A DNA stretch of 64,000 nucleotides from a bacterium HR11 (lineage in GTDB: Bacteria; Acidobacteriota; HRBIN11). The notes beneath the pieces were generated by a model. That model ran no database searches. It was given only the letters and a program-made list of their open reading frames with translations, and was not told the origin of the DNA. Of this stretch, positions 1-64,000 are shown in pieces; positions within the stretch are counted from its first letter, which is position 1, and each line of letters opens with the position of its first letter. The stretch covers positions 1-64,000 of the forward strand of contig BEHN01000002.1 of NCBI GenBank assembly GCA_002898535.1, in the 5' to 3' direction. A program made the position numbers and the translations under genes.

Positions 1-861
1 GGGTTTCGGGTGAAGGCGTGTGAACTGGTCTGGCGGGACGACGGGGTGTGGGCGCACATCGTCTTGGAGAAGCCGGTCGCGGAGGCCTCCATCCGGGGTT
101 TGCTTTCGGTGGACGTGAACGCCCGGACGGTGGACGCGGCGGACTGGGCGCGGGGCCTGTACATGGTCCTGCTGGTGGGGGCGTGGCTTGCGGTCAGGAA
201 CCGGTATCTGCGGACGATAGCCGTCATTCAGCGGCGTGTGCGGGGGCGGAAGGCGCGGCGGCGGCTTCGGGCGAAGTACTACGGGTTGATGAACGCCCGG
301 CTGCGGCAGCTTTTGCATACGTGTGCGGCCTGGATTGTTCGGTATGCGGCGGCCGGGGGCCTGGCGATGGCCCTGGAGAATCTGAGGTACGTGAAGGAAG
401 CGAACCGGATCGAGGTCATGACGCGGGGGATTTTCAACCGGCTCCAGGCGTATATCGCCTACAAGGCGGCGCTGGAAGGTATACCCGTGGTCTGGGTCAA
501 TCCCCGGGGGACGTCGAGCCGCTGTCCCGTATGCGAGCAAGCAAAGCTCAAGAGGGACGGCGCCTCCGGGGCGGTGTCCTGTGGAGCCTGCGGTCTTCGG
601 GCGCACCGGCAGCGCGTGGGGGCCGTCGGTGTGGGCCGGAGGGCGCTCCAGGCGAAAGCGGGCGCAAGCCTGCGGGCCGGGTCCGAGCCGTGCCCGGCGT
701 CGGGGATAGGTCCGATGGCCGGGCGGCTTCTTCATGGGGAGAAAGCCGTCCTGCGTCTGACCGAAAAAGGTTGGGTCGTGGAGGCCGACCCCGGGGGCGT
801 GGTCGCCTCGCAAGGCCTCCCGACGAGGCCGAAATCCAAACCTTCCACGGTCCGGGAATAA
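1..861 (+). CDS. tnpB: TnpB-family RNA-guided nuclease homologue, 5'-truncated by window edge, RuvC-III Asp missing
   Basis: The frame is open from base 1, so the N-terminal domain lies outside the window. Visible in order are a RuvC-I strand (LLSVDVNA, Asp present), a basic helical segment (RGRKARRRLRAKYYGLMNAR), the RuvC-II glutamate (LAMALENLRYV), the family signature YKAALEGIPVVWVNPRGTSS, and a zinc ribbon (CPVC near 523-534, CGAC near 583-594). After the ribbon TnpB normally reads DRDVNAA or DRDVIA, but here it reads AHRQRVGAVGVG, so the RuvC-III aspartate is replaced. The ~70-residue tail after the ribbon would overlap the guide-RNA region of an intact IS200/IS605 element. No tnpA or clear element end is visible. 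It is either a decaying transposon gene or a domesticated nuclease-dead TnpB; the family assignment is secure. Confidence 0.85.
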   Translation, partial: GFRVKACELVWRDDGVWAHIVLEKPVAEASIRGLLSVDVNARTVDAADWARGLYMVLLVGAWLAVRNRYLRTIAVIQRRVRGRKARRRLRAKYYGLMNARLRQLLHTCAAWIVRYAAAGGLAMALENLRYVKEANRIEVMTRGIFNRLQAYIAYKAALEGIPVVWVNPRGTSSRCPVCEQAKLKRDGASGAVSCGACGLRAHRQRVGAVGVGRRALQAKAGASLRAGSEPCPASGIGPMAGRLLHGEKAVLRLTEKGWVVEADPGGVVASQGLPTRPKSKPSTVRE

Positions 862-888
862 AAGACCATGGAAGGTGGAACGGCTCCC

Positions 889-909
889 ATCCGGCATGAG
901 ATGCCGGAT
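889..909. repeat. Perfect 9-bp stem, 3-nt loop hairpin after tnpB
   Basis: ATCCGGCAT, GAG, ATGCCGGAT forms a perfect hairpin 28 bp after the tnpB stop. It could be a terminator without a U-tract or part of the element's right end. Confidence 0.5.
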
Positions 910-958
910 CAGTCTGCAAGATACGGGATTCCCACTGCCCATCGACCCATCGGCCCAC

Positions 959-964
959 TATAAT
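959..964 (+). promoter_or_regulatory. TATAAT -10 box just upstream of the DUF72 gene
   Basis: A perfect TATAAT lies 10 bp before ATG 974, so the transcript would be nearly leaderless or start translation at ATG 986. The -35 region is poor (TGCCCA at 17-bp spacing). Confidence 0.45.
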
Positions 965-973
965 GAATCCAGC

Positions 974-1771
974 ATGGCCGTGGGTATGCCGTCGACACGA
1001 TATTGGGTCGGATGTTCCGGCTGGTTCTATCGAGGCTGGCGGGGCCGCTTCTACCCGGCCGACCTCCCCATGCACCGGTGGTTCGAGTACTATCAGACCC
1101 GCTTTCCCATCGTGGAAATGAACAGTACGTTTTACCGCTTCCCCAAGACGGCCACGACCCGGGCCTGGGTCCGTCAAGCTCGCCCGGACTTCGCCTTCGT
1201 GACCAAAGTTCATCGGTCCATCAGTCACTTTCGTCAGTACGACCGGTGGCCGGCCTTCTATGAGGCGATGGAGCCCTTGGGCGACCGCCTGAAGGGCATC
1301 TTGATCCAGCTCCCGCCCTCGGCCCGGATGGACGAGGACTTCTGGCGACGCCTGCTGGAACCTCTTTCCCGGTCCTTTTTTCACTTCATCGAGTTCCGCC
1401 ACGTCACCTGGTTTCAGGCCCTGGACCGCATCATCGAAGACCTGCCACCGCATGTGGGGATTGTGTCCGTGAGCGCCCCGGTTTCGACCCGCCTGCCCGA
1501 GGAGTTGGTCGTGACCCACGAGACGGCTTACGTCCGCTTTCATGGCCGCACGGCCTGGTACCGGTATGACTACAGCGACGCTGAACTCCAGGCGTGGGCC
1601 GACCGCATCCGGGCGGCGCCGTTGAAGCAGTGTTTCGCCTTCTTCAACAACGACGTCGGGGGGTCGGCCCCTCGGAACGCCCGGCGCCTGATGGACCTGC
1701 TCTTTTCGGGCATTCGGGAGTCCGGGAGTTCGGCAGTCCGGGAATCCGAGAGTTCGGCAAGTGGACAATAA
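974..1771 (+). CDS. DUF72 (YecE-like) protein with a repeat-encoded C-terminal tail
   Basis: The protein has 265 residues from ATG 974; ATG 986 is an equally possible start. It shows the DUF72 TIM-barrel pattern: YWVGCSGWFYRGWRGRFYP at the N-terminus, then EMNSTFYRFP, FAFVTKVHRSISH, GILIQLPPSA, FIEFRH, YVRFHGR and CFAFFNNDVGG. The biochemical role of DUF72 is not established. The last ~20 residues (from about nt 1710) are encoded by an octamer array, so the ancestral C-terminus and stop codon appear to have been overwritten. An R75 module starts immediately after the stop. The gene stands alone, downstream of tnpB. Confidence 0.85.
   Translation: MAVGMPSTRYWVGCSGWFYRGWRGRFYPADLPMHRWFEYYQTRFPIVEMNSTFYRFPKTATTRAWVRQARPDFAFVTKVHRSISHFRQYDRWPAFYEAMEPLGDRLKGILIQLPPSARMDEDFWRRLLEPLSRSFFHFIEFRHVTWFQALDRIIEDLPPHVGIVSVSAPVSTRLPEELVVTHETAYVRFHGRTAWYRYDYSDAELQAWADRIRAAPLKQCFAFFNNDVGGSAPRNARRLMDLLFSGIRESGSSAVRESESSASGQ
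1710..1770. repeat. Octamer array, unit [C/G]A[A/G]T[T/C]CGG, coding the DUF72 C-terminus
   Basis: About seven degenerate octamers (GAGTCCGG, GAGTTCGG, CAGTCCGG, GAATCCGA, GAGTTCGG) contain no stop in the DUF72 frame. The same unit recurs at 16515, 28390 and 34681. Confidence 0.8.
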
Positions 1772-1772
1772 C

Positions 1773-1848
1773 TAACAGAGCTGTTCGGGAGGTGAGAAGT
1801 GAGATGGGGAGCGGAAAGGGCACCTCCACGAAAGCACGGTGTTTCAGG
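1773..1848 (-). repeat. R75 dispersed module, copy 1
   Basis: It begins AACAGAGCTGTTCGG and ends ACGGTGTTTCAGG, matching the R75 family in reverse orientation. The TTCAGG end runs into a GGCAG octamer array. Confidence 0.7.
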
Positions 1849-1852
1849 CATT

Positions 1853-1950
1853 TGGCCGATGGGCAGGTGGGCAGATAGGCAGATGGGCAGGTGGGCAGAT
1901 AGGCAGATGGGCAGTCGGCCGGTCGGCCGATGGGCCGGTCGGCCGATAGA
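1853..1950. repeat. GGCAG octamer array
   Basis: It repeats GGCAG[A/G]T[A/G/C] units (GGCAGATA, GGCAGATG, GGCAGGTG) that grade into GGCCGATG and GGCCGGTC. It abuts R75 copy 1. Confidence 0.85.
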
Positions 1951-2003
1951 TAAAGCAAAGCGCATAGGGCATAGAGCCCATACTCTTTGCCCCTCGCCTC
2001 TCG

Positions 2004-2080
2004 TGATGGCCGAACTGCCCGACTCCCGAGCTCCCGAATGGCCGGACTCCCGAACTGCCGAGTTCCCGAGTGGCTGAATC
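2004..2080. repeat. Octamer array, CCGAACTG / CCGAGTTC type
   Basis: This is the reverse-complement form of the CGG octamer family, filling the spacer up to 13 bp before the next gene. No promoter could be separated from it. Confidence 0.75.
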
Positions 2081-2092
2081 CGAGGAAGGCGT

Positions 2093-3322
2093 ATGACACC
2101 CCGTCGATGGACCGTATGGCTCTTCGTATGGATCGGCTGGACCCTCATGGGCGGGCCCGGTCGGGCGCAAGACGTCAGCGCCCGTCTTCAGGCGGCCTGG
2201 CAAGCCTTTAAGGAGGCCCGCTTTGAGGACACCCTCCGTCTGGCCCAGGCCGTCCTGAAAAGCGACGGCTTGAATGAGGCCGCCCGCATCGAGGCCCTGG
2301 CCCTCCAGGCCTACGCCAGCGTAGCCTTGGGGCGCTTCTCGACGGCCGAGGAACGCTTTCGGGCGATCCTACAGCTTCAGCCGGCCTGGACGCCGCCCGG
2401 AGAGGTCGCCAGTCCCCGCGTCCTGCGGGTCTTCGAGCAGGCCCGCCAGACGAGCGAAGCCGAACGCTCTCTGTGGAGGAGCCTGCTGGCCCGATGGACC
2501 GAAGCCGTCCGACGGGACGATTGGGTCGAGGCCCAGGAAGTCTGGCGGCAGGTCGAGCAGACGACCTGGCGGCATCCGGAGGTCCGTCATCAGGTCGAGG
2601 CGCTCGGGTCGGTATGGACGTCCGCCTGGAACGAACTGGCCCATTTCCAGAGGGCCGTGCGGGACATGATCCTCATCCCGGCCACGCCGGCGGCCGTCGT
2701 CGGCGTCGGTCCGACGAGTCGGCAGGTCGCCCTCCAGGCCTTTTACATGGACGCCTTCCCCGTGACGTGGGAGCGCTACGCCGCCGTCGCCCAGGCTCAC
2801 GGCCGGACGGTGACCTACCCGCCGGACCGGGCCCGCCATCCCGTCGCCCAGGTCACATGGGACGAAGCCCAGGCCTTTTGCGCCTGGGAGGGCAAGACCC
2901 TCCCGACGGCCGAGCAGTGGGAATATGCGGCCCGGGGGCCTCAGGCCTTGCAATTCCCGTGGGGCCGGTCTTTCGATCCCGCCCGGTGCAACACGAAGGA
3001 GAGCCGGCACGACTCGACGACCCCTGTCGACGCCTACCCGAACGGGCGGAGCCCCTTCGGCGTCTGGGACCTGTGCGGCAACGTATGGGAATGGACGGCC
3101 ACGGCTGCGCCCGACGGCAAACGGGTCGTCAAGGGCGGGTCCTTCCGGGAAGGCAAGGACCGGGCCCTGAACTACGAATCCCGGAGCTGGGCGCCCGACA
3201 CCCGGCGGGACGACCTGGGCTTCCGATGCGTCCTGCCGGCCGACGGCATCGTTCGGATTCGGGAGCGCCTCCTGACGGAGGCCCAGAAGCTCTCCGAAGG
3301 CCGCCCGTTCCAAGCCCCGTAA
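2093..3322 (+). CDS. Secreted FGE-fold (SUMF1-like) protein with helical N-terminal region
   Basis: The protein has 409 residues with a signal peptide (WTVWLFVWIGWTLMGGPGRA) and probable export. Residues ~25-180 are Ala/Glu-rich and helical, TPR-like. Residues ~190-390 carry the FGE-sulfatase fold: FYMDAFPVTWERYAAVA, PVAQVTWDEAQAFCAWEG, LPTAEQWEYAARG, FGVWDLCGNVWEWT, KGGSF and DDLGFRC. True formylglycine-generating enzymes have a copper-binding Cys pair after the RGGSF-like motif. Here that stretch (FREGKDRALNYESRSW) has none, so oxidase activity on sulfatases is unlikely. A structural or binding role is inferred. The spacer upstream is entirely repeats. Confidence 0.85.
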   Translation: MTPRRWTVWLFVWIGWTLMGGPGRAQDVSARLQAAWQAFKEARFEDTLRLAQAVLKSDGLNEAARIEALALQAYASVALGRFSTAEERFRAILQLQPAWTPPGEVASPRVLRVFEQARQTSEAERSLWRSLLARWTEAVRRDDWVEAQEVWRQVEQTTWRHPEVRHQVEALGSVWTSAWNELAHFQRAVRDMILIPATPAAVVGVGPTSRQVALQAFYMDAFPVTWERYAAVAQAHGRTVTYPPDRARHPVAQVTWDEAQAFCAWEGKTLPTAEQWEYAARGPQALQFPWGRSFDPARCNTKESRHDSTTPVDAYPNGRSPFGVWDLCGNVWEWTATAAPDGKRVVKGGSFREGKDRALNYESRSWAPDTRRDDLGFRCVLPADGIVRIRERLLTEAQKLSEGRPFQAP

Positions 3323-3352
3323 ACGGTCCCGCTCCCTCATGGCCTTACTGCC

Positions 3353-3805
3353 CTATCCGTGCAACTGCGTCCACCAGGCCGGGACCCTTGGGTCGGGGAC
3401 GACGTCGTAGGGGTCGTAGGGCTTGACGTCCAGGACGGGCGTCCCGTCGTAGGCGTCCAGGCCCCGGACCCGCAGGACCGGCCCCGAGCGCCCCAGGAGC
3501 TCGACGACGGCCAATCCGATAGGGTTGGGCCGACTCCGACCCCGGGTCGCCAGGACACCGACGAGCGGCAGGTCTGTCCGACCCCGCGGATGGACCTTCC
3601 GCCGCTGGGTCTCTTCCGGGGGGACCCGGTCCATCCAGAAGAGGACGAAAAGGTGAGAGAAGTCCTCGATGCCGTCTAAGGCCGGCTCGAGGTCCTCGTC
3701 GAAGACGATGTCGGCCCGGATGTCCCGACGACGGTGGCGAATTTCCTCGTCGGGCACGTCCGTCCGCACGTATCCGATGGGTCGCAGGATGATCGTCTCG
3801 TCCAT
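3353..3805 (-). CDS. trmO: TrmO/TsaA-like tRNA m6t6A37 methyltransferase
   Basis: The protein has 150 residues of the TsaA (UPF0066) family, which in E. coli TrmO methylates N6 of t6A37 in tRNA-Thr using SAM. Visible motifs are the start IILRPIGYVRT, GIEDFSHLFVLFWM, VLATRGRSRPNPIGLAVVELL (the SRPNPIG hallmark) and LDVKPYDPYD. It lacks the C-terminal extension of longer TrmO proteins. It converges on the FGE-fold gene with ~30 bp between stops. The substrate could differ from tRNA-Thr, but the family call is secure. Confidence 0.85.
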   Translation of the reverse strand: MDETIILRPIGYVRTDVPDEEIRHRRRDIRADIVFDEDLEPALDGIEDFSHLFVLFWMDRVPPEETQRRKVHPRGRTDLPLVGVLATRGRSRPNPIGLAVVELLGRSGPVLRVRGLDAYDGTPVLDVKPYDPYDVVPDPRVPAWWTQLHG

Positions 3806-3822
3806 CGCAGACCTCAGACCAT

Positions 3823-3890
3823 GGGTTTTAGACCACGGACCTTAGACTACAGAACTCAGACCACAGACCATAGACCATAGACCGGCTGGG
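3823..3890. repeat. AGACC heptamer array
   Basis: Units AGACCAC, GGACCTT, AGACTAC, AGACCAC, AGACCAT and AGACCAT end in AGACCGGCTGGGG. The module that follows, rich in CTCCTCGTCTTGAG, also flanks AGACC arrays at 41665, 46745 and 52905. Confidence 0.8.
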
Positions 3891-3919
3891 GCCGGGGGGC
3901 TCCTCGTCTTGAGAAAAAT

Positions 3920-3956
3920 GGCTTTGAGACGATGGCTCAGGGATGTCAACAGAGCC
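3920..3956 (-). repeat. Solo end of E2 MITE
   Basis: Its reverse complement begins GGCTCTGTTGACATCCCTGA and continues GCCATCGTCTCAAAG, matching the left end of the complete E2 copy at 41911 almost exactly. The other end is absent. Confidence 0.7.
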
Positions 3957-4100
3957 AGATGAATTCCAAGCCATCCCCTCAAGACGAGGAGACTCCCCCG
4001 GACCCAAGCAGGTCTATGGTCTATGGTCGGCAGATAGGTCCCTTGCCAATCGGGAGGCGGCCCTATAGATTACGGGATGGAAGAACACAAGGGGAAGCGG

Positions 4101-5039
4101 ATGACGCGGGTCCTTTGGATCGACCTCCCCGGTTGGGTCACCTGGGTCGTGACGGGCACGCAGGCCGTCGATTTCCTCCACAACATGATGACCCAGGACG
4201 TTCGGTCCCTGGCCGTCGGCGAGGTCCGTTACGGCCTCTTTCTGACGCCTCGCGGGAGGGTCGTCGCCGACGCCTGGGTCGCCCGGGAGGACGGCGGCCT
4301 TCGCCTTTTCGCCCTGGACGGCTGGACGGCGGTCCTGGACCGGCATCTGAGCCTGTATCGGCTTCGGACGGACGTGCACTGGCAGGTCCGGCCCGTCCGG
4401 ACCGGCTGGCTGTTTCCGCAGGCCGGGAGGCCGGCGCTCGGCTGGACCGCTCAGGTGCCCTGGGACGGGGGGACGGCCGTCCTTGTCTGGACGGACGAGG
4501 CGGAAACGCCTCCGGGGGACCCGGCCGTCGAAGTCCGCATGATGGATCTCGACGAATGGCACCGGTGGCGCCGGACCGTCGGCTGGCTGTGGCCCTATGT
4601 CGACTTGGCCGGCGAGGAATGGATGCCCCTGGAGGCTGGCCTCTACCATGCCCTCTCGTACACAAAAGGCTGTTACGTCGGCCAGGAAGTCGTCGCCAAG
4701 GCGACGTACCTGGGCCGACCGCCCCGACGGCTTCTGCAAGTCTTGATGACCGAGGCCCTGGACGGAACCCCCGACGGCGGGGTCGTCCTCTGGCAGGGCG
4801 AGCCCCGCAAGACGTTCGGCTGGGGCCCCGGCCGAGACCCCTTCGTCTGGGTCGGATGGACCTGGGTCCCCTACACCGAAGTCTCGGAACCCGTCTCGGC
4901 GGACCTGCATCTGCCGGACGGCTCGAGGCGACCCGTTACCCTGCGGGTCCCGCCGTGGCTGGCCGCCGTCCAGGCGATGTCGCCGCTTCCGCCCAAGCCG
5001 GAGAAGACCCGGCGTGAAGTGCGTGATCGTGGACGATGA
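4101..5039 (+). CDS. ygfZ: YgfZ/CAF17-type folate-binding Fe-S cluster repair protein
   Basis: The protein has 312 residues from ATG 4101; AAGGGGAAG at 4089-4097 is a good Shine-Dalgarno, whereas ATG 4077 has none. The GcvT-like fold carries DFLHNMMTQDVRSL near the N-terminus, FLTPRGRVVADAWV, and the YgfZ signature KGCYVGQEVVAKATYLGRPPR at ~190-210, whose Cys is essential in E. coli YgfZ. The family uses folate to maintain certain [4Fe-4S] enzymes. The 3' end overlaps the next gene by 26 bp, suggesting translational coupling. Confidence 0.9.
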   Translation: MTRVLWIDLPGWVTWVVTGTQAVDFLHNMMTQDVRSLAVGEVRYGLFLTPRGRVVADAWVAREDGGLRLFALDGWTAVLDRHLSLYRLRTDVHWQVRPVRTGWLFPQAGRPALGWTAQVPWDGGTAVLVWTDEAETPPGDPAVEVRMMDLDEWHRWRRTVGWLWPYVDLAGEEWMPLEAGLYHALSYTKGCYVGQEVVAKATYLGRPPRRLLQVLMTEALDGTPDGGVVLWQGEPRKTFGWGPGRDPFVWVGWTWVPYTEVSEPVSADLHLPDGSRRPVTLRVPPWLAAVQAMSPLPPKPEKTRREVRDRGR

Positions 5040-5418
5040 CCCCCTGGTCGGTCGGTACCTGCGCCGGAAGCTTCGGGAACGCTACGCCGAGGAAGTCGAG
5101 GTCCATGACTTCCGCCATCCCTTCGAAGCCCTCCGCTACTTGCAACCCGACGTGGACGTCCTCATCATGGATTACGAGCTCCCCGACCTGCGCGGGCCGG
5201 CCTTTCTGGAGTTGGCCGTGCGACGGGGCGTCGACCGGAGCCGCATCATCGTGCTGACCTCGCACGACCCCGACACGGTCCGTCAGTCGATCCCCCTGGG
5301 CCACTGTCTGGCCATCATCCATAAACAGGACCGGGCCCAACACGACATCCTCCAGATGGTCATGGACGCTTTGGTCAAGCGGGCCCGCTCGAAACGACCC
5401 CCACCGGACCGACTATGA
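5014..5418 (+). CDS. Single-domain response regulator (receiver only)
   Basis: The protein has 134 residues from a GTG start inside ygfZ. The receiver hallmarks are complete: the acidic cluster VDDDP at 6-10, the phospho-acceptor Asp in LIMDYELPD (~52), the switch Thr in IVLTSHD (~86) and the Lys in IIHKQD (~108). There is no output domain, so it acts as a phospho-relay or protein-binding switch. No histidine kinase is nearby. It overlaps glgC by 4 bp (ATGA), so it is probably co-translated with it. Confidence 0.9.
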   Translation: MKCVIVDDDPLVGRYLRRKLRERYAEEVEVHDFRHPFEALRYLQPDVDVLIMDYELPDLRGPAFLELAVRRGVDRSRIIVLTSHDPDTVRQSIPLGHCLAIIHKQDRAQHDILQMVMDALVKRARSKRPPPDRL

Positions 5419-6713
5419 GACGAACGAACGCCGTCGGCGCCCATGAGGTCCTCTGCGTCATCCTCGGCGGCGGGCGGGGCACCCGCCTGTTTCCGCTGAC
5501 GAAGGACCGGGCCAAGCCGGCCGTCCCCATCGGCGGCAAGTACCGCCTGATCGACATCCCCATCAGCAACTGCATCCACGCCGGATTCAATCAGATTTTC
5601 GTCCTGACCCAGTACAACTCGGCTTCTCTGAACCGGCACATCGTCCAGACCTACAAATTCGACGCCTTCTCCAACGGCTTCGTGGACATCTTGGCCGCCG
5701 AGCAGACATACGAGTACGAGGGATGGTACCTCGGGACGGCCGACGCCGTGCGCCGAAACCTCCGCCACTTCCGGCCCCTCCCCCACGCCTACTTTCTGAT
5801 CCTTAGCGGGGACCAGCTCTATCGGCTCGACCTCCGAGACTTCGTCGAACGTCATAAGGCCCTTCAGGCGGACGTCTCCATCGCCCTGAAGTTCGTCCCG
5901 CCCGAGCAGGCCCCGGAGCTGGGGATCGCCGTCATCGACGAGGAGAGCCGCATCGTCCAGTTCGTCGAGAAGCCCCCGCCGGAGCGACTGCCGCCCCTGG
6001 CCGTCCCGCCGACGATGGTCCCGCCCGAATTGGCCGCCGACCATCCCTGGTACCTGGCCTCGATGGGGATCTACATCTTCAACCGCCCTGTACTGTTCGA
6101 ACTCTTAACGGGGACGCCCTTCATCGACTTCGGGAAGGAGATCATCCCGTACGCCGTCGCCCACTACCGGGTGTTCGGATACCTATTCTCGGGGTACTGG
6201 GTCGATATCGGGAACATTCGGGCCTTCTACGAGGCCAACATCGCCCTGACGGGTCCGGACCCGCCCTTCAGTTTCTTTGACCCCGAGCGGCCGATTTACA
6301 CCCGCCACCGCCATTTACCCCCCTCCCGGGTCCTCCGGAGCGAGGTCGCCGACAGCTTGATCGCCGAGGGTTGTGTCATCGAAGGGGCCCGGATCCGGCG
6401 TTCGGTCATCGGGATCCGGAGCGTCATCCGGGCGAACACAGAGCTGGAGGCCGTCCTCATGATGGGCGCCGACTTCTACGAGTCCCCCGCCGAGGCCGAG
6501 GCAGCCCGGCGGCGGGGTGAGCCGCCGGTCGGGGTCGGGCCGGACGCCGTCATCCGGCAGGCCATCATTGACAAGAACGTCCGCATCGGCCGGGGCGTCC
6601 GTCTGGTCAATACCCAGGACCTGCGAAACGCCGACGGGAACTTCTACTACATCCGGGACGGGATCATCGTGATCCCGAAAAACGCCGTCGTCCCCGACGG
6701 CACAGTCCTGTGA
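5415..6713 (+). CDS. glgC: Glucose-1-phosphate adenylyltransferase
   Basis: The protein has 432 residues. It makes ADP-glucose from glucose-1-phosphate and ATP, the committed step of glycogen synthesis. Visible are the pyrophosphorylase loop GGGRGTRLFPLTKDRAKPAV, IGGKYRLIDIPISNC, the GDQLYRLD metal/substrate region, FVEKP, WVDIGNIRAFYEAN, and a C-terminal left-handed beta-helix from ~300 on, ending in GNFYYIRDGIIVIPKNAVVPDG. Length is normal for the family. Its start overlaps the receiver gene, and no other gly genes are near. Confidence 0.95.
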   Translation: MRRTNAVGAHEVLCVILGGGRGTRLFPLTKDRAKPAVPIGGKYRLIDIPISNCIHAGFNQIFVLTQYNSASLNRHIVQTYKFDAFSNGFVDILAAEQTYEYEGWYLGTADAVRRNLRHFRPLPHAYFLILSGDQLYRLDLRDFVERHKALQADVSIALKFVPPEQAPELGIAVIDEESRIVQFVEKPPPERLPPLAVPPTMVPPELAADHPWYLASMGIYIFNRPVLFELLTGTPFIDFGKEIIPYAVAHYRVFGYLFSGYWVDIGNIRAFYEANIALTGPDPPFSFFDPERPIYTRHRHLPPSRVLRSEVADSLIAEGCVIEGARIRRSVIGIRSVIRANTELEAVLMMGADFYESPAEAEAARRRGEPPVGVGPDAVIRQAIIDKNVRIGRGVRLVNTQDLRNADGNFYYIRDGIIVIPKNAVVPDGTVL

Positions 6714-6761
6714 GACCTCGGGGACGGGGTCCTTTAGGACTCATCGGTCAAGGCTCCGACC

Positions 6762-6801
6762 GGCGCATGGCTCCCGGGGCCATGGCCATGAACCATGCGC
6801 C
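6762..6801. terminator. Hairpin between convergent glgC and nicO
   Basis: GGCGCATGG (6762-6770) pairs perfectly with CCATGCGCC (6793-6801), with an inner CCATGGCCATG palindrome. A bidirectional terminator is plausible; no clear U-tract follows. Confidence 0.5.
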
Positions 6802-6829
6802 ATGCGCTAATAGGGGCCACTTCGCCCTG

Positions 6830-7522
6830 TCATCCTGCCGACCGTGAGAGGCTGATCTCCACGATGATTTCCACGATCATGAGGATCCCGACGGCGATGC
6901 TCAGCCCGCCCGCCAGGGCCTGAACGACCCGATGAAGTCGCTCCAACCGCCGGGTCAGCGTAAACGGGACCCCGACGGCCGCCCCCGTCAGGACCATCCC
7001 CAGGATGGAGCCGAGGCCGAACACGAGGATGAAGACGACGCCCTGCAGGACCGACGGAAGCGTCGTCATCACCAGGAGGGTCAGGCTCCCGGACCCCGCC
7101 AGTCCGTGGATGACGCCGACCAGCAGGGGCCGATGCACGTGGTCATGGTCGGCCGAGTGGCGGTGGGAATGAAAATGAATGTGGGTGACGTCCCCGTGGG
7201 AATGCCAGTGGATGTGAATCCTTTCCCGCCGCATCCGGACCAGGACCCGAATCCCCAGGCCGATCAGGACGGCCCCGACCAGCCATTCAAAGGCCCGGGC
7301 CATCGACGCCGGGACCTGCCACTTCAGGAGGAGCAAGGCCGTCCCGACGACGAAGAGGGTCAGCGTGTGGCCGACGCCCCAGAAGGCTCCGTAGAGGGCC
7401 GCCCGCCGAAGGCTCCCGGTCTCGCTGACCAGCGAGAGGATCGCCGCCACGTGGTCCGAGTCGAAGGCGTGTTTGAAGCCCAGGGCCAGACCCAGACCGA
7501 ATACCGTCAACAGTCCGACCAT
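6830..7522 (-). CDS. NiCoT/UreH-type nickel transporter
   Basis: The protein has 230 residues and about six membrane segments. The NiCoT signature HAFDSDHVAAI is at ~18-28 and GVGHTLTLFVVG follows. A central cytoplasmic His-rich loop (HIHWHSHGDVTHIHFHSHR, then HSADHDHVH) suits nickel binding. It lies 37 bp downstream of the Ni-SOD maturation protease with GGGAGGG before its ATG. It is therefore very likely the third gene of a sodN-sodX-nicO operon supplying nickel to the SOD. Cobalt cannot be excluded by sequence alone. Confidence 0.9.
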   Translation of the reverse strand: MVGLLTVFGLGLALGFKHAFDSDHVAAILSLVSETGSLRRAALYGAFWGVGHTLTLFVVGTALLLLKWQVPASMARAFEWLVGAVLIGLGIRVLVRMRRERIHIHWHSHGDVTHIHFHSHRHSADHDHVHRPLLVGVIHGLAGSGSLTLLVMTTLPSVLQGVVFILVFGLGSILGMVLTGAAVGVPFTLTRRLERLHRVVQALAGGLSIAVGILMIVEIIVEISLSRSAG

Positions 7523-7559
7523 CGTTGCTGACCCTCCCTTGGAGGCCGCTGGCTGGCGC

Positions 7560-7910
7560 CTACCGCCGGAAGGACCACCGGCGGACGACCCGGCCGACGA
7601 CCTGCGACACCGGGACAGGACCTAAGGCGTGGGAATCCGTCGAGTCGTAAGGCGCATCGCCTTCCAGGAAGAGGTCCCCGGTTTCGAGGACGGCCCGCAC
7701 CCGCTTGACGATGAAGCGGCCTTCATAGAAGGGATGCCGGACCACGACGACGTCGCCCGGCCGCGGCGGTGCCCGCCGATAGGCACCGCCGTCGACGAAG
7801 ACCCAGTCGCCGTCCTCGAGGGTCGGGTACATGCTGGCGCCCCGGACCCGGTAAATCCGCCAACGCCAGCGAAACCCGACCCGCCCGGCCTTCAGCTGGC
7901 CAAGTACCAT
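7560..7910 (-). CDS. sodX: Ni-superoxide dismutase maturation protease (SodX-like, S26 family)
   Basis: The protein has 116 residues. The signal-peptidase fold has its catalytic Ser in RGASMYPTLEDGDWVFV and general-base Lys in GRFIVKRVRAV, followed by GDAPYDSTDSHALGPV. Members next to sodN remove the SodN leader to expose the nickel-ligand histidine. The ATG lies inside the end of sodN (19-bp overlap), implying coupled translation. It is shorter than ordinary type I signal peptidases and lacks a clear membrane anchor, as expected for this subfamily. Confidence 0.88.
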   Translation of the reverse strand: MVLGQLKAGRVGFRWRWRIYRVRGASMYPTLEDGDWVFVDGGAYRRAPPRPGDVVVVRHPFYEGRFIVKRVRAVLETGDLFLEGDAPYDSTDSHALGPVPVSQVVGRVVRRWSFRR

Positions 7911-8374
7911 GGGACTTCCCGGCCCTTCGTCTTCCAGAAGATGTCGTGAATCTGCCGGATCACGTCCAGGAGCTCCCGGGCGTGCTCGACGCTGACCTCC
8001 CGCTTGACCGTGGAGCACAGCTTGGCGGCCTTCCAGACGAGCTCGTGCAGGTTCGGGAATTCCTTGAGATGCTCCGCCTTGAAGTAGTCGGTCCACAGGA
8101 TCAGGATCTCCCGCTTCGCAATCTCGGCCTGCTGTTCCTTGATGGTGATGTACCGCGTCAGGGTGTTGAAGTAGGCGTGCTGGGCGGCCACGTCGTTCGA
8201 GGCCGGCGGCTTGAGGTCGACGATCTTCTGGGTGAGCTGGAGGACGGCTTCCGCCGCGATGCGGGCCGAGGCCGGGTCGTACACGCCGCAGGGGGCGTCG
8301 CAGTGGGCCTCGACCTCGGGGAGGGGTATCCGACGAAACAGGGATTCCGTCAGCTTTTTCAGGACCTTCTTCAT
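7892..8374 (-). CDS. sodN: Nickel superoxide dismutase
   Basis: The protein has 160 residues from ATG 8374 (MKKVLKKLTESLF). The nickel hook HCDAPCGVYDPASA begins at residue ~24. After cleavage of the leader, His1, Cys2 and Cys6 would bind nickel. The rest is the four-helix bundle (TRYITIKEQQAEIAKREILI, LHELVWKAAKLCSTVKREVS, HDIFWK). It dismutates superoxide to O2 and H2O2 without iron or manganese. Upstream codons to 8416 remain open but are unlikely to be used. Confidence 0.95.
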   Translation of the reverse strand: MKKVLKKLTESLFRRIPLPEVEAHCDAPCGVYDPASARIAAEAVLQLTQKIVDLKPPASNDVAAQHAYFNTLTRYITIKEQQAEIAKREILILWTDYFKAEHLKEFPNLHELVWKAAKLCSTVKREVSVEHARELLDVIRQIHDIFWKTKGREVPWYLAS

Positions 8375-8420
8375 GGGGTCGACCTCCGCAAAGCAATCTC
8401 TTCTGGGGGCGGTCATGCAT

Positions 8421-8936
8421 AGACGTAACGTTAGGATGGTGGGGCAGGGCGACGACGTTCCTCGATTCCGCCTCTCGTCATGCCATCCCGCTCGGGATGC
8501 AAAGTCACTCCACCCGGCCTACGATGGAAAGGCCGGTCCGACGCAATTCGACCGGACAAGGGGTACACGGGGTTATTTTACCAGAACGGTCCGATGCACT
8601 GAAAGTCCAGGACGCCGACACCGCTCTGCAGCCTATCTACGGGACGCGAGAACGGGATACGGGATGCGAGATTATCGGAAGGGCGTGGCTTGGGACCCCG
8701 GTCACGTCTGTTCCGACCCCCGGCCCGTCGGCAGAACGGCCAACATGGGTGATACTTCGGAACGCCGGCCGTGATACCGGCGTCCGCCATCCGGACACCG
8801 CCGGTCATGGCGGTGTCCAAAACCCCGAGCGCCTGCAGTCATGCGGGCGTCTGGACGGAGGCCGAACGGCCGGCAGGCGGCAGAAAGCGTAGGGGCGAGG
8901 ACGGAGCCGGGAGGCCTCCCGGCTCCTATCACCGAA
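8421..8936. other. Gene-free spacer, sodN to porin
   Basis: There is no convincing gene here. It holds small palindromes: CATCCCG-CTCGGGATG near 8486, ACACCGCC-GGTCAT-GGCGGTGT near 8796-8817, and a weak GATACGGGATGCGAGAT heptamer tract near 8653. These belong to the repeat families described elsewhere. The promoter of the sodN operon must lie at the left part but is not obvious. Confidence 0.5.
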
Positions 8937-10073
8937 TCAGAAGTCCACCTGGAAGCGGGTCAGCAGGAATTGGGCCGTCCCCACGTCCCGGCGGTCGGCC
9001 CGGACGTAGTTGACCTTCACGGCCGTGTGCCCGTTCAGGTACCAGTTCAGACCGACCGTCAGGTCCCCCAGCCGCCCGCCCCGGACATCCCGGTCGTCCA
9101 GGTCCAGCCGGGAGTACCGCACGGCGACCTCGACGGCGCCCGGTCCCCCGTCGGCCAGGCTCTTGCGAGGCTTGACCCGGTCGAAGACCCCGGCCGACGT
9201 CTTGTAGGCCCGGTGCTCCCCCGTCAGAAATACACTCGCATACACATAGTAGCCCGAAAACGTCACGTCCGGACCCGTGACCCGGTCCAGGGTCGTCGTG
9301 ATGTACTCGCCCTGGATGGAAAACGGCCCGAAGACGACGGCCCCCTCGGCCCCCAGCAGACGGGTCCCGTCGACCGAGATGTCCTTCGTGTCGGCCAAGT
9401 TGGGGGCGATGGAGACCTCCGGCCGGAGCCGGAACCGAATCGTGCCGCCGTGGGGTTTCCGCTGACTGAAGGCGACCCCCACGTGGACCAGACGACGGCC
9501 TTCTTCGCTATACCACGGCAGACCCGTCAGACGACCCGTCAGGCTGTACTCGCCGTCCCCCTCGCCGTTGCCGAAGCCGTCGGTGTCCCGAAACACGCCC
9601 GCCGCCCACGTCAGACGGCTCTTCAAGACGGCATTCCCGACCAGAAAGCCCGTGTTCCGGGCCGGCGCAAAGACGTTCGGCAGGGCCCGCTCGTTGAACG
9701 TGATGAATCGAGAACTCGTCAGCTCCTCCAGCGAGAAAGGCTCCTTGAAATGGCCGACCCGCAGGTGGCCCAGGACGGGAAGCCCCTTGAGGCCGACGTA
9801 CACGTCCGTGAAGCCGGCCTGGCCCCCGGCGAAGTCATACTCGGCCTTGAACTCGACCCACTTGTCCAGGCTCCCCTCGACGAACACCCGGGCCCGACGA
9901 AAGCGGGTCCCCGTCGTCAGGGGGCCGACCACGGGCTCGACGTCCCGGCCCGTGGCGACCCAGCTCCAGTCGTTCTGGATGCGGCCGCCGACCTTGACCT
10001 CGGCGGCCCCGGCGGTCAGGGGCCCCAGGACCCCCAGCCCGAGGGCAATGGCCAATACCTTGCGCACGCTCAT
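8937..10073 (-). CDS. OprO/OprP-type phosphate-selective porin
   Basis: The protein has 378 residues from ATG 10073, with GGAGG eight bases upstream. A signal peptide (VLAIALGLGVLGPLTAGAA) is followed by a beta-barrel typical of Porin_O_P: FRRARVFVEGSLDKWVEFKAEYDF, LGHLRVGHFKEPFSLEELTSS, FNERALPNVFAPARNTGF, and a C-terminal aromatic residue (FQVDF). It is the last gene of the pst cluster, 126 bp after phoU, which supports phosphate or other anion uptake across the outer membrane. Selectivity itself cannot be read from sequence. Confidence 0.88.
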   Translation of the reverse strand: MSVRKVLAIALGLGVLGPLTAGAAEVKVGGRIQNDWSWVATGRDVEPVVGPLTTGTRFRRARVFVEGSLDKWVEFKAEYDFAGGQAGFTDVYVGLKGLPVLGHLRVGHFKEPFSLEELTSSRFITFNERALPNVFAPARNTGFLVGNAVLKSRLTWAAGVFRDTDGFGNGEGDGEYSLTGRLTGLPWYSEEGRRLVHVGVAFSQRKPHGGTIRFRLRPEVSIAPNLADTKDISVDGTRLLGAEGAVVFGPFSIQGEYITTTLDRVTGPDVTFSGYYVYASVFLTGEHRAYKTSAGVFDRVKPRKSLADGGPGAVEVAVRYSRLDLDDRDVRGGRLGDLTVGLNWYLNGHTAVKVNYVRADRRDVGTAQFLLTRFQVDF

Positions 10074-10099
10074 CGTGAACCTCCGGTCAGCAATTGTCT

Positions 10100-10142
10100 C
10101 AGGCAGGTAGGCAGATGGGCAGGTCGGCAGATAGGCTGATGG
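10100..10142. repeat. GGCAG octamer array inside the pst operon (phoU/porin gap)
   Basis: Units GGCAGGTA, GGCAGATG, GGCAGGTC and GGCAGATA lie just upstream of the porin's ribosome-binding site. Confidence 0.8.
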
Positions 10143-10199
10143 AAGTCGAGCATCCAATCATCAGTTCTGCCTCTGCCCCTCTGCTTACCTCCCCACCGG

Positions 10200-10883
10200 C
10201 TAACCCGCATGAGACAAGGGCCCGTCCCCTCCCTGATGCTTGACGACTGTACCCGTCACCATGTAGACGACGTCTTCGGCGATGTTCGTCGAGAGGTCGG
10301 CGACCCGCTCGAGGTCCCGACTGATCAGGATCAGCCGCAGGGCCTGGTCGATGACGGCCGGGTTCTGCATCATGTAGGTCAACAGCTCCCGGATGACCTG
10401 GTCCCGGAGGTGGTCGACCAGGTCATCCATCCGGCAGACCCGGCGGGCCTGGTCCTCCTTGCCGTAGATGAAGGCGTCCAGGGCCAGGTCCAGCATCTGG
10501 CAGGCCAGCTCCTGCATCCGGGGGATGTCGACCAGGGGCTTGACGGGCGGCTGGCTCAGCAGGGCCCGGGCGTGGCCGACGATGTTGACGGCGTGGTCGC
10601 CGATCCGCTCCAGGTCGTTGTTGATCTTTAAGACCATCAGGATCGTCCGCAGGTCCCGGGCCTCGGGCTGGTGCAGGGCCAGGACCGTGGCGCACCGCTC
10701 GTCGATCTCGATCTCCAGCCGATTGACCGTCTCTTCCGTCTGGAGGACCCAGTCCAGCCGCCGGGGGTCCTGCCGGCGCAGGCCCTCGACGCTGGCCTCG
10801 ACCATCTCCCGGACCAAGCGGGCCATGTACAGGAGCCGCTCCCGAAGCTCCCGAAGGCGTCCTTGAAAAACAGTTACGCTCAT
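10200..10883 (-). CDS. phoU: Phosphate signalling protein PhoU
   Basis: The protein has 227 residues forming two three-helix bundles, each with the metal-binding signature: NNDLERIGDHAVNIV (~88-102) and SRDLERVADLSTNIAEDV (~188-205). PhoU couples Pst activity to the PhoR-type kinase. The start ATG 10883 has GAGGAGG upstream. It lies between pstB and the porin, separated from each by a repeat array. No phoB/phoR pair is in the window. Confidence 0.95.
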   Translation of the reverse strand: MSVTVFQGRLRELRERLLYMARLVREMVEASVEGLRRQDPRRLDWVLQTEETVNRLEIEIDERCATVLALHQPEARDLRTILMVLKINNDLERIGDHAVNIVGHARALLSQPPVKPLVDIPRMQELACQMLDLALDAFIYGKEDQARRVCRMDDLVDHLRDQVIRELLTYMMQNPAVIDQALRLILISRDLERVADLSTNIAEDVVYMVTGTVVKHQGGDGPLSHAG

Positions 10884-10965
10884 GAATTACCTCCTCATCG
10901 GGTGTCGGGTCTTCCCCGAATCACCGGACGCTCGACCCCCGGCACCCCGATTTTTCCAACTCTCC

Positions 10966-11057
10966 CTCCCTGCCCATCTGCCCATCTGCCTACCTGCCTT
11001 CTGCCTATCTGCCGACTACCCATCTGCCCATCCGCCGACTGCCCATCTGCCTCTACC
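10966..11057. repeat. CTGCC octamer array between pstB and phoU
   Basis: About ten units (CATCTGCC, TACCTGCC, TATCTGCC, GACTACCC, CATCCGCC) are the reverse complement of the GGCAG family and end 3 bp before the pstB stop codon. The array may reduce expression of phoU and the porin relative to pstB. Confidence 0.85.
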
Positions 11058-11059
11058 TT

Positions 11060-11863
11060 TTAACCGAACCGACCCGTGATGTAAGCCTCCGTCGTCGAAC
11101 AGCGGGGCCGGGTAAAGAGGTCTTGCGTCTTCTGGAATTCCACGAGGCGTCCCAGATAGAAGAAGGCGGCATAGTCGGAAATTCGAGCGGCCTGCTGGAT
11201 GTTGTGGGTAACGATGACGATGGTATAGCGGTCCTTCAACTCGACCAAAAGGTCCTCGATGCGGGTCGTAGCGATGGGGTCCAGGGAAGACGTCGGTTCG
11301 TCCAACAGGAGGACCTCCGGCTCGACGGCCAGGACCCGAGCGATGCAGAGCCGCTGTTGCTGACCGCCCGAGAGGGTCGTCGCCGGTGCATGGAGTTTGT
11401 CCCGGACTTCATCCCACAGGGCCGCTTGACGGAGGGCCTGCTCGACGCTTTCGGCCAAGTCGCGGCGCCGGCCGTTGATGCGCAAACCCCAGGCAATGTT
11501 TTCCCAGATCGACTTGGGGAAGGGGTTGGGCTTCTGAAAGACCATCCCGACGCGTCGGCGGACCTCGATAGGGTCTAAGTCGTAGAGGCTCCGGTCCTCC
11601 AGACGGATGTCGCCGGTCATGCGGAACCCCGGGATGAGGTCGTTCATCCGGTTCAGGCACCGGATGAAGGTGCTCTTGCCGCATCCCGACGGGCCGATGA
11701 TGGCCGTGATCCGCCGTCGAGGAATGCCAAAGGAGATATCGGCCAGGGCCTGGAAGGACCGGTACCACGCCGATAGCTCCCGGACCTCGACGGCGACGGG
11801 CTCCGACGGCTCCACCACATACGGCTCGCCGACGGGGATGTCCTTGGTCTCCAGGCCGTTCAT
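11060..11863 (-). CDS. pstB: Phosphate ABC transporter ATPase
   Basis: The protein has 267 residues. Walker A is [10 protein letters not shown], then [21 protein letters not shown] (PstB-specific), signature [16 protein letters not shown], Walker [14 protein letters not shown] and switch [18 protein letters not shown]. It energises phosphate import with PstA and PstC. ATG 11863 overlaps the pstA stop (ATGA). A ~98-bp segment of its 3' region is duplicated as a remnant at 15571-15668. Confidence 0.97.
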
Positions 11864-12747
11864 ATCTCCAGCCTCCGCTGAAATCGGTGTCGGAGATAGA
11901 TCGCCGTCGCGTTCATCAGGAGCAAGACGGCTAAGAGGACGAGGATGCCGGCCGCCGCATTCACGTGAAACCCCTTCTGGGGTCGGGAAATCCAGTTGAA
12001 GATTTGAATCGGCAGGACCGTGAAGGGCGTCCGCAGGCCTTCCGGGGACAGGGGCGGCAGGAAAGCGATATAGGTCAGGGCCCCGATCGTAATCAGGGGG
12101 GCCGTCTCCCCGATGGCCCGGGAGAGGGCCAGGATCGTCCCCGTCAGGATGCCCGGCAGGGCCAGGGGCAGGACGTGGTCCCGAATGACCTGCCAACGGG
12201 TCCCGCCGAGAGCATACGCCGCTTCTCGGATGGAGGCCGGCACCGAGTGAATCGCCTCCCGGGCCGCCAGGACGACGATGGGCAGGACCAGCAGGCTCAT
12301 CGTCAGGGCCCCCGATAGGACGCTCCGGCCGTTCGTGACCGGGAAGAGGGCCCGGACAAAAATCTCCAGGCCCAATAGTCCATAGATGATGGAGGGGACG
12401 GCCGCCAGGTTGGCGACGTTGACCTCGACCCACCGGGACCACCACGTCCGGCCCGCATATTCCTCCAGGTAGATAGCCGCTCCGACGCCCAGGGGAAACG
12501 CCACCAGGGCCGTCAGGACCAGAAGCCACAGGGAGCCGACCAGGGCCGACAGGATGCCGGCTTGCTCGGGCCGCCGGGACGGGTAGGAAGTCAGAAACTC
12601 CCAGCTCAGCCGGGGCAAACCATCGAGGCCCACGTCGATGAGGAGGACGGCCAGGACGAGAAGCCCCGACAGGGTCGCCCCCAGCCCGACCCAATGGAGC
12701 GCTCGGTCCAGGATACGTTCCCGCTTGGACCGCCGCATCGGCTTCAT
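11860..12747 (-). CDS. pstA: Phosphate ABC transporter permease PstA
   Basis: The protein has 295 residues and six membrane segments. The ABC-permease EAA-like loop is [27 protein letters not shown], followed by [20 protein letters not shown]; the PstA-typical [23 protein letters not shown] is near the N-terminus. The start is ATG 12747 or 12738. It lies 81 bp after pstC and overlaps pstB by 4 bp. Confidence 0.95.
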
Positions 12748-12828
12748 CTCCGCACACAGCCGTTAGGTCCGTGAAGATAGCGTCGGGACATTCTTTCCCA
12801 CATCCCGCCGACCCGTCAGACGATCCCC

Positions 12829-13755
12829 TCACCGGAAGGTCTCCCGGAATCGCCGGGCGTACGCATGACTGAAGACGTTAAAGACCAGCGTCATCAGGAA
12901 GAGGACGAAACCGACGGCGAAGATCGTCCGAAACTCGATGGAACCCGTCGGTGTGTCTCCCAGGCTGACCTGCACGATGTAGGCCGTCATCGTCTCGATA
13001 GGGACGAGGGGATTCAGCGTCAGCCGGGGATTCATCCCGGCGGCGATGGCGACGATCATCGTCTCCCCGACGGCCCGGGAGATGCCCAATAGGAGAGCGC
13101 TCAGGATCCCCGACCGGGCCGCCGGGACGACGACCCCCAGGACGACCTGACGACGGCTGGCCCCCAGGGCGTAAGCCGCCTCCCGGAGAGAGCGGGGTAC
13201 GACGTAGAGGGCGTCCTCGCTGAGCGAGGCGACCGTCGGGATGACCATGACCCCCAGGACGAGCCCAGCAGAAAGGGCGTTCAAGCCGGCGATGGAGGGT
13301 ATCAGCTTCCGCAAGAGGGGCGTGACCAACGACAGGGCGAAATACCCGTACACGACCGTGGGGATCCCGGCCAAGACCTCCAGGGCCGGCTTCAAGACCC
13401 GCCGGGTCCCCTCGGGGCAGTACTCACTCAGATAGATAGCCGCCAAGAGACCTACCGGTAGGGCCATGCCCAAAGCAATCCCCGTCGTCAGCAAGGTCCC
13501 GACCACCAGGGGGAGGACCCCAAAGTGCTTCTCCGCAAACAGGGGCGTCCACTGGGTGTCCGTCAGGAATTCTCGAATCGGTACGACCCGAAAGAAAGCG
13601 ACGGTCTCAAAGATCAAGACGGCGACGATCCCCACCGTCGTCAGGACCGCCACGGAGGCGCAACCGGCCAAGACGACTTCTACCAGCTTCTCACCCCACC
13701 GGCGGCGCCGCACGGCCACCCGCCGGGGGATGCCCTCGACCCGTACATGCATCAT
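12829..13755 (-). CDS. pstC: Phosphate ABC transporter permease PstC
   Basis: The protein has 308 residues and six membrane segments. Diagnostic stretches are [74 protein letters not shown] and [17 protein letters not shown]. It pairs with PstA in the inner membrane. The 167-bp gap after pstS holds no recognisable gene and is the likely place for differential expression of pstS over the rest of the operon. Confidence 0.95.
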
Positions 13756-13922
13756 CGACCCCCAAAAGCCGCACCGGCCGTCGAGCCACCCCAGCTACGG
13801 GGCCCTTCCGTGGAGAAAGTGGTGCGCCCGGACCCAGGGGCGGCCCGGGGCGCATCCACGCATGGAGGGTCGCTGGCTACTTCTCCGACGCGCAAGGGGG
13901 GAGGAGGTCTTAAACCAGGTGG

Positions 13923-14963
13923 CTACGGATTCTTCTCCGCGGACTCCCGGAGCAGGAGGTCCTTCAAGGACACGCCGACCTGCGAACCGTGACCGCCGAA
14001 GACCGACCCGTATACGCGTCGCTGGAACCGTTGTAACGCCAAGCGGTAAACCTCATCGGTCAACGGGATATAGCCGACTTCCCGGACCAGCGATCGGGCG
14101 TTCGACGGCGTCAGGTAAAACTCGACAAAGGCCCGGACCTCCGGCCGCTCGACGGACTTCTTGCTCACGTAGATGAAAATAGGCCGGGACAGGGGCTGAT
14201 AAGTCCCGTTCATCACGGTCTCAAAGGTCGGCTGGATGCAACCCTTACCGTTGTCGGGGTTTTCATCGTCGATGGCGACCAGCTTGAGTTTGTCTCGGTT
14301 CTGCTCGTAGTAAGCGACCCCGAAGAACCCCAGGGCCAAGCGGTCCGACGCCACGCCTTGCACGAGCACGTTGTCGTCTTCACTGGCCATGTAGTCGCCC
14401 CGGCTACTGTGCTCCTTGCCGACGATGGCCTCGGTGAAGTAGTCATAGGTCCCGGAGTCCGTACCCGGCCCGTACAGATGGAGCTCCTCGTCCGGCCAGC
14501 CCGGCCGCACTTGACTCCACCGGGTGACCCGACCCTGGGCCTCCGGCTCCCAGATCTTCTTGAGTTCCCGGACGGTCATGCAGGCCGCCCACGTGTTCTT
14601 GGGGTTGACGACGACGGCCAGGCCGTCAAAGGCCACGGGAAGTTCGATATAGTCGATGCCGTTCTGCCGACAGAGCTCGACCTCGGACGGCTTGATGGGC
14701 CGGGAGGCGTCGCTGATATCCGTCTCGCCCCGGCAGAACTTTTTGAAACCGCCGCCCGTGCCCGAGATGCCGACGGTCACCTTGACGCCGGGATGCCTCT
14801 TCTGGAACTCCTCGGCCATCGCCTCCGTGATGGGAAACACCGTGCTGGAGCCGTCGATCAGGATGGTCCCCGACAGCTTCGGGGCCTGACCCCGAACGGG
14901 AACAATCAGCCCGACGGCCAGCCATCCCAGTCCCAGGAATGTCATCATCGTTCGACCTCGCAT
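13923..14963 (-). CDS. pstS: Phosphate-binding protein PstS
   Basis: The protein has 346 residues from ATG 14963, chosen because GGAGGTCGAT lies immediately before it; the upstream ATG 14975 is inside that Shine-Dalgarno. A signal peptide ([20 protein letters not shown]) precedes the phosphate-binding residues in [17 protein letters not shown], the [25 protein letters not shown] loop and [13 protein letters not shown]. It is the periplasmic receptor of the Pst system and first gene of the operon, with a Pho-box-like operator 60-100 bp upstream. Confidence 0.96.
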
Positions 14964-15026
14964 ATCGACCTCCACATCAGGATCGCAGGCCTCTGGCCTG
15001 CCTGGACCCGATCGTAGGCCACCCCC

Positions 15027-15064
15027 ATTAACAGCCCGTTAACGCCAGGTTAAGGCTGGGTTAA
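15027..15064 (-). promoter_or_regulatory. Pho-box-like operator: four TTAAC repeats at exact 11-bp spacing
   Basis: On the plus strand [G/A]TTAA begins at 15027, 15038, 15049 and 15060, so on the coding strand TTAAC (TTAAT in the distal unit) repeats every 11 bp upstream of pstS. An 11-bp period of direct repeats is the geometry of PhoB/PhoP-family sites. The repeats are AT-containing islands in a GC-rich spacer. A PhoB-type activator is inferred. Confidence 0.8.
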
Positions 15065-15069
15065 GAGCA

Positions 15070-15116
15070 GGGATGGGCAGGTCGGCCGATGGGCAGTCGG
15101 CCGGTCGGGCGACGGG
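15070..15116. repeat. GGCAG/GGCCG octamer array upstream of the Pho box
   Basis: Units GGCAGGTC, GGCCGATG, GGCAGTC, GGCCGGTC and GGGCGACG grade into the REP-like module to the right. Confidence 0.75.
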
Positions 15117-15228
15117 CGTCGATCCCCGGAACACCGGCCGTCATGCCGAGGGCTTCCGGAGAGAGCCCGCCGTCCTGCGGGCGTCATCTTCATGAACCGC
15201 CCGTCCTGGCCGGGTCATCCGGAGGAAG
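15108..15228 (-). repeat. REP-like palindromic module, copy 1
   Basis: Its reverse complement runs GGATGACCCGGCC..., through CGGCATGACGGCCGG, to CGACGCCCGTCGCC. It matches the module at 35771-35892 over ~115 bp and is shared in truncated form at 16002-16092. Confidence 0.75.
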
Positions 15229-15229
15229 C

Positions 15230-15304
15230 TTGAAACATCGAGATCGCCGGGTCACCGTTTTCCCGGATGGGAACCGCATTTCTCCCAACCGAACGGCTCT
15301 GTTA
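15230..15304 (+). repeat. R75 module, forward orientation
   Basis: It begins TTGAAACATCG and ends CCGAACGGCTCTGTTATC. It is head-to-head with the next copy and shares the centre CTGTTATCAG. Confidence 0.75.
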
Positions 15305-15376
15305 TCAGAGCGGTTCGGTCCGTGAGAATGGCGTCAAATCGACCTTTCCCACCGCCCGGGAAGCACGATGTTTCAA
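15303..15376 (-). repeat. R75 module, reverse orientation
   Basis: It begins ATCAGAGCGGTTCGG and ends ACGATGTTTCAAG, then runs into GATGCGG heptamers (15377-15415). It forms an inverted pair with the copy at 15493. Confidence 0.75.
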
Positions 15377-15492
15377 GGATACGGGATGCGAGATGCGGGA
15401 TGCGGGAACCCGAGGGGCTTGGGGCCTCGGGGACGGCTTTTCCCGTCCCGCGGCCCTATCGGCCGACGGCCGACCGGCCCATCGGCCGAATG
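15377..15492. repeat. Cargo between inverted R75 copies: GATGCGG heptamers plus GGCCGAC array
   Basis: Heptamers GATACGG, GATGCGA, GATGCGG and GATGCGG are followed by a GGACGGCTTTTCCCG segment and by GGCCGACG/GGCCGACC/GGCCCATC units. A similar order recurs after the R75 at 21181. Confidence 0.7.
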
Positions 15493-15568
15493 CTTGAAAA
15501 ATCGTCCTTCTCAGAGTATCGGAAAAGCTGAATTCATGGGGATTTTCCCGATCCGAACGGTTCTGTTA
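15493..15568 (+). repeat. R75 module, forward orientation
   Basis: It runs from GCTTGAAAAATCG to CCGAACGGTTCTGTTA. Its outer end touches the pstB remnant. Confidence 0.75.
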
Positions 15569-15570
15569 AG

Positions 15571-15668
15571 AAGAAGGCGGTGTGGTCGGAAATTCGGGCG
15601 GCCTGCTGGACGTTGTGGGTAACGATGACGATGGTATAGCGGTCCCTCAGCTCGACCAGAAGGTCCTT
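15571..15668 (-). pseudogene. Remnant of pstB 3' region
   Basis: About 98 bp resemble pstB positions ~11160-11256 at roughly 90% by eye and still encode [16 protein letters not shown] and [17 protein letters not shown], in a frame that ends in R75 sequence. The fragment lacks start, Walker motifs and normal C-terminus. It sits between an R75 outer end and an E2 MITE, suggesting capture or duplication. Confidence 0.85.
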
Positions 15669-15685
15669 GTGCTTTGAACTCGTCT

Positions 15686-15859
15686 GGCTCTGTTGCCATC
15701 CCTGCGCCATCGTCTCAAAGCCCCCCGCGGCGTCCATCCCATCCGAACGCCGGGCGTCATCCCGGCGTCCCTCGGTCCCGGTACCGCCGGTGACGGCGGC
15801 GTCCATCCCATATGGCCTCCGGGCCTTTCCAGAAGCTTGAAGAGGAGGTCAACAGAGCC
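15686..15859. mobile_element. E2 MITE, 174 bp
   Basis: The left end is GGCTCTGTTGCCATCC and the right end GAGGTCAACAGAGCC (inverse GGCTCTGTTGACCTC). The interior contains CGCCGGGCGTCATCCCGGCG and GCCGCCGGTGACGGCGGCG palindromes. The interior is shared with the copy at 41911. It has no coding capacity. Confidence 0.75.
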
Positions 15860-15926
15860 AACTCATCTCAAAACTCCATGTGTTAGGATGACCCCGGAAT
15901 TCCTTGGCTGGGACGGGGGGTGAAAC

Positions 15927-16001
15927 ATGGCGTTCCGGGAGCTGAGTGATAAGCAGTGGGCTTTCATCGAGCCCCTACTCCCCCGAAGGCCCGGACGGTG
16001 C
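15927..16001 (+). pseudogene. IS5-family transposase fragment (N-terminus only)
   Basis: The first ~24 codons (MAFRELSDKQWAFIEPLLPR) are the classic start of IS5-family (IS402/IS1031-like) transposases. Similarity ends abruptly at a REP-like module at ~16002, so helix and DDE regions are missing. It lies 68 bp right of an E2 MITE whose ends could have been recognised by such a transposase. Confidence 0.8.
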
Positions 16002-16155
16002 ATGAGGAGGACGCCCGCAGGACGGCGGGCTCTCTACGGAAGCCACCGGCGTGACGGCCGGTGGACCGGGGATCGACGCCCGTCGCCCGACCGGCCGACC
16101 TGCCCATCGGCCCATCTGCCAACCTGCCGACCTGCCGACTGCCCATCGGCCGAAT
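16002..16155 (+). repeat. Truncated REP-like module plus CTGCC array
   Basis: GACGCCCGCAGGACGGCGGG, then CACCGGCGTGACGGCCGGTG, then CGACGCCCGTCGCCCGACC, then octamers CATCGGCC, CATCTGCC, AACCTGCC and GACCTGCC, leading directly into R75. Confidence 0.75.
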
Positions 16156-16231
16156 GCTTGAAACATCGTGCTTCCCGGGGGATGGGAAAGGTTGTTCCGA
16201 CGCCATCCTCACGAACCGAACGGCTCGGTTG
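16156..16231 (+). repeat. R75 module, forward orientation
   Basis: It runs from GCTTGAAACATCGTGCTTCC to CCGAACGGCTCGGTTG and is followed by a GGTCCAC heptamer array (16232-16285: GGTCCAC, GGTCCAC, GGTCCAT, GGTCTAT, GGTCTGT). Confidence 0.75.
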
Positions 16232-16348
16232 AGTCTATGGTCCACGGTCCACGGTCCATGGTCTATGGTCTGTGGTCTGCCCCTGGCGGAGGTTGACGCC
16301 CGTCGTCGAGAGGATTAGGATTAAATCAAAGAGGAGTCGTGGGTGAGC

Positions 16349-16425
16349 GCGCCTGTAGCTCAGTTGGATAGAGCGTTGGCCTCCGGAGCCAGAGGTCGGG
16401 GGTTCGAATCCCTCCAGGCGCGCCA
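16349..16425 (+). tRNA. tRNA-Arg (anticodon CCG)
   Basis: The 77-nt cloverleaf has acceptor GCGCCTG pairing with CAGGCGC, D-arm GCTCAGTTGGATAGAGC, anticodon loop CTCCGGA (CCG reads CGG), T-arm GGGGGTTCGAATCCCTC, discriminator G and encoded CCA. CGG is a common Arg codon in this genome. Confidence 0.97.
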
Positions 16426-16434
16426 TTCTTTTAT

Positions 16435-16509
16435 GTCAGCGCCGTTTGGTTCGTGAAAAGCCGGATGGATTCAGCCTTTCCGACCCTTCGGGGCGGACGA
16501 TTTTTCAAG
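16435..16509 (-). repeat. R75 module, reverse orientation, after tRNA-Arg
   Basis: It begins GTCAGCGCCGTTTGGTTCG and ends GACGATTTTTCAAGCC, then meets CGG octamers (16515-16560). With the forward copy at 17071 it flanks tRNA-Lys. Confidence 0.75.
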
Positions 16510-16514
16510 CCAAG

Positions 16515-16625
16515 AGCAATTCGGGAGTCCGGCCATTCGGCAGACAGTCCAAAAGGCGCTGGGGCCGCCTTTGGCCTATTCAGAGCTCTATCGGCCGACC
16601 TGCTTATCTGCCTATCCGCCATGAG
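16515..16625. repeat. Octamer arrays, CAATTCGG and CTGCC types
   Basis: Units CAATTCGG, GAGTCCGG, CCATTCGG and CAGACAGT are followed, after ~30 bp, by GACCTGCT, TATCTGCC and TATCCGCC. Confidence 0.7.
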
Positions 16626-16640
16626 CCGGCATTCGTAGAT

Positions 16641-16717
16641 GGGGCGTTAGCTCAATCTGGCAGAGCACCGGACTCTTAATCCGGGGGTTGCAGGTTCAAC
16701 TCCTGCACGCCCCACCA
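16641..16717 (+). tRNA. tRNA-Lys (anticodon CTT)
   Basis: Acceptor GGGGCGT pairs with ACGCCCC; anticodon stem CCGGA/TCCGG encloses loop CTCTTAA (CTT reads AAG). T-arm, discriminator A and encoded CCA are present. Confidence 0.97.
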
Positions 16718-16913
16718 CGGAAATCCTCCTTCCCTGTGGACACCCCATTCGAGTGAAGCGCGCAGAGCCCTTCTCTCTGCGGGAGGCGGGTCTGGGGTGA
16801 AGGTCCCTCACGCGGACGTCGTAACATGGAGTGACGGAGCGACGATGGAAGGATGATCCCGACCGGCCCGTCGGCCCAAGACCGTGGCTTGTCCCTTCGT
16901 TACTTCGAAGCGC

Positions 16914-17032
16914 TCGCATAAATCCGACCATAGACCTTAGACCTTAGACCTGTTTGGGTTCAGGGGGTCTATGGTCCATGGTCGGGGGTCGGATATCGAG
17001 GGTCCGATCCCGGTCCCGTCAGATGTATGAGA
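16914..17032. mobile_element. E3 element with AGACC hairpin, copy 1
   Basis: Termini CGCATAAATCCGAC and GTCAGATGTATGAG are near-inverted repeats. The interior has AGACC heptamers facing GGTCTATGGTCCATGGTC, then ATATCGAGGGTCCGATCCCG. No coding capacity. Confidence 0.7.
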
Positions 17033-17070
17033 CTGGTTCTCGGCCCTTTCGTTCTTCGTCACTCCGTCCC

Positions 17071-17146
17071 TTCAAAAAACCGTCCGTCCCGAAGGGTCGG
17101 AAAGGCTGAATCCATACGGGTTTCCACGGTCCGAACGGCTCTGATA
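17071..17146 (+). repeat. R75 module, forward orientation, touching the envC-like leader
   Basis: It runs from TTCAAAAAACCGTCCG to CCGAACGGCTCTGATAAAC and is preceded by GTCACTCCGTCCC units. Its outer end is ~38 bp from the chosen start of the next gene, so it may carry or replace that gene's promoter. Confidence 0.75.
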
Positions 17147-17183
17147 AACTATGCCGTCGAAGTCGCCGGAAGGGGTTGTCCCG

Positions 17184-18359
17184 ATGGGTCCGTGCCGGAT
17201 AAACGGGGCCGGGCGATGGATGTCCGGACTTTTATTGGGTCTGCTGGCCCTGGGGCGGGCGCAGACACCGAGCGATATCCGGCAGAGCCTGACGGCCGAG
17301 ATCGAGGCCCTGACGAAGGAATACGAAGAAATTCACCGACTCCAGTCGGCCGTCATGAACGACCTGGAGCGCCTCCGGGTCGAGGAACGCCTGCTGACCA
17401 AACAGATCGCCCTGATGGAACTCAACCTCCAAGAGACGCAAGCCCGGCTTCAGGCCCTCCAAGGGCGGGTCGACGAACTCCAGCGGGAGCGGGCTGAGTA
17501 CGAGCGTCACCTGGAACGGCGCATCGTCGCCATGTATCGGATGGGGTCGGCGTACCCCTTGAAGCTCCTGCTGAGCGTCCCGGACGCCCGGCGGGTCCTG
17601 CAGGCCTCGGCTTATGCGGGTGCGATGGCCCGGCTGGACCGGGTTTACGTCGAGCGCTATCTCCAGACGGTCCAGGCCCTGGCCCGGGAGATTCAGGACC
17701 TTCAGCAGTCGCAGGCGGCGTACCAGCGGGCCTTGGAGGCAGTCCGGCAGAAGCATCAGCAATTGGCCGAGGTCCGCCGGCGTCGGGAACTCTACTTGGA
17801 GGAGCTCCAAAAACGGGGCCACATGTACGCTCGGGCCCTGACGGAACTCAGCCTGGCCTCCCGACGTTTAGACGACTACGTACAGGACTCCGATTACCGG
17901 CCCCTCCTGGACATTCGGAAGTTCCAGGGCCTCCTGGACTGGCCTGTCATCGGGCCTGTCACGCGTCCCTTCGGTCGGGTCCGGCTCCCGGAGACGGGGA
18001 CCTACATCCTCAGCCGGGGTATCGAGATCGCCGTCCCCGAGGGGACGCCCGTCCGAGCCGTGTTTGGCGGCTTGGTCCGGTACGCCGGTTGGTTCACGGC
18101 TTACGGCAAGCTGGTCATTTTGGACCACGGGTACGACGTTTATACCCTATACGCTCACAACAGCGTCCTGAAAGTCCGAGTCGGTGATATCGTGCAGAAG
18201 GGTCAGGTCATCGCCCTTTCGGGAAGCACGGCCTCGCTCCGAGGGCCGTCTCTGTATTTTGAGGTCCGCTTCCACGTGCAGGCCCAAAATCCGATGGATT
18301 GGCTGAAGGTCCTGCCCGGCGGGCCGGACATCCGCACGGCGGCCGTGATGATGAAGTGA
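17184..18359 (+). CDS. EnvC-like murein hydrolase activator (degenerate LytM)
   Basis: The protein has 391 residues from ATG 17184 (GGAAGGGG upstream); in-frame ATG 17151 is weaker. A signal peptide (SGLLLGLLALGRA) is followed by a long coiled coil (~25-240) and a C-terminal M23/LytM domain (GIEIAVPEGTPVRAVFGG, YGKLVILDHGYDVYTLYAH, GDIVQKGQVIALSG). The usual zinc ligands are lost: H-x-GID reads SRGIEI and the HxH motif reads YFEVRF. EnvC has the same kind of degeneracy and activates amidases at division sites. A direct peptidase role is therefore unlikely. Confidence 0.85.
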   Translation: MGPCRINGAGRWMSGLLLGLLALGRAQTPSDIRQSLTAEIEALTKEYEEIHRLQSAVMNDLERLRVEERLLTKQIALMELNLQETQARLQALQGRVDELQRERAEYERHLERRIVAMYRMGSAYPLKLLLSVPDARRVLQASAYAGAMARLDRVYVERYLQTVQALAREIQDLQQSQAAYQRALEAVRQKHQQLAEVRRRRELYLEELQKRGHMYARALTELSLASRRLDDYVQDSDYRPLLDIRKFQGLLDWPVIGPVTRPFGRVRLPETGTYILSRGIEIAVPEGTPVRAVFGGLVRYAGWFTAYGKLVILDHGYDVYTLYAHNSVLKVRVGDIVQKGQVIALSGSTASLRGPSLYFEVRFHVQAQNPMDWLKVLPGGPDIRTAAVMMK

Positions 18360-18360
18360 C

Positions 18361-18540
18361 ATGGGCAGATAGGCAGATGGGCAAATAGGCAGGTCGGCAG
18401 ATAGGCAGATGGGCAGGTAGGAAGATAGGGAAATGGGGATCTATTCTCCCTATTCGCTATTCACCTTAGGCAGGTCGGCAGATAGGCAGATGGGCAGGTA
18501 GGGAGGCGGCAGACTGGCGTCTATCTTCCTGCCCTTTGCT
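18361..18540. repeat. GGCAG octamer arrays in two blocks
   Basis: Blocks at 18361-18430 and 18468-18520 (GGCAGATA, GGCAGATG, GGCAAATA, GGCAGGTC) are separated by a GGGGATCTATTCTCCC hairpin centre. It fills the spacer directly after the envC-like stop. Confidence 0.85.
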
Positions 18541-18591
18541 TTGCTCTTTGCCCCATCATGCGCCCTTCGAGAGACTCAGGAGTCGTAGGCG

Positions 18592-19962
18592 ATGAAGCGG
18601 GAGGTATGGCGGGAACTCCTGGATCGGTGCCTGGACTTCATCGAGGGGTGGCGCCGGCGGTGGCCTGCCTTCGAGCCGGACCCCACGGTCGACGTGCCCG
18701 TCGAGCGCCTTGCGGCGGCCTTGGACGCCCTGTTTCAGCGACTTTCGGACACCTACCCCTTCTTCCATCCTCTGTACGCCGGTCAAATGCTGAAGCCGCC
18801 CCATCCCGTGGCCATCCTGGCCTACTTCACGGCGCTTCATATGAATCCCAATAACCACGCCTTGGACGGCGGACCGGCGACGTCCTACCTCGAGAAGGAG
18901 GCCGTCGCCGAACTGGCCGCCCTACTGGGCTGGACGACCCATCTGGGGCATCTCACGGGCGGGGGGACCATCGCCAACCTGGAGGCCCTCTGGGTCGCTC
19001 GAGAGACGCACCCCGACCGGTGGATCGCCTTTAGCGAGCAGGCCCATTACACCCACCGGCGGGCCTGCGAGCTCTTGCGGGTGCCCTACGTCGTCGTCGA
19101 CGTCGACGAACGGGGTCGGATGGACCTGAATCACCTGGAGGCCCTCCTGCGGCGCCATCCCATCGGGACGGTCGTGGCGACCGTCGGGACGACGGGCCTT
19201 GGCGCCATCGACCCGGTGCACGAGATCCTGGCCCTCCAGACTCGGTACGGCTTCCGTATCCACGCGGACGCCGCCTACGGCGGGTTCTTCAGCCTATTGG
19301 CCCAGCGTACGCCGCCCGAAGTCGAGCCGGCGCCCTTCCAAGCCCTACCCCTTTGCGACAGCGTCGTCATCGACCCCCACAAGCATGGCCTCCAGCCTTA
19401 CGGCTGCGGTTGTGTCCTGTTCCGGGACCCGACCGTCGGTCGCTTCTACAAACACGATTCGCCGTACACGTATTTCACGTCGCCCGAACTTCATCTCGGC
19501 GAGATCAGCCTCGAGTGCTCCCGGCCGGGGGCGGCGGCCGCCGCCCTTTGGGCGACCTTGCAGTGTTTTCCACTCAGGCCATACGATGGCCTGGGTTCCA
19601 TCCTCGCCCGTACTCGGATGGCCGCCCTGGAGGCCTACCGCCGGTTTCAAGCGTCCGACGCGTTCCGCCCCGTCGTGGAGCCTGAGTTGGATATCGTGAC
19701 CTTCTTCGTGGCCGACGAATTCCGGGCCTCTCGCATCAGCGCGGCGACCGAGCGCATCTTCGAGACAGCCATGCGGCACGACACGGCGCCCGTATACTTG
19801 AGTAAGCTCCGCTTGGACGCCGCTTGGCTGAAGCGGCGGTTTCCCGACCTGGTCGTGGACCAGCCGGAAGTGACGGTCCTTCGAAGCGTCCTGATGAAAC
19901 CCGAGCACGCCACGGCCGTCCCCCAGATCTGGGACTGCCTGCAGGCGGTGGCCGAACCATGA
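18592..19962 (+). CDS. PLP-dependent group II decarboxylase
   Basis: The protein has 456 residues of the aromatic-L-amino-acid/glutamate decarboxylase family. PLP residues are GHLTGGGTIANLEALW (phosphate and stacking region), HADAAYGGFF (Asp to the pyridine N) and the Schiff-base Lys in VIDPHKHGLQPYGCG. The substrate-side loop NNHALDGGPATSYLEKE is also family-like. Candidate substrates are tyrosine, glutamate or aspartate; sequence alone does not decide. It stands alone between repeat spacers. Confidence 0.88.
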   Translation: MKREVWRELLDRCLDFIEGWRRRWPAFEPDPTVDVPVERLAAALDALFQRLSDTYPFFHPLYAGQMLKPPHPVAILAYFTALHMNPNNHALDGGPATSYLEKEAVAELAALLGWTTHLGHLTGGGTIANLEALWVARETHPDRWIAFSEQAHYTHRRACELLRVPYVVVDVDERGRMDLNHLEALLRRHPIGTVVATVGTTGLGAIDPVHEILALQTRYGFRIHADAAYGGFFSLLAQRTPPEVEPAPFQALPLCDSVVIDPHKHGLQPYGCGCVLFRDPTVGRFYKHDSPYTYFTSPELHLGEISLECSRPGAAAAALWATLQCFPLRPYDGLGSILARTRMAALEAYRRFQASDAFRPVVEPELDIVTFFVADEFRASRISAATERIFETAMRHDTAPVYLSKLRLDAAWLKRRFPDLVVDQPEVTVLRSVLMKPEHATAVPQIWDCLQAVAEP

Positions 19963-19964
19963 GC

Positions 19965-20005
19965 CCACCTGCCGAATGCCCGAACTGCCGAATGGCCGAA
20001 TGACT
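19965..20005. repeat. Octamer array running into the Nudix start
   Basis: Units CACCTGCC, GAATGCCC, GAACTGCC, GAATGGCC and GAATGACT are present; the Nudix start codon ATG 20000 is itself within the last unit. Confidence 0.7.
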
Positions 20006-20413
20006 TTATCCATCAGGTCGGTCGTCGTAGTCGCCGCCCTCATCCAACGGGACGGGCGCTTTCTTCTCATCCAGCGCCAACCCGGCCAGCGGTGGGCCGG
20101 CTATTGGGAATTCCCGGGTGGGAAAATTGAGGCAGGCGAAGACCTGCGGGCGGCTCTGGCGCGGGAAATCCGGGAAGAACTGGGCTTAACCGTCGGGGTC
20201 GGCGACCTCTTCGACTACGTCAGCTACGTCTACGAAGGCCATCACTGGTTGGTCTTTTTCTTCTGGACCCGTCTGGAGCCGCCCGACCAGGTCCCGACGG
20301 GGCCTTGGCCCTATCGGTGGGTCCGACCCGCCGAGATGGCCGACCTCCCGATTCTGCCCCCGAACGAACCTATCGTCCGGCGGCTCCAGCAAGATGCGGC
20401 AATCGGGCCGTGA
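20000..20413 (+). CDS. Nudix hydrolase (MutT-like)
   Basis: The protein has 137 residues from ATG 20000; an upstream ATG at 19976 only adds repeat-encoded residues. The complete Nudix box is GGKIEAGEDLRAAL followed by AREIREELGL, preceded by GRFLLIQRQPGQRWAGYWEFP as in MutT. It probably removes oxidised nucleoside triphosphates such as 8-oxo-dGTP; other NTP substrates are possible. Confidence 0.9.
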   Translation: MTLSIRSVVVVAALIQRDGRFLLIQRQPGQRWAGYWEFPGGKIEAGEDLRAALAREIREELGLTVGVGDLFDYVSYVYEGHHWLVFFFWTRLEPPDQVPTGPWPYRWVRPAEMADLPILPPNEPIVRRLQQDAAIGP

Positions 20414-20447
20414 GGCAGTGCGGCTGTTTTAAGTCGAGCGGGTCGGC

Positions 20448-20453
20448 TATAAT
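20448..20453 (+). promoter_or_regulatory. TATAAT -10 box upstream of the roadblock gene
   Basis: A perfect TATAAT followed by G lies 35 bp before ATG 20488; the -35 candidate TGTTTT at 17-bp spacing is weak. Confidence 0.5.
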
Positions 20454-20487
20454 GAGGGGCGATGCATCTGGGAGACAGGGACGGCGA

Positions 20488-20862
20488 ATGAATTTGCAAG
20501 CTCACCTGGACCAAGTCCTGGCCGACTTGCCGGCCTGTGAAAGCGTGTGGTTGATGGGGATGGACGGCTTGGCCGTCGCTCGGGCTGTCCGGGACCCCCG
20601 CACGTCCGACGAGATGGAGTCCTTCGCGGCCGAGTACACGAGCGTCATTCAGGCCCTCCACCGGGTCTTTCAACGGATGGCGGCCGACACCCATCTGTTC
20701 GAGCACATCCACACGACGGGCCGGTACTACCTGCTGGCCCGATTCGTGACGCCTTCCTATTACGTCCTCATGTGCCTCCGGCCCGACGGCCTGCTGGGCC
20801 AGGCCCGCTATCGCCTTCAGCGGTTGTGTCAGCAACTGGCGGCGGAGCTCGAGTCCCTTTAA
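20488..20862 (+). CDS. Roadblock/LC7 domain protein
   Basis: The protein has 124 residues. The N-terminal helix LQAHLDQVLADLPACESVWLMGMDGLAV and later YYLLARFVTPSYYVLMCLRPDG fit the roadblock/LC7 fold (MglB-like GTPase regulators). No MglA-type GTPase lies nearby, so its partner is unknown. GGAGACAGGG precedes the ATG. Confidence 0.75.
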   Translation: MNLQAHLDQVLADLPACESVWLMGMDGLAVARAVRDPRTSDEMESFAAEYTSVIQALHRVFQRMAADTHLFEHIHTTGRYYLLARFVTPSYYVLMCLRPDGLLGQARYRLQRLCQQLAAELESL

Positions 20863-20865
20863 ATC

Positions 20866-20925
20866 GGCAAGTGGGCAGGTCGGCAGTCGGCAGATGGGCA
20901 GGTCGGGAGATGGGGAGGTCGGGCA
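20866..20925. repeat. GGCAG octamer array
   Basis: Units GGCAAGTG, GGCAGGTC, GGCAGTC, GGCAGATG, GGCAGGTC and GGGAGATG follow the roadblock stop. Confidence 0.8.
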
Positions 20926-20939
20926 CCCTTCATCCTTTG

Positions 20940-21165
20940 CTATTCGCCGTTTGTTCCCCGCCATTCGCCGTTCGCCCTTTCCGGCAGGGGTAGGAAAGGC
21001 CGTCCTGCCTGCCGGTGTCTGCACCCTTCATGCATCCGGCCGACCCGGGGGGCGAATAAGCATCCCGCCCCTCCCCGTCTCAACAGGGCGGTTCAGTCGG
21101 TAGGAGTGGCGTCCGGTCGGCCTCTCCCATCATTCGCCATGAAGGGCGAATGGCGAACGGCGAAT
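20940..21165. repeat. GCGAA heptamers around a partial R75
   Basis: GCCATTCGCCGTTCGCCC lies at ~20961. A partial reverse R75 (AACAGGGCGGTTCAGTCGG) is at 21082-21130, followed by ATTCGCCATGAAGGGCGAAT and GGCGAACGGCGAATAGG. Confidence 0.65.
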
Positions 21166-21180
21166 AGGCCCCACCTCCCC

Positions 21181-21254
21181 TATCAGATCCGTTCAGTTCG
21201 TGAAGGCGGTGTTAGATTGGCCTTTCCCGCCGTCCCGGAAGCACGATTTTTCAA
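21181..21254 (-). repeat. R75 module, reverse orientation
   Basis: It begins TATCAGATCCGTTCAGTTCG and ends CACGATTTTTCAAGG, followed by GATGCGA heptamers and a CTGCC array up to 21380 (the same cargo order as after 15376). It is the likely promoter-proximal sequence of the lpt operon. Confidence 0.75.
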
Positions 21255-21389
21255 GGATACAGGTGCGGGATGCGAGATACGGGATATGGAGGGCCGGAGG
21301 CCTGGACGACGGCTTTCTCTCGATCTCTGGCCCCATCCGCCGACCTGCCGACCTGCCCATCTGCCTGACTGCCGGCAGTGGAGTCTCCG

Positions 21390-23213
21390 ATGCGCTGGCT
21401 CCGGTGGTTTCTGGCGATCGGTGCCGTCCTCATCCTGGGCGTCCTGGGGGCGGCCTATTGGTGGCACCAGCGGCGAATAGAACGGAGTCAACTGCCCCCG
21501 ACGGCGCCGGAGACAGACGTCTTTGAAAATTTTCAAGACGTACGCCTTCGGGATGGCCGGCCCGTCTTCCGCTTTCAGGCCCGGTGGTACCGCCTTCATG
21601 CCGAGAGCGTCGTCGAGGGCCAGGACGTCCGCATCGAACTCCCGTCCGACGACGCCGTGACCCACATCACGGCCCAGGCCGGCTGGTGGTACCCGATGGA
21701 GAATCGGGTCGTCTTGAACGGTCAGGTCCGCATCCACTGGCGGGACCTGCGGGTCGAGACCGACCGCCTGACCTACCGGGTCGAAGAGGGCGTGGCCGTT
21801 ACGGAGACGCCCGTCCGATGGACTTGGCCGGCCCGTCACTGGGCGGGGGAGGCTCAGCGGGCTCGGTACGAGTTGACGGCGGCCGCCGTGACGATGGAGG
21901 GCCAGGTCCGGATGACGACCGGTGACGAGACGGGCCGCTACCACCTCGAGACGGAAGCCGCCCGGTGGGACTTGGCCCAGGAAGCGATGGAGTTCGTCCA
22001 GCCCGTGCGGATCGTCAGCCTTGACGGACCGGCCTTGAACCTGGGATGCGGCCGATTTCGACGTACGGTCGAGGCCGACGGGACCCAGGTCTGGTCCGGT
22101 TGGGAAGCCTGCGACGGCACGTTCCAGCGGGGCGACCATCTCGTGAAGTGGACGGCCGACGACCTGACGGGACGACTTCGGGATGCCGAACGCCGATGGC
22201 ACTTGACAAACGGTCAGTTCGACCTGGACGACCGATGGTGGGTCTTCGGCCGACGGCTCTGGCTGTCCGAGACGCCTGGCCCGGGCCTGGTGATGGAGGC
22301 CGACGGGGGTCGCCTGCGGGTCGAGCCCCTACAGGCGTCTCCCTTCTACGGGCGCTTTCAGTTCATGGAGGCGGAGCGTCTCGTATGGCCGTCCTCGGAG
22401 GCCCTGGACCGACTCCAGGTCCCGGGTCCCCTGACGATTCATATGAGCGACGGCCATCTGCAGGCGCGGGACGGCATTTACGACGGCCAACGGTGGCGGG
22501 CCCGGGCGCCGGTCTTTGAGCGGACTGACGGTTGGCGGGTCACGGCTCCGTCGATGGTCCACGACGGGACGGTCTTCGTCCTGGAGGGTACCGAGACGGA
22601 ACTCGTGCGGGGGACCGGTGCTTGGCAGGCCAAGGACTGGCACATCCGGGCCCGGCGGGCTGAACTTTTATCCGATCAGACGATTCGATGGCTCGGTGAC
22701 GTCGAGATCCGGAATCCAGACCTCCTACTGACGACGGACCGGTGGGAGCGTCGGTCCGATACCTGGCAGGCCGAGCCGGTTCGGCGGGGTCGGATGTGGT
22801 CGAAGGCGGGCGACCGGTCGTACGAGGTCGTCTTCCGGTCTCGACGGGCCGAACAGGCCGGGGGGGCCTGTACCCGACTCGAGGGGGATGTCGATTTGGA
22901 ACTTCATGAGCGGGACCGGCCGTCCGTCCTGGTCGTGGCGGCCCAGCGAGGCGACTTCTGCGATCATACGTGGCAGTTTGAGGGGGACCTCCGGTTCCGG
23001 TACCGGGACGTCTCGGGCACGGCGACCCGGGCCCGCATGGAATGGTCTGAAGAACGACTGTACGTGGACGGACCGGTGGACCTGCGGGACGCCCGGGGCC
23101 GCCAGGCCCTGGCCCAGGCGATGCGGGTGGACCTGAAGACGGAGCGCATCGAACTGAGGACGCCTTCGCCCCGCCGGGGGGAGCTGGCATGGACGGAAAT
23201 CGCTCGACCCTGA
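21390..23213 (+). CDS. LptC/LptA-like LPS export protein, single 607-residue polypeptide
   Basis: The start ATG 21390 follows GGAGTCTCCG. One N-terminal membrane anchor (WLRWFLAIGAVLILGVLGAA) precedes an LptC-like domain (FENFQDVRLRDGRP, then AQAGWWYPMENRVVLNGQVR) and repeated OstA/LptA-type beta-jellyroll segments, ending with LEGDVDLEL, FEGDLRFRYRD and VDGPVDLRD. LptC is normally ~190 and LptA ~180 residues, so this looks like a fused or extended periplasmic bridge. It overlaps lptB by 25 bp. Confidence 0.8.
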   Translation: MRWLRWFLAIGAVLILGVLGAAYWWHQRRIERSQLPPTAPETDVFENFQDVRLRDGRPVFRFQARWYRLHAESVVEGQDVRIELPSDDAVTHITAQAGWWYPMENRVVLNGQVRIHWRDLRVETDRLTYRVEEGVAVTETPVRWTWPARHWAGEAQRARYELTAAAVTMEGQVRMTTGDETGRYHLETEAARWDLAQEAMEFVQPVRIVSLDGPALNLGCGRFRRTVEADGTQVWSGWEACDGTFQRGDHLVKWTADDLTGRLRDAERRWHLTNGQFDLDDRWWVFGRRLWLSETPGPGLVMEADGGRLRVEPLQASPFYGRFQFMEAERLVWPSSEALDRLQVPGPLTIHMSDGHLQARDGIYDGQRWRARAPVFERTDGWRVTAPSMVHDGTVFVLEGTETELVRGTGAWQAKDWHIRARRAELLSDQTIRWLGDVEIRNPDLLLTTDRWERRSDTWQAEPVRRGRMWSKAGDRSYEVVFRSRRAEQAGGACTRLEGDVDLELHERDRPSVLVVAAQRGDFCDHTWQFEGDLRFRYRDVSGTATRARMEWSEERLYVDGPVDLRDARGRQALAQAMRVDLKTERIELRTPSPRRGELAWTEIARP

Positions 23214-23929
23214 GAGCCGAGGACCTTTGGAAGCAGTTCGGGTCCCGGTGGGTCGTCCAGGGCGTTTCTTTCGTCATTCATGGCGGCGAGATCGTCGGCC
23301 TGTTGGGACCCAACGGGGCCGGCAAGACGACGTCGTTTTACATGGTCGTCGGCCTGCTGACGGCCGACCGGGGTGCCGTTTACCTGGATGGGCAGGCCAT
23401 CACGGAGTGGCCGATGTACCGACGGGCCCGCCAGGGCATCGTATATTTGCCCCAGGAGCCGTCTATCTTCCGGCGGATGCGGGTCCAGGACAATATCGAG
23501 GCCGTCTTGGAGATGCGGGGCCTCCCGCCGGCCGAGCGACGTCGGCGGGTCGATCAGATCCTGACCGAGCTGGGCCTCACCCACTTGGCGCGGTCGTGGG
23601 CCTACACCCTCTCGGGCGGTGAGCGTCGGCGGGTCGAAATCGCCCGGGCCCTGGCCCTCGAGCCCCGGTTCCTGCTCTTAGACGAACCCTTCACGGGGAT
23701 CGACCCCATCGCCGTCCGGGAGATTCAGCAGATCTTGCAAAAGTTGAAGGCCCAGGGGATTGGGGTCTTGATCACGGACCATAACGTGCGGGATACCTTG
23801 AAGATCACAGACCGGACTTATATTATAACGGAGGGCCGGATCTTGGCCGACGGCCGGCCCGACGAGGTCGCCGCCCATCCTGAGGTCCGACGCTCGTTCT
23901 TAGGAGAGGACTTCCGTTGGGAAGCATAG
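23189..23929 (+). CDS. lptB: LPS export ABC ATPase
   Basis: The protein has 246 residues. Walker A is GPNGAGKTTSFYMVVGLL, Q-loop LPQEPSIFRRMRVQDNIEAVLE, signature LSGGERRRVEIARALA, Walker B LLLDEPFTGIDPIAV, and the LptB-typical tail ITDHNVRDTLKITDRTYII. It powers LPS extraction from the inner membrane with LptF/G, which are not in the window. It sits between lptC/A and rpoN. Confidence 0.97.
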   Translation: MDGNRSTLRAEDLWKQFGSRWVVQGVSFVIHGGEIVGLLGPNGAGKTTSFYMVVGLLTADRGAVYLDGQAITEWPMYRRARQGIVYLPQEPSIFRRMRVQDNIEAVLEMRGLPPAERRRRVDQILTELGLTHLARSWAYTLSGGERRRVEIARALALEPRFLLLDEPFTGIDPIAVREIQQILQKLKAQGIGVLITDHNVRDTLKITDRTYIITEGRILADGRPDEVAAHPEVRRSFLGEDFRWEA

Positions 23930-23939
23930 GGGGCCGAGC

Positions 23940-25367
23940 ATGGAGCTCCAACAGAAGCTGGTGCCGACGGTTCGATTGGACCTGCGTCCCCTGCTGATTC
24001 AGGCCGTCCGGCTCCTGCCCCTCTCGCAGATCGAGCTCCGCCAGTACTTGCTTCAAGAGTACCTCCAGAACCCCGCCCTGGAAGTCCAGTCCGACGAAGA
24101 GGGCCCTTCCCTGGACGAGCTCGCCACGCCCCAGGCGTCTTCCGAGAGTGAGCCCTCGACGGGTGACGACGACGAATGGCTCTCCCAGCTCCTGGACGAG
24201 ACTCATTTCGAACTTCCAAGCCCGATCGAGGAAAAGGAACCCGCGGAGGAAGAGGACTGGATTTGGGAGCGCCGTATCGAGAGCCCCCGGACCCTGCTGG
24301 ACCACCTGCGGTGGCAAATCGCCATGGCCCCCGTAGACGAGACGACCCGGTCGGTCATGTATTTCCTGGCCGAATTCATCAACCCCTCGGGCTACATCGA
24401 GGAGACCGAGGAGGAACTGGCCGGCCTGGCCGGCGTTTCCGTCGAGGCTATCCATCGAGCCCGGCAACACCTGCTCCGGTTGGACCCCGTCGGCGTCGGC
24501 GCCCGCACGCTCCGGGAGTGCCTGACGGTCCAACTGGAGGCCCTCGGCCAGACCGACACGGACGCTTACCGGATTTTGCAAGAGGCCTGGGACGAGTTCG
24601 TCCAGAAGCGGTGGGACGACATCGCCCGGCGACTGGGGCTGTCCCGGGAGGCGCTCCGGGCGGCCCTGGAGGTCATCTACCACCTGGACCCCCGACCGGC
24701 CCAGGCTTACACGGTCCATCAGCTCTTGTACGTCCATCCGGACGTGATCGTCCGGGAGCAGGATGGCGAATACATCGTGGAACTCAGTCGAGCCGTCGTC
24801 CCGCGGGTGACGATTTCCCGGCGCTACCTGCGGCTTTTGCGGGACCGGCAGAACCTATCCCCCGAGGAGCGGCAGTACATCCGGGAGCGCATCCTGGCGG
24901 CCCGCCGTCTGCTCCGGACCCTGAATTACTGCGAGAGCACGCTCCTCCGTATCGCCCGTCACATCGTCCAGCACCAGCGGGCCTTCCTGGAGCAGGGCCT
25001 GTCGGGCCTCCGGCCCCTGAGCCTCCGGGACGTCGCCCGGGCCTTGAACCTCCACGAGTCGACCGTCAGCCGGGCCGTCCAGCACAAGTACATGCAGACG
25101 CCCCGCGGGACCTTCGAGCTCCGGTTCTTCTTCCAGCGGCGGGTCTCGACCCAGTCGGCCACCCAGGAGGTGTCGGCGACGACGGTCAAGCACCGCATCC
25201 GGGAGCTCATCCAATCGGAAAGCCCCCAGAATCCCTTGACCGACGAGGCCCTGGCCCGCCTCCTGCGATTCGAGGGCATCCAGATCTCCCGGCGGGCCGT
25301 CACCAAGTATCGTTTGGAAATGAATATCCCCAGCGCTCGCCAGCGCCGTCGCATGCAGACCGCCTGA
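23940..25367 (+). CDS. rpoN: RNA polymerase sigma-54 factor
   Basis: The protein has 475 residues. N-terminal region I is Q/L-rich (LQQKLVPTVRLDLRPLLIQA), followed by an acidic region II, the core-binding domain, the HTH (SLRDVARALNLHESTVSRAV) and the RpoN box in SRRAVTKYRLEMNIP. It starts 11 bp after lptB. It directs activator-dependent transcription at -24/-12 promoters. Confidence 0.97.
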   Translation: MELQQKLVPTVRLDLRPLLIQAVRLLPLSQIELRQYLLQEYLQNPALEVQSDEEGPSLDELATPQASSESEPSTGDDDEWLSQLLDETHFELPSPIEEKEPAEEEDWIWERRIESPRTLLDHLRWQIAMAPVDETTRSVMYFLAEFINPSGYIEETEEELAGLAGVSVEAIHRARQHLLRLDPVGVGARTLRECLTVQLEALGQTDTDAYRILQEAWDEFVQKRWDDIARRLGLSREALRAALEVIYHLDPRPAQAYTVHQLLYVHPDVIVREQDGEYIVELSRAVVPRVTISRRYLRLLRDRQNLSPEERQYIRERILAARRLLRTLNYCESTLLRIARHIVQHQRAFLEQGLSGLRPLSLRDVARALNLHESTVSRAVQHKYMQTPRGTFELRFFFQRRVSTQSATQEVSATTVKHRIRELIQSESPQNPLTDEALARLLRFEGIQISRRAVTKYRLEMNIPSARQRRRMQTA

Positions 25368-25413
25368 CCGCTCTCGACGGCGACCCGACATCCCGATATG
25401 TGGAGGTATCCGG

Positions 25414-25956
25414 ATGCACGTCGAGTATCAAGCCAAGGGCGTTGACGTCTCGACCGCCCTGACGACCTGGCTCCAGAGACGTCTGCGGAAGCTGGAGCGA
25501 TACGACCCCGGCGTCCGAGTCGAGGTCGTCCTCCGACGCAATCAAGAAAAGGGCCCCGTCGAGGCCGACCTGATCGTCCATACCCATTGGGGCACGATTC
25601 AGTCGACCCGGGTCCAGGGGTACGACGAACGGACGGCCCTCGCCCGGGCGCTGACGAAGATCGAACAACAGCTCCGCCGCTTCAAAGAGCGACGGACCGT
25701 CGGCCGGCGGCGGGCCACGGTCGAAGCCGTCCAGGCCATCGAACGGCAAACGATGGCGGCCGAGACGCTGGAGCCGCCCGTCCGACGGGTACCCCTGCCA
25801 GCCGTCCCCTTAATGACGCAGGAGGAAGCCGTCCAAAGCCTGTTGGACCGCGAAGAGACCTTCGTCATCTTCCGGGACCTGGAGAACGATGAGGCCCTTA
25901 CGGTGGTCTATCGGGACAAGGACGACGCTATCGCCCTGGTCTCTTCCCGTTCGTGA
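25414..25956 (+). CDS. hpf: Long-form ribosome hibernation promoting factor
   Basis: The protein has 180 residues. The N-terminal S30AE domain (VEYQAKGVDVSTALTTWLQRRL) is followed by a linker and a C-terminal dimerisation domain (MTQEEAVQSLLDREETFVIFRD). The long form makes 100S ribosome dimers without RMF. It is in the conserved rpoN-hpf-ptsN-hprK order. Confidence 0.93.
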   Translation: MHVEYQAKGVDVSTALTTWLQRRLRKLERYDPGVRVEVVLRRNQEKGPVEADLIVHTHWGTIQSTRVQGYDERTALARALTKIEQQLRRFKERRTVGRRRATVEAVQAIERQTMAAETLEPPVRRVPLPAVPLMTQEEAVQSLLDREETFVIFRDLENDEALTVVYRDKDDAIALVSSRS

Positions 25957-25963
25957 GGCACGT

Positions 25964-26431
25964 GTGTCCTTGAGCGAGTGGCTGACACCTGGAGCGGTCC
26001 GTTTTGGTCTCCACGCCGACGACGTCTCGACGGCCCTGGCGGCCATCGCGGACCACCTGATCGCCGTCGAGCCCCGCCTGGCGCTCCACCGTCGGGAACT
26101 TCTTCAGCGGCTCCTGGACCGGGAACGGATGGAGTCGACGGCCCTCGACAACCAGACGGCCCTGCCCCACTGCAAGATGGCCGGCCTGCCGGCCCCGGTC
26201 GTCTGCATCGACCGTTCGGAGGACGGCGTGCCCTTCCGACCCGGCTCGGACGAACGGACACACTTGTTCTTTACGATCGTGTCGCCCGAGGACCAGCCGG
26301 CGACCCACCTGAAGGTCCTGGCCGCCGTGGCCCGCTTTCTACGAGACGCCCAGAACGTCCGGGCCGTCTTGGCGGCGACATCCCCGTCGGAAGTCCTCGA
26401 GTACATCCAAAGGTGGGACCGGTCCGCATGA
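25964..26431 (+). CDS. ptsN: Nitrogen-PTS EIIA protein
   Basis: The protein has 155 residues from GTG 25964 (TTG 25970 also possible), eight bases after hpf. The phospho-acceptor His is in NQTALPHCKMAGL (usual LPHAR), followed by FTIVSPEDQPATHLKVLAAVARFL. It regulates potassium or nitrogen-linked targets by phosphorylation state. Its stop overlaps hprK (ATGA). Confidence 0.92.
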   Translation: MSLSEWLTPGAVRFGLHADDVSTALAAIADHLIAVEPRLALHRRELLQRLLDRERMESTALDNQTALPHCKMAGLPAPVVCIDRSEDGVPFRPGSDERTHLFFTIVSPEDQPATHLKVLAAVARFLRDAQNVRAVLAATSPSEVLEYIQRWDRSA

Positions 26432-27402
26432 GGATGGAGCCTTATCTGGGTCGTGTGTCCGTCCGAACCCTCGTCCAAGCGTGCCCCTATCCCCTGCGGC
26501 CCCTCGTAGACGTCGACCCCGATACGGTCGTCGAAATCGAAAGCTACATGCACCGACCCGGCCTCTTGTTGGCCGGCTTTCGGCCCACCGATGAGGTCGA
26601 GCGTCACGTCCTGGTCTTCGGGCGGGAAGAATTCCTCTTCCTGCGACGGCACCCCCCCGAGACTCAGCAGACGTGGCTCCGCCTCCTGTGGTCCTGCCGC
26701 CCGCCCTTGGTCATCGTCGGGGCCGACGCCGAGATGACCGACGCCTTCCTGGAAGGGGCCGTCGAATACGGGGTCGCCGTCTACGCCAGCACCAGCCCGT
26801 CCCGGGCCATCCTGGCCGGCGGGTTCCGCTGGCTCGAACGCCTGGTCGTCCCGTGGTTCCGGATTCCCGGCAACCTGGTCGAGATCTTCGGCCTGGGGGT
26901 CTTGATCATCGGCGAGAGCGGCATCGGCAAGAGCGAGTGCGCCCTGGACCTCCTCGGCCGAGGCCATCGCCTCGTCGCCGACGACGCCATCGAGGTCGCC
27001 TGCTTCCAGGACGGAACCCTCATGGGTCGGGCCCCCCAGGCCAGCTACGGCCTGCTCGAGATCCGGGGCCTGGGCATCCTGGACGTCCGGTTTCTGTTTG
27101 GCGTCCTGGCCGTCCTGGAGGAAAAGACCATCGACCTGGTCGTCCAGCTCGTGCCGGCGTCCGCGATGGGGGACATCGACCGCTTGGGGACCGAAGTCGA
27201 ATTTTATACCCTCCCTCACGACCTGGGGGCCGTCCCCATGATCCGCCTGCCGGTCGTCCCGGGCCGGAACCTGGCCGCCCTCATCGAGGCGGCCGTCCGG
27301 TGGTACATGCTTCGCCAGCGAGGCCTCCAAGTCGGTCAACGCCTGATCGAATACTGCGACCGCATGGCTCGAGGGGCGCCCCCGGACGAAGATGCCCAAT
27401 AG
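26428..27402 (+). CDS. hprK: HPr kinase/phosphorylase
   Basis: The protein has 324 residues. The Walker A is GESGIGKSECALDLL and the HprK signature LEIRGLGILDVRFLFG; the N-terminal domain contains VGADAEMTDAFLE and the usual STSPSRAIL loop. It phosphorylates or dephosphorylates HPr at a Ser. No HPr or EI gene follows, so its partner is elsewhere or absent. Last gene of the lpt-rpoN operon. Confidence 0.95.
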   Translation: MRMEPYLGRVSVRTLVQACPYPLRPLVDVDPDTVVEIESYMHRPGLLLAGFRPTDEVERHVLVFGREEFLFLRRHPPETQQTWLRLLWSCRPPLVIVGADAEMTDAFLEGAVEYGVAVYASTSPSRAILAGGFRWLERLVVPWFRIPGNLVEIFGLGVLIIGESGIGKSECALDLLGRGHRLVADDAIEVACFQDGTLMGRAPQASYGLLEIRGLGILDVRFLFGVLAVLEEKTIDLVVQLVPASAMGDIDRLGTEVEFYTLPHDLGAVPMIRLPVVPGRNLAALIEAAVRWYMLRQRGLQVGQRLIEYCDRMARGAPPDEDAQ

Positions 27403-27421
27403 GTGGAGCTCAGCCCTGCCG

Positions 27422-28333
27422 TCACGAAGACCCCAGGACGTGGCGAAGGGCGCTCTCCAGGTCGGGAAACTGGAACGTGAAGCCGCTGTCCAGGAGTTTC
27501 ATCGGCAGGACCCGCTGACTCGAAAGGAGGAGCTCATCGGCGACCTCGCCCAAGACGAGACGGACGGCGAAGGAGGGTACCGGTAGGACCGTCGGCCGCC
27601 GGAGGACCCGGCCCAGGGTCTTGGTAAACTCATAGTTCGTGACGGGATGGGGCGAGACGGCATTCACAGGTCCCTGGAGCGTCTCCGTCTCGATGACGTG
27701 GAGGATGACCCGCACGTGGTCGTCGATGGCGATCCAGCTCCAGTACTGCGTGCCGTTGCCGACGACCCCGCCGAGACCCAGGCGGAAGGGGAGTAACATC
27801 TGCTTGAGAGCCCCGCCAGCGGCGCTCAGGACGATGCCTGTCCGGAGGTTCACGACCCGGATGCCGGCCTGGACGGCCGGCTCCGTGGCCGCCTCCCAGG
27901 CTTGGGCGACCTCGGCCAGGAAGCCCCGGCCCGGCGGACTCTCCTCGGTGAGCGTCTCGTACCGGCGGTCCCCGTAGTAGCCGACGGCCGAGGCGGCCAC
28001 GAGGACCCGCGGCGGCCGAGCGAGCCGGGCCAGGGTCTCACAAAGTAAGCGGGTCCCCCGCACGCGGCTGTCCCGGATGCGGGCCTTTTTGGCCGCCGTC
28101 CAGCGGCCCTGGAGCGACTCGCCGGCCAGGTGGACGACGGCGTCGTGGCCCTCCAGGCCGGAAGCCTCGATCATGCCAGCTTCGGGGTCCCATCGGACGA
28201 CCGGCTCGTCGGACATCGGCTTCAGCTTGGAATCGGGCCGGACCAGGCGGGTCACCCGGTGGCCCTGAGCCTTGAGGAAGGCCACGAGGGCAGAACCGAT
28301 CAAACCCGTCGAGCCTGTGATCAGGACGTTCAT
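27422..28333 (-). CDS. TIGR01777-type NAD(P)-dependent epimerase (YfcH-like)
   Basis: The protein has 303 residues from ATG 28333. The dinucleotide loop is MNVLITGSTGLIGSALVAFL and the family motifs are DAVVHLAGESLQGRWTAAKK, RVLVAASAVGYYG, LRTGIVLSAAGGAL and the C-terminal SSQRVLPMKLLDSGFTFQFP. These extended SDR proteins have no settled substrate. It converges on hprK with ~20 bp between. Confidence 0.9.
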   Translation of the reverse strand: MNVLITGSTGLIGSALVAFLKAQGHRVTRLVRPDSKLKPMSDEPVVRWDPEAGMIEASGLEGHDAVVHLAGESLQGRWTAAKKARIRDSRVRGTRLLCETLARLARPPRVLVAASAVGYYGDRRYETLTEESPPGRGFLAEVAQAWEAATEPAVQAGIRVVNLRTGIVLSAAGGALKQMLLPFRLGLGGVVGNGTQYWSWIAIDDHVRVILHVIETETLQGPVNAVSPHPVTNYEFTKTLGRVLRRPTVLPVPSFAVRLVLGEVADELLLSSQRVLPMKLLDSGFTFQFPDLESALRHVLGSS

Positions 28334-28389
28334 CGGCACCCTCCCCGGCGTTTGGGATCCAGTGTAGTCCAGGGCCTTCGGGGTCAGCA

Positions 28390-28545
28390 ATTGGGGCGAT
28401 TCGGCAGTTCGGCCATTCGGCCGATGGGCCGTTGTCATCCAAGCCCCGCTCGGGCCAGCGGGGCTTGGCTGTTATTTCGCATCCCCATCCTGCATCTTGC
28501 ATCCCGCATCCCGCATCCTGTATCCTGCATCTCGCACCTTGGGAG
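28390..28545. repeat. Octamer block plus CATCCCG heptamer array
   Basis: GCGATTCGGCAGTTCGGCC (28398-28416) is followed by heptamers CATCCTG, CATCTTG, CATCCCG, CATCCCG, CATCCTG, TATCCTG and CATCTCG (28483-28535). It ends just before GGGAGAGGGGAGG, the pruA ribosome-binding site. Confidence 0.85.
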
Positions 28546-28559
28546 AGGGGAGGCGTGCC

Positions 28560-30110
28560 ATGAACGTACCGCCCTTCCGGAACGAACCGTTCACGGACTT
28601 TTCGAATCCGGAAAACCGTCGCCGCATGGAGGAAGCCCTCCGGCAGGTCGAGGCTCAACTGGGCCGGGAGTACCCCTTGATCATCGGGGACCAAGAGATT
28701 TACACGAACGAGAAGCTTTACTCTTACAATCCCTCGCAGAAGGACCAAGTCGTCGGCATCTTCCAGAAGGCCCAGCCCGAACACGTGGACAGGGCCCTCG
28801 AGGCCGCCTGGGCGGCCTTCGAGACCTGGCGATGGCTCCCGCCGGAGGAGCGGGCGGCCGTCCTCTTCCGGGCCGCCCGCCTCGCCCGGGACCGGAAGTT
28901 CGAGCTCATCGCCTGGCAGGTCTTCGAGGTCGGCAAGAACTGGGCCGAGGCCGACGCCGACGTGGCGGAGACGATCGACTATCTGGAATTCTACGGCCGG
29001 GAGATGCTCCGCTACGGGGCGCCCCAGCCACTGACGCCCTTCCCCGGCGAGGTCAACGAGTACCACTACATCCCCCTCGGGGCCGGGGCCGTCATCCCGC
29101 CGTGGAACTTCCCGATGGCCATCCTTGGAGGGATGACGACGGCGGCCGTCGTCACGGGGAACACGGTCGTCCTGAAGCCGTCCAGCGACTCGCCAGCCGT
29201 CGGGTATCAGTACGTGCGGCTCATGCAGGAGGCGGGCCTCCCGCCGGGCGTCATCAACTTCGTGACGGGCGCCGGCGGGGCCATCGGCGACTACCTCGTG
29301 ACCCATCCCCGGACGCGCTTTATCGCCTTCACGGGGTCGATGGAGGTCGGGTGCCGGATTTACGAGCTCGCCGCCAAGGTCCAACGGGGCCAGATTTGGC
29401 TCAAGCGGGTCATCGCCGAGATGGGCGGCAAGGACGCCATCATCGTCGACCGGGAGGTCCCCGACCTGGACGAGGCCGTCCGGGCCGTCGTCGTGTCGGC
29501 CTTCGGCTTTCAGGGTCAGAAGTGCTCGGCTTGCTCCCGCCTCATCCTGGACGAGGCCATCTACGACGAATTTCTCCGGCGGCTCGTCGCCCAGGTCGAG
29601 GCCATCGAGGTCGGCCCGGCCCGGGACAACTACTTCATGGGGCCGGTCATTAATGCGGCCGCCGAGAAAAAGATCTTGGAGTACATCGAGATCGGTAAGA
29701 AAGAAGGCCGTCTCGTCGCCGGCGGCCGGAAGGCCGAGGGAAACGGCTACTTCATCCGGCCGACGGTCTTCGCCGACGTCGACCCGAAGGCCCGCATCGC
29801 CCAGGAGGAAATCTTCGGGCCTGTCCTGGCCGTCTTGAAGGCCCGGGACTTTGACCACGCCCTGGCGATCGCCAACGACACGATCTACGGCCTGACGGGG
29901 TCGGTCTTCACCCGGAATCGGGAGAAGATCCTGAAGGCCAAGCGGTACTTCCACTGCGGGAACCTGTACATCAACCGCAAGTGCACGGGGGCGTTGGTCG
30001 ACGTCCATCCCTTCGGCGGTTTCAACATGTCGGGGACTGATTCGAAGGCCGGCGGGCGGGACTACCTCCTGCTGTTCTTGCAGGGCAAGTCGATTTCGGA
30101 GAAGGTATAA
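28560..30110 (+). CDS. pruA: L-glutamate gamma-semialdehyde (P5C) dehydrogenase
   Basis: The protein has 516 residues, the RocA-type length. It oxidises glutamate semialdehyde to glutamate, the second step of proline catabolism. Motifs are the N-terminal YPLIIGDQEI, VIPPWNFPMAIL, VLKPSSDSP, the active-site Cys in AFGFQGQKCSACSRLIL, the general base in AEMGGKD, and EEIFGPVLAV. No proline dehydrogenase is adjacent. A TATAAT overlaps its stop codon (30106-30111) and may serve the next gene. Confidence 0.95.
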   Translation: MNVPPFRNEPFTDFSNPENRRRMEEALRQVEAQLGREYPLIIGDQEIYTNEKLYSYNPSQKDQVVGIFQKAQPEHVDRALEAAWAAFETWRWLPPEERAAVLFRAARLARDRKFELIAWQVFEVGKNWAEADADVAETIDYLEFYGREMLRYGAPQPLTPFPGEVNEYHYIPLGAGAVIPPWNFPMAILGGMTTAAVVTGNTVVLKPSSDSPAVGYQYVRLMQEAGLPPGVINFVTGAGGAIGDYLVTHPRTRFIAFTGSMEVGCRIYELAAKVQRGQIWLKRVIAEMGGKDAIIVDREVPDLDEAVRAVVVSAFGFQGQKCSACSRLILDEAIYDEFLRRLVAQVEAIEVGPARDNYFMGPVINAAAEKKILEYIEIGKKEGRLVAGGRKAEGNGYFIRPTVFADVDPKARIAQEEIFGPVLAVLKARDFDHALAIANDTIYGLTGSVFTRNREKILKAKRYFHCGNLYINRKCTGALVDVHPFGGFNMSGTDSKAGGRDYLLLFLQGKSISEKV

Positions 30111-30188
30111 TACGGCAGATGGGCCGGTGGGTCGTTTTCACTCACGGTCCTATTCTCACACTGCCGATTTCCTCAGCGGAGGCACCCT

Positions 30189-31118
30189 ATGGCATGGCAT
30201 CGGAACGTCGTGGGACTCATCCTGATCGGCCTGGTCATCGGATTCGGGGCTCGGGCCCAGGAGAAAGCCAAGCCAGAGAAAAAACAAGAGGAGCACCAGC
30301 AGGGGAAAGCGGCCGTCAAGGGGGCCGTCGTCGGCCTCCAGGGCCAGCCCATCCCGGGGGCCCAATTGACGTTCCAATTGGAAGACACCGTGACCGTCAC
30401 GGTCCAGACAGACGAAAAAGGGGAGTTCTTCATCGACAACGTCACGCCGGGTATCTACACGGTGAAGGTCGAGAAGCCGGGCTACAAGACCTTCATCGAG
30501 ACCCAAAAGCTGGAGCCGGATACCCTCCTCACGTATCGGGTCACGCTTCCGACCGAAGAAGAGGCCAAGGTCATCCGAGGCGGCGACGACTGGAAGCAGG
30601 CCAACGAAGCCTTTAAGCAGGCCCAAAGCGCTCGCGCTCGGGGCGACCTCCAGCAGGCCGCCCAGTACTACCAGACGGCCAAGGCGTACTTCCAGAAGGT
30701 CGTCGAACAGGACCCGACTTACGCCCAGGCCTACTTTAACCTGGCCCTGACGCAGGCCATCCTGGGCGAGTGCGAAGCGGCCCTCCAGAATTTCCAGCGG
30801 GCCGTAGACCAGCAATTCCAGCCGTCGGGCAATGTCCTCTTGACCTATCATGCGGCCCGCGCGCAGTGCTTCGAACGGCTGAACCGGTGGGCCGACGCCG
30901 CCGCCGAGTATGAGGCCCTCATCAAGCTGATGCCTGACAACGGGACCTTCTACCTGAATATCGGCCAGGCGTATGTCCGGAGCGAGCAGTACGACAAGGC
31001 TTTGGAAGCCTACCGGAAGTTTCTCCAGCTGGAGCCCAATGCCCCGGAGGCCAAGCAGGTCCGGGTCGAGATCGACAAGCTGAAACAGCTCCTCGAACAG
31101 CAGAAGAAGCCGAAGTAG
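30189..31118 (+). CDS. Secreted carboxypeptidase-regulatory/TPR protein
   Basis: The protein has 309 residues with a signal peptide (VVGLILIGLVIGFGARA). A charged linker precedes a CarboxypepD_reg-like Ig fold (~43-115: VKGAVVGLQGQPIPGAQLTF, then GEFFIDNVTPGIYTVKVEKPG) and four to five TPRs (~135-300: YFQKVVEQDPTYAQAYFNLA, YEALIKLMPDNGTFYLNIGQ). It probably acts as a periplasmic scaffold; no partner is evident. Confidence 0.85.
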   Translation: MAWHRNVVGLILIGLVIGFGARAQEKAKPEKKQEEHQQGKAAVKGAVVGLQGQPIPGAQLTFQLEDTVTVTVQTDEKGEFFIDNVTPGIYTVKVEKPGYKTFIETQKLEPDTLLTYRVTLPTEEEAKVIRGGDDWKQANEAFKQAQSARARGDLQQAAQYYQTAKAYFQKVVEQDPTYAQAYFNLALTQAILGECEAALQNFQRAVDQQFQPSGNVLLTYHAARAQCFERLNRWADAAAEYEALIKLMPDNGTFYLNIGQAYVRSEQYDKALEAYRKFLQLEPNAPEAKQVRVEIDKLKQLLEQQKKPK

Positions 31119-31171
31119 CCTGGGTCGCTGGGGTCAGGGATGCCCGACCGCGTGGAACGGAAGGGGGCTGG

Positions 31172-31212
31172 AGCCGTCTGATCCGTCCGATCCGACCGAT
31201 CCGTCTGATCCG
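31172..31212. repeat. GATCCG nonamer array
   Basis: Units CTGATCCGT, CCGATCCGA, CCGATCCGT and CTGATCCGA form a distinct unit family in the pre-FTCD spacer. Confidence 0.75.
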
Positions 31213-31265
31213 AGACGCCGCACTCCCCCTCTCGCATTGCCTGACCCTCGACCCCCTGACCTCCG

Positions 31266-32654
31266 ATGATGCGGATCATCGAGTGCGTCCCGAACGTCAG
31301 CGAGGGCCGGCGGGCGGAGGTCCTCGACGCGTTCATCCGCCTCCTGCAAGCCCAGCCCGGCGTCCTGCTCCTGGACTATCACGCCGACCCGGACCACAAC
31401 CGGACCGTCTTCACGCTGATCGGCGACGGCCCCGCTCTCCTGTCGGCCATGCTGGCCCTCTACGAGAAGGCCGTCGAGCTCATCGACATGCGCCAACACC
31501 GGGGCGAGCACCCCCGGGCCGGCGCCGTGGACGTCTGCCCCTTTGTGCCCATCGCCGGGGCCACGATGGAAGACTGCGTGGCCCTGGCCCGCGAGTTGGG
31601 CCGCCAAGTCGCCGAACGATTCCAGATCCCCGTCTTCTTGTACGCCCACGCCGCTACACGGGAAGATCGGCGGGAGCTTCCCAACATCCGAAAGGGCGAG
31701 TTCGAGGGCTGGTTCGAGAAGATCAAGGACCCGAACTGGAAGCCCGACTTCGGGCCGGACCGCGTCCATCCGACGGCGGGCATCACGGTCATCGGTGCCC
31801 GGCCGCCCCTGATCGCCTACAACGTGAACTTAGGGACGGCCGACCTCGCCGTCGCCGACCGCATCGCTCGGGCCATCCGCTTCTCCAGCGGCGGCTTCCG
31901 GAACGTCCAGGCCCGGGGCATGAAGCTGGAAGCCCGCCAGCAGGTCCAGGTGTCGATGAACCTGCTGGACTTCCGCCAGACGCCTATCCACCGGGTCTTC
32001 GAGGTCATCCGGGCCGAAGCCGAGCGCTTCGGCGTGCCCGTCGTGGGCTCCGAAATCGTCGGTCTCGTCCCCCTGGAGGCCATCGCCCAGGCGGCGGACT
32101 TCTACCTCCGGCTGGAGAACTTCTCCATCGACCAGGTCCTGGAGTGGCGAATCCAGCAGGCCCTCGCCGAACGCCCGGCCCCACCGGCGGCCCCCTCGCC
32201 GCCGACCCCCGGCCCCCGGCCGCGGGCCCTGCGGCGGGTCCTGATGAGCCTGGTCACCCGCGCCGTCGAGGCCCGTCTGGAGGATGCGGACATCCTCGAA
32301 TGGCTCCGACGCTTTCGATGGCCCGACGGTCAGGTGCGTTGTCCCCACTGTGGAAGCGCCCAGGTCCGGGCCTATCGGTCGTCGTCCCGTCGCCGAGTCG
32401 TCTTCACCTATCGGTGCCGGTCCTGCCGCCGTCGGTTCAACGACAAGACGGGCACCGTCTTTGCCCAGACGCGTCTTCCGATGGCTCGTTGGTTGGCGGC
32501 CGCCCTTCTCATTGAGCTCGGTGCCGGTCGCCGGAGCCTCCAACGCTACCTGGGGGTCGACCGGGCCACGGCCCGCCGCATGTGGAACGGCCTGACCCGG
32601 GACGCCCGACTCCGCCAGGCCATGGTCCGCTACATGGAGAGCGCCCTGGCGTAG
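31266..32654 (+). CDS. Glutamate formimidoyltransferase fused to an IS1595-type zinc ribbon/HTH
   Basis: The protein is 462 residues in one uninterrupted frame (ATG 31266 or 31269). Residues 1-~300 are a complete FTCD formiminotransferase: MRIIECVPNVSEGRR, DYHADPDHNRTVFTLIGD, DMRQHRGEHPRAGAVDVCPF, RELPNIRKGEFEG, PTAGITVIGARPPLIAYNVN. A Pro-rich linker (~305-320) leads to ~140 residues resembling the N-terminus of IS1595 transposases: RRFRWPDGQVRCPHCGS, YRCRSCRRRFNDKTGTVFA, LPMARWLAAALLIELGAG and an HTH-like LQRYLGVDRATARRMWNGL. The DDE nuclease domain is absent. Formiminotransferase acts in histidine degradation, but no hut genes are here. Confidence 0.88.
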   Translation: MMRIIECVPNVSEGRRAEVLDAFIRLLQAQPGVLLLDYHADPDHNRTVFTLIGDGPALLSAMLALYEKAVELIDMRQHRGEHPRAGAVDVCPFVPIAGATMEDCVALARELGRQVAERFQIPVFLYAHAATREDRRELPNIRKGEFEGWFEKIKDPNWKPDFGPDRVHPTAGITVIGARPPLIAYNVNLGTADLAVADRIARAIRFSSGGFRNVQARGMKLEARQQVQVSMNLLDFRQTPIHRVFEVIRAEAERFGVPVVGSEIVGLVPLEAIAQAADFYLRLENFSIDQVLEWRIQQALAERPAPPAAPSPPTPGPRPRALRRVLMSLVTRAVEARLEDADILEWLRRFRWPDGQVRCPHCGSAQVRAYRSSSRRRVVFTYRCRSCRRRFNDKTGTVFAQTRLPMARWLAAALLIELGAGRRSLQRYLGVDRATARRMWNGLTRDARLRQAMVRYMESALA

Positions 32655-32672
32655 AGGGATGCGGGGTCCGGG

Positions 32673-35324
32673 ATGCGAGACGCGGGGCACGCAGGGTGTG
32701 GACGGCCGTGGTTCGTGGGAGCCGGCGTCCTGGCGGGCGCCGCCGGGGCGGTCCTCCTCTACTGGGCGCTTCAGGGCTTTGTCCCCGGCCGGGCCTGGCT
32801 CCGGGCCGACGGGGACCCGACGCTGATCGCGGCCCTCCTCAAGTGGCACGGCCGGACGCTGACCGAGGGCCGCTTCCGGTTTGCGGACCCGCCCTTCTTC
32901 CATCCGTATCGGTCCGTCGCCTTCTTCACGGAGAACTTCATCGGCCCGGGCATCCTGCTGAGCTTCCTGCACCGGGCGCCGATGGAGGTCGTCTACACGT
33001 GGGCCCTCTTCATCGGTCACGTCACGACGTTCGCCGCCGGTATGTATCTATTCCGACAAATCCCGGTCGCCTGGCCGGTCGCCGGCCTGGCCGCCTCGCT
33101 CCATACGTTCAACTACACCCGTCTGCTCTTGGGGTATTCCCATCTCCACGTCGTGTACGACGCCCTGGCCCTGCTGGCCGTCGCCGAACTCATCCGGTGG
33201 TATCGGACCCGTCGGATGGGGGCCGCCATCATCGCATGGTCGGCCCTGGCCGTTCAGTTCTTCTTCAGCGTTCACATGACCTTCTTCGGGACGGTCGTCA
33301 TCGGGATTTTGGCCGCCGCCGCCCTCGTCCACCGTCGAGGATGGGCCTGGCGGCTGGCGACGGTCGCCTGGCTCCTGACGGTGGGCGCCTACCTGCTATG
33401 GGTTTCCGCGCCCTACCGACGAATCCAGGCGTGGGTCGGCTATCAGCCGGACCTGGGGCCCTCGGCTTCGGCCCATCTCGTGACCCTGCTCGTCCCGCCG
33501 CCGGGCTCCTTCTGGTATACCCACGGGCCGGCCCTGTTCCGACGCGTCGACGCCCGCGTATGGGAAGAGGGCGGTGTGGCTTTCCCCGGCTTTCTGCTGA
33601 TGGTCCTGTTCCTGGTCAGCCTCGTCTGGGGCTGGCGACGGCCGGCGATCCGGTGGGGGGCGGTCGTGGCCGCCTTTTGCGCGCTGGCCGCCCTCGGCCC
33701 CGTCGTCTTCTGGGACTACCGCCACCCCTTGGGACGGAACCCCCTGTATGCCGTCGTGGAAGCCATCCCGGCCCTCCGGGCCTTCCGGGTCCCCCAGCGG
33801 TGGTACTACGCGGCCACGGTCCCGATGGCGTGGAACGCGGCTGTCTTCCTGGAAGCTCTCCTCCGCCGATGGAACCGTCGGGCGGTCACGGCCGGCCTGG
33901 CCCTGCTCTGGCTTGGCCTGGTCTGGACGGACGCCCGGATCCCGCCCCGGGCCTATATCACGCCGGTCGAGGAGTCCATCCATGCGACCATCCGACCCGG
34001 CGAGGTCGTCGCCGAACTGCCGATGGGCCATCCGGATTTCATCCGGTGGCGGAACCCGTACTTCACGATGGTTCGAGCCGTGGACCGGGGATTCCGGACG
34101 GTGGACGGCGTGGCGGCCTTCGAACCGCCGATTCCGGCCGAGCTGGCGCGGCACTACCGCCTGGACGGCTATGCCCTGCAAGTCCTGGCCGCCCTGGGCG
34201 TCCGGCGGCTCATCCTCCACTGCCATGACTATCGGCGGGCCGATATGCCGGAGCTGTGCGACCACAACCGACGGGTCCTCATGGAGGCCGGGTACCGAAC
34301 GGACCGGATAGAAGCCCAGGACGTCTCGATGGTCGCCCCGGGAGCGTTGACTCGGCCCCGCGTCGTCCTGGACCGCCTCGAACTGCGGGACGTCCAAGTC
34401 ACGGCCCGACCCGTCGCGCCAGACTCGACCCGGTGGTACATCGAACTGAAGCCCGTCGTCCCTTACGTCGTGGCTTATCCGCGGCGGTGCTACCCGGTCA
34501 CGGTCCAGGGCCTCGACGCAAACGGCCGCCGGACGGGCGAGGCCCGCCCCTGCGTGTCCTTCCCGGGCGGCATCCTGTGGGAAGGACCCCAAAGCCTCAC
34601 GGTGGACTTGCCGGTCGGAACCCGACAGATCCGAGTCGGCGAGGGATGGCGACCCCGACTGTGGCGATGGACGACCGTGGGAAATTCGGCAGTCCGGCAA
34701 TTCGGGAATTCGGCAGTTTGGGAGTTCAGCAATCCGGCATCAACGATAGATCCCCATTCCTCATTCCTCATTCCTAGACGGCCCTTACTCTTCCCACACG
34801 GTAAAGATCAGGGGGACCGCCGGGGCCCCCACGGACTCGACGTCGACCCGGATCCACCGGGCGACGTCTTCAGGACGCCGGACGCCCCGACAGGGACCCC
34901 GCCGCCATTCGAGTCGATGCCAGGCCATCTGGACCTTCTGGTTACCGTTTTCCCACGTCCCGGTGATGGCTACGGGGAACGACCCGCCGGCGGCATACGT
35001 GGAGACCCACCGAAAGCGGAGGCCGGCCGGATGGGTCCAGGCGCCCCCGAGGATGCGGTCATCCGGGGTACGGACCTCCAGTTCAAAGCGCCATTCGCCC
35101 CATTGGCCGATACGGTGCAGACGTCCCGGGTCCTCGGGGTCCGGTCGGTCCTCCCAGACGGCCCCGCCGGCGCGGAGCTGAGTCTCGTCGGGCCAGCGGC
35201 CTTGAAGCCAGTCCCAGAAGGCTTCGCCGGTGAGCGGCAGGCCCAGGACGGCCTGCCAGCCGTCGGGCGTGTTCGTCCACGCCCACCACCGACGCCGGTC
35301 CGGGGCCAGCAGGTCCACGCCTGA
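32673..35324 (+). CDS. GT-C-like integral membrane protein, 3' end read through repeats
   Basis: About ten membrane segments occupy residues ~10-420 (AGAAGAVLLYWALQGFV, GHVTTFAAGMYLF, FLLMVLFLVSLVWGW and others), followed by a soluble C-terminal part (EEVVAELP-like strand, VRAVDRGFRTVDGVAAFEPP, LGVRRLILHCHDY). It resembles GT-C-type polyprenyl-sugar transferases; substrate unknown. The start lies in GATGCGG heptamers. From ~34681 the frame passes through an octamer array and continues antisense through the next gene. The functional protein probably ends near residue ~690; the native stop seems lost. Confidence 0.65.
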   Translation: MRDAGHAGCGRPWFVGAGVLAGAAGAVLLYWALQGFVPGRAWLRADGDPTLIAALLKWHGRTLTEGRFRFADPPFFHPYRSVAFFTENFIGPGILLSFLHRAPMEVVYTWALFIGHVTTFAAGMYLFRQIPVAWPVAGLAASLHTFNYTRLLLGYSHLHVVYDALALLAVAELIRWYRTRRMGAAIIAWSALAVQFFFSVHMTFFGTVVIGILAAAALVHRRGWAWRLATVAWLLTVGAYLLWVSAPYRRIQAWVGYQPDLGPSASAHLVTLLVPPPGSFWYTHGPALFRRVDARVWEEGGVAFPGFLLMVLFLVSLVWGWRRPAIRWGAVVAAFCALAALGPVVFWDYRHPLGRNPLYAVVEAIPALRAFRVPQRWYYAATVPMAWNAAVFLEALLRRWNRRAVTAGLALLWLGLVWTDARIPPRAYITPVEESIHATIRPGEVVAELPMGHPDFIRWRNPYFTMVRAVDRGFRTVDGVAAFEPPIPAELARHYRLDGYALQVLAALGVRRLILHCHDYRRADMPELCDHNRRVLMEAGYRTDRIEAQDVSMVAPGALTRPRVVLDRLELRDVQVTARPVAPDSTRWYIELKPVVPYVVAYPRRCYPVTVQGLDANGRRTGEARPCVSFPGGILWEGPQSLTVDLPVGTRQIRVGEGWRPRLWRWTTVGNSAVRQFGNSAVWEFSNPASTIDPHSSFLIPRRPLLFPHGKDQGDRRGPHGLDVDPDPPGDVFRTPDAPTGTPPPFESMPGHLDLLVTVFPRPGDGYGERPAGGIRGDPPKAEAGRMGPGAPEDAVIRGTDLQFKAPFAPLADTVQTSRVLGVRSVLPDGPAGAELSLVGPAALKPVPEGFAGERQAQDGLPAVGRVRPRPPPTPVRGQQVHA
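34681..34745. repeat. Octamer array at the 3' end of the membrane-protein gene
   Basis: Units CAGTCCGG, CAATTCGG, GAATTCGG, CAGTTTGG, GAGTTCAG and CAATCCGG are followed by CATTCCT units near 34755. Translated in frame it gives GNSAVRQFGNSAVWEFSN. Confidence 0.85.
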
Positions 35325-35666
35325 AGGGTCCATGACCAGGGCGAGGCGGCTCTGGCCAAAGTCGTCCGTCCAGAGAGCCGAGCCGACGGGGCCGCTCCAG
35401 CAGGCTTCCCACCGTAAGCGAACCGGCGGGCGGCCCGACTCCTGCCAGCGCCACCGGGCCTGAACCTGCCAGCCGAGGACCGCCGGCCCCTGAGGGAATC
35501 GACGGACCCATGGGCAGTGGACCGTCGTCAGGGCGACCCAGACCGTCCAAAGGAGAATGGCGAGTGGCGAAGGGCGAAGGGCGAGTAGCGAACGGCGAAG
35601 GGCGAAGGGCGAAGGGCGAGTGGCGAGTGGCGAGTGGCGAAGGGCGAAGGGCGAATAGATCTCCAT
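34785..35666 (-). CDS. Exported LolB/DUF4292-like protein with repeat-encoded N-terminus
   Basis: The protein has 293 residues. Residues 5-37 are encoded by a GCGA heptamer array and show heptapeptide periodicity (SPFALRH, SPLATRP, SPFALRR). A hydrophobic segment (LAILLWTVWVALTTV) follows, so the start looks like a long signal anchor. The body (RWEACWSGPVGSALWTDDFG, LLAPDRRRWWAWTN, VLGLPLTGEAFWDWLQGRWP) resembles lipoprotein LolB/DUF4292-type half-barrels; this is tentative. Possible Shine-Dalgarno AGGAAG upstream of ATG 35666. It overlaps the antisense tail of the previous frame. Confidence 0.6.
   Translation of the reverse strand: MEIYSPFALRHSPLATRPSPFALRRSLLALRPSPLAILLWTVWVALTTVHCPWVRRFPQGPAVLGWQVQARWRWQESGRPPVRLRWEACWSGPVGSALWTDDFGQSRLALVMDPSGVDLLAPDRRRWWAWTNTPDGWQAVLGLPLTGEAFWDWLQGRWPDETQLRAGGAVWEDRPDPEDPGRLHRIGQWGEWRFELEVRTPDDRILGGAWTHPAGLRFRWVSTYAAGGSFPVAITGTWENGNQKVQMAWHRLEWRRGPCRGVRRPEDVARWIRVDVESVGAPAVPLIFTVWEE
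35555..35662. repeat. GGCGAAG/GGCGAGT heptamer array, coding
   Basis: About 15 units (GGCGAGT, GGCGAAG, GGCGAAG, AGCGAAC, GGCGAGT) have variation almost confined to two positions. It forms the N-terminal coding sequence of the minus-strand gene. Confidence 0.9.
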
Positions 35667-35690
35667 TTTCCTATCTTCCTACCTACTACC

Positions 35691-36048
35691 TTATCAGGGC
35701 CGTTCGGTTGGGAGAAATGCGGTTCCCCTCCGGGAAAACGGTGGCCCGGCGGTCTCGATTTTTCAAGATGCCTCCGGATGACCCGGCCGTGACGGGCGGT
35801 TCACGCGGATGATGCCCGCATGACGGCGGGTTCTCTACGGAAGGCACCGGCATGACGGCCGGTGTGCCGGGGATAGACGCCCGTCGCCCGACCGGCCCAT
35901 CGGCCGACCGGCCGACCTGCCCACCTGCCTATCTGCCCATCTGCCTATCTGCCGACTGCCCATCTGCCGAATGCTTGAAAAATCGTACTTCCCGGGGGAT
36001 GGGCAAGGTTGTTCCGACACCATTCTCACGGGGCGAACGGATCGGTTA
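35691..36048. mobile_element. Composite: R75 inverted pair around REP-like module and octamer array
   Basis: A reverse R75 (35691-35767, starting TTATCAGGGCCGTTCGG) is followed by a full REP-like module (35771-35892, with CCGGCATGACGGCCGG), a CTGCC octamer array (35893-35972) and a forward R75 (35973-36048, ending GCGAACGGATCGGTTA). The outer R75 end includes the comF stop codon. This is the clearest example of R75 acting as long terminal inverted repeats. Confidence 0.75.
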
Positions 36049-36837
36049 TTCCACTTCCACGGCCGGGGTCGTGGCAATCGTGAGGCCGTAGACGTGGCGG
36101 GCCCCGGCCCGCTTGAGGGTCCCGGCGCAGGCGTGCAGAGTCGCCCCCGTCGTCATCACGTCGTCGACGATCAGCCACCGCTCGAAGGCCCGGGGGTCTT
36201 TCCCGGGTCGGACGGCGAAGGCACCCAGGACGCTGTCCCACCGCTGGACGGCCGTCTGGCCGACCTGGGGCCGTTCATAGCGGCGGCGGACGAGGACGTC
36301 CATGCAGGGGAGGCCCCACCCTCGAGCCAAAGCCCGGGCCAGGCGTTCGGCCTGATTGAAGCCCCGCTCCCGCCGTCGTCGCCGGTGGAGGGGGACGAAG
36401 GTGACGACTTGGGCGCCCGTCTCTTGAAGCCAGGGCCGCATGTCCTCGGCCATCCACTCGGCGAGACGGTCCGCCACGCGGGCCAGGCCCCGGTATTTGA
36501 AAGCGTGAATCCACTCCCGGAGGGGCGACTCCATCCGTCCCCAGGCGCGGCTACCGTCCAGGACCAGGGGGCGTTCGAGGCACGGCGTGCAGAGTCCGCG
36601 GAAGTCCGCTGAAATCCCGGGGGCTACGACGGGGCGTCCGCACTTGACGCAAATCGGGGGAACGACCCTGGGGGCCGCATGGCGGCAGGCGTCGCAGAGA
36701 TGCCGGTACGGCCGGACCCAACGGCGACAGTGCAGGCACACCGAGGGGAACCACCAGGCCAGCAGACCCTCCAGGGTCCGGGCGACGAGGGGCCCGACGG
36801 CCTCGCCGATCAGTCGGGGAAGGGCACGTCCACCCAT
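36046..36837 (-). CDS. comF: ComF family phosphoribosyltransferase-like protein
   Basis: The protein has 263 residues. The N-terminal double zinc finger is CLHCRRWVRPYRHLCDACR and ICVKCGRP...LCTPCLER; the C-terminal PRTase domain has ERGFNQAERLARALA and the PRPP loop LIVDDVMTTGATL. ComF proteins act in DNA uptake or processing in competent bacteria. The start overlaps the upstream LapB-like gene by 28 bp. The stop TAA falls in the R75 end. Confidence 0.9.
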   Translation of the reverse strand: MGGRALPRLIGEAVGPLVARTLEGLLAWWFPSVCLHCRRWVRPYRHLCDACRHAAPRVVPPICVKCGRPVVAPGISADFRGLCTPCLERPLVLDGSRAWGRMESPLREWIHAFKYRGLARVADRLAEWMAEDMRPWLQETGAQVVTFVPLHRRRRRERGFNQAERLARALARGWGLPCMDVLVRRRYERPQVGQTAVQRWDSVLGAFAVRPGKDPRAFERWLIVDDVMTTGATLHACAGTLKRAGARHVYGLTIATTPAVEVE

Positions 36838-38036
36838 TCCTCCTCCAGGCGGGTCGGCGAGGGAGGCGACGAGGGGGGCGGCAGTCGGAGGTCCAGCGTA
36901 CCCCGACGGTGACAGTGAGGACAGAATTCCCACCACCGGGCGATCCCGAAGCCGCAGACCTCGCAGACGAAGGGATGGGCGTGGTCGGGGCTCTGACGGA
37001 CCAGGTACCAGAACTGCCGCCAGGCGGCCGAGGCCTCGGCCTGCATGCCCAGGTCCTGGGCCACGTAGCCCACCCACATCCAGTAAGGCGGCCAATCCTG
37101 AAGACGTTCCTTGAGGCTCTCCAAGAGCTCCAGGGCCGAGTCCAACTTCTCTACACGGAGGTAGTGAAGCAGAAGCATCGACTGGGTTCGGAGGCTCCCG
37201 CCGGTCTCGTGAACCCGGCGGACGTAAAGGCTCTGGATAGCTTGGGGGCCCGTCCGGTCCAGCCACCAAGTCTCCAGGGTCCGGTACAGCCAGTAGTGAT
37301 CCGTACGCTCGATGCCCTTGACGAGATGCCGCTCGGGCCGAGTGAAGCGCTGGGCGCGCTCGACTTGGAAGGCCAGCCAGTACCCGAGGGGGTGGTGCGG
37401 CTGATGCCGCTGGAGCCAGTCGGCCATGGATCGGGCTTCCTTGGATCGGCCCGCCTCGAGGGCCTGGGGACCGGCGTGGCGGAGAATGTCGATGGGGTCT
37501 GCGATGCGCCAGGCCGACCCGGGGTCCGCTTCCCAGTATGCATGCCAGACCCGCCACGCCAGGTCATAGCGCTCGGCCTGGGCAAAGCGCTCCAGCACCT
37601 GCTTTGTAAAAGCCGGTCCCCATGCGACCTGCCAGCGGTCCCAGGCCGCTACCCACGCCGGAGGATCGGCGTCCTGAACCTGGAGGTGCCAAAAGTCAGC
37701 CTCCGGATGGGCTTCTGGCCAGGGTCGGTTCTCCAAGGCCCGCCGAAGCAAGACCGGGTCGCCCTGGACGGCCGCCCACCGGGCCAGCCATCGATGCAGG
37801 ACCTGCCGCTCCGTATCAGGAACAGGCCGTGTCAGACGCCGATGCGTGCGCTCCAGACCCTCCGCATAGCGGCCCCGGACCCAGAGGCTGACCAGGAGGT
37901 CAGTGAATTCGACACCCTCGACGGGCTCCGGCAGGTCGACCGGCGGCGGCCGACGGCGGCCCCACAGGAACATCAGGACGAGACCACCCCCTGCCAACAG
38001 GCCCACGACCGTCCCGATCAGCCACACCGGAACCAT
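36810..38036 (-). CDS. LapB/YciM-like TPR protein with C-terminal rubredoxin-type zinc ribbon
   Basis: The protein has 408 residues. An N-terminal membrane anchor (WLIGTVVGLLAGGGLVLMFLWG), helical TPR-like repeats (~45-355) and a zinc ribbon HPFVCEVCGFGIARWWEFCPHC at ~362-385 match the LapB architecture. LapB controls LpxC turnover and LPS supply. The family link rests on architecture. An unusual Pro/Ser-rich tail follows the ribbon. Confidence 0.75.
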   Translation of the reverse strand: MVPVWLIGTVVGLLAGGGLVLMFLWGRRRPPPVDLPEPVEGVEFTDLLVSLWVRGRYAEGLERTHRRLTRPVPDTERQVLHRWLARWAAVQGDPVLLRRALENRPWPEAHPEADFWHLQVQDADPPAWVAAWDRWQVAWGPAFTKQVLERFAQAERYDLAWRVWHAYWEADPGSAWRIADPIDILRHAGPQALEAGRSKEARSMADWLQRHQPHHPLGYWLAFQVERAQRFTRPERHLVKGIERTDHYWLYRTLETWWLDRTGPQAIQSLYVRRVHETGGSLRTQSMLLLHYLRVEKLDSALELLESLKERLQDWPPYWMWVGYVAQDLGMQAEASAAWRQFWYLVRQSPDHAHPFVCEVCGFGIARWWEFCPHCHRRGTLDLRLPPPSSPPSPTRLEEEWVDVPFPD

Positions 38037-38052
38037 CGGCCTCGCCTCAGGG

Positions 38053-38688
38053 TCAGCGGCTCAGGAGACGCCGGTCCGCCAGCGTCAAGCTCTTGCGATA
38101 GGCCAGCGTGAATACCCGCAGACAGTACAGGTACACGGCCGACGCAAAGAGCTTCGGGTCTTCCACGAAGAGCTTCAGCGCCTCCGGGCGGATATGGTAG
38201 TGGACCTGGAGGATCGTGTCGACCATCTTGCCGGTGACCTTGCTGGCCGTCTTCTTCTCCTTCTGGACGATCCGCAGGTCCCGGTCGAAGTCCAGCTCAA
38301 AGAAGGAGGCAAAGAATAGGGGGTCCTTGGACTTCTTGACGTACGCCTCATCCCGAACGGTCATGAAGTTCTGGATCGTCTGGGCGACCCGCTCGGGACG
38401 GTACTCCTCCATGAGGCGCTGTTTGAAACGTTCCGGTTGGAATTCGTCACTGTAAACGTTGACGCTGACCTCCAGGATCGGCGGCGAGTCCGGGTTCTCG
38501 GCCGTCAGGAGGCGAACGCCATACGTATGACCCAGGACGGTCACGAGGGGCGCGACAAACTCCTCCCGCTGGCGAAAAGGGACGGCCTCCTCGCGCATGT
38601 TGACGCCCGGGCCGATAAAGAAGTTTCGGAACCGGTTCATGACCTCGGTCAGGGCTTCATTGAGGGTCTGCAAGGCCTTCTCATCCAT
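38053..38688 (-). CDS. Protein of unknown function, 211 residues
   Basis: The start is ATG 38688; upstream in-frame codons are in a GGTGTTGGG-type repeat. It has no signal peptide or membrane segment, and is a mixed alpha/beta soluble protein with a Lys-rich centre (VRDEAYVKKSKDP, VQKEKKTASKVTGK). I recognise no domain. It lies within the scpB-rluB-hisC run of minus-strand genes, 110 bp after hisC. Confidence 0.75.
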   Translation of the reverse strand: MDEKALQTLNEALTEVMNRFRNFFIGPGVNMREEAVPFRQREEFVAPLVTVLGHTYGVRLLTAENPDSPPILEVSVNVYSDEFQPERFKQRLMEEYRPERVAQTIQNFMTVRDEAYVKKSKDPLFFASFFELDFDRDLRIVQKEKKTASKVTGKMVDTILQVHYHIRPEALKLFVEDPKLFASAVYLYCLRVFTLAYRKSLTLADRRLLSR

Positions 38689-38699
38689 GGGTCGGGCTC

Positions 38700-38765
38700 T
38701 GTTCGGGGTCGGGTGTTGGGCGTCGAGTAGGGTCTTAGGTGTTGGGTCGGGCGGGTCCTGCACGC
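38700..38765. repeat. GGTGTTGGG-type short repeats
   Basis: Imperfect GGTCGGGTGTTGGGCGTCG and GGTGTTGGGTCGGG units lie between hisC and the unknown gene. Confidence 0.5.
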
Positions 38766-38798
38766 AGGACCCCACGCCCCCATGCCCAGGACCGACGC

Positions 38799-39890
38799 TT
38801 AAATCAATTTTTTCAATTTATCTATGAACGAAATATTATCCTCGGGCCGGCCGACCGTGACCCGCAGGCCCGTCGGGAGGCCAAAAAAGCCCAAGGGGCG
38901 TACGATGACGCCCTCCCGTAAGAGACGGTCCGACCACGCCCGGGCGTCCCCCTCGACCCGAAAACACACGAAGTTGGCCTGGGACGGATACGGCGGCCAG
39001 CCCAGCTCGGTCAATTGTTGCGTCAGCCACGTCCGCTGGGTCCGGGTCGCCTCGACGACGGTCCGCACGTAAGCCTCGTCGGCCAGGGCCGCCCGGGCCG
39101 CCGCCTGGGCCACGTGGGACACGTTGAAGGGCGACCGCACGGTGTCGATGCCCCGGACGATATCGGGATGGCCGATGGCGTAGCCGACCCGCAGGCCGGC
39201 CAGGCCGTAGACCTTCGAGAAGGTCCGCAGGATGACGACAGGAGCACCCCGGCGGTAGTACGTGAGGCCGTCCGGATAGTCGGGACAGTCCACGTAATGA
39301 ACGTAGGCCTCGTCGTGGACCACGACGACCCGGGCGGGGAGGGACTCCAGCAGGAACTCCAGGTCCGGCCGAGGGATGTACGTGCCGGTCGGGTTATTCG
39401 GGTTGGCCAGAAAGACCATCTTCGTGTTCGGCCGGACGGCCCGGAGGATGGACTCGACGTCGTATCGGCCGTCTCGTAGGGGGACGACCGTGTAGGGGAC
39501 CCGCCCGACCTCTAAGGCCAAGCGGTACATCGGGAAGGTCACGTCGACGACGATGGCATGGTCGTCGGGCGTCAGTAGGGCGGTCACCAGGAGCTGAACC
39601 AGCTCCGTACTACCGGCACCCAGGGCGATCTCCTGGGACGACACGCCGTGGTAGCGGGCCAGGTCAGCCCGCAGGTAGTAGCCGCCGGCGTCGGGATACC
39701 GGTGAGCCTCTTGGAGGGCCTGACGGGCGGCCGCCAGAGCCCGAGGCGACGGACCGTAGGGGCTTTCGTTACTGGCCAACTTCACGACCGCCGGAAGGCC
39801 CAGCTCTCGCTGGACCTCATCGATGGGCTTGCCCGGCTCGTAAGGTCGAAGTCGGGCGACGTGCTCCGGTAGCCACTGTGCGTGAGTCAT
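38799..39890 (-). CDS. hisC: Histidinol-phosphate aminotransferase
   Basis: The protein has 363 residues. Motifs are the KLASNESPYGPSPRA N-terminal loop, FLANPNNPTGTYI, VVHDEAYVHYV, the PLP-Lys in RTFSKVYGLAGLRVGYAI, and the C-terminal VRPLGFFGLPTGLRVTVG. It transaminates imidazole-acetol phosphate with glutamate in histidine synthesis; aromatic aminotransferase activity is possible. Its ATG overlaps the rluB stop. Confidence 0.93.
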   Translation of the reverse strand: MTHAQWLPEHVARLRPYEPGKPIDEVQRELGLPAVVKLASNESPYGPSPRALAAARQALQEAHRYPDAGGYYLRADLARYHGVSSQEIALGAGSTELVQLLVTALLTPDDHAIVVDVTFPMYRLALEVGRVPYTVVPLRDGRYDVESILRAVRPNTKMVFLANPNNPTGTYIPRPDLEFLLESLPARVVVVHDEAYVHYVDCPDYPDGLTYYRRGAPVVILRTFSKVYGLAGLRVGYAIGHPDIVRGIDTVRSPFNVSHVAQAAARAALADEAYVRTVVEATRTQRTWLTQQLTELGWPPYPSQANFVCFRVEGDARAWSDRLLREGVIVRPLGFFGLPTGLRVTVGRPEDNISFIDKLKKLI

Positions 39891-40678
39891 TCGGACCCCA
39901 CCGTTTCCGCCGACGATGTCAGGGCTCGAAGTTGGTCCACCTCCCGAGGGAGCAAAAAACGGTACTGGCCGGGTCGGAGGTCGCCGACACGGATGGGCCC
40001 GATGGCGACGCGGATCAGCTTGAGGACCGGGTGACCGACTTTCTGGAACATCCGGCGGATGTGATGCTTCCGGCCTTCCTGGAGGACGACCTCCAGCCAC
40101 GTGTTCTTAGGTGCGTACCGAATCGGGGTGACCCGAAGGGGCACCCGCCGACGGCCGTCCAGCCAGATACCGGCCCGGATTTGCTCCAGGGTCGCCCGAT
40201 TCGGACGGCCCTGGACTTTGACCCAATACGTCTTGGGGCAACCGTAGCGGGGATGGGTCAGGCGCAGAGCCAGGTCCCCGTCGTTGGTCAGGATCAGGAG
40301 GCCCTCGCTGTGGTAGTCCAGGCGGCCGACGGGGAAGAGCCGCACGCCCAAGGGCCGGATGAGGTCGGCGACCGTCTTTCGGCCCCGGGGGTCTCGAAGG
40401 GTCGAGACGACACCCGCAGGCTTATATAGGAGGATGTAAATCGACGGAGGATTCGGGTCGATACGGTGGCCAGCGACTTCGATGACGTCCTCCCCGGGCC
40501 GGACCCGTGTCGCCAGGTCGGTCACGATACGGCCGTTGACCCGGACGAGGCCCGCCCGGATCAGGTCCTCGGCTTTCCGACGAGACGTATAGCCCGACCG
40601 GGCGATGGCATGGGCCAACCGTAGGGTCTGGCGCGTCGGCGAAACGACGTCATTCGACGGAGACGTCTTCATGCGCAT
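39887..40678 (-). CDS. rluB: RsuA/RluB-family 23S rRNA pseudouridine synthase
   Basis: The protein has 263 residues. An S4 RNA-binding domain (RLAHAIARSGYTSRRKAEDLI, VRVNGRIV) precedes the catalytic Asp in VGRLDYHSEGLLILTNDG and the typical LQEGRKHHIRRMF. The scpB-rluB order is widespread and favours RluB over RsuA. It overlaps both scpB and hisC. Confidence 0.93.
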   Translation of the reverse strand: MRMKTSPSNDVVSPTRQTLRLAHAIARSGYTSRRKAEDLIRAGLVRVNGRIVTDLATRVRPGEDVIEVAGHRIDPNPPSIYILLYKPAGVVSTLRDPRGRKTVADLIRPLGVRLFPVGRLDYHSEGLLILTNDGDLALRLTHPRYGCPKTYWVKVQGRPNRATLEQIRAGIWLDGRRRVPLRVTPIRYAPKNTWLEVVLQEGRKHHIRRMFQKVGHPVLKLIRVAIGPIRVGDLRPGQYRFLLPREVDQLRALTSSAETVGSE

Positions 40679-41201
40679 CGGGTATAAAGGCCTGCCAAGG
40701 CGGGAGCGCTTCTGCCCCCGAGAGCCCCAGCGCCTGCCAGAAGGCGTCGCTGACCCCGTACATCCGGGGACGGCCCGGGGCCGCCTTCCGTCCGACGACC
40801 CGGACCCACCCCATCCGCAGGAGGGTCCGCAACGCCCGGCTGGAGTCGACCCCCCGCCAGTGGGTGATCTCGGCCAGCGTCACGGGCTGATGGTACGCCA
40901 CGACGGCCGCCGTCTCCCAGAGGGCTCGGGACAAGTCGTCCACCCGGAGGGGCCCCTGCAATCGTCTAATATAATCGGCATACTGGGGGTTCGCAACCAT
41001 CTGAAAGGCGTCCCCGGCGACGGCCTGGAGCTGAACGCCCCGCCCCGTGGCGGCCCACTCGGCCCGCAGGGCTTCCAAGGCCGCCCGAACCTCCTCGACG
41101 GGCCGACCCACGACCTCGGCCAACCGATGGGCGGGGACCGGCCGCGCCGACACGAACAGGAGGGCTTCCAATAGACTCGCCAACGGGGCCTGGTCGGACA
41201 T
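40650..41201 (-). CDS. scpB: Segregation and condensation protein B
   Basis: The protein has 183 residues in two winged-helix domains: LLEALLFVSARPVPAHRLAEVVG, then LSRALWETAAVVAYHQPVTLAEI, HWRGVDSSRALRTLLRMGWV and RPRMYGVSDAFWQALGL. It is the kleisin-associated subunit of SMC-ScpAB. No scpA lies next to it, which is less usual. Confidence 0.93.
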   Translation of the reverse strand: MSDQAPLASLLEALLFVSARPVPAHRLAEVVGRPVEEVRAALEALRAEWAATGRGVQLQAVAGDAFQMVANPQYADYIRRLQGPLRVDDLSRALWETAAVVAYHQPVTLAEITHWRGVDSSRALRTLLRMGWVRVVGRKAAPGRPRMYGVSDAFWQALGLSGAEALPPWQAFIPDAHEDVSVE

Positions 41202-41234
41202 AGGCCGTTTCCACCCATCGACCCGAACCCAGCC

Positions 41235-41519
41235 CTACGCCGCCGGACGGGCCGCCTTCTGGGCTTCCGCCAACCGTCGGGCGAGCCGGGACTTGTACCG
41301 GGCCGCCGTGTTCCGATGAAACACGCCGACCTTCTCGGCCTTATCGATGGCCGCATAGGCCGTCGGGAGGAGCGACCGGGCCGATTCCACGTCGCCAGCC
41401 TCCAACAACCGGAGGACCCGCTTCATAAGGTTCCGGGCCCGGGTCCGGTACGCCTGATTCCGAAGCCGACGCTTCAAGCTCTTTCGAAGTTGTTTCTCAG
41501 CCGAACGTGTATTGGGCAT
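41235..41519 (-). CDS. rpsT: 30S ribosomal protein S20
   Basis: The protein has 94 residues. The Lys/Arg-rich N-terminus PNTRSAEKQLRKSLKRRLRN, VFHRNTAARYKSRLARRL near the C-terminus and all-alpha composition are diagnostic of bS20. Confidence 0.96.
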   Translation of the reverse strand: MPNTRSAEKQLRKSLKRRLRNQAYRTRARNLMKRVLRLLEAGDVESARSLLPTAYAAIDKAEKVGVFHRNTAARYKSRLARRLAEAQKAARPAA

Positions 41520-41610
41520 AAACCCTTACCCCGTCCATCCCGATGTGAGTCGTTGGGACAGATAGGCAGGTGGGCAGTCAAATAAGGGCTTCCTTCTACG
41601 TAGAAGCGCG

Positions 41611-41730
41611 CTCATAAATCCGACCATAGACCTTAGACCACAGACCTTAGACCATAGACCTGCTTGGGCTCAGGGGGTCTCCTCATCTTGAGGGGATGGC
41701 TTGGAATCCATCTCAGGTCCCTCTCTTGTC
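41611..41730. repeat. E3 left end and AGACC array with CTCCTCATCTTGAG module
   Basis: CTCATAAATCCGACC is followed by AGACC units (AGACCTT, AGACCAC, AGACCTT, AGACCAT) and TGCTTGGGCTCAGGGGG, then CTTGAGGGGATGGCTTGG. The last part reappears inverted after the solo E2 end at 3970. Confidence 0.7.
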
Positions 41731-41770
41731 TGGGTAGGTCAGGAGCGGCCCCAGGGCTTTTTAGAACCAG

Positions 41771-41906
41771 TCTCATCAATCCGACGGGACCGGGATCGGA
41801 CCCTCGATATTAGACCCCAGACCATGGACCACAGACCATAGGCTCCCCCGGGCCTAAGCCGGTTTGTGGTCTGTGGTCTATGGTCGATGGTCGGATTTAT
41901 GAGATC
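41771..41906 (-). mobile_element. E3 element, inverted complete copy
   Basis: It runs from CTCATCAATCCGACGGGACC, through AGACC heptamers facing GGTCTGTGGTCTATGG, to GGTCGGATTTATGAG. The ends are inverted repeats. An E2 copy begins five bases later. Confidence 0.72.
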
Positions 41907-41910
41907 GCTT

Positions 41911-42107
41911 GGCTCTGTTGACATCCCTGAGCCATCGTCTCAAAGCCCCCTGCGGCGTCCATCCCATCCGAACGCCGGGCGTCATCCCGGCGTCCCTCGG
42001 TCCCGGCGCCGCCGGTGACGGCGGCGTCCATCCCATCTGAATGTTTTGGGCTCTCTTCGGCGGGCCCAGGGCCTCCCCAGAAGCCTGAAGAGGATATCAA
42101 CAGAGCC
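41911..42107. mobile_element. E2 MITE, 197 bp, complete
   Basis: The left end is GGCTCTGTTGACATCC and the right end GGATATCAACAGAGCC; these are 15/16 inverted repeats. The interior palindromes match the copy at 15686. No coding capacity. Confidence 0.8.
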
Positions 42108-42235
42108 AGATGAGTTCAAAGTGACGGAGTGACGGGCGACGTTCTTGGGTCGGTCGGCCGACAGGCCGATAGCGCCCTGGATGGCAGGGCTTCTTGGACG
42201 CTCGGCCGACCTGCCAAACTGCCGAATTGCCCTTG

Positions 42236-42314
42236 GCTTGAAAAACCATTCTCCCCGAAGGGTCGAAAAAGCCGAATCCATGCGGGTTTTCACGAACCGA
42301 ACGGTGCTGTTATC
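42236..42314 (+). repeat. R75 module, forward orientation
   Basis: It runs from GCTTGAAAAACCATTC to CGAACCGAACGGTGCTGTTATC and is preceded by CTCGGCCGACCTGCC octamers. Confidence 0.75.
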
Positions 42315-42549
42315 TTAGTCCCCCCCGGCCTTCCTCGCAAGTTTTGGAGTCTCCGAACCCGTTCATATTTTTGAATCCAGGGGACGGGATTCGGATTTTT
42401 GAATGCCGGTCCCGTCCGGGGCGCGGCGGACACCGGGTCGCGAGGGGCGAATCGCGCGTCGGACGGACACCGGGTCCATCCGCGGGGTGTTCATGGGCGG
42501 CTCACCCTTCGTCCCCTGCGAGACACGGCACAGAAATTGCTATAAGCGA
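42315..42549. other. Gene-free spacer with no recognised element
   Basis: This 235-bp stretch between an R75 and an E3 copy contains no convincing gene. I see only a short imperfect repeat (GACACCGGGTC at ~42428 and ~42466). Confidence 0.4.
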
Positions 42550-42680
42550 CCTCGTAAATCCGACCATAGACCCCAGACCATAGACCGGCTGGGGCCCAGG
42601 GGTGTAGGGTCCATGGTCTATAGTCCATGGTCCGGGGTTTAATATCGAGGGTCCGATCCCGGTCCCATCGGATTTATCAG
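42550..42680 (+). mobile_element. E3 element, copy 3
   Basis: It runs from CTCGTAAATCCGACC, through an AGACC/GGTCTATAGTCC hairpin and ATATCGAGGGTCCGATCCCG, to TCGGATTTATCAG. Confidence 0.7.
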
Positions 42681-42731
42681 CAAGGCCGCCCCCATGTCGC
42701 CCACGTTGAAACTTTATGAAAGAGGAATCCC

Positions 42732-43148
42732 ATGCGACTCCGGTATCGCTTCGGAAGCCTATGCCTTATCCTCGGCCTGGCGGGCCTCAGCGCGGCTTGC
42801 TCGACCGGCGGCGAGGGGACCCCGCCGGACCGATGTGCCGGGACGGCCCCCGACCGACCCAGCTACGCCATGCACGTCCAACCCATCTTCAACGCCAACT
42901 GCGCCCTGTCGGGGTGCCATCTCCCGCCCAATCCCCAGCGGGGGTTGGACCTCAGCAGTTATAACGGCCTCATGCAGGGGAGCATCAACGGCCCGGTCGT
43001 GATCCCCGGCAATGCCCAAGACTCCCGCCTGGTCAAGCGCATCGAGGGTCGGGAGACCCCCCGCATGCCCTTCAATCGGGATCCTCTTTGCCAGTTCCAG
43101 ATCGACACGATCCGTCGCTGGATCGACCAGGGGGCCCTGAATAACTGA
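42732..43148 (+). CDS. Cytochrome-c-like lipoprotein with CX4CH motif
   Basis: The protein has 138 residues. A lipoprotein signal (LILGLAGLSAAC) is followed by NANCALSGCHLPPNPQRGLDL and IEGRETPRMPFN, resembling planctomycete-type cytochrome c (PSCyt) domains. The haem-binding site is CX4CH rather than CXXCH; a Met in RMPFN could be an axial ligand. It probably sits on the periplasmic face of a membrane; redox partner unknown. AGAGGAAT precedes the ATG. Confidence 0.75.
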   Translation: MRLRYRFGSLCLILGLAGLSAACSTGGEGTPPDRCAGTAPDRPSYAMHVQPIFNANCALSGCHLPPNPQRGLDLSSYNGLMQGSINGPVVIPGNAQDSRLVKRIEGRETPRMPFNRDPLCQFQIDTIRRWIDQGALNN

Positions 43149-43211
43149 TAGAATACGGAGGTCCGAGGCCTGCGCGCCCGCCCCATCCGTACTTTCAGTT
43201 CGTAACCCCCA

Positions 43212-43652
43212 TCAGGCTTCCCGCCAGGTGCCTTGCCGGAAGTGGTCGTCGTAGTAATCGGCGATGGCCCCGACGGTCTCGACGGTCGCCCGCAGTTCGT
43301 TGTAGTCCAGGTTGCGACCGGCGATGGAGTGGGCGAACACGATGGTCCGGTCGAAGGCCAGGCCGAACGCCCCGAAGTGGAGGGTCGCATTCTTCCGGAG
43401 GAGGAACTCCATCAGCTCCGGCGTGACCGGGACCGTATCGGTCAGGTAGGCGATGGCCTCGACGACGGCGTCGTCCCGATGCCAGGGCCGCACGACGATC
43501 TGAATCGTCGCCGAGCCCCGCTGGAGGACGAACCGGTCGTCGACCTCCTGGAAGCCGTCCCGACCGACCATCTTTCGCAGGTACCGGCGGACCCGGTTCC
43601 GCACGGCTTGAAGTAAAGTCTTCGACGTACCTGGCCGAATCGTCGCCATCAT
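43212..43652 (-). CDS. YbjN/type III chaperone-like protein
   Basis: The protein has 146 residues with the YbjN-like pattern FVLQRGSATIQIVVRPWHRDDAV, FLLRKNATLHFGAFGLAFDRTI and a C-terminal TVGAIADYYDDHF. These proteins share the secretion-chaperone fold and lack a firm function. ATG 43652 overlaps the pspA stop, so it is translationally coupled to pspA. Confidence 0.75.
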   Translation of the reverse strand: MMATIRPGTSKTLLQAVRNRVRRYLRKMVGRDGFQEVDDRFVLQRGSATIQIVVRPWHRDDAVVEAIAYLTDTVPVTPELMEFLLRKNATLHFGAFGLAFDRTIVFAHSIAGRNLDYNELRATVETVGAIADYYDDHFRQGTWREA

Positions 43653-44323
43653 CCACCCCCCTGCGCCTGCAGTTTCGCCTTCAGACGGGCCAGTTCCTCG
43701 TCGACGGCGCTTCGGGCCTCCATCCGGGCGAATTCTTCCTCTAAGGGCGATTCGCCGGCCAATTCGGCGACGGCTTGGGCTTCGGCTTCCTGCTGGAGGA
43801 TTTTCCTTTCGTACTGATCAAACTTCGAGAAGGCGTCGCCCCCGACGCCCGACAGGGCCTGAGCGAGCTCCTTTCGAGTGCGGGCCGCCTGCGCTCGGGC
43901 GGATAAGGTCGCATACCGGGTCCGGGCCTCCTCGAGACGGCTCTTCAGCTTCTCGAGCTGACTCCGGAGCTGGGTCGTCGCCTGCCGAGCCTCGAGGAGG
44001 GTCTTTTCCAGGTCCTGAGCGGCCCGCTCGAAGGCCTGCTTCCGTTCGAGGGCCTGGCGGGCGAGGTCCTCCCGCCCGTTCTGGAGCGCCTGGACGGCCT
44101 TCTGCTCCCACTCCTGAGCCGACCGGCGGTGACGTTCATATTGCTGTTCCAAGCTCTTTTCGTTGGCCATCGCCTTGGCGACGGCCGTCGTCGTCTTGGC
44201 GACGGCTTCCTCCATCTCGATGATCATCTGCTTCAGCATCTTTTCCGGGTCTTCGGCCCGGTCCAGCATGTCGTTGATGTTGGCCTGGATGATGTCGACG
44301 ATGCGACTGAAGATGCCGGGCAT
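43649..44323 (-). CDS. pspA: Phage shock protein A/IM30 family
   Basis: The protein has 224 residues, entirely helical. The N-terminal amphipathic helix MPGIFSRIVDIIQANINDML, DRAEDPEKMLKQMIIEMEEAV and a long coiled coil are diagnostic. It forms ESCRT-III-like rods that protect the inner membrane. AGGAGGTGA precedes the ATG. A heptamer hairpin lies directly upstream. Confidence 0.95.
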   Translation of the reverse strand: MPGIFSRIVDIIQANINDMLDRAEDPEKMLKQMIIEMEEAVAKTTTAVAKAMANEKSLEQQYERHRRSAQEWEQKAVQALQNGREDLARQALERKQAFERAAQDLEKTLLEARQATTQLRSQLEKLKSRLEEARTRYATLSARAQAARTRKELAQALSGVGGDAFSKFDQYERKILQQEAEAQAVAELAGESPLEEEFARMEARSAVDEELARLKAKLQAQGGG

Positions 44324-44335
44324 CGTTCACCTCCT

Positions 44336-44467
44336 GGAATAGCGAATGGCGAATGGCGAGTGGCGAATGGCGAATGGCGAATAGCGAGTGGCGAATAGAG
44401 GAAATTCTCTATTCGCTACTCGCTACTCGCCACTCGCCACTCGCCACTCGCTATTCGCTACTCGCCG
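44336..44467. repeat. GCGAATG heptamer arrays folding into one long hairpin
   Basis: The left arm (GCGAATG, GCGAGTG, GCGAATA units) and right arm (CGCTACT, CGCCACT, CGCTATT units) meet at GAGGAAATTCTC. Each arm is ~55-60 nt and nearly fully complementary, allowing G-U pairs. Confidence 0.9.
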
Positions 44468-44475
44468 TTCACCCC

Positions 44476-44850
44476 TTAGCCCGGGGCGCTTCGGAAGGAC
44501 CGAAAGACGAGGCCGAGGCCGATCCCGATGGAACCGATCATGAGGAGCGTCGTCGGCAGGTTCGTCGGCCGGAAGTAGAAGTCCAGGTTCACGACGATCG
44601 ACAAGACGACGACCGCCAAGCTCCCCAGGGTGAGAATCCAGCCGGCGACGTTTCGGGCGTTGAAGAAGAGAATCCCCAGGCCGAGCGCGAAAGCGATTAA
44701 GATGGCCCCGTGGGCGTCGTAGCCCCAGAGGTACCACCGGTGGAGCGTCACGTCGACCCGACTCAGGAACATGTAGGCTCCGACGGCTGTGATAAACAAC
44801 CCCAGCAGGAACATACCGATCCCGCCGGGCGTCCCTCCGGCGCCTCGCAT
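44476..44850 (-). CDS. Small membrane protein of unknown function
   Basis: The protein has 124 residues and four membrane segments (IGMFLLGLFITAVGAYMFL, AILIAFALGLGILFF, WILTLGSLAVVVLSIVV, LLMIGSIGIGLGLVF). GGGAGGT precedes the ATG. It lies upstream of pspA on the same strand and may share its envelope-stress role (inferred from position only). Confidence 0.8.
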   Translation of the reverse strand: MRGAGGTPGGIGMFLLGLFITAVGAYMFLSRVDVTLHRWYLWGYDAHGAILIAFALGLGILFFNARNVAGWILTLGSLAVVVLSIVVNLDFYFRPTNLPTTLLMIGSIGIGLGLVFRSFRSAPG

Positions 44851-44873
44851 GGACCGACCTCCCTTCGAGTCCC

Positions 44874-44879
44874 TATAAT
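44874..44879 (+). promoter_or_regulatory. TATAAT -10 box for plsY-gpsA
   Basis: A perfect TATAAT followed by G lies 47 bp before the plsY ATG in the divergent spacer; the -35 is not clear. Confidence 0.5.
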
Positions 44880-44925
44880 GGTAGCATGATACAAGCGTCT
44901 GAATCCAATCGTCTGTGGCGGGCCG

Positions 44926-45525
44926 ATGCTACGGTGGGTCCTGATCCTGACAATGAGCTTCTTCGTCGGCTCCATCCCCTGGGGATGGATCGTCACCCGG
45001 CGGCGGGGTATCGACATCCGGCAGGTCGGGAGCGGCAACATCGGGGCGACCAACGTCGTCCGGGCCCTGGGAGTCCGGTGGGGCCTCCTGGTCCTGGTCC
45101 TGGACATGCTGAAGGGCTTCCTGCCGGTCCTGGCCGTGCGGCTCCTGGCGCCAGACCGGCCTGCCTGGTGCGGTTGGGTGGCGGCCAGCGCCGTGGCCGG
45201 CCACATGTTCACGCCGTGGCTCCGCTTCCGGGGCGGCAAGGGCGTCGCCACGGCCGTCGGGGCCTTTTCGGCCCTGGCGCCCTGGGCGATGCTGATGGCC
45301 CTCGGAGTGTTCCTGATCGTCTTCAGCCTGACGATGACGGTCTCCGTCGCCTCGCTGAGCGCCGCCCTGGCCTTCGGCCTCGTCTATAAGGTCCTTTTCG
45401 ACGTGGCCTGGCCGGCGTTTGCGCCGGCCGGCCTGGTCGTCCTCCTGATCTGGATACGTCACAAGGACAACCTCCGGCGCCTCCTGCGGGGCCAGGAGCC
45501 ACGTCTTCGATGGGGGTCCTCATGA
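44926..45525 (+). CDS. plsY: Acyl-phosphate:glycerol-3-phosphate acyltransferase
   Basis: The protein has 199 residues and is polytopic. Motifs are SIPWGWIVTR, the G3P-binding SGNIGATNVVRALG, and the acyl-phosphate loop GHMFTPWLRFRGGKGVATAVG. First acylation step of phospholipid synthesis. Its stop overlaps gpsA (ATGA). Confidence 0.96.
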   Translation: MLRWVLILTMSFFVGSIPWGWIVTRRRGIDIRQVGSGNIGATNVVRALGVRWGLLVLVLDMLKGFLPVLAVRLLAPDRPAWCGWVAASAVAGHMFTPWLRFRGGKGVATAVGAFSALAPWAMLMALGVFLIVFSLTMTVSVASLSAALAFGLVYKVLFDVAWPAFAPAGLVVLLIWIRHKDNLRRLLRGQEPRLRWGSS

Positions 45526-46550
45526 GGCTGGCCGTCCTCGGGGCCGGCAGTTGGGGCACGGCCCTGGCGATTCACCTGGCGCGACTCGGCCACGACGTGA
45601 CGCTCTGGGTGCATGGGTCCGAAACTTACGAGGCTCTCCGCCGGCATCGGGAAAATACTCTCTACCTGCCCGGCATCGTCCTTCCCCCCGGCGTTGACGT
45701 GACCCCTGAACCGACGGAAGCCCTGCGGGATGCCGAAGGCATCGTCGTCTGTGTGCCCTCGTCCTGGTTCCGGGCGACCCTCCGGACCTTCCGGCCCGTC
45801 TGGTCAGCCCGGCCGGAAGCCGTGTGGGTCGTCTCGGCGACTAAGGGGATCGAGCCGGAGACTTATGCCACGATGTCGGAAATCCTGCGGCAGGAGTGGC
45901 CCGGCTTGGACGACGTCCGCCTGGCCGTCCTGTCCGGACCCAGCTTCGCCCGGGAGGTCGCCGAGGAGCGCCCGACGGCCGTCGTCGTCGCCAGTCCCGT
46001 CGAGGCGCTGGCCGAGCGCCTGCAGGCCGTCTTTCACGGACGGAACTTGCGGGTGTACCGGAACACGGACCGACGCGGCGTGGAGCTGGCCGGTGCCATG
46101 AAGAACGTGATGGCCCTGGCGGCCGGGATGGCGGCCGGCCTTCAGTTGGGCCACAACGCCGTGGCGGCCCTCATCACGCGGGGCCTCGCCGAGATGGTCC
46201 GCCTCGGGACGGCGATGGGCGCCCGGCCGGAGACCTTTTACGGGCTGGCCGGGGTCGGGGACCTCGTCCTGACCTGCACGGGGCCTCTCAGCCGCAACCG
46301 CATGGTCGGCTACCGACTGGGCCTCGGCGAGTCGCTGGACCAGATCCTGCAGGGGTTCCGGATGGCCGTCGAGGGCATCCCGACCGCGCGGGCCCTCAAG
46401 AGTTGGGCCGACGCCCACGGCATCGACGCGCCCATCACGCAGGCCGTGTACGGCGTCCTCTACGAGGGGTTCCCCATCCGGAAGGCCGTCCAGCGTCTCC
46501 TGGAACGGCCCCTCAAGAGTGAGGAAGAGACCATGGACTACGGACCATAG
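45522..46550 (+). CDS. gpsA: NAD(P)H-dependent glycerol-3-phosphate dehydrogenase
   Basis: The protein has 342 residues from ATG 45522. Motifs are the Rossmann loop LAVLGAGSWGTALAIHLA, VVSATKGIEPET, LSGPSFAREVAEERPTAVVV, the catalytic Lys in AGAMKNVMALAAG and LAGVGDLVLTCTG. It supplies sn-glycerol-3-phosphate to PlsY, encoded just upstream. The last codons (MDYGP) and TAG stop lie within an AGACC heptamer array. Confidence 0.96.
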   Translation: MRLAVLGAGSWGTALAIHLARLGHDVTLWVHGSETYEALRRHRENTLYLPGIVLPPGVDVTPEPTEALRDAEGIVVCVPSSWFRATLRTFRPVWSARPEAVWVVSATKGIEPETYATMSEILRQEWPGLDDVRLAVLSGPSFAREVAEERPTAVVVASPVEALAERLQAVFHGRNLRVYRNTDRRGVELAGAMKNVMALAAGMAAGLQLGHNAVAALITRGLAEMVRLGTAMGARPETFYGLAGVGDLVLTCTGPLSRNRMVGYRLGLGESLDQILQGFRMAVEGIPTARALKSWADAHGIDAPITQAVYGVLYEGFPIRKAVQRLLERPLKSEEETMDYGP

Positions 46551-46567
46551 ACCGTGGACTTGTCTGG
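46530..46567. repeat. AGACC heptamers at the gpsA stop
   Basis: Units AGACCAT, GGACTAC, GGACCAT, AGACCGT and GGACTTG span the coding end and stop codon of gpsA. Confidence 0.8.
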
Positions 46568-46653
46568 GGAGGCCGGATAGCCTCGTCATGCGAGATGCGA
46601 GATTCTAAATCATCCGCTCATCTGCCGACCCGCCAAAGGCCCATCGGCCCGAC

Positions 46654-46825
46654 GCCGGAAAGATCGTGCTCTCGGAAGGGCCTCTTTTCCGCTTCCCATC
46701 CCACTTCTCACCTCTCCCGATCCCGAACGGCTCTGCTAAGGTTCTCAGCCGGTGTCTCAAGACGAGACCAGCCCCTCCCCTCCGGCAAGTCCATGGTCTA
46801 CGGTCTATGGTCTACAGTCCGGCGA
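46654..46825 (+). repeat. R75 module (slightly longer) and GGTCTAT heptamers
   Basis: R75 runs from GCCGGAAAGATCGTGCTCTC to TCCCGAACGGCTCTGCTAAG (46654-46740). It is followed by TGTCTCAAGACGAGACC and GGTCTACGGTCTATGGTC units up to 46822, immediately before the alr stop codon. Confidence 0.7.
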
Positions 46826-46827
46826 GG

Positions 46828-48000
46828 TCATGCATGAAGCTGGTCCCACAGGGGCCAGAAACCGCTGGCATCCCGCACCAACCGGCGGGAGACCCGGGGG
46901 CCCAAACGGCTCAGGACCTCGTGGGGGGCCGTTTGCGCCCAGGCGGCGATGTCGTTGAAGTCGATGCGCTGGCCCTGCCACTCGCCCAAGAGCAGGACCG
47001 GCTCGCCGGACCGGACCGACGACGCCGACCCCAGGCCGACGACCGTCATGTCCATGCTGACGGTCCCGAGGACGGGGAGGCGCTCCCCCCGGCGGGAAAG
47101 CATGTACGCCGCCGGGTTGAACCGCCGGTCGTACCCGTCGAAGTAGCCGACCCCGACGACGGCGACCCACCGGTCCGCATCCAGGCGGCACTGCGCCCCG
47201 TATCCGACCGTCCAGCCGGCCGGCAGATGGCGGACCTGAAGCACGCGAGCCCACCACCGGACGGCCATCGTCAGACCCAGCCGGCTCTCGGGCGGGGTCC
47301 ATCCGTACAGGCTCAGGCCCGGCCGGACGAGGTCCATCCAGGCGTCGGGCCAGTAGTGAACGGCGGCGCTGTTGGCCAGGTGCCGCCATGCGACGGGCCA
47401 GCCCTCGTCCTGCAGAAAGCGGCACACCTGTCGGAAGCGCTCGATCTGCAGGGGTGTCAGGGGATGCGCCGGCCGGTCGGCACAGGCGAGGTTCGAGAAA
47501 ACGCCTTCCAGGACGAGACCCGGGAAACGTCGAAGATGCCGGGTGAACTCGTCGACCCGGTCCCACAGGACGCCCAGACGCCCCATCCCTGTATCGACTT
47601 TGAGGTGAAAGGCCAACGACGCCCGGTCCGTCCGACCGTGCCCCAGCCACGCCAACTGCTGAACGTCGAAGACGGCCGGCGTCAGGGACCACTGGGACAG
47701 GAGGGGGACCTCCTCAGGCAGGAAGCCGCTCAGGACCAGGACCCGGCCCCGGTACCCGAGCCGCCGCAGGCGAACGCCCTCCCAGGGATTCGCCACGCCG
47801 ATCCACGGGGGCGCGAAGTCCCGCAGGGCCTGATAGACCAAGCCCAGGCCGAGGCCGTAAGCGTCCGATTTGAGGACCGGCATGACGGGCCGGCCCGTGT
47901 GGCGGGCGATGGCCTCGTAGTTGGCCCGGACGGCCTCGGACCAGACTTCCAGGACAGACCGGAACGTCGCTAAGTCCCGTTCCTGCTCGACGCTGACCAT
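46828..48000 (-). CDS. alr: Alanine racemase
   Basis: The protein has 390 residues. PLP-Lys is in MPVLKSDAYGLGLG; other motifs are FHLKVDTGMGRLG, VRPGLSLYGW, the catalytic Tyr in WTVGYGAQCRL and LGTVSMDMTVV. It makes D-Ala for peptidoglycan. The start ATG 48000 lies against a heptamer hairpin and has no good Shine-Dalgarno. Last gene of the rpsF-dnaB run. Confidence 0.95.
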   Translation of the reverse strand: MVSVEQERDLATFRSVLEVWSEAVRANYEAIARHTGRPVMPVLKSDAYGLGLGLVYQALRDFAPPWIGVANPWEGVRLRRLGYRGRVLVLSGFLPEEVPLLSQWSLTPAVFDVQQLAWLGHGRTDRASLAFHLKVDTGMGRLGVLWDRVDEFTRHLRRFPGLVLEGVFSNLACADRPAHPLTPLQIERFRQVCRFLQDEGWPVAWRHLANSAAVHYWPDAWMDLVRPGLSLYGWTPPESRLGLTMAVRWWARVLQVRHLPAGWTVGYGAQCRLDADRWVAVVGVGYFDGYDRRFNPAAYMLSRRGERLPVLGTVSMDMTVVGLGSASSVRSGEPVLLLGEWQGQRIDFNDIAAWAQTAPHEVLSRLGPRVSRRLVRDASGFWPLWDQLHA

Positions 48001-48003
48001 TTC

Positions 48004-48132
48004 TCGGGTGGCGGATGGCGAATGGCGAGTGGCGAACAGCGAATGGCGAATAGCGAATGGCGAACGGCGAATAGGGAAAATTCCCTATTCGCCACTCGCT
48101 ACTCGCCACTCGCTACTCGCCATTCGCCATCT
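48004..48132. repeat. GCGAATG heptamer arrays, long hairpin between dnaB and alr
   Basis: The left arm (GCGAATG, GCGAGTG, GCGAACA, GCGAATA) and right arm (CGCCACT, CGCTACT, CGCCATT) meet at GGGAAAATTCCC. Right arm begins at the dnaB stop codon. Confidence 0.9.
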
Positions 48133-49474
48133 ACTCATAGACGTTCTCAAACAGCTGGAAGTTTCGATGGAAGGCCAGGCGGACCGTCTCGGTCGGGCCG
48201 TTGCGTTGCTTGGCGATGATGATCTCGGCCTCGCCCGTCCGGGGTGTGTCCGGCTTGTAGACCTCCTCTCGATAGATAAACACTACTAAATCAGCGTCTT
48301 GTTCGATAGACCCGCTCTCCCGAAGGTCCGCCAGCTGGGGCCGGGCGTCCTCCCGCTGTTCGGGCCGCCGGCTTAACTGCGACAGGGCCACGACCGGCAC
48401 GTTCAACTCTTTGGCCAGCTCCTTCAGATGCCGGCTGATGAGGCTGACTTCCTGCTGACGGTTCTCGACTCGGCCCCGGACCGTCAAAAGCTGGAGGTAA
48501 TCGACAAAGACGACGTCCAGGCCCGCTTCCTGCCGCTGGCGTCGGGCCCGAGCTCGGAGTTCTTGGACGCTCAGGCCCGCCGTGTCGTCTACATACAGCG
48601 GCAGGTTCGTGAGTTGCGAGACGGCCTCGGCCATGCGGAGCCACTCCTCGGGCCGGAGCTCGGCCGTCCGGATCCGCTGGAGGTCGATCCGGGCCAGACT
48701 ACTCAGAAGCCGCTGGAGGAGTTGCATGGCCGACATCTCGAGGCTGAAGAAGGCGACCTTCAGGTGCTGGCGGGCCAGGTTCAGGGCCAGATTCAAAGCG
48801 AAAGCCGTCTTGCCCATCCCCGGCCGGCCGGCGATGACGATGAAGTCGCCCGGTTGGAAGCCCGACGTCAGTTCGTCCAGACGGGCAAACCCGGTCGGGT
48901 AGCCGATGATCCGGCGGTCGGACTGATGAAGCTGTTCTAAGTACTTCCACAGCTCGATCAGGGGCTGGCGGACGGGGCGGAGGCCGCGCGGCGTGGCGAC
49001 CCGCATGATGCGGGCGATCTCGGCCTCGAGCTCGCCGGCGACCTGTTCGGGCGTGCGTTCCGGGTCCATGCAGAGGTCCCGGTACCGCTCGAGGAGCTGG
49101 GCCAGCCAGCGGCGGTGGGCCTGCTGGATGAAGCGCTTCAGATAGTGGCCGTAATCCAGGGACCGGGGAAACTCTAAGAAGCGTTCCAGGTACTCCAAGC
49201 CGCCGACCTGCTCGAGGAGGCCCTTCCGCTGGAGGTCGTCGGTGAGGGTCGTGAAGTTGACGTCTTCGCCCCGTTCGTACAGGGCCAAGATAGACTCGTA
49301 GACGATACGATGGGACGGGTGGGCGAAGTAGTCGGCCTGGGTCTGCTCCATGAGGGCGTCGAGGACTTCAGGGCGGACCAGGGGGACGCCCAGGACGAGC
49401 CGTTCCAGCTCGACGTCGACGTCGGCGACCGAGAAGGCGGGTTCTTCCCACGTCATGGCCTTCTCTGGGGCCAT
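48131..49474 (-). CDS. dnaB: Replicative DNA helicase
   Basis: The protein has 447 residues (ATG 49474, or 49456). The N-terminal collar domain is followed by Walker A GRPGMGKTAFALNLALN, FFSLEMSAMQLLQRLLSS, the Walker B-like VVFVDYLQLL, and SRRPEQREDARPQLADLRES with GSIEQDADLVVFIYRE. Conserved position after rplI. Stop TAG is directly joined to the heptamer hairpin. Confidence 0.96.
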   Translation of the reverse strand: MAPEKAMTWEEPAFSVADVDVELERLVLGVPLVRPEVLDALMEQTQADYFAHPSHRIVYESILALYERGEDVNFTTLTDDLQRKGLLEQVGGLEYLERFLEFPRSLDYGHYLKRFIQQAHRRWLAQLLERYRDLCMDPERTPEQVAGELEAEIARIMRVATPRGLRPVRQPLIELWKYLEQLHQSDRRIIGYPTGFARLDELTSGFQPGDFIVIAGRPGMGKTAFALNLALNLARQHLKVAFFSLEMSAMQLLQRLLSSLARIDLQRIRTAELRPEEWLRMAEAVSQLTNLPLYVDDTAGLSVQELRARARRQRQEAGLDVVFVDYLQLLTVRGRVENRQQEVSLISRHLKELAKELNVPVVALSQLSRRPEQREDARPQLADLRESGSIEQDADLVVFIYREEVYKPDTPRTGEAEIIIAKQRNGPTETVRLAFHRNFQLFENVYE

Positions 49475-49640
49475 CCCTCCGTCGGGACGACGCCGATTCG
49501 GCCGGCGTCCCGTCGAAGTGGCCCATAGCGAACGGTCTGGGGCCTATCCCTGGACCCCCCTCTATCGAACGGGGCCGGGACTCCCATGCCGCAGGCCCAC
49601 CTTGCATTACCCTGGTCGGTGGGCCCTTCCGAGATGTCCG

Positions 49641-50096
49641 TCAAGCGGGCTGGACCTGCAGACGGAGGGTCGCCCGGACGTCTCCGTAAATGTGGACCGG
49701 AATCTCATAGATGCCAGCCCGCTTGATCGGGCCCGGCAAGAGAATGCTCCGGCGGTCGATGCGAAGGCCCCGCTGGGCCAGCAGGCGAGCGATTTCGTCC
49801 CGGGTGACGGCCTGAAAGAGCAGGTCTTCCCGACCGGCCCGCCGGGTGATCGTCAGGACCTCGGCCTCCAGGGCGGCCTTCATCTGTTCGGCCTCCGAGC
49901 GGGCCTTCAGGGCCCGTTGCTCAAAAGTCCGGCGCAGGGCCTCGAACTGGCGAAGCGTCGCCTCGGTCGCTCGGACGGCAAGACCCCGGGGAATCAAATA
50001 ATTGCGGGCAAAGCCGGGTCGTACGGCGACGACCCGGCCCCGGTCGCCCAGATTCGGGACGTCCTGCAGTAAGATGACCTGCACGGAACGGGGCAT
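49641..50096 (-). CDS. rplI: 50S ribosomal protein L9
   Basis: The protein has 151 residues. The N-terminal VQVILLQDVPNLGDRGRVVAV and RNYLIPRGLAV are the bL9 signature, followed by the connecting helix and C-terminal domain. Confidence 0.96.
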   Translation of the reverse strand: MPRSVQVILLQDVPNLGDRGRVVAVRPGFARNYLIPRGLAVRATEATLRQFEALRRTFEQRALKARSEAEQMKAALEAEVLTITRRAGREDLLFQAVTRDEIARLLAQRGLRIDRRSILLPGPIKRAGIYEIPVHIYGDVRATLRLQVQPA

Positions 50097-50175
50097 GAGG
50101 ACCCTCCGACGTGGACCTGACTTCGGGCATGTCGTGACGACGGGTCGAACGCCCGGACGCCGTCACGTCCCTTCG

Positions 50176-50457
50176 TTACTGGACCACGAAAGGCAGGATG
50201 GCCATGATGCGGGCCCGCTTGATGGCCGTCGCCAACTGTTTCTGGTGACGGGCACAGTTGCCGTTGATCCGGCGGGGCGGGATGCGACCCCGCTCGGTGA
50301 CCCATTGGGCCAGGAGTTCCAGGTCCTTGTAGTCGATGAACTCGACCCGCTCCCGACAGAATCGGCAGAACCGCCGGCTCTTCAAAAAGGCCCGGCGGGG
50401 AACGCCGATACGGACGCCCTGAATTTCCATCTGTTCGGACGTCGGTACCTTCGTCAT
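50176..50457 (-). CDS. rpsR: 30S ribosomal protein S18
   Basis: The protein has 93 residues. It contains RRFCRFCRERVEFIDYKDLE, RGRIPPRRINGNCARHQ and KRARIMAILPFV, the bS18 signature. A CXXC pair in CRFC and a later Cys may bind zinc, as in the C+ form. Confidence 0.96.
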   Translation of the reverse strand: MTKVPTSEQMEIQGVRIGVPRRAFLKSRRFCRFCRERVEFIDYKDLELLAQWVTERGRIPPRRINGNCARHQKQLATAIKRARIMAILPFVVQ

Positions 50458-50489
50458 GGCGAACCTTCCTCTCCGGCCTCGGGGTTCGG

Positions 50490-50715
50490 CCCCGGGCGAT
50501 GGCGAGTAGCGAACGGCGAATAGGCTGGAGCCCCTGATTCGTTGTGGAGCTTCGTCACGCCGTCACGTCGTCCCGTTGAAATGGCGGCCTCGCTCTCCGG
50601 CGAGCGGGATCGGGATGGGAATGAGACCCCGCTCTTACGAGCGGGGCTTGGATAAAAATGCCCATCGGCCGAACGGCCCACCGGCCGAATGCCCGCACTT
50701 CTGTTCACGCCCAGC
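50490..50715. other. Repeat-bearing spacer between rpsF and rpsR; no ssb
   Basis: Contains GCGAGTAGCGAACGGCGAAT (50499-50518), a CGTCACGCCGTCACGTCGTCC tract (~50554), an inverted GCTCTCCGGCGAGCGGG (~50592) and GGCCGAACGGCCCACC units. The ssb gene often found here is absent. Confidence 0.7.
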
Positions 50716-50722
50716 CCCTCCA

Positions 50723-51091
50723 TCACTTGGGACGGGCCACAGATACGCCCTCGGGCAGGGTCAGATTGTACTGCTTCTGCAGGACCGCCAGGTGGGCCCG
50801 GTTGACCCGTACGACCATGTAGCGAAGGACATTCGGTTGAAGCTTCAGCCACTGCTCGACCGGGGCGATCTGACTGGGATAGGCGGCTACGTAGAAAAGG
50901 TCGTACCACCCTTCCCGATGCTTCTGAATGGGATAGGCCAGCAGGCGCTTGCCCCAGGTCGTCTGGTGGAGGACCGTCCCGCCGTGTTGCTGAATCGTCT
51001 GGGCGATGCTCCCGACCAGGGCCGCGTGCTCCGCCTCCGACGCCGTCGGGACAGAAAGGACCATCACCTCATAGAGACGACGGATCTCCAT
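50723..51091 (-). CDS. rpsF: 30S ribosomal protein S6
   Basis: The protein has 122 residues. It contains RRLYEVMVLSVPTASEAEHA, HQTTWGKRLLAYPIQKHREG and LKLQPNVLRYMVVRV, the bS6 pattern. GAGGAGG precedes the ATG. First gene of the operon and preceded by a good sigma-70 promoter. Confidence 0.95.
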   Translation of the reverse strand: MEIRRLYEVMVLSVPTASEAEHAALVGSIAQTIQQHGGTVLHQTTWGKRLLAYPIQKHREGWYDLFYVAAYPSQIAPVEQWLKLQPNVLRYMVVRVNRAHLAVLQKQYNLTLPEGVSVARPK

Positions 51092-51159
51092 CGATGCCTC
51101 CTCACGGACTCACGCCCCCATCCCGGGGGAAGGAGGCCGATTCGATTCGCAGGGCTTCT

Positions 51160-51188
51160 ATAATAGTCTCCGCCCCCCGCCCCGTCAA
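51160..51188 (-). promoter_or_regulatory. Sigma-70 promoter of rpsF operon
   Basis: On the minus strand TTGACG (51188-51183), a 17-bp GC-rich spacer, then TATTAT (51165-51160). ATG 51091 is 69 bp downstream. Confidence 0.8.
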
Positions 51189-51250
51189 ATGAAAAGAGGG
51201 AGGTCGGCAGATGCGCCGACAATGAAACAGTGGCTCCACGTGCCCGGCAG

Positions 51251-51279
51251 TTGACAAGAGGTGGGGATTCGGTTAAGTT
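51251..51279 (+). promoter_or_regulatory. Possible promoter of the radical SAM gene
   Basis: TTGACA at 51251-51256 is consensus; at 17-bp spacing the -10 is TAAGTT, which is weak. The ATG follows 72 bp later. Confidence 0.4.
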
Positions 51280-51350
51280 GGGAGAGCATCGGCCTGCGAA
51301 GTTCAGAAAATCGCCCCCTCAAGAAGGCTGAAAGCGGGAGGTTCACCGGT

Positions 51351-52859
51351 ATGACGCTGAGAGTCCTCTTTATGGTCCCGCCGGGGGGCTATCTGGCCGA
51401 GCGCTGGAGTCACGGGGAGCTCATCCCGGCCCTAGGGATCGGCTACTGTGCGGCCGTCCTCGAGCAGGCCGGTTACACCTGCGGCATCGTGGACGCCAAT
51501 GCCCTCCGGATGACCTACGACGACGTCGTCGAGGAAGTCCGGAAGTTCAATCCCGACGTCGTCGGGCTGACGTTCACGACGGAAAACCGCTTTTACGCCT
51601 TTGAGACCCTGCGGCAAATCAAGCAACACTTCCCCCACGTCATCACCGTCCTGGGCGGGCCCCACGTGTGGAATGCGGCCGAGGACACGCTGACGCACGT
51701 CCCGTGGTGCGACTTCATCGTCCGGGGGGAGGGCGAAATCACGACCCTGGAGCTCGTTCAGGTCCTCGACCGGGGCGGGGACCTCCGGAAGGTCCTGGGC
51801 ATCTCGTACCGGGAGAAGGACGGCTCCATCCGGCACAATCCCCCACGGCCGGTCGTCGAGAACCTGGACGAGCTTCCGTTCCCGGCCCGGCACCTGTACC
51901 CGATGGACGCCTACACGTTCCACGTCGATGACCCCCACAAGGGCCGCCGCCGGGCCCTGAACCTGATGACGAGCCGGGGGTGCCCCTTCACGTGCGAGTT
52001 CTGCGCCACGCCCTTCAACTGGGGCCGCAAGGTCCGGGCGAACTCGCCCGAACGGGTCATGGAGGAAATCGAGATTTTAGTCAACCAGTATGGCGTGCGG
52101 GGCCTGTGGTTCTTCGACGACACGTTTACCTTTAATCCCCGGCGGATTCACGACCTGTGCGACCTGATGATCGAGCGGAAGCTGGACCTCTCGTGGTACT
52201 GCGAGATCCGCATCGACACGGTCGACTACGCCCTCCTCAAGAAGATGCGGGAGGCCGGCTGTTTCCTCATCGGGATGGGCGTCGAGTCGGCCTCGACCCG
52301 CATCCTGCAGGAGGTCATCCGGAAGGGCAAGGGCTTCAGCATCGATAAGGTCACCCGGGTCATCCGATGGTGCTGGGACCTGGGGATCATCCCGAATCCC
52401 TTCTTCATCTTTTCGCATCCGACGGAGACCTACGAAGAGGCCCGGATGACGATGGACTACATCCTGAGCCTCAAGCGGGAGGCCAAGGAGCGGAACCAGC
52501 GGATCGACATCTCCATCAGTATCATGCACATCTACCCCGGGACGCCTATCGAGGCCCGGGCCCGCCGGGAGGGCATCATCCCGGCGGACTTCTCGTGGAG
52601 CGTGCCGAACCCGCCCGGCATCATGACGCTTCCGGCCTCCCAGGGGGACATCCCTCTGTACATCGATAAACTCTCGTGGGAACAGATCAGCGAACTCCTC
52701 TTCGAGTGGTCCCAGGTCCAGGGCTACAGCGTCCTCCGGAAAATCCCCAAGGCCCTGCGGTCCATCAAGTCGTGGCGGGACCTCAAGCAGTACATCACGA
52801 TGGCGAAGGCCTACGGCAAGGTCCGCCTCCGGACGCTCCTGGAGGGCACCCCGGCGTGA
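51351..52859 (+). CDS. B12-binding radical SAM enzyme
   Basis: The protein has 502 residues from ATG 51351 (GGAGGT upstream). The N-terminal cobalamin-binding domain (ALGIGYCAAVLEQAGYTCGI, ITVLGGPHVWNAAEDTL, FIVRGEGEITTLELVQVL) is followed by a radical SAM core with SRGCPFTCEFCATP binding [4Fe-4S], then LWFFDDTFTFN and GVESASTRILQEVIRKGKG. BchE/HpnP-like class B architecture: candidate reactions are methylation or ring chemistry on lipids or cofactors. Substrate cannot be told from sequence. It is flanked by repeats, with no pathway neighbours. Confidence 0.88.
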   Translation: MTLRVLFMVPPGGYLAERWSHGELIPALGIGYCAAVLEQAGYTCGIVDANALRMTYDDVVEEVRKFNPDVVGLTFTTENRFYAFETLRQIKQHFPHVITVLGGPHVWNAAEDTLTHVPWCDFIVRGEGEITTLELVQVLDRGGDLRKVLGISYREKDGSIRHNPPRPVVENLDELPFPARHLYPMDAYTFHVDDPHKGRRRALNLMTSRGCPFTCEFCATPFNWGRKVRANSPERVMEEIEILVNQYGVRGLWFFDDTFTFNPRRIHDLCDLMIERKLDLSWYCEIRIDTVDYALLKKMREAGCFLIGMGVESASTRILQEVIRKGKGFSIDKVTRVIRWCWDLGIIPNPFFIFSHPTETYEEARMTMDYILSLKREAKERNQRIDISISIMHIYPGTPIEARARREGIIPADFSWSVPNPPGIMTLPASQGDIPLYIDKLSWEQISELLFEWSQVQGYSVLRKIPKALRSIKSWRDLKQYITMAKAYGKVRLRTLLEGTPA

Positions 52860-52869
52860 CGGAGGACCC

Positions 52870-52965
52870 TCATCCGACCACGGACCATAGACCACAGACC
52901 GTAGACCTGCCTGGGGTGGGGGGCTCTTCGTCTCGAGAGGATGGCCGAGAACCCACTTCCAGTCC
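52870..52965. repeat. AGACC array with CTCTTCGTCTCGAG module
   Basis: Units GGACCAT, AGACCAC, AGACCGT and AGACCTG are followed by GGGGTGGGGGGCTCTTCG and CTCGAGAGGATGGCC. Confidence 0.75.
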
Positions 52966-53083
52966 TTCTCCTCCAGAAAAAGGGACTGGCGAGATCACTT
53001 CCCCCTCTGCAGGTTTGCCCCTCCCCCAAACCGAGTTCCTGCAGTCCTGCATCTTGGCAGGTCCCCCGACAGGGCGCCATAAT

Positions 53084-53160
53084 CTTAGCGGAGCCGTTCG
53101 GTCTGGGAGGATGGCCCCGGGACGGCTTTCCCACTGCCCGAGAGGCACGGTCGTTCCAAG
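53084..53160 (-). repeat. R75 module, reverse orientation
   Basis: It begins CTTAGCGGAGCCGTTCGG and ends ACGGTCGTTCCAAG, followed by GATACGGGATGCGG. With the forward copy at 57154 it flanks xdh-nuclease-fabI. Confidence 0.7.
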
Positions 53161-53194
53161 ATACGGGATGCGGAGCCCCCTTGATTCGGTCAGG

Positions 53195-53232
53195 TCTATG
53201 GTCTGTGGTCTAAGGTCTATGGTCTAAGGTCG
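53195..53232. repeat. GGTCTAT heptamer array before the hydroxylase gene
   Basis: Units GGTCTAT, GGTCTGT, GGTCTAA, GGTCTAT, GGTCTAA and GGTCGGA end 13 bp before ATG 53245. Confidence 0.85.
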
Positions 53233-53244
53233 GAGGGACGACCC

Positions 53245-55566
53245 ATGGAGTTTCAGACCATCGGGAAGCCGACGCCTTACATCGGGGGCGAAGACCCGGT
53301 CACGGGGCGGGCCGTATATACGGACGACCTCCGCCTGCCCGGCCTGCTGGTCGGCCGGATCCTGCGGAGCCCCCTGCCCCACGCCCGCATCGTGAAGGTC
53401 GACGTCTCGAAGGCCCGGCGGGTCCCCGGCGTCGTCGCCGTCATCACGGGGCAGGACGTGGCGACGAAGTATGGGATTCTCCCGGTCGCCCAGGACGAGA
53501 CGGCCCTGGCCGTCGACCGGGTCCGCTACGTCGGGGAGGGCGTCGCCGCCGTCGCCGCCGAGTCCGTCGAGGCCGCCGAGGAGGCCCTCGAACGCATCGA
53601 GGTCCTCTACGAACCCCTGCCGGCTTACTTCGACGCCCTCGAGGCGATGAACGCCCCGCCGCCCTGGATTCACGACGATCGGCCGAACAACATCGAGCGG
53701 GAATACCACCATCACTTCGGGGACGTCGAGCGGGGCTTCGCCGAGGCCGATTACGTGCGGGAGCACTATTTCTTCTGTCCCCGGCTCAACCATGCGGCCA
53801 TGGAGCCCCACAGCGCCGTCGCCTCCTACGACCTCCAGGGGCGTCTGACCGTCTGGTCCTCGACCCAGACGCCGTACTACCTGCACCGGACCCTCTCGAA
53901 GGTCCTCGGCCTGTCGATGAACCGCATCCGCGTCATCAAGCCTCACGTCGGCGGTGCCTTCGGCGGCAAGGACGAGCCCCTGCCTCACGAGATCGTCGCC
54001 GCCAAGCTGGCGATGGTCGCCGGCCGGCCCGTCAAGGTCACGATGACCCGGGAGGAGGTCTTTTACCTGAACCGGGGGCGGCCGGACCAGCACATCTGGC
54101 TGAAGATCGGGGTCCGGCGGGACGGTCGCATCACGGCCGTCGAGTGCAAGGTCGTCCAGGACGGCGGGGCCTACTGTAGCTACGGCATCGTGACGATCCT
54201 GTACGCCGGTCAGCTCCTGGCGGCCATCTACGACATCCCGAACATCAAGTATGACGGCTACCGCGTCCTGACGAACAAGCCCCCCTGCGGGGCCCAGCGG
54301 GGCCACGGGTCCGTCAACACGCGGTTTGCCTTCGAGAGCCTGCTGGACATGATCGCCGAGGACCTGGGCCTCGACCCCGTGACGATCCGGGCCCGGAATT
54401 TCCTGCGGCCGAACACCCGGACGGTCAACGACCTGCGGGTGACCAGCTACGGCCTGCCCGAGTGCATCCGGCGGGTCGTCGAGGCGTCCGGGTTCTTCGA
54501 AAAGTGGCGGAAGCTCCCCTACGGCCGGGGAATCGGCCTCGGATGCAGTCATTACGTGAGCGGGGCCGGGCGGCCCATCATCCGGTCCGAGATGCCCCAC
54601 TCGAACGTCGTCGTCAAGGTCGACGTGGACGGCGGGATCGGCCTCTACACGGGGACGGCCGAGATCGGGCAGGGATGCGATACCGTGCAGGCGATGATCG
54701 TCGCCGAAGTCCTCGGCGTGAGCCTCCGACGGGTCCGGGTCGTGGCCGGCGACTCGGACCTGACGCCCCTGGACCTGGGGAGCTACTCGAGCCGGGTCAC
54801 CTTCATGGCCGGCAACGCCGCCCTCCAGGCGGCTCGTCAGATTCGGGACCGTCTGGCCGACGTCGTCAGCCGGGCGCTCTCGGTCCCGGCAGATCGGCTC
54901 GAGTTTCGAGACGAACGGGTCTTCGACCGGGAGGACCCCGGCCGGGGCGTGTCTTTCGATGAAGCCGTCTACATGGCCCTCCAAGAATCGGGCGGCACAC
55001 TCGTCGGCAAGGGGGCCTACTCGCCGCCGCCCGAGGCCCAGGGCGGTACATACAAGGGCGCCGGCGTCGGGCCATCCCCGGCTTACAGCTATAGCGCCTC
55101 CGTGGCCGAGGTGTCCGTCGACGTCGAGACGGGCGAGGTCCGGGTCGAACGCGTGTGGACCGCCCACGACTGCGGCCGGGCCCTGAACCCCCTGGCCGTC
55201 GAGGGCCAAATCGAGGGGTCCGTCTCGATGGGCCTCGGGCAGGCCCTGACGGAGCAGGTCGTCATGAAGGACGGCCGCATCCTGAATCCGGGTCTCCTGG
55301 AATACAAGACGCCGGGCCTGCTGGACCACCCCGTCATCGAGAGCATCGTCGTCGAGAGCATCGATCCCGAGGGTCCCTTCGGGGCGAAGGAGGCCGGGGA
55401 GGGCTCCCTGGCCGGCGTCATCCCGGCCATCGCCAACGCCGTCTACGACGCCGTCGGGGTCCGCATCGACCGGCTTCCCATCACGCCGGAACGGGTCCTC
55501 GAGGCCCTCCGGAAGGCTACCGTCAAGAAGCCTCAGGAGACCGCCTTACCCACGGCAAAGGCCTAA
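53245..55566 (+). CDS. Xanthine-dehydrogenase-family molybdenum-binding subunit, 4-hydroxybenzoyl-CoA reductase-like
   Basis: The protein has 773 residues. The N-terminal domain is GEDPVTGRAVYTDDLRLPG; cofactor motifs are VGGAFGGKDEP, PPCGAQRGHGSVNTRFAFES (as in HcrA), GTAEIGQGCDTVQAM, and the catalytic Glu in KEAGEGSLAGVIPAIANAVYD. It hydroxylates or dehydroxylates aromatic or N-heterocyclic substrates using Mo-pterin cytosine dinucleotide. The FAD and 2Fe-2S subunits are absent, so it may work with unlinked partners. Confidence 0.88.
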   Translation: MEFQTIGKPTPYIGGEDPVTGRAVYTDDLRLPGLLVGRILRSPLPHARIVKVDVSKARRVPGVVAVITGQDVATKYGILPVAQDETALAVDRVRYVGEGVAAVAAESVEAAEEALERIEVLYEPLPAYFDALEAMNAPPPWIHDDRPNNIEREYHHHFGDVERGFAEADYVREHYFFCPRLNHAAMEPHSAVASYDLQGRLTVWSSTQTPYYLHRTLSKVLGLSMNRIRVIKPHVGGAFGGKDEPLPHEIVAAKLAMVAGRPVKVTMTREEVFYLNRGRPDQHIWLKIGVRRDGRITAVECKVVQDGGAYCSYGIVTILYAGQLLAAIYDIPNIKYDGYRVLTNKPPCGAQRGHGSVNTRFAFESLLDMIAEDLGLDPVTIRARNFLRPNTRTVNDLRVTSYGLPECIRRVVEASGFFEKWRKLPYGRGIGLGCSHYVSGAGRPIIRSEMPHSNVVVKVDVDGGIGLYTGTAEIGQGCDTVQAMIVAEVLGVSLRRVRVVAGDSDLTPLDLGSYSSRVTFMAGNAALQAARQIRDRLADVVSRALSVPADRLEFRDERVFDREDPGRGVSFDEAVYMALQESGGTLVGKGAYSPPPEAQGGTYKGAGVGPSPAYSYSASVAEVSVDVETGEVRVERVWTAHDCGRALNPLAVEGQIEGSVSMGLGQALTEQVVMKDGRILNPGLLEYKTPGLLDHPVIESIVVESIDPEGPFGAKEAGEGSLAGVIPAIANAVYDAVGVRIDRLPITPERVLEALRKATVKKPQETALPTAKA

Positions 55567-55615
55567 AATACCCAAATCGGGCGGAGGCAACCCTCGGACC
55601 GGAGGAGGCGCCGGG

Positions 55616-56224
55616 ATGGTGACCATCAAGCAAAGGGTGGACAAATTGGAGGCGGCTTTGATCCGGCTAACCGAAGAGATGCGGGCCTTTAAGGAAGAGA
55701 TGCGGGCTTTTAAGGAGGAAATGCGGGTCTTTAAGGAGGAAATGGAGGCCTTCCGGGAGGAGGTCCGGCAGGACCGCCGGCAGATGAACAAGCAGTGGGG
55801 CGAGCTGGCCCGCAAGATGGGGACCCTCGTCGAGGACGTCGTTTCGCCGGCGGTCCGGCCCGTCATCCGGCAGTACTTCGGATGCGAGCCGACATTCAAG
55901 GCCCGCAACGTCCTGCGTCGGATGGACGGGCGGGACTACGAGGTCGACGTGCTGGTCGCCTGCCCGCACGAGGTCTTCCTCATCGAAGTCCGCTCGACCC
56001 TCAAGTCCGAGTCCGTGGACGAGCTCATCGAGAAGGCGGGGCCGTTCTTTGAATTCTTTCCGGAGTATCGGGGCCAGCGCCTGGTCCTGATCCTGGCTGG
56101 CCTGGAGTTTCCCGAGAACGTCCTCCGGTATGCGACCCGGCGGCGGGTCTATGCGATGGCCTACCGGGAATGGGAATTCATGGACATCCTGAACTTCCAC
56201 GACATTCCGCGGGAGGTGACGTGA
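55616..56224 (+). CDS. Coiled-coil plus PD-(D/E)XK nuclease-like protein
   Basis: The protein has 202 residues. An N-terminal heptad coiled coil (EEMRAFKEEMRAFKEEMRVF, ~20-60) leads to a domain with EVDVLVACPHEVFLIEVRST, i.e. a D-x..-E-x-R arrangement like the DUF3782/restriction-fold group (Lys replaced by Arg). Such proteins are frequent in thermophile and cyanobacterial genomes and are mostly uncharacterised. The stop overlaps the fabI ATG by one base, so they are co-transcribed. Confidence 0.75.
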   Translation: MVTIKQRVDKLEAALIRLTEEMRAFKEEMRAFKEEMRVFKEEMEAFREEVRQDRRQMNKQWGELARKMGTLVEDVVSPAVRPVIRQYFGCEPTFKARNVLRRMDGRDYEVDVLVACPHEVFLIEVRSTLKSESVDELIEKAGPFFEFFPEYRGQRLVLILAGLEFPENVLRYATRRRVYAMAYREWEFMDILNFHDIPREVT

Positions 56225-56994
56225 TGGGGCTCTTAGAGGGCAAGCACGGCCTGGTCCTCGGCGTCGCCAACAAGTGGAGCATCGCCTGGGCCATCGCCCG
56301 GGCGGCCGCCGAGCACGGGGCCCGGCTGATGATCACGTACCAGAACGAGCGCTTCCAGAAGCAGGTCCAGCAGTTGGCCGACACCCTGCCGGGCGCCCGG
56401 ACGGCCCCCTGCGACGTCGCCGACGAGGCTCAAATTGAGGCGCTCCGGCAGGCGGTCCAGGCCGAGATGGGCCACCTCGACTTCATCGTCCACTCGATCG
56501 CTTACGCTCACAAGGACGACCTGGAGGGGCCTTTTTATCCCGTCCCCAAGGACCGCTTCATGACGGCCCTGGACATCAGCGCCTATTCTCTGGTCGCCGT
56601 CGTTCGGACCCTGCTTCCCCTGATGGAGGGCCGGTCGGGGAGCGTCCTGACGATGACGTACATCGGGAGCGAGCGGGTCATGCCGAACTACAACGTCATG
56701 GGCATCGCCAAGGCCGCCCTCGAGGCCATCGTCCGGTACCTGGCCCACGACCTGGGGCCGGCCGGCATCCGGGTCAACGCCATCTCGGCGGGGCCCATCA
56801 AGACGCTGGCCGCCTCGGGCATCGGCGACTTCTCCCGCATCTTGGAAATCTACCAGACCCGGAGTCCCCTCCGGCGGAACGTCACCCAGGAGGACGTCGC
56901 CCGGGCCGCCGTGTTTCTGCTGAGCGACATGGCGTCGGCCATCACGGGGACGGTCCTTTACGTGGACGCCGGCTTCCACATCATGGGCGTGTGA
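56224..56994 (+). CDS. fabI: Enoyl-[acyl-carrier-protein] reductase (NADH)
   Basis: The protein has 256 residues. Motifs are GKHGLVLGVANKWSIAWAIA, FIVHSIAYAHKDDLEGPF, LTMTYIGSERVMPNYNVMGIA (catalytic Tyr and Lys) and ISAGPIKTLAASGIGDF with the FabI-type loop. Last reduction step in fatty acid elongation. Start ATG 56224 is coupled to the upstream gene. Confidence 0.95.
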   Translation: MGLLEGKHGLVLGVANKWSIAWAIARAAAEHGARLMITYQNERFQKQVQQLADTLPGARTAPCDVADEAQIEALRQAVQAEMGHLDFIVHSIAYAHKDDLEGPFYPVPKDRFMTALDISAYSLVAVVRTLLPLMEGRSGSVLTMTYIGSERVMPNYNVMGIAKAALEAIVRYLAHDLGPAGIRVNAISAGPIKTLAASGIGDFSRILEIYQTRSPLRRNVTQEDVARAAVFLLSDMASAITGTVLYVDAGFHIMGV

Positions 56995-57153
56995 AGTTCC
57001 TCAGCCGGCGCTCATAGACGCGGATAGTGGGACCCGTGCAATACGAGGTTTTCCCTCATTGCCCTTGTGATACCCCTGAACCTGGTGGTCACGTAGCCCC
57101 TGATCGGGCATCTCCGCACGCTACTCGTCCCTTCGTTACTCGTCACTCCGTCC

Positions 57154-57228
57154 CTTTGAAAAACCGTGCTTCCCGAGCGTTGGGCAAGGTTGTTCCGACG
57201 CCATTCCCGGGCCGAACGGCTGTGTTAA
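57154..57228 (+). repeat. R75 module, forward orientation
   Basis: It runs from CTTTGAAAAACCGTGCTTCC to GGCCGAACGGCTGTGTTAATG and is preceded by TCGTTACTCGTCACTCCG units. Confidence 0.75.
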
Positions 57229-57305
57229 TGAAACGGCGAGAAATCGGTCCTCCGTGGAGTAACGGCCCCTTCCTGGGAAGACCCCAGGGGAAATAGATCA
57301 GATCT

Positions 57306-57334
57306 TTGACATCGGCCGGGAGATGTGATATATT
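57306..57334 (+). promoter_or_regulatory. Near-consensus sigma-70 promoter
   Basis: TTGACA (57306-57311), 17-bp spacer, TATATT (57329-57334; overlapping TATTAT also possible). This is the best promoter in the window. Transcription should start near 57341, ~560 nt before amtB. Confidence 0.85.
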
Positions 57335-57340
57335 ATAAAA

Positions 57341-57904
57341 GACGTTCTCAGTCTCCATCCTTAGGAGACGGCGCAAAGACGCCGTGTCTTGCGCAAGGTC
57401 GCGCCGGGGGTTCTCCCCGAATCATTCCCCTCTCAATGAAAGGGCTTCTCGACGACGAGTCGCCTCCCCAAGAACCATCGCAAGGGGCTTCGTCTATCGA
57501 GTGATGACCTTCGGAAGTGCCCTATAGGGACGCATGGCCGTACGTCCCTACTGCCGTAACCGGCGGTGGCCCGACGGACTGGGTATCGCCCCTTGAGCTC
57601 CCACGAGGCGAGGGCCTTGCCCGGAGTCCTGAGGCCACCGAGTGATGCTCGGTGTCCAGAGGTTCCACGGGGGCCCGATTACGACCTCAGGATGCGACGA
57701 TGCCCCGAGGCGATGGGCATTCCTAAACTCACGCCGAAAGGCAGGGCAGATTCGTCTCCCGACGGCCGCCCGGCCGATAGCCTCCCAAAGACGGGACCAC
57801 CCGATTTCCACAACAAGCGATAGCGTACGGTCTATTCCTCTGCGTTCTTTACGTCTCGGCGGTCGATCCACCCGCCGAAATCAAAGAGCTATGGAGGAAG
57901 TCCC
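57341..57904 (+). ncRNA. Candidate structured RNA or long amtB leader
   Basis: There is no convincing gene. Many strong local stems are present: GACGGCG/CGCCGTG near 57368, CGGGG/CCCCG near 57406, AGGGACG/CGTCCCT near 57526-57550, CACCGAG/CTCGGTG near 57636-57654, ATGCCC/GGGCAT near 57700, and CGGCGG/CCGCCG near 57860 just before the amtB ribosome-binding site (GGAGGA). CGAGTGATG occurs twice (~57500 and ~57638). It is free of the repeat families that fill other spacers. I could not match rnpB, tmRNA, 6S, SRP RNA or a known riboswitch. Confidence 0.45.
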
Positions 57905-59305
57905 ATGCATCTCAAACTTTTGCGCCTATGCCTGCTCGGGGGTCTCGCGATTCTCTGGGCGGGCTCTGTGCGGGCCGACGAAGCACCGCCGGACCCGACG
58001 GGGACGGCGACGATCCAGGCCGACCCGAACAAGGCCGTGAACTTCGCTTGGACTCTCGTGACGGGCTTCCTGGTCTTCTTCATGCAGGCCGGGTTTGCCC
58101 TGGTCGAGACCGGGCTTTCGCGCGCCAAGAATGCGGTCGCTGTCCTGACAAAGAACTTTATGGACTGCCTCATCGGGGGCTTAGCCTTTTGGGCCTTCGG
58201 CTTTGCCTTCATGTTCGGCGGCTCGGGAGCGGCCCCGGGGTTGGGATTCGGCAACCCCTTCATTGGGCTGTCCGGCTTCATGCTCCACCGGGGTTCCTAC
58301 GACGTATCGACGGCCGAGCTATGGTTTTTCCAGATGGTCTTTGCGGCCACGGCGGCGACGATCGTGTCGGGGGCGATGGCCGAACGCACAAAAACGACGG
58401 CCTACCTGGCCTATAGTTTCCTGATCTCCGGGCTGATCTATCCCATCTACGGGCACTGGGTCTGGGGCGGCGGTTGGCTGGCGAACCTGTATCAGTACCT
58501 GCCCTTCTTGGGTGAAGGCGTCGGGGCTCGGGACTTCGCCGGATCGGGCGTCGTCCATGCCGTCGGCGGCTTTGCGGCCCTGGTCGGGCCCCGCATCGGG
58601 AAGTTCAACCGGGACGGGACGCCCAACGTGATTCCCGGCCATAACCTGGCCCTGATGACGTTGGGTACCTTCATCCTCTTCTTCGGATGGTTCGGCTTCA
58701 ATCCCGGCTCGACGCTGGCGGCGACCGACCTGCGGATCTCCATCATCGCCGTCAACACCTTCCTGGCGGCCGCGGCGGCGGCCGTGACGGCCATCTACTA
58801 CAGCCTGGCCCGGACCGGCAAGATGGACCTCGTCCTGGCCTGCAACGGCTGTCTGGCTGGCCTCGTCGGGATCACGGCGCCCTGCGCCTATGTTCCGACT
58901 TGGGCGGCCGTCGTCATCGGCGTCGTGGCGGCCTTCGTCCTGATCGCTTCCCTAAGCTTCGTCGAGCGGGTTCTGAAGGTCGACGACGTCGTCGGGGCCG
59001 TCGCCGTTCACGGCTTTGCGGGCCTGTGGGGCCTCCTGGCCGTCGGGATTTTCGCCGACGGGACGTATGGGGGCGTAAAGGGCCTGATCGTCGGGGAGTG
59101 GGCCCAGCTCGTGGCCCAGGCCATCGATTGTGTCGTCGTGACGGCCTGGGCCTTGGGGACCAGTTTCCTGATGTTCTGGGTCATCAAAAAGACGATCGGC
59201 CTACGGGTGCCTAAGGAAGACGAGTTGAGCGGACTCGACGTCCCCGAACACGGCCTGGAGGCCTACCCCGAGGGCCGCAAGCTCGTCCTGGGCCGGGTGG
59301 CATGA
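57905..59305 (+). CDS. amt: Ammonium transporter
   Basis: The protein has 466 residues. A cleavable N-terminal signal (LRLCLLGGLAILWAGSVRA) is followed by 11 membrane segments. Motifs are VNFAWTLVTGFLVFFMQAGFALVETGLSRAKN, DFAGSGVVHAVGGFAALVG (pore His) and AVHGFAGLWGLLAVG (second pore His). No glnK/glnB follows, so PII control would act in trans. GGAGGA precedes the ATG. Confidence 0.95.
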   Translation: MHLKLLRLCLLGGLAILWAGSVRADEAPPDPTGTATIQADPNKAVNFAWTLVTGFLVFFMQAGFALVETGLSRAKNAVAVLTKNFMDCLIGGLAFWAFGFAFMFGGSGAAPGLGFGNPFIGLSGFMLHRGSYDVSTAELWFFQMVFAATAATIVSGAMAERTKTTAYLAYSFLISGLIYPIYGHWVWGGGWLANLYQYLPFLGEGVGARDFAGSGVVHAVGGFAALVGPRIGKFNRDGTPNVIPGHNLALMTLGTFILFFGWFGFNPGSTLAATDLRISIIAVNTFLAAAAAAVTAIYYSLARTGKMDLVLACNGCLAGLVGITAPCAYVPTWAAVVIGVVAAFVLIASLSFVERVLKVDDVVGAVAVHGFAGLWGLLAVGIFADGTYGGVKGLIVGEWAQLVAQAIDCVVVTAWALGTSFLMFWVIKKTIGLRVPKEDELSGLDVPEHGLEAYPEGRKLVLGRVA

Positions 59306-59550
59306 ATCCGGAATTCGGCGAACGTCGGTGTCGGGTCCGGGGGTCTGGTCTTCCCACCGACCCGACACCGGTCCACTCACCACGGGGTGCCGTGACAGGA
59401 CGGCTCTCATCGGAGCGGACGGCGAACGCCATGCCGTCCCGACGTCCCGGTAAGGGCATGGCGCCGCCGTGACCCTACCGGAAAGACCGCCCCGCCCGAA
59501 CGACGAAAAAATCGGTTCGGCCGACATTTCCGAACCGAAGGAGGGTGTCC
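59306..59550. other. Spacer between amt and porin
   Basis: It contains an inverted repeat (GTCGGTGTCGGGTC near 59326 facing GACCCGACACCGGT near 59360) that may terminate amt transcription. The AAGGAGG of the next gene is at 59538. Confidence 0.5.
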
Positions 59551-60822
59551 ATGAGCATGGGGAAAGACCTTGGACTGGGGGCCTGGGCGGGCTCCGGGAC
59601 GCCGGCTTCGAAGAAAGCCGGCGTCCCTCTCCGCCGTCTCGGGCTCCGGGCGACCCAGTGGGCCTTGGTCTGGCTTTTGGGATGGGGCTTGATCCAGATC
59701 CCCCTCCTCTGGGCCCAAGAGAATTCGGCTACCGAGACGCCACCGGCGTCGCAGGAAGCTCCGGCCGACGACCCGTCGCCCCTGAAGGACCTCCAGTGGA
59801 ACGGCCACGTCGCCGTTTCTTACAACCATAACTTTAACAGCCACGTCAACACCTTCCGGGTCTTCGACGAGGGCGCCCGCCAGGTCACCCTGCATCAAGC
59901 CGAATTCTGGCTCGAAAAGCCGTCCAGCGCCGAATCGCCCATCGGCTTCGGCGTCGACGTCGTCCTCGGATTCGACGCCAAGAAGATCCACGCGGCGGGC
60001 CTCGGGAGCGCCGACGACACCTTCGACCTCACCCAGGCGTACATCACCTATAAGGTCCCCGTCGGAGCAGGCCTCGACTTGAAGGTCGGCAAGTTCGTGA
60101 CCCTCCACGGGGCCGAGGTCATCCGCCGGCCCGGGAACTTCAACGTCTCCCGCTCGATTTTGTTCGGCTACGCCATTCCGTTCACCCACACGGGCCTGAT
60201 GGCGACCTATCCCTTCAGCGACCGGTTCACGGTGACCCTGGGCGTCGTCAACGGGTGGGACAACGTCACCGACAACAACACCGGCAAGTCCCTCCACGGC
60301 ATGGTCACGGTCCTGCCCCTGAAGGACCTGACCCTCACCGTCGGCGGGACGTGGGGACCCGAACAGGCGGACACGAACGGGCCCAAGCGGAGCTTGATCG
60401 ACATCGTCGCCACCTACAAACCGGTCCCGCCCCTGACTCTGATCGTGAACGTCGACTACGGGGTCGAGGCGGATGCCGTCCCAGACGAGACGGGCGGTTC
60501 GAAGACGGCCCGATGGTATGGTGCGGCGGGGTATGTCCTCTACGACCTCGATGACCGATGGTCCGTGGGCCTACGGGGCGAGTTCTTCATCGACCGGGAG
60601 GGCTTCCGTCTGGGATGGACCGACCCCACGACCGGCCTCCCGGCCCGATGCGACCTGTGGGAGCTGACGGGGACAGTCCGTTACAAGGTCGTCGACCGCC
60701 TCTGGGCCAGCCTGGAATACCGCCACGACTTTGCGAATCACCCAGCCTTCGACGGCGGGGCCGACGGACCGAAAAAGTCCCAAGGGACCGTCCTCGTGGA
60801 ATTCGTCTACCTGTTGAAGTGA
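59551..60822 (+). CDS. OmpL-like beta-barrel outer membrane protein (BBP2 family)
   Basis: The protein has 423 residues from ATG 59551 (AAGGAGG six bases upstream). A long N-region and a signal segment (WALVWLLGWGLIQIPLLWA) precede an acidic linker and a beta-barrel: LQWNGHVAVSYNHNFNSHVN, VTLHQAEFWLEKPS, VGKFVTLHGAEVIRRPGNF, SRSILFGYAIPFTHTGLMA, ending in VLVEFVYLLK. Position after amt suggests a role in ammonium or small-solute permeation, by inference only. Confidence 0.85.
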   Translation: MSMGKDLGLGAWAGSGTPASKKAGVPLRRLGLRATQWALVWLLGWGLIQIPLLWAQENSATETPPASQEAPADDPSPLKDLQWNGHVAVSYNHNFNSHVNTFRVFDEGARQVTLHQAEFWLEKPSSAESPIGFGVDVVLGFDAKKIHAAGLGSADDTFDLTQAYITYKVPVGAGLDLKVGKFVTLHGAEVIRRPGNFNVSRSILFGYAIPFTHTGLMATYPFSDRFTVTLGVVNGWDNVTDNNTGKSLHGMVTVLPLKDLTLTVGGTWGPEQADTNGPKRSLIDIVATYKPVPPLTLIVNVDYGVEADAVPDETGGSKTARWYGAAGYVLYDLDDRWSVGLRGEFFIDREGFRLGWTDPTTGLPARCDLWELTGTVRYKVVDRLWASLEYRHDFANHPAFDGGADGPKKSQGTVLVEFVYLLK

Positions 60823-61347
60823 GGTCGGCGCGGCGGGCGAATGGTCTGGGGTTTCTCGAGCGAGCGGGATTGGGATTTTAGCCTGCATCTTGCATATCCG
60901 ACGTGCGTGTTTTTGGACGGCCGCATCACCGCGGGCGTTCGGCGACGCCTACGTTGGCATGACTGGCGGCGCCAGCATGAAGGACGCCGGCATGACGGCC
61001 GGCGTTCCGGGACACGCCATAGGGGGCGTTACTACCGAACATGCGCGCCGGTCTTGCATCCTGCATCTTGGACCCTGGTCTGGGGTCGTTATGGGACCCT
61101 GTCACGCCGTCACTGTCCCGGCGTCGTGGCGTCCCGACATCGCTTGAAAAATCGTCCCGAATCCTCGTCATTGAAGCCCGGCCGGGCTCACGGCCGACGG
61201 CGGCCGTGAGGGTCCGTCAGCCCATGGCGGGCTGATGCCCGGCGGTCCCGCGGGCGGGTCGCTTCCGAAGGCGTTCCTCCATACCTGTGACCCCGGAGGA
61301 TCAATTATTAATTATTATTAAAAATTTACTGTATGGGGAGGCCGACC
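60823..61347. other. Spacer with REP-like palindromes and an R75 end
   Basis: GGACGCCGGCATGACGGCCG (~60976) and GACGCCTACGTTGGCATGAC (~60943) are REP-like. GCTTGAAAAATCGTCCCGAA at 61142 is a lone R75 inner end. 61301-61334 is a strikingly AT-rich block (ATTATTAATTATTATTAAAA) in this GC-rich genome. No gene is evident before 61348. Confidence 0.6.
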
Positions 61348-61581
61348 ATGCCGAAAACCGCCCCGCTCGAGCCGGCCCCCGCCGACTCGCACCTCACGAT
61401 CGACCTCGGCTGGGAAGCGACCCCGGACGGTACCCCTGGACCATCCCCGAAATGCCTTCCCCCGACTGAAGTCCTACCCTGGAGGATGCGGGGGCCCAAG
61501 GGCGTGGATACACTTTTGCGACTCGTCCCCGGACGTCGCCGCAAGGATGAGACGATGTCCAGGAATGGGATCAAAGGCTAA
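61348..61581 (+). CDS. Possible small protein, 77 residues
   Basis: ATG 61348 is preceded by GGGGAGG at good spacing and by an AT-rich tract that could act as promoter. The product (MPKTAPLEPAPADSHLTIDL...) is Pro-rich with a basic C-terminus (LVPGRRRKDETMSRNGIKG). No domain is recognised. It could be chance. Confidence 0.35.
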   Translation: MPKTAPLEPAPADSHLTIDLGWEATPDGTPGPSPKCLPPTEVLPWRMRGPKGVDTLLRLVPGRRRKDETMSRNGIKG

Positions 61582-61725
61582 GTCACGGCGCTCCCTGACG
61601 CTCTCGGAGCCATCCGTCCCGGCCTCTCGGTAAAAGGCACGTAATTTGCTGCCCCATCATCGAAAAAAGCCTGGCGGATTCGGGTCACTGGGCTGGGTTC
61701 GTGAATCCCGAGGGGAGGCTGGGAG

Positions 61726-63036
61726 ATGGCCGGCGCTCATCGTCGTGTCAAGGCTTACGTCTGCCGATACTGCCTGGGCGGGGCTCTTTTCTTTTGGACT
61801 TGGGCGGGAGTCCAGGCTCAGGAGAGTCGATTCCCACTTCAGTGGGGGGTTGCTCTTCAGTACCGTTTCGAGTTCCGAGACAACTTCGACTGGGACCGGA
61901 CGCGGGACGACCGGGACGGGTTCCACCTGCTTCGGACCCGTCTCCAGGTAACATGGACGGTAGCGGCTCCAGTTCAGGTCTTCCTGCAGGTCCAGGATGC
62001 CCGGCTGTGGGGCCTGACCGTCCCCGACCGGTCGCCCTTCCAGAATCCCCTGGACATCCATCAGGCCTACCTCGACGTCCGGTGGGGGCCGAAGGAAGCC
62101 GTCGTCCTCCGGATGGGCCGTCAAAAGCTGTCCTACGGGGACGAACGACTCCTCGGGGGCTTCGAGTGGTCCAACGTGGCCCAGGCCTTTGACGCCGTCC
62201 GGCTCATGGCGAAGGCCGGCGCCTGGTCCTTCCATGCCTTCATCGGCCGTCGCGTGGTCTCCCGCCCGGACCGACTCGACCGATGGGACCGGCAGGACAC
62301 GCTGGGGGGCCTCTACGTCACGGCGTCCCGCCCGACGATGACGCTGGACCTGTATCTCCTGTATCGGCATACGAACCGACCGGTCTTATTCCACAGCCAC
62401 ATGGAGCCGGGGACCCTCCGGGAGCCGACCCTGGGGTTTCGGTTCCGCCGGCCCCGGGCGCCGGGTCGCTGGGATGCGACCGTCGAGGGGGCCTTCCAGA
62501 CGGGTCGGTACGGACGGCAGGACATCCGGGCTTACGCACTTGCGGCTATCGTAGGTTATACCTGGGACGTCTGGGGTCGGCCCCGGGTCGGCCTCGAAGT
62601 CGACGGGGCCAGTGGGGACCGGAACCCTCAAGACGGCGTCCGGGAGACCTTCGACAACCTGTTCCCGACGAACCATCCTCATTACGGCTACATGGACTTC
62701 CTGGGCTGGCAAAATATGTGGGACGCCCGTCTGGTGATGAGCCTGAATCCCCACCCCTGGTGGTCCATGGAGGTGAATCTCCACCGCATGGGCCTGTATC
62801 GGACGACCGACGCCCTCTACAACGCGGCCCGGCGGGCCGTCCGCCTTGCCACCGGCCCGGTCGACAGCCACACGGTCGGGACCGAGTTCGACGCCCTGGT
62901 CCGGTTCGCCCCCTCCTCTCGATGGCAGGTTCTGGCCGGATACTCCCGGTTCTGGCCCGGCGCCTACCTCCGGCAGACGGGCCCCGCCGACCCGGCGACT
63001 TTCTTTTACGGACAGGTCAACGTGACGCTTCCGTGA
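61726..63036 (+). CDS. Alginate-export-family (AlgE-like) outer membrane porin
   Basis: The protein has 436 residues with a signal peptide (YCLGGALFFWTWAGVQA). The barrel has LLRTRLQVTWTVAAPVQVFLQ, QAYLDVRWGPKEAVVLRMGRQKLSYGDERLLGG, VDGASGDRNPQDGVRETFDN, FPTNHPHYGYMDFLGWQN and a C-terminal YGQVNVTLP. The RLSYGDQRL-type motif is typical of the Alginate_exp domain. Substrate unknown. It converges with the next gene, 16 bp apart. Confidence 0.88.
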   Translation: MAGAHRRVKAYVCRYCLGGALFFWTWAGVQAQESRFPLQWGVALQYRFEFRDNFDWDRTRDDRDGFHLLRTRLQVTWTVAAPVQVFLQVQDARLWGLTVPDRSPFQNPLDIHQAYLDVRWGPKEAVVLRMGRQKLSYGDERLLGGFEWSNVAQAFDAVRLMAKAGAWSFHAFIGRRVVSRPDRLDRWDRQDTLGGLYVTASRPTMTLDLYLLYRHTNRPVLFHSHMEPGTLREPTLGFRFRRPRAPGRWDATVEGAFQTGRYGRQDIRAYALAAIVGYTWDVWGRPRVGLEVDGASGDRNPQDGVRETFDNLFPTNHPHYGYMDFLGWQNMWDARLVMSLNPHPWWSMEVNLHRMGLYRTTDALYNAARRAVRLATGPVDSHTVGTEFDALVRFAPSSRWQVLAGYSRFWPGAYLRQTGPADPATFFYGQVNVTLP

Positions 63037-63052
63037 TTCGCAGGCCGGAGGC

Positions 63053-64000
63053 CTACGCGCCCTTAAGGGGCCAGAGGAAGAGGTAGGCGAACTTGGCGAA
63101 GACCGTCCAGGTCACGGCCCGGCCTGTGGCCGTATCGGCGGGTGTCGCCCACCGACCATAAAAGCCGATGTACAGGGCAGTCGCATAGTTCCAGCGGTAT
63201 CGAACCAATGTCTGGGTCTCCAGGACCTGCTGGCGGGCCGGATAGCCTTCCGCCTGGTAGCGGGCGTCCGGGAACCGATACTGAAGCCACTGGACCGTCT
63301 GCCGCAGGCCCAACGCCGGCGTGACCTGCCATTCGAGACGGGCATATTGAATCCATGCATCCTGGAGCGTCGCCGTCTGACTCAGCCGCCGATAGGTCGT
63401 CCGGTACGTGACCTGAAAGCCCTCGGTGAGCTTCAAGGTCAGGCCGGGGGCGACCCGGAACTGGCGGGCTTTCTCATTCAGGAAGTAGTCGACGGCGTCC
63501 CCTGCCGAGAAATTCACCTGGAGCGTGAGCCAAGAGCGGGGTTGCGAGTAAAGCTCACCAAACAGCCGGTGGCCGTGAAAGAGGACCGTCCCGGACCGCT
63601 CGCTGAAGTTTTCGACACCGAGCCAGCCGTTGGTCTGCCCGACCGCATGAAAGAACATCCCGACGGTCGCCTCATGGCCCTGCTGATGCCAGGCACCGTC
63701 CCACAGGAACTCCCCGCCGGCCGCCCACCCGAAGCGACTGACCCAACGACCCTCGGGCCAGAGGGTCCACTCCTGCCACGTGCCGACTTGTCGGACGCCG
63801 ACCTGCTGGATGAAGCCCAGGTCGGCCCGGAACCCTTCGGTCCGGGTCTCCCATCGCCATCTCCCGCTCCAGTGCTTGCCGTCCCGGAGTAGCTGAAACC
63901 GGTAGGCCCAGCCCCAGAAGTCGTCTTCCGGTTGGGCATACGTCCGGGCCACGTCCCGGGGATAGGCCGTCCAGGTCCCGACGGCCTGGGCCGAAAGCGA
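63053..64000 (-). CDS. DUF5916-like outer membrane protein, 5' end outside window
   Basis: The frame is open to the window edge, so only the C-terminal ~315 residues are visible. Features are YPRDVARTYAQPEDDFWGW, LLRDGKHWSGRWRWETRTEG, FRADLGFIQQVGVRQVG, and alternating beta-strands to a barrel-like end. This matches the C-terminal barrel of DUF5916 proteins, which usually carry an N-terminal carbohydrate-binding-like domain (outside). Function unknown. Confidence 0.75.
   Translation of the reverse strand, partial: SLSAQAVGTWTAYPRDVARTYAQPEDDFWGWAYRFQLLRDGKHWSGRWRWETRTEGFRADLGFIQQVGVRQVGTWQEWTLWPEGRWVSRFGWAAGGEFLWDGAWHQQGHEATVGMFFHAVGQTNGWLGVENFSERSGTVLFHGHRLFGELYSQPRSWLTLQVNFSAGDAVDYFLNEKARQFRVAPGLTLKLTEGFQVTYRTTYRRLSQTATLQDAWIQYARLEWQVTPALGLRQTVQWLQYRFPDARYQAEGYPARQQVLETQTLVRYRWNYATALYIGFYGRWATPADTATGRAVTWTVFAKFAYLFLWPLKGA

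Follow-up and report, generated by a model that had tools for sequence, protein, structure and literature searches.

A glutamate formimidoyltransferase joined to a zinc ribbon and helix-turn-helix of IS1595 transposase type in Acidobacteriota

In the genome of bacterium HR11 (Acidobacteriota), a full glutamate formimidoyltransferase (FtcD) is followed in the same frame by a proline-rich linker and about 124 residues resembling the zinc ribbon and helix-turn-helix (HTH) of IS1595 transposases, without the DDE domain. The enzyme family and the type of DNA-binding module are both known; their combination is without precedent found in the literature. Purifying selection shows that the C-terminal module is needed, although selection alone does not imply DNA binding. 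It is well supported that the module is a domesticated DNA-binding part of a transposase. On balance, and with some reserve, we read the whole as a bifunctional protein resembling trigger enzymes.

Architecture and the enzyme part

The window is the whole stretch of DNA analysed here, 64,000 nucleotides of contig BEHN01000002.1. The fusion ORF occupies 31266-32654 (+), a single frame of 462 codons closed by a TAG stop, with no interruption. Its parts are as follows.

31266..32165 (+): complete FtcD enzyme part, residues 1-300 (TIGR02024, Pfam FTCD_N and FTCD, match to 1tt9, His82)
32166..32243 (+): Pro/Arg-rich linker, residues 301-326 (composition, with 9 Pro; low pLDDT)
32244..32330 (+): N-terminal helical extension of the module, residues 327-355 (IS1595 alignment; two model helices)
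32331..32450 (+): zinc ribbon, residues 356-395, C359-x2-C362 ... C384-x2-C387 (PF12760, 1.6e-10; Cys columns; beta strands in the model)
32451..32615 (+): LPM-RW helix and HTH region, residues 396-450 (IS1595 alignment; model helices; dN/dS 0.07-0.16)
32616..32651 (+): unconstrained tail, residues 451-462, ahead of the TAG (pairwise dN/dS 0.3-1.2 over 12 codons)

The enzyme part scores 428.7 bits against TIGR02024, the NCBIfam FtcD equivalog (cut-off 221.25; residues 1-297). It also matches Pfam FTCD_N (5e-73, residues 4-179), Pfam FTCD (5e-30, residues 182-288) and the solved rat-type FTCD 1tt9 (E 1.3e-79). In a comparison with 28 relatives, the catalytic-type His82 is invariant and the surrounding HPR-G-DV-PF residues are invariant or nearly so. 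The nearest free-standing FtcDs (TIGR02024; EC 2.1.2.5) are 55-60% identical to the enzyme part. With this score and the open frame of 462 codons, the original prediction of a complete enzyme continuing without a stop through a Pro-rich linker into a transposase-like part is borne out.

No other FtcD was detected in the genome of the fusion, and HutH, HutU and a separate FTCD_C cyclodeaminase gene are present elsewhere in it. For these reasons the enzyme part, as judged from its sequence, has very probably kept its role in histidine breakdown. The hut genes are scattered (HutU on contig C24, FTCD_C on C42 and HutH on C2, some 124 kb downstream), so they form no operon that would point to a regulatory target. 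A gene two places upstream of the fusion (28497-30110) is aldehyde-dehydrogenase-like and alignable at the same place in the two other genomes that carry the fusion. By sequence it is probably a 1-pyrroline-5-carboxylate dehydrogenase, another glutamate-forming step.

The module and its origin

The zinc ribbon matches Zn_ribbon_IS1595 (PF12760) at 1.6e-10 and 41.2 bits, against a curated cut-off of 25.4 bits (residues 339-389). From M327 to about residue 450, the module and the N-terminal half of IS1595 transposases align over their full length at 24-36% identity. M327 lies at or near their natural start in the alignment, and the fusion ORF stops about where their DDE domains begin. Columns that are invariant or nearly so in 34 sequences are kept in the module, including both Trp, the four Cys and a GT. 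The Pfam search found no PF12762 DDE domain in the fusion ORF. Four zinc cysteines and an HTH with no DDE domain had been proposed, and the description was exact: the cysteines are C359, C362, C384 and C387, and the HTH region is aligned with its IS1595 counterparts and helical in the model. Conservation extends to about residue 450, and the last 12 residues drift.

An AlphaFold2 model of the module has a mean pLDDT of 90 (residues 327-462) and shows the strands of the ribbon and, after them, a helical HTH region, with helices at 80-91, 96-103, 107-119 and 121-135 in the numbering of the module model. In Foldseek searches the ribbon resembles RNA polymerase II subunit I, and the helical part resembles TrpR, the DnaA DNA-binding domain and DeoR. 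These modelled resemblances are weak (all matches E > 0.1) but of the expected kind. A sequence search of the PDB with the module gave no relevant match. The module carries a net charge of +16 to +18, compared to a median of +9 (5-14) for IS1595 N-termini.

A whole IS1595-family transposase consists of the PF12760 ribbon, the HTH and the PF12762 DDE domain, of which the fusion shares only the N-terminal DNA-binding half. Unlike an IS1595 element, the module is joined to an enzyme, shows no flanking terminal repeats and has no copies elsewhere in the genus. We found no PF12762 domain in the genomes of the three species with the fusion (G000, which contains the window, G001 and G002), no second PF12760 ribbon above the Pfam cut-off in G000, and no plausible nearby pair of terminal inverted repeats bracketing the module. 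The original prediction had named a recent IS1595 insertion at this exact point as an outcome that would overturn it. With no DDE gene in three genomes and no bracketing repeats, no such insertion is seen. Recent insertion is ruled out by the absence of an IS1595 DDE in the genus together with the presence of the fusion in three species and the purifying selection on it. The proposal of a domesticated transposase part agrees with the shared fusion, the selection on the module and the missing DDE.

In the tree a long branch leads to the module (stem of 1.95 changes per site; support 100/100), whose place within IS1595 the tree does not give; its target specificity is therefore not readable from any known element. 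A module captured long ago that first changed fast and later came under constraint would fit such a stem. Since M327 coincides with the transposase start region, the simplest history would be that an IS1595-type element inserted at the 3' end of ftcD. It would have become fused in frame, with the joining sequence giving rise to the Pro-rich linker, and would have lost its DDE half.

An IS1595-type zinc ribbon and HTH without DDE also occurs as a stand-alone gene of about 132 residues in a different acidobacterial genus, g25, in four of its species (genomes G027, G051, G321 and G297). The loci are L170:1152-1550 (+) and L169:1936-2334 (-), and also L129 and L136. This gene is under purifying selection (dN/dS 0.07-0.20) and lies downstream of the same surface-protein-like gene in both loci read at length. 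It is a candidate for a second, independent domestication.

Distribution and selection

The comparison covers three species of one genus, each from a separate draft assembly. The same fusion is found in all of them, as a check of related genomes for this architecture was expected to reveal if the fusion were functional: it is 95% identical in G001 (JAUQPV010000054.1, Acidobacteriota MAG JZ-1.bins.94) and 90% identical in G002 (JANXAA010000123.1, SKYB104). The upstream and downstream neighbour genes are also the same in both. Two genomes of the same class but outside the genus (G003 and G004) have FtcDs of about 307-309 residues without the module, and these unfused relatives represent the 'before' state.

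Among 109 FtcD loci inspected, the module is limited to the genus. All other extensions of more than 60 residues at these loci have no CxxC pairs and read as FTCD_C cyclodeaminase (PxPGGGS motif). FTCD_C is thus the sole long C-terminal extension of the other surveyed FtcDs, whereas the fusion has a transposase-derived zinc ribbon and HTH. In a C-terminal search across 396 genomes from this phylum, IS1595-type ORFs elsewhere were whole transposases or short ORFs without DDE. Longer ORFs around other IS1595-like matches were mostly transposases plus upstream ORF sequence, and one was an unrelated peptidase-like protein. No second fusion of an IS1595-type module to an enzyme was present among the ORFs examined from the 396 genomes; the contig scan reaches close relatives of the module only, and distant fusions outside Acidobacteriota may exist.

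Over residues 327-450 the module has a dN/dS (Nei-Gojobori) of 0.136 between the window and G001, 0.135 between the window and G002 and 0.197 between G001 and G002, with upper bounds of 0.36 or less; the counts behind these values are small and come from three species of one genus, and the three pairs are not independent of one another. Neutral evolution is rejected (P about 1e-9 and 1e-4). The enzyme part has a dN/dS of 0.09-0.12, not significantly different from the module (P 0.45). C-terminal changes between the window and G002 number 9, 9 and 35 at the first, second and third codon positions, so that the third dominates. M327 and the zinc cysteines are unchanged across the three species. 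By comparison, constraint is absent from the last 12 residues; this shows where the selected domain ends and serves as an internal control.

The linker has a pLDDT of about 40-60 in the full-length model and is probably disordered. Its sole indel is a 15-nt in-frame deletion in G002, and the frame is open in all three species; the noncoding DNA around the fusion gene, unlike the linker, has many indels or is not alignable. A measurement of dN/dS in the C-terminal part had been proposed as a check on function, and the values obtained (0.13-0.20) are close to those of the enzyme. Together with the intact zinc site and the in-frame indel, they uphold the claim of a working domain rather than debris.

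Possible function

Enzymes that double as transcription factors are known, and so are host proteins derived from transposase DNA-binding domains. The DNA-binding module of PutA is a ribbon-helix-helix. Our trigger-enzyme-like reading of the fusion follows three precedents, InsA, PutA and BzdR. InsA of IS1 is a DDE-less zinc finger and HTH protein related to the transposase N-terminus that binds IS ends and represses (PMC12428005). It is a mobile-element protein without a metabolic enzyme, whereas the module of the fusion is enzyme-linked. PutA, an amino-acid catabolic enzyme whose route leads to glutamate, likewise carries a DNA-binding domain fused to it (PMC8249747). Its regulatory role is proven, whereas we infer one for the fusion, and the two DNA-binding modules are unrelated. 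BzdR has an enzyme-derived domain and a DNA-binding domain with a linker between them (PMC3602430). There the kinase activity is lost and the DNA-binding domain is N-terminal, whereas the enzyme of the fusion looks active and is the only copy. In the literature we found no report of an FtcD fused to a DNA-binding domain, of a domesticated IS1595 in bacteria, or of a bacterial metabolic enzyme with a transposase-derived DNA-binding part.

The original prediction suggested an enzyme that binds DNA or RNA and senses formimino-glutamate or folate, and a mechanism of this kind may be envisaged. The enzyme half, as the only FtcD detected, would act in histidine breakdown by passing the formimino group from N-formimino-glutamate to tetrahydrofolate. 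The probably disordered linker would tether it to the zinc ribbon and HTH from an IS1595-type transposase. The module would bind DNA, as InsA does, and would be dimerised by the enzyme part. Substrate or folate occupancy would alter DNA binding, and the enzyme would thereby tune transcription of target genes.

These targets probably do not include the fusion gene: autoregulation through its own promoter is not favoured. We compared the 250 bp upstream of the gene in the three species for shared words and inverted repeats. The longer shared words stem from the coding end of the gene before it. No dyad is shared with G002, and the noncoding stretch ahead of the fusion gene could not be aligned between the window and G002; these two observations argue against a conserved operator there.

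A wider picture is plausible but more tentative than the trigger-enzyme-like reading itself: a catabolic folate enzyme may have become a transcription factor by way of the IS1595 DNA-binding half, with DDE-less modules domesticated at least twice in Acidobacteriota, once fused and once stand-alone. If true, one-carbon and histidine flux would be read out directly on DNA by a transposase-derived bacterial trigger enzyme. As its pathway holds no second copy of the enzyme, the fusion lends itself to a direct test of how a mobile-element domain may turn into a host regulator.

The module could instead be kept for a non-regulatory job such as oligomerisation or a protein or RNA contact, for example docking of FtcD to cyclodeaminase or another partner. 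We consider this unlikely, though worth weighing. Purifying selection and conservation of the zinc site do not require DNA binding, and no operator-like element is conserved upstream. A need for docking is conceivable because FTCD_C is a separate gene here and fused to FtcD in other relatives; however, G003 and G004 have a separate cyclodeaminase and yet an unfused FtcD. The HTH region is conserved as much as the ribbon, and the charge of the module, far more basic than its transposase relatives, fits contact with nucleic acid.

It is rather improbable that the gene makes two products, the long fusion and an InsA-like zinc ribbon/HTH protein started at M327 (32244), with the latter as the DNA-binding regulator. 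M327 does coincide with the start region of IS1595 transposases and persists across the three species, and the stand-alone DDE-less relatives of 132 residues in another acidobacterial genus are under purifying selection. However, no purine-rich, Shine-Dalgarno-like sequence precedes M327, although the main start also has none, and in each of the three species the linker reads through without a stop or frame shift.

That the frame runs by accident into the decaying remains of an IS1595 element, debris in frame by chance, has very little probability. The module does end about where a DDE domain should begin, as in a truncated transposase, and IS1595 genes, including a broken one, occur in G003, a genome of the same class. 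Against this, neutrality is rejected at P about 1e-9, there is no frame-breaking indel, and the zinc site and HTH are intact in three species; given the three sequences as independent lineages, purifying selection refutes the debris reading. An assembly or binning artefact joining two genes, which the original prediction had also named as fatal to it, has a negligible chance and is refuted, all three genomes being draft but separate assemblies that share, at dS values of 0.15-0.48, the same junction on contigs that agree in gene order.

Short dispersed repeats fill the intergenic spacers of the genus (window 31150-31215 and 32655-32720; L031:7387-7663). They consist of CCGATCCG units and GGGATGCGAGATGCGGGATGC-like units, and the spacer at L031 has matches at numerous further positions in the window. 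At window positions 35549-35669, 34680-34735 and 35885-35945, units of 7-8 bp (GGCGAAG/GGCGAGT, GGCAATTC-like and GGCCGACC-like) are arrayed in tandem in DNA that is intergenic or at an ORF end.
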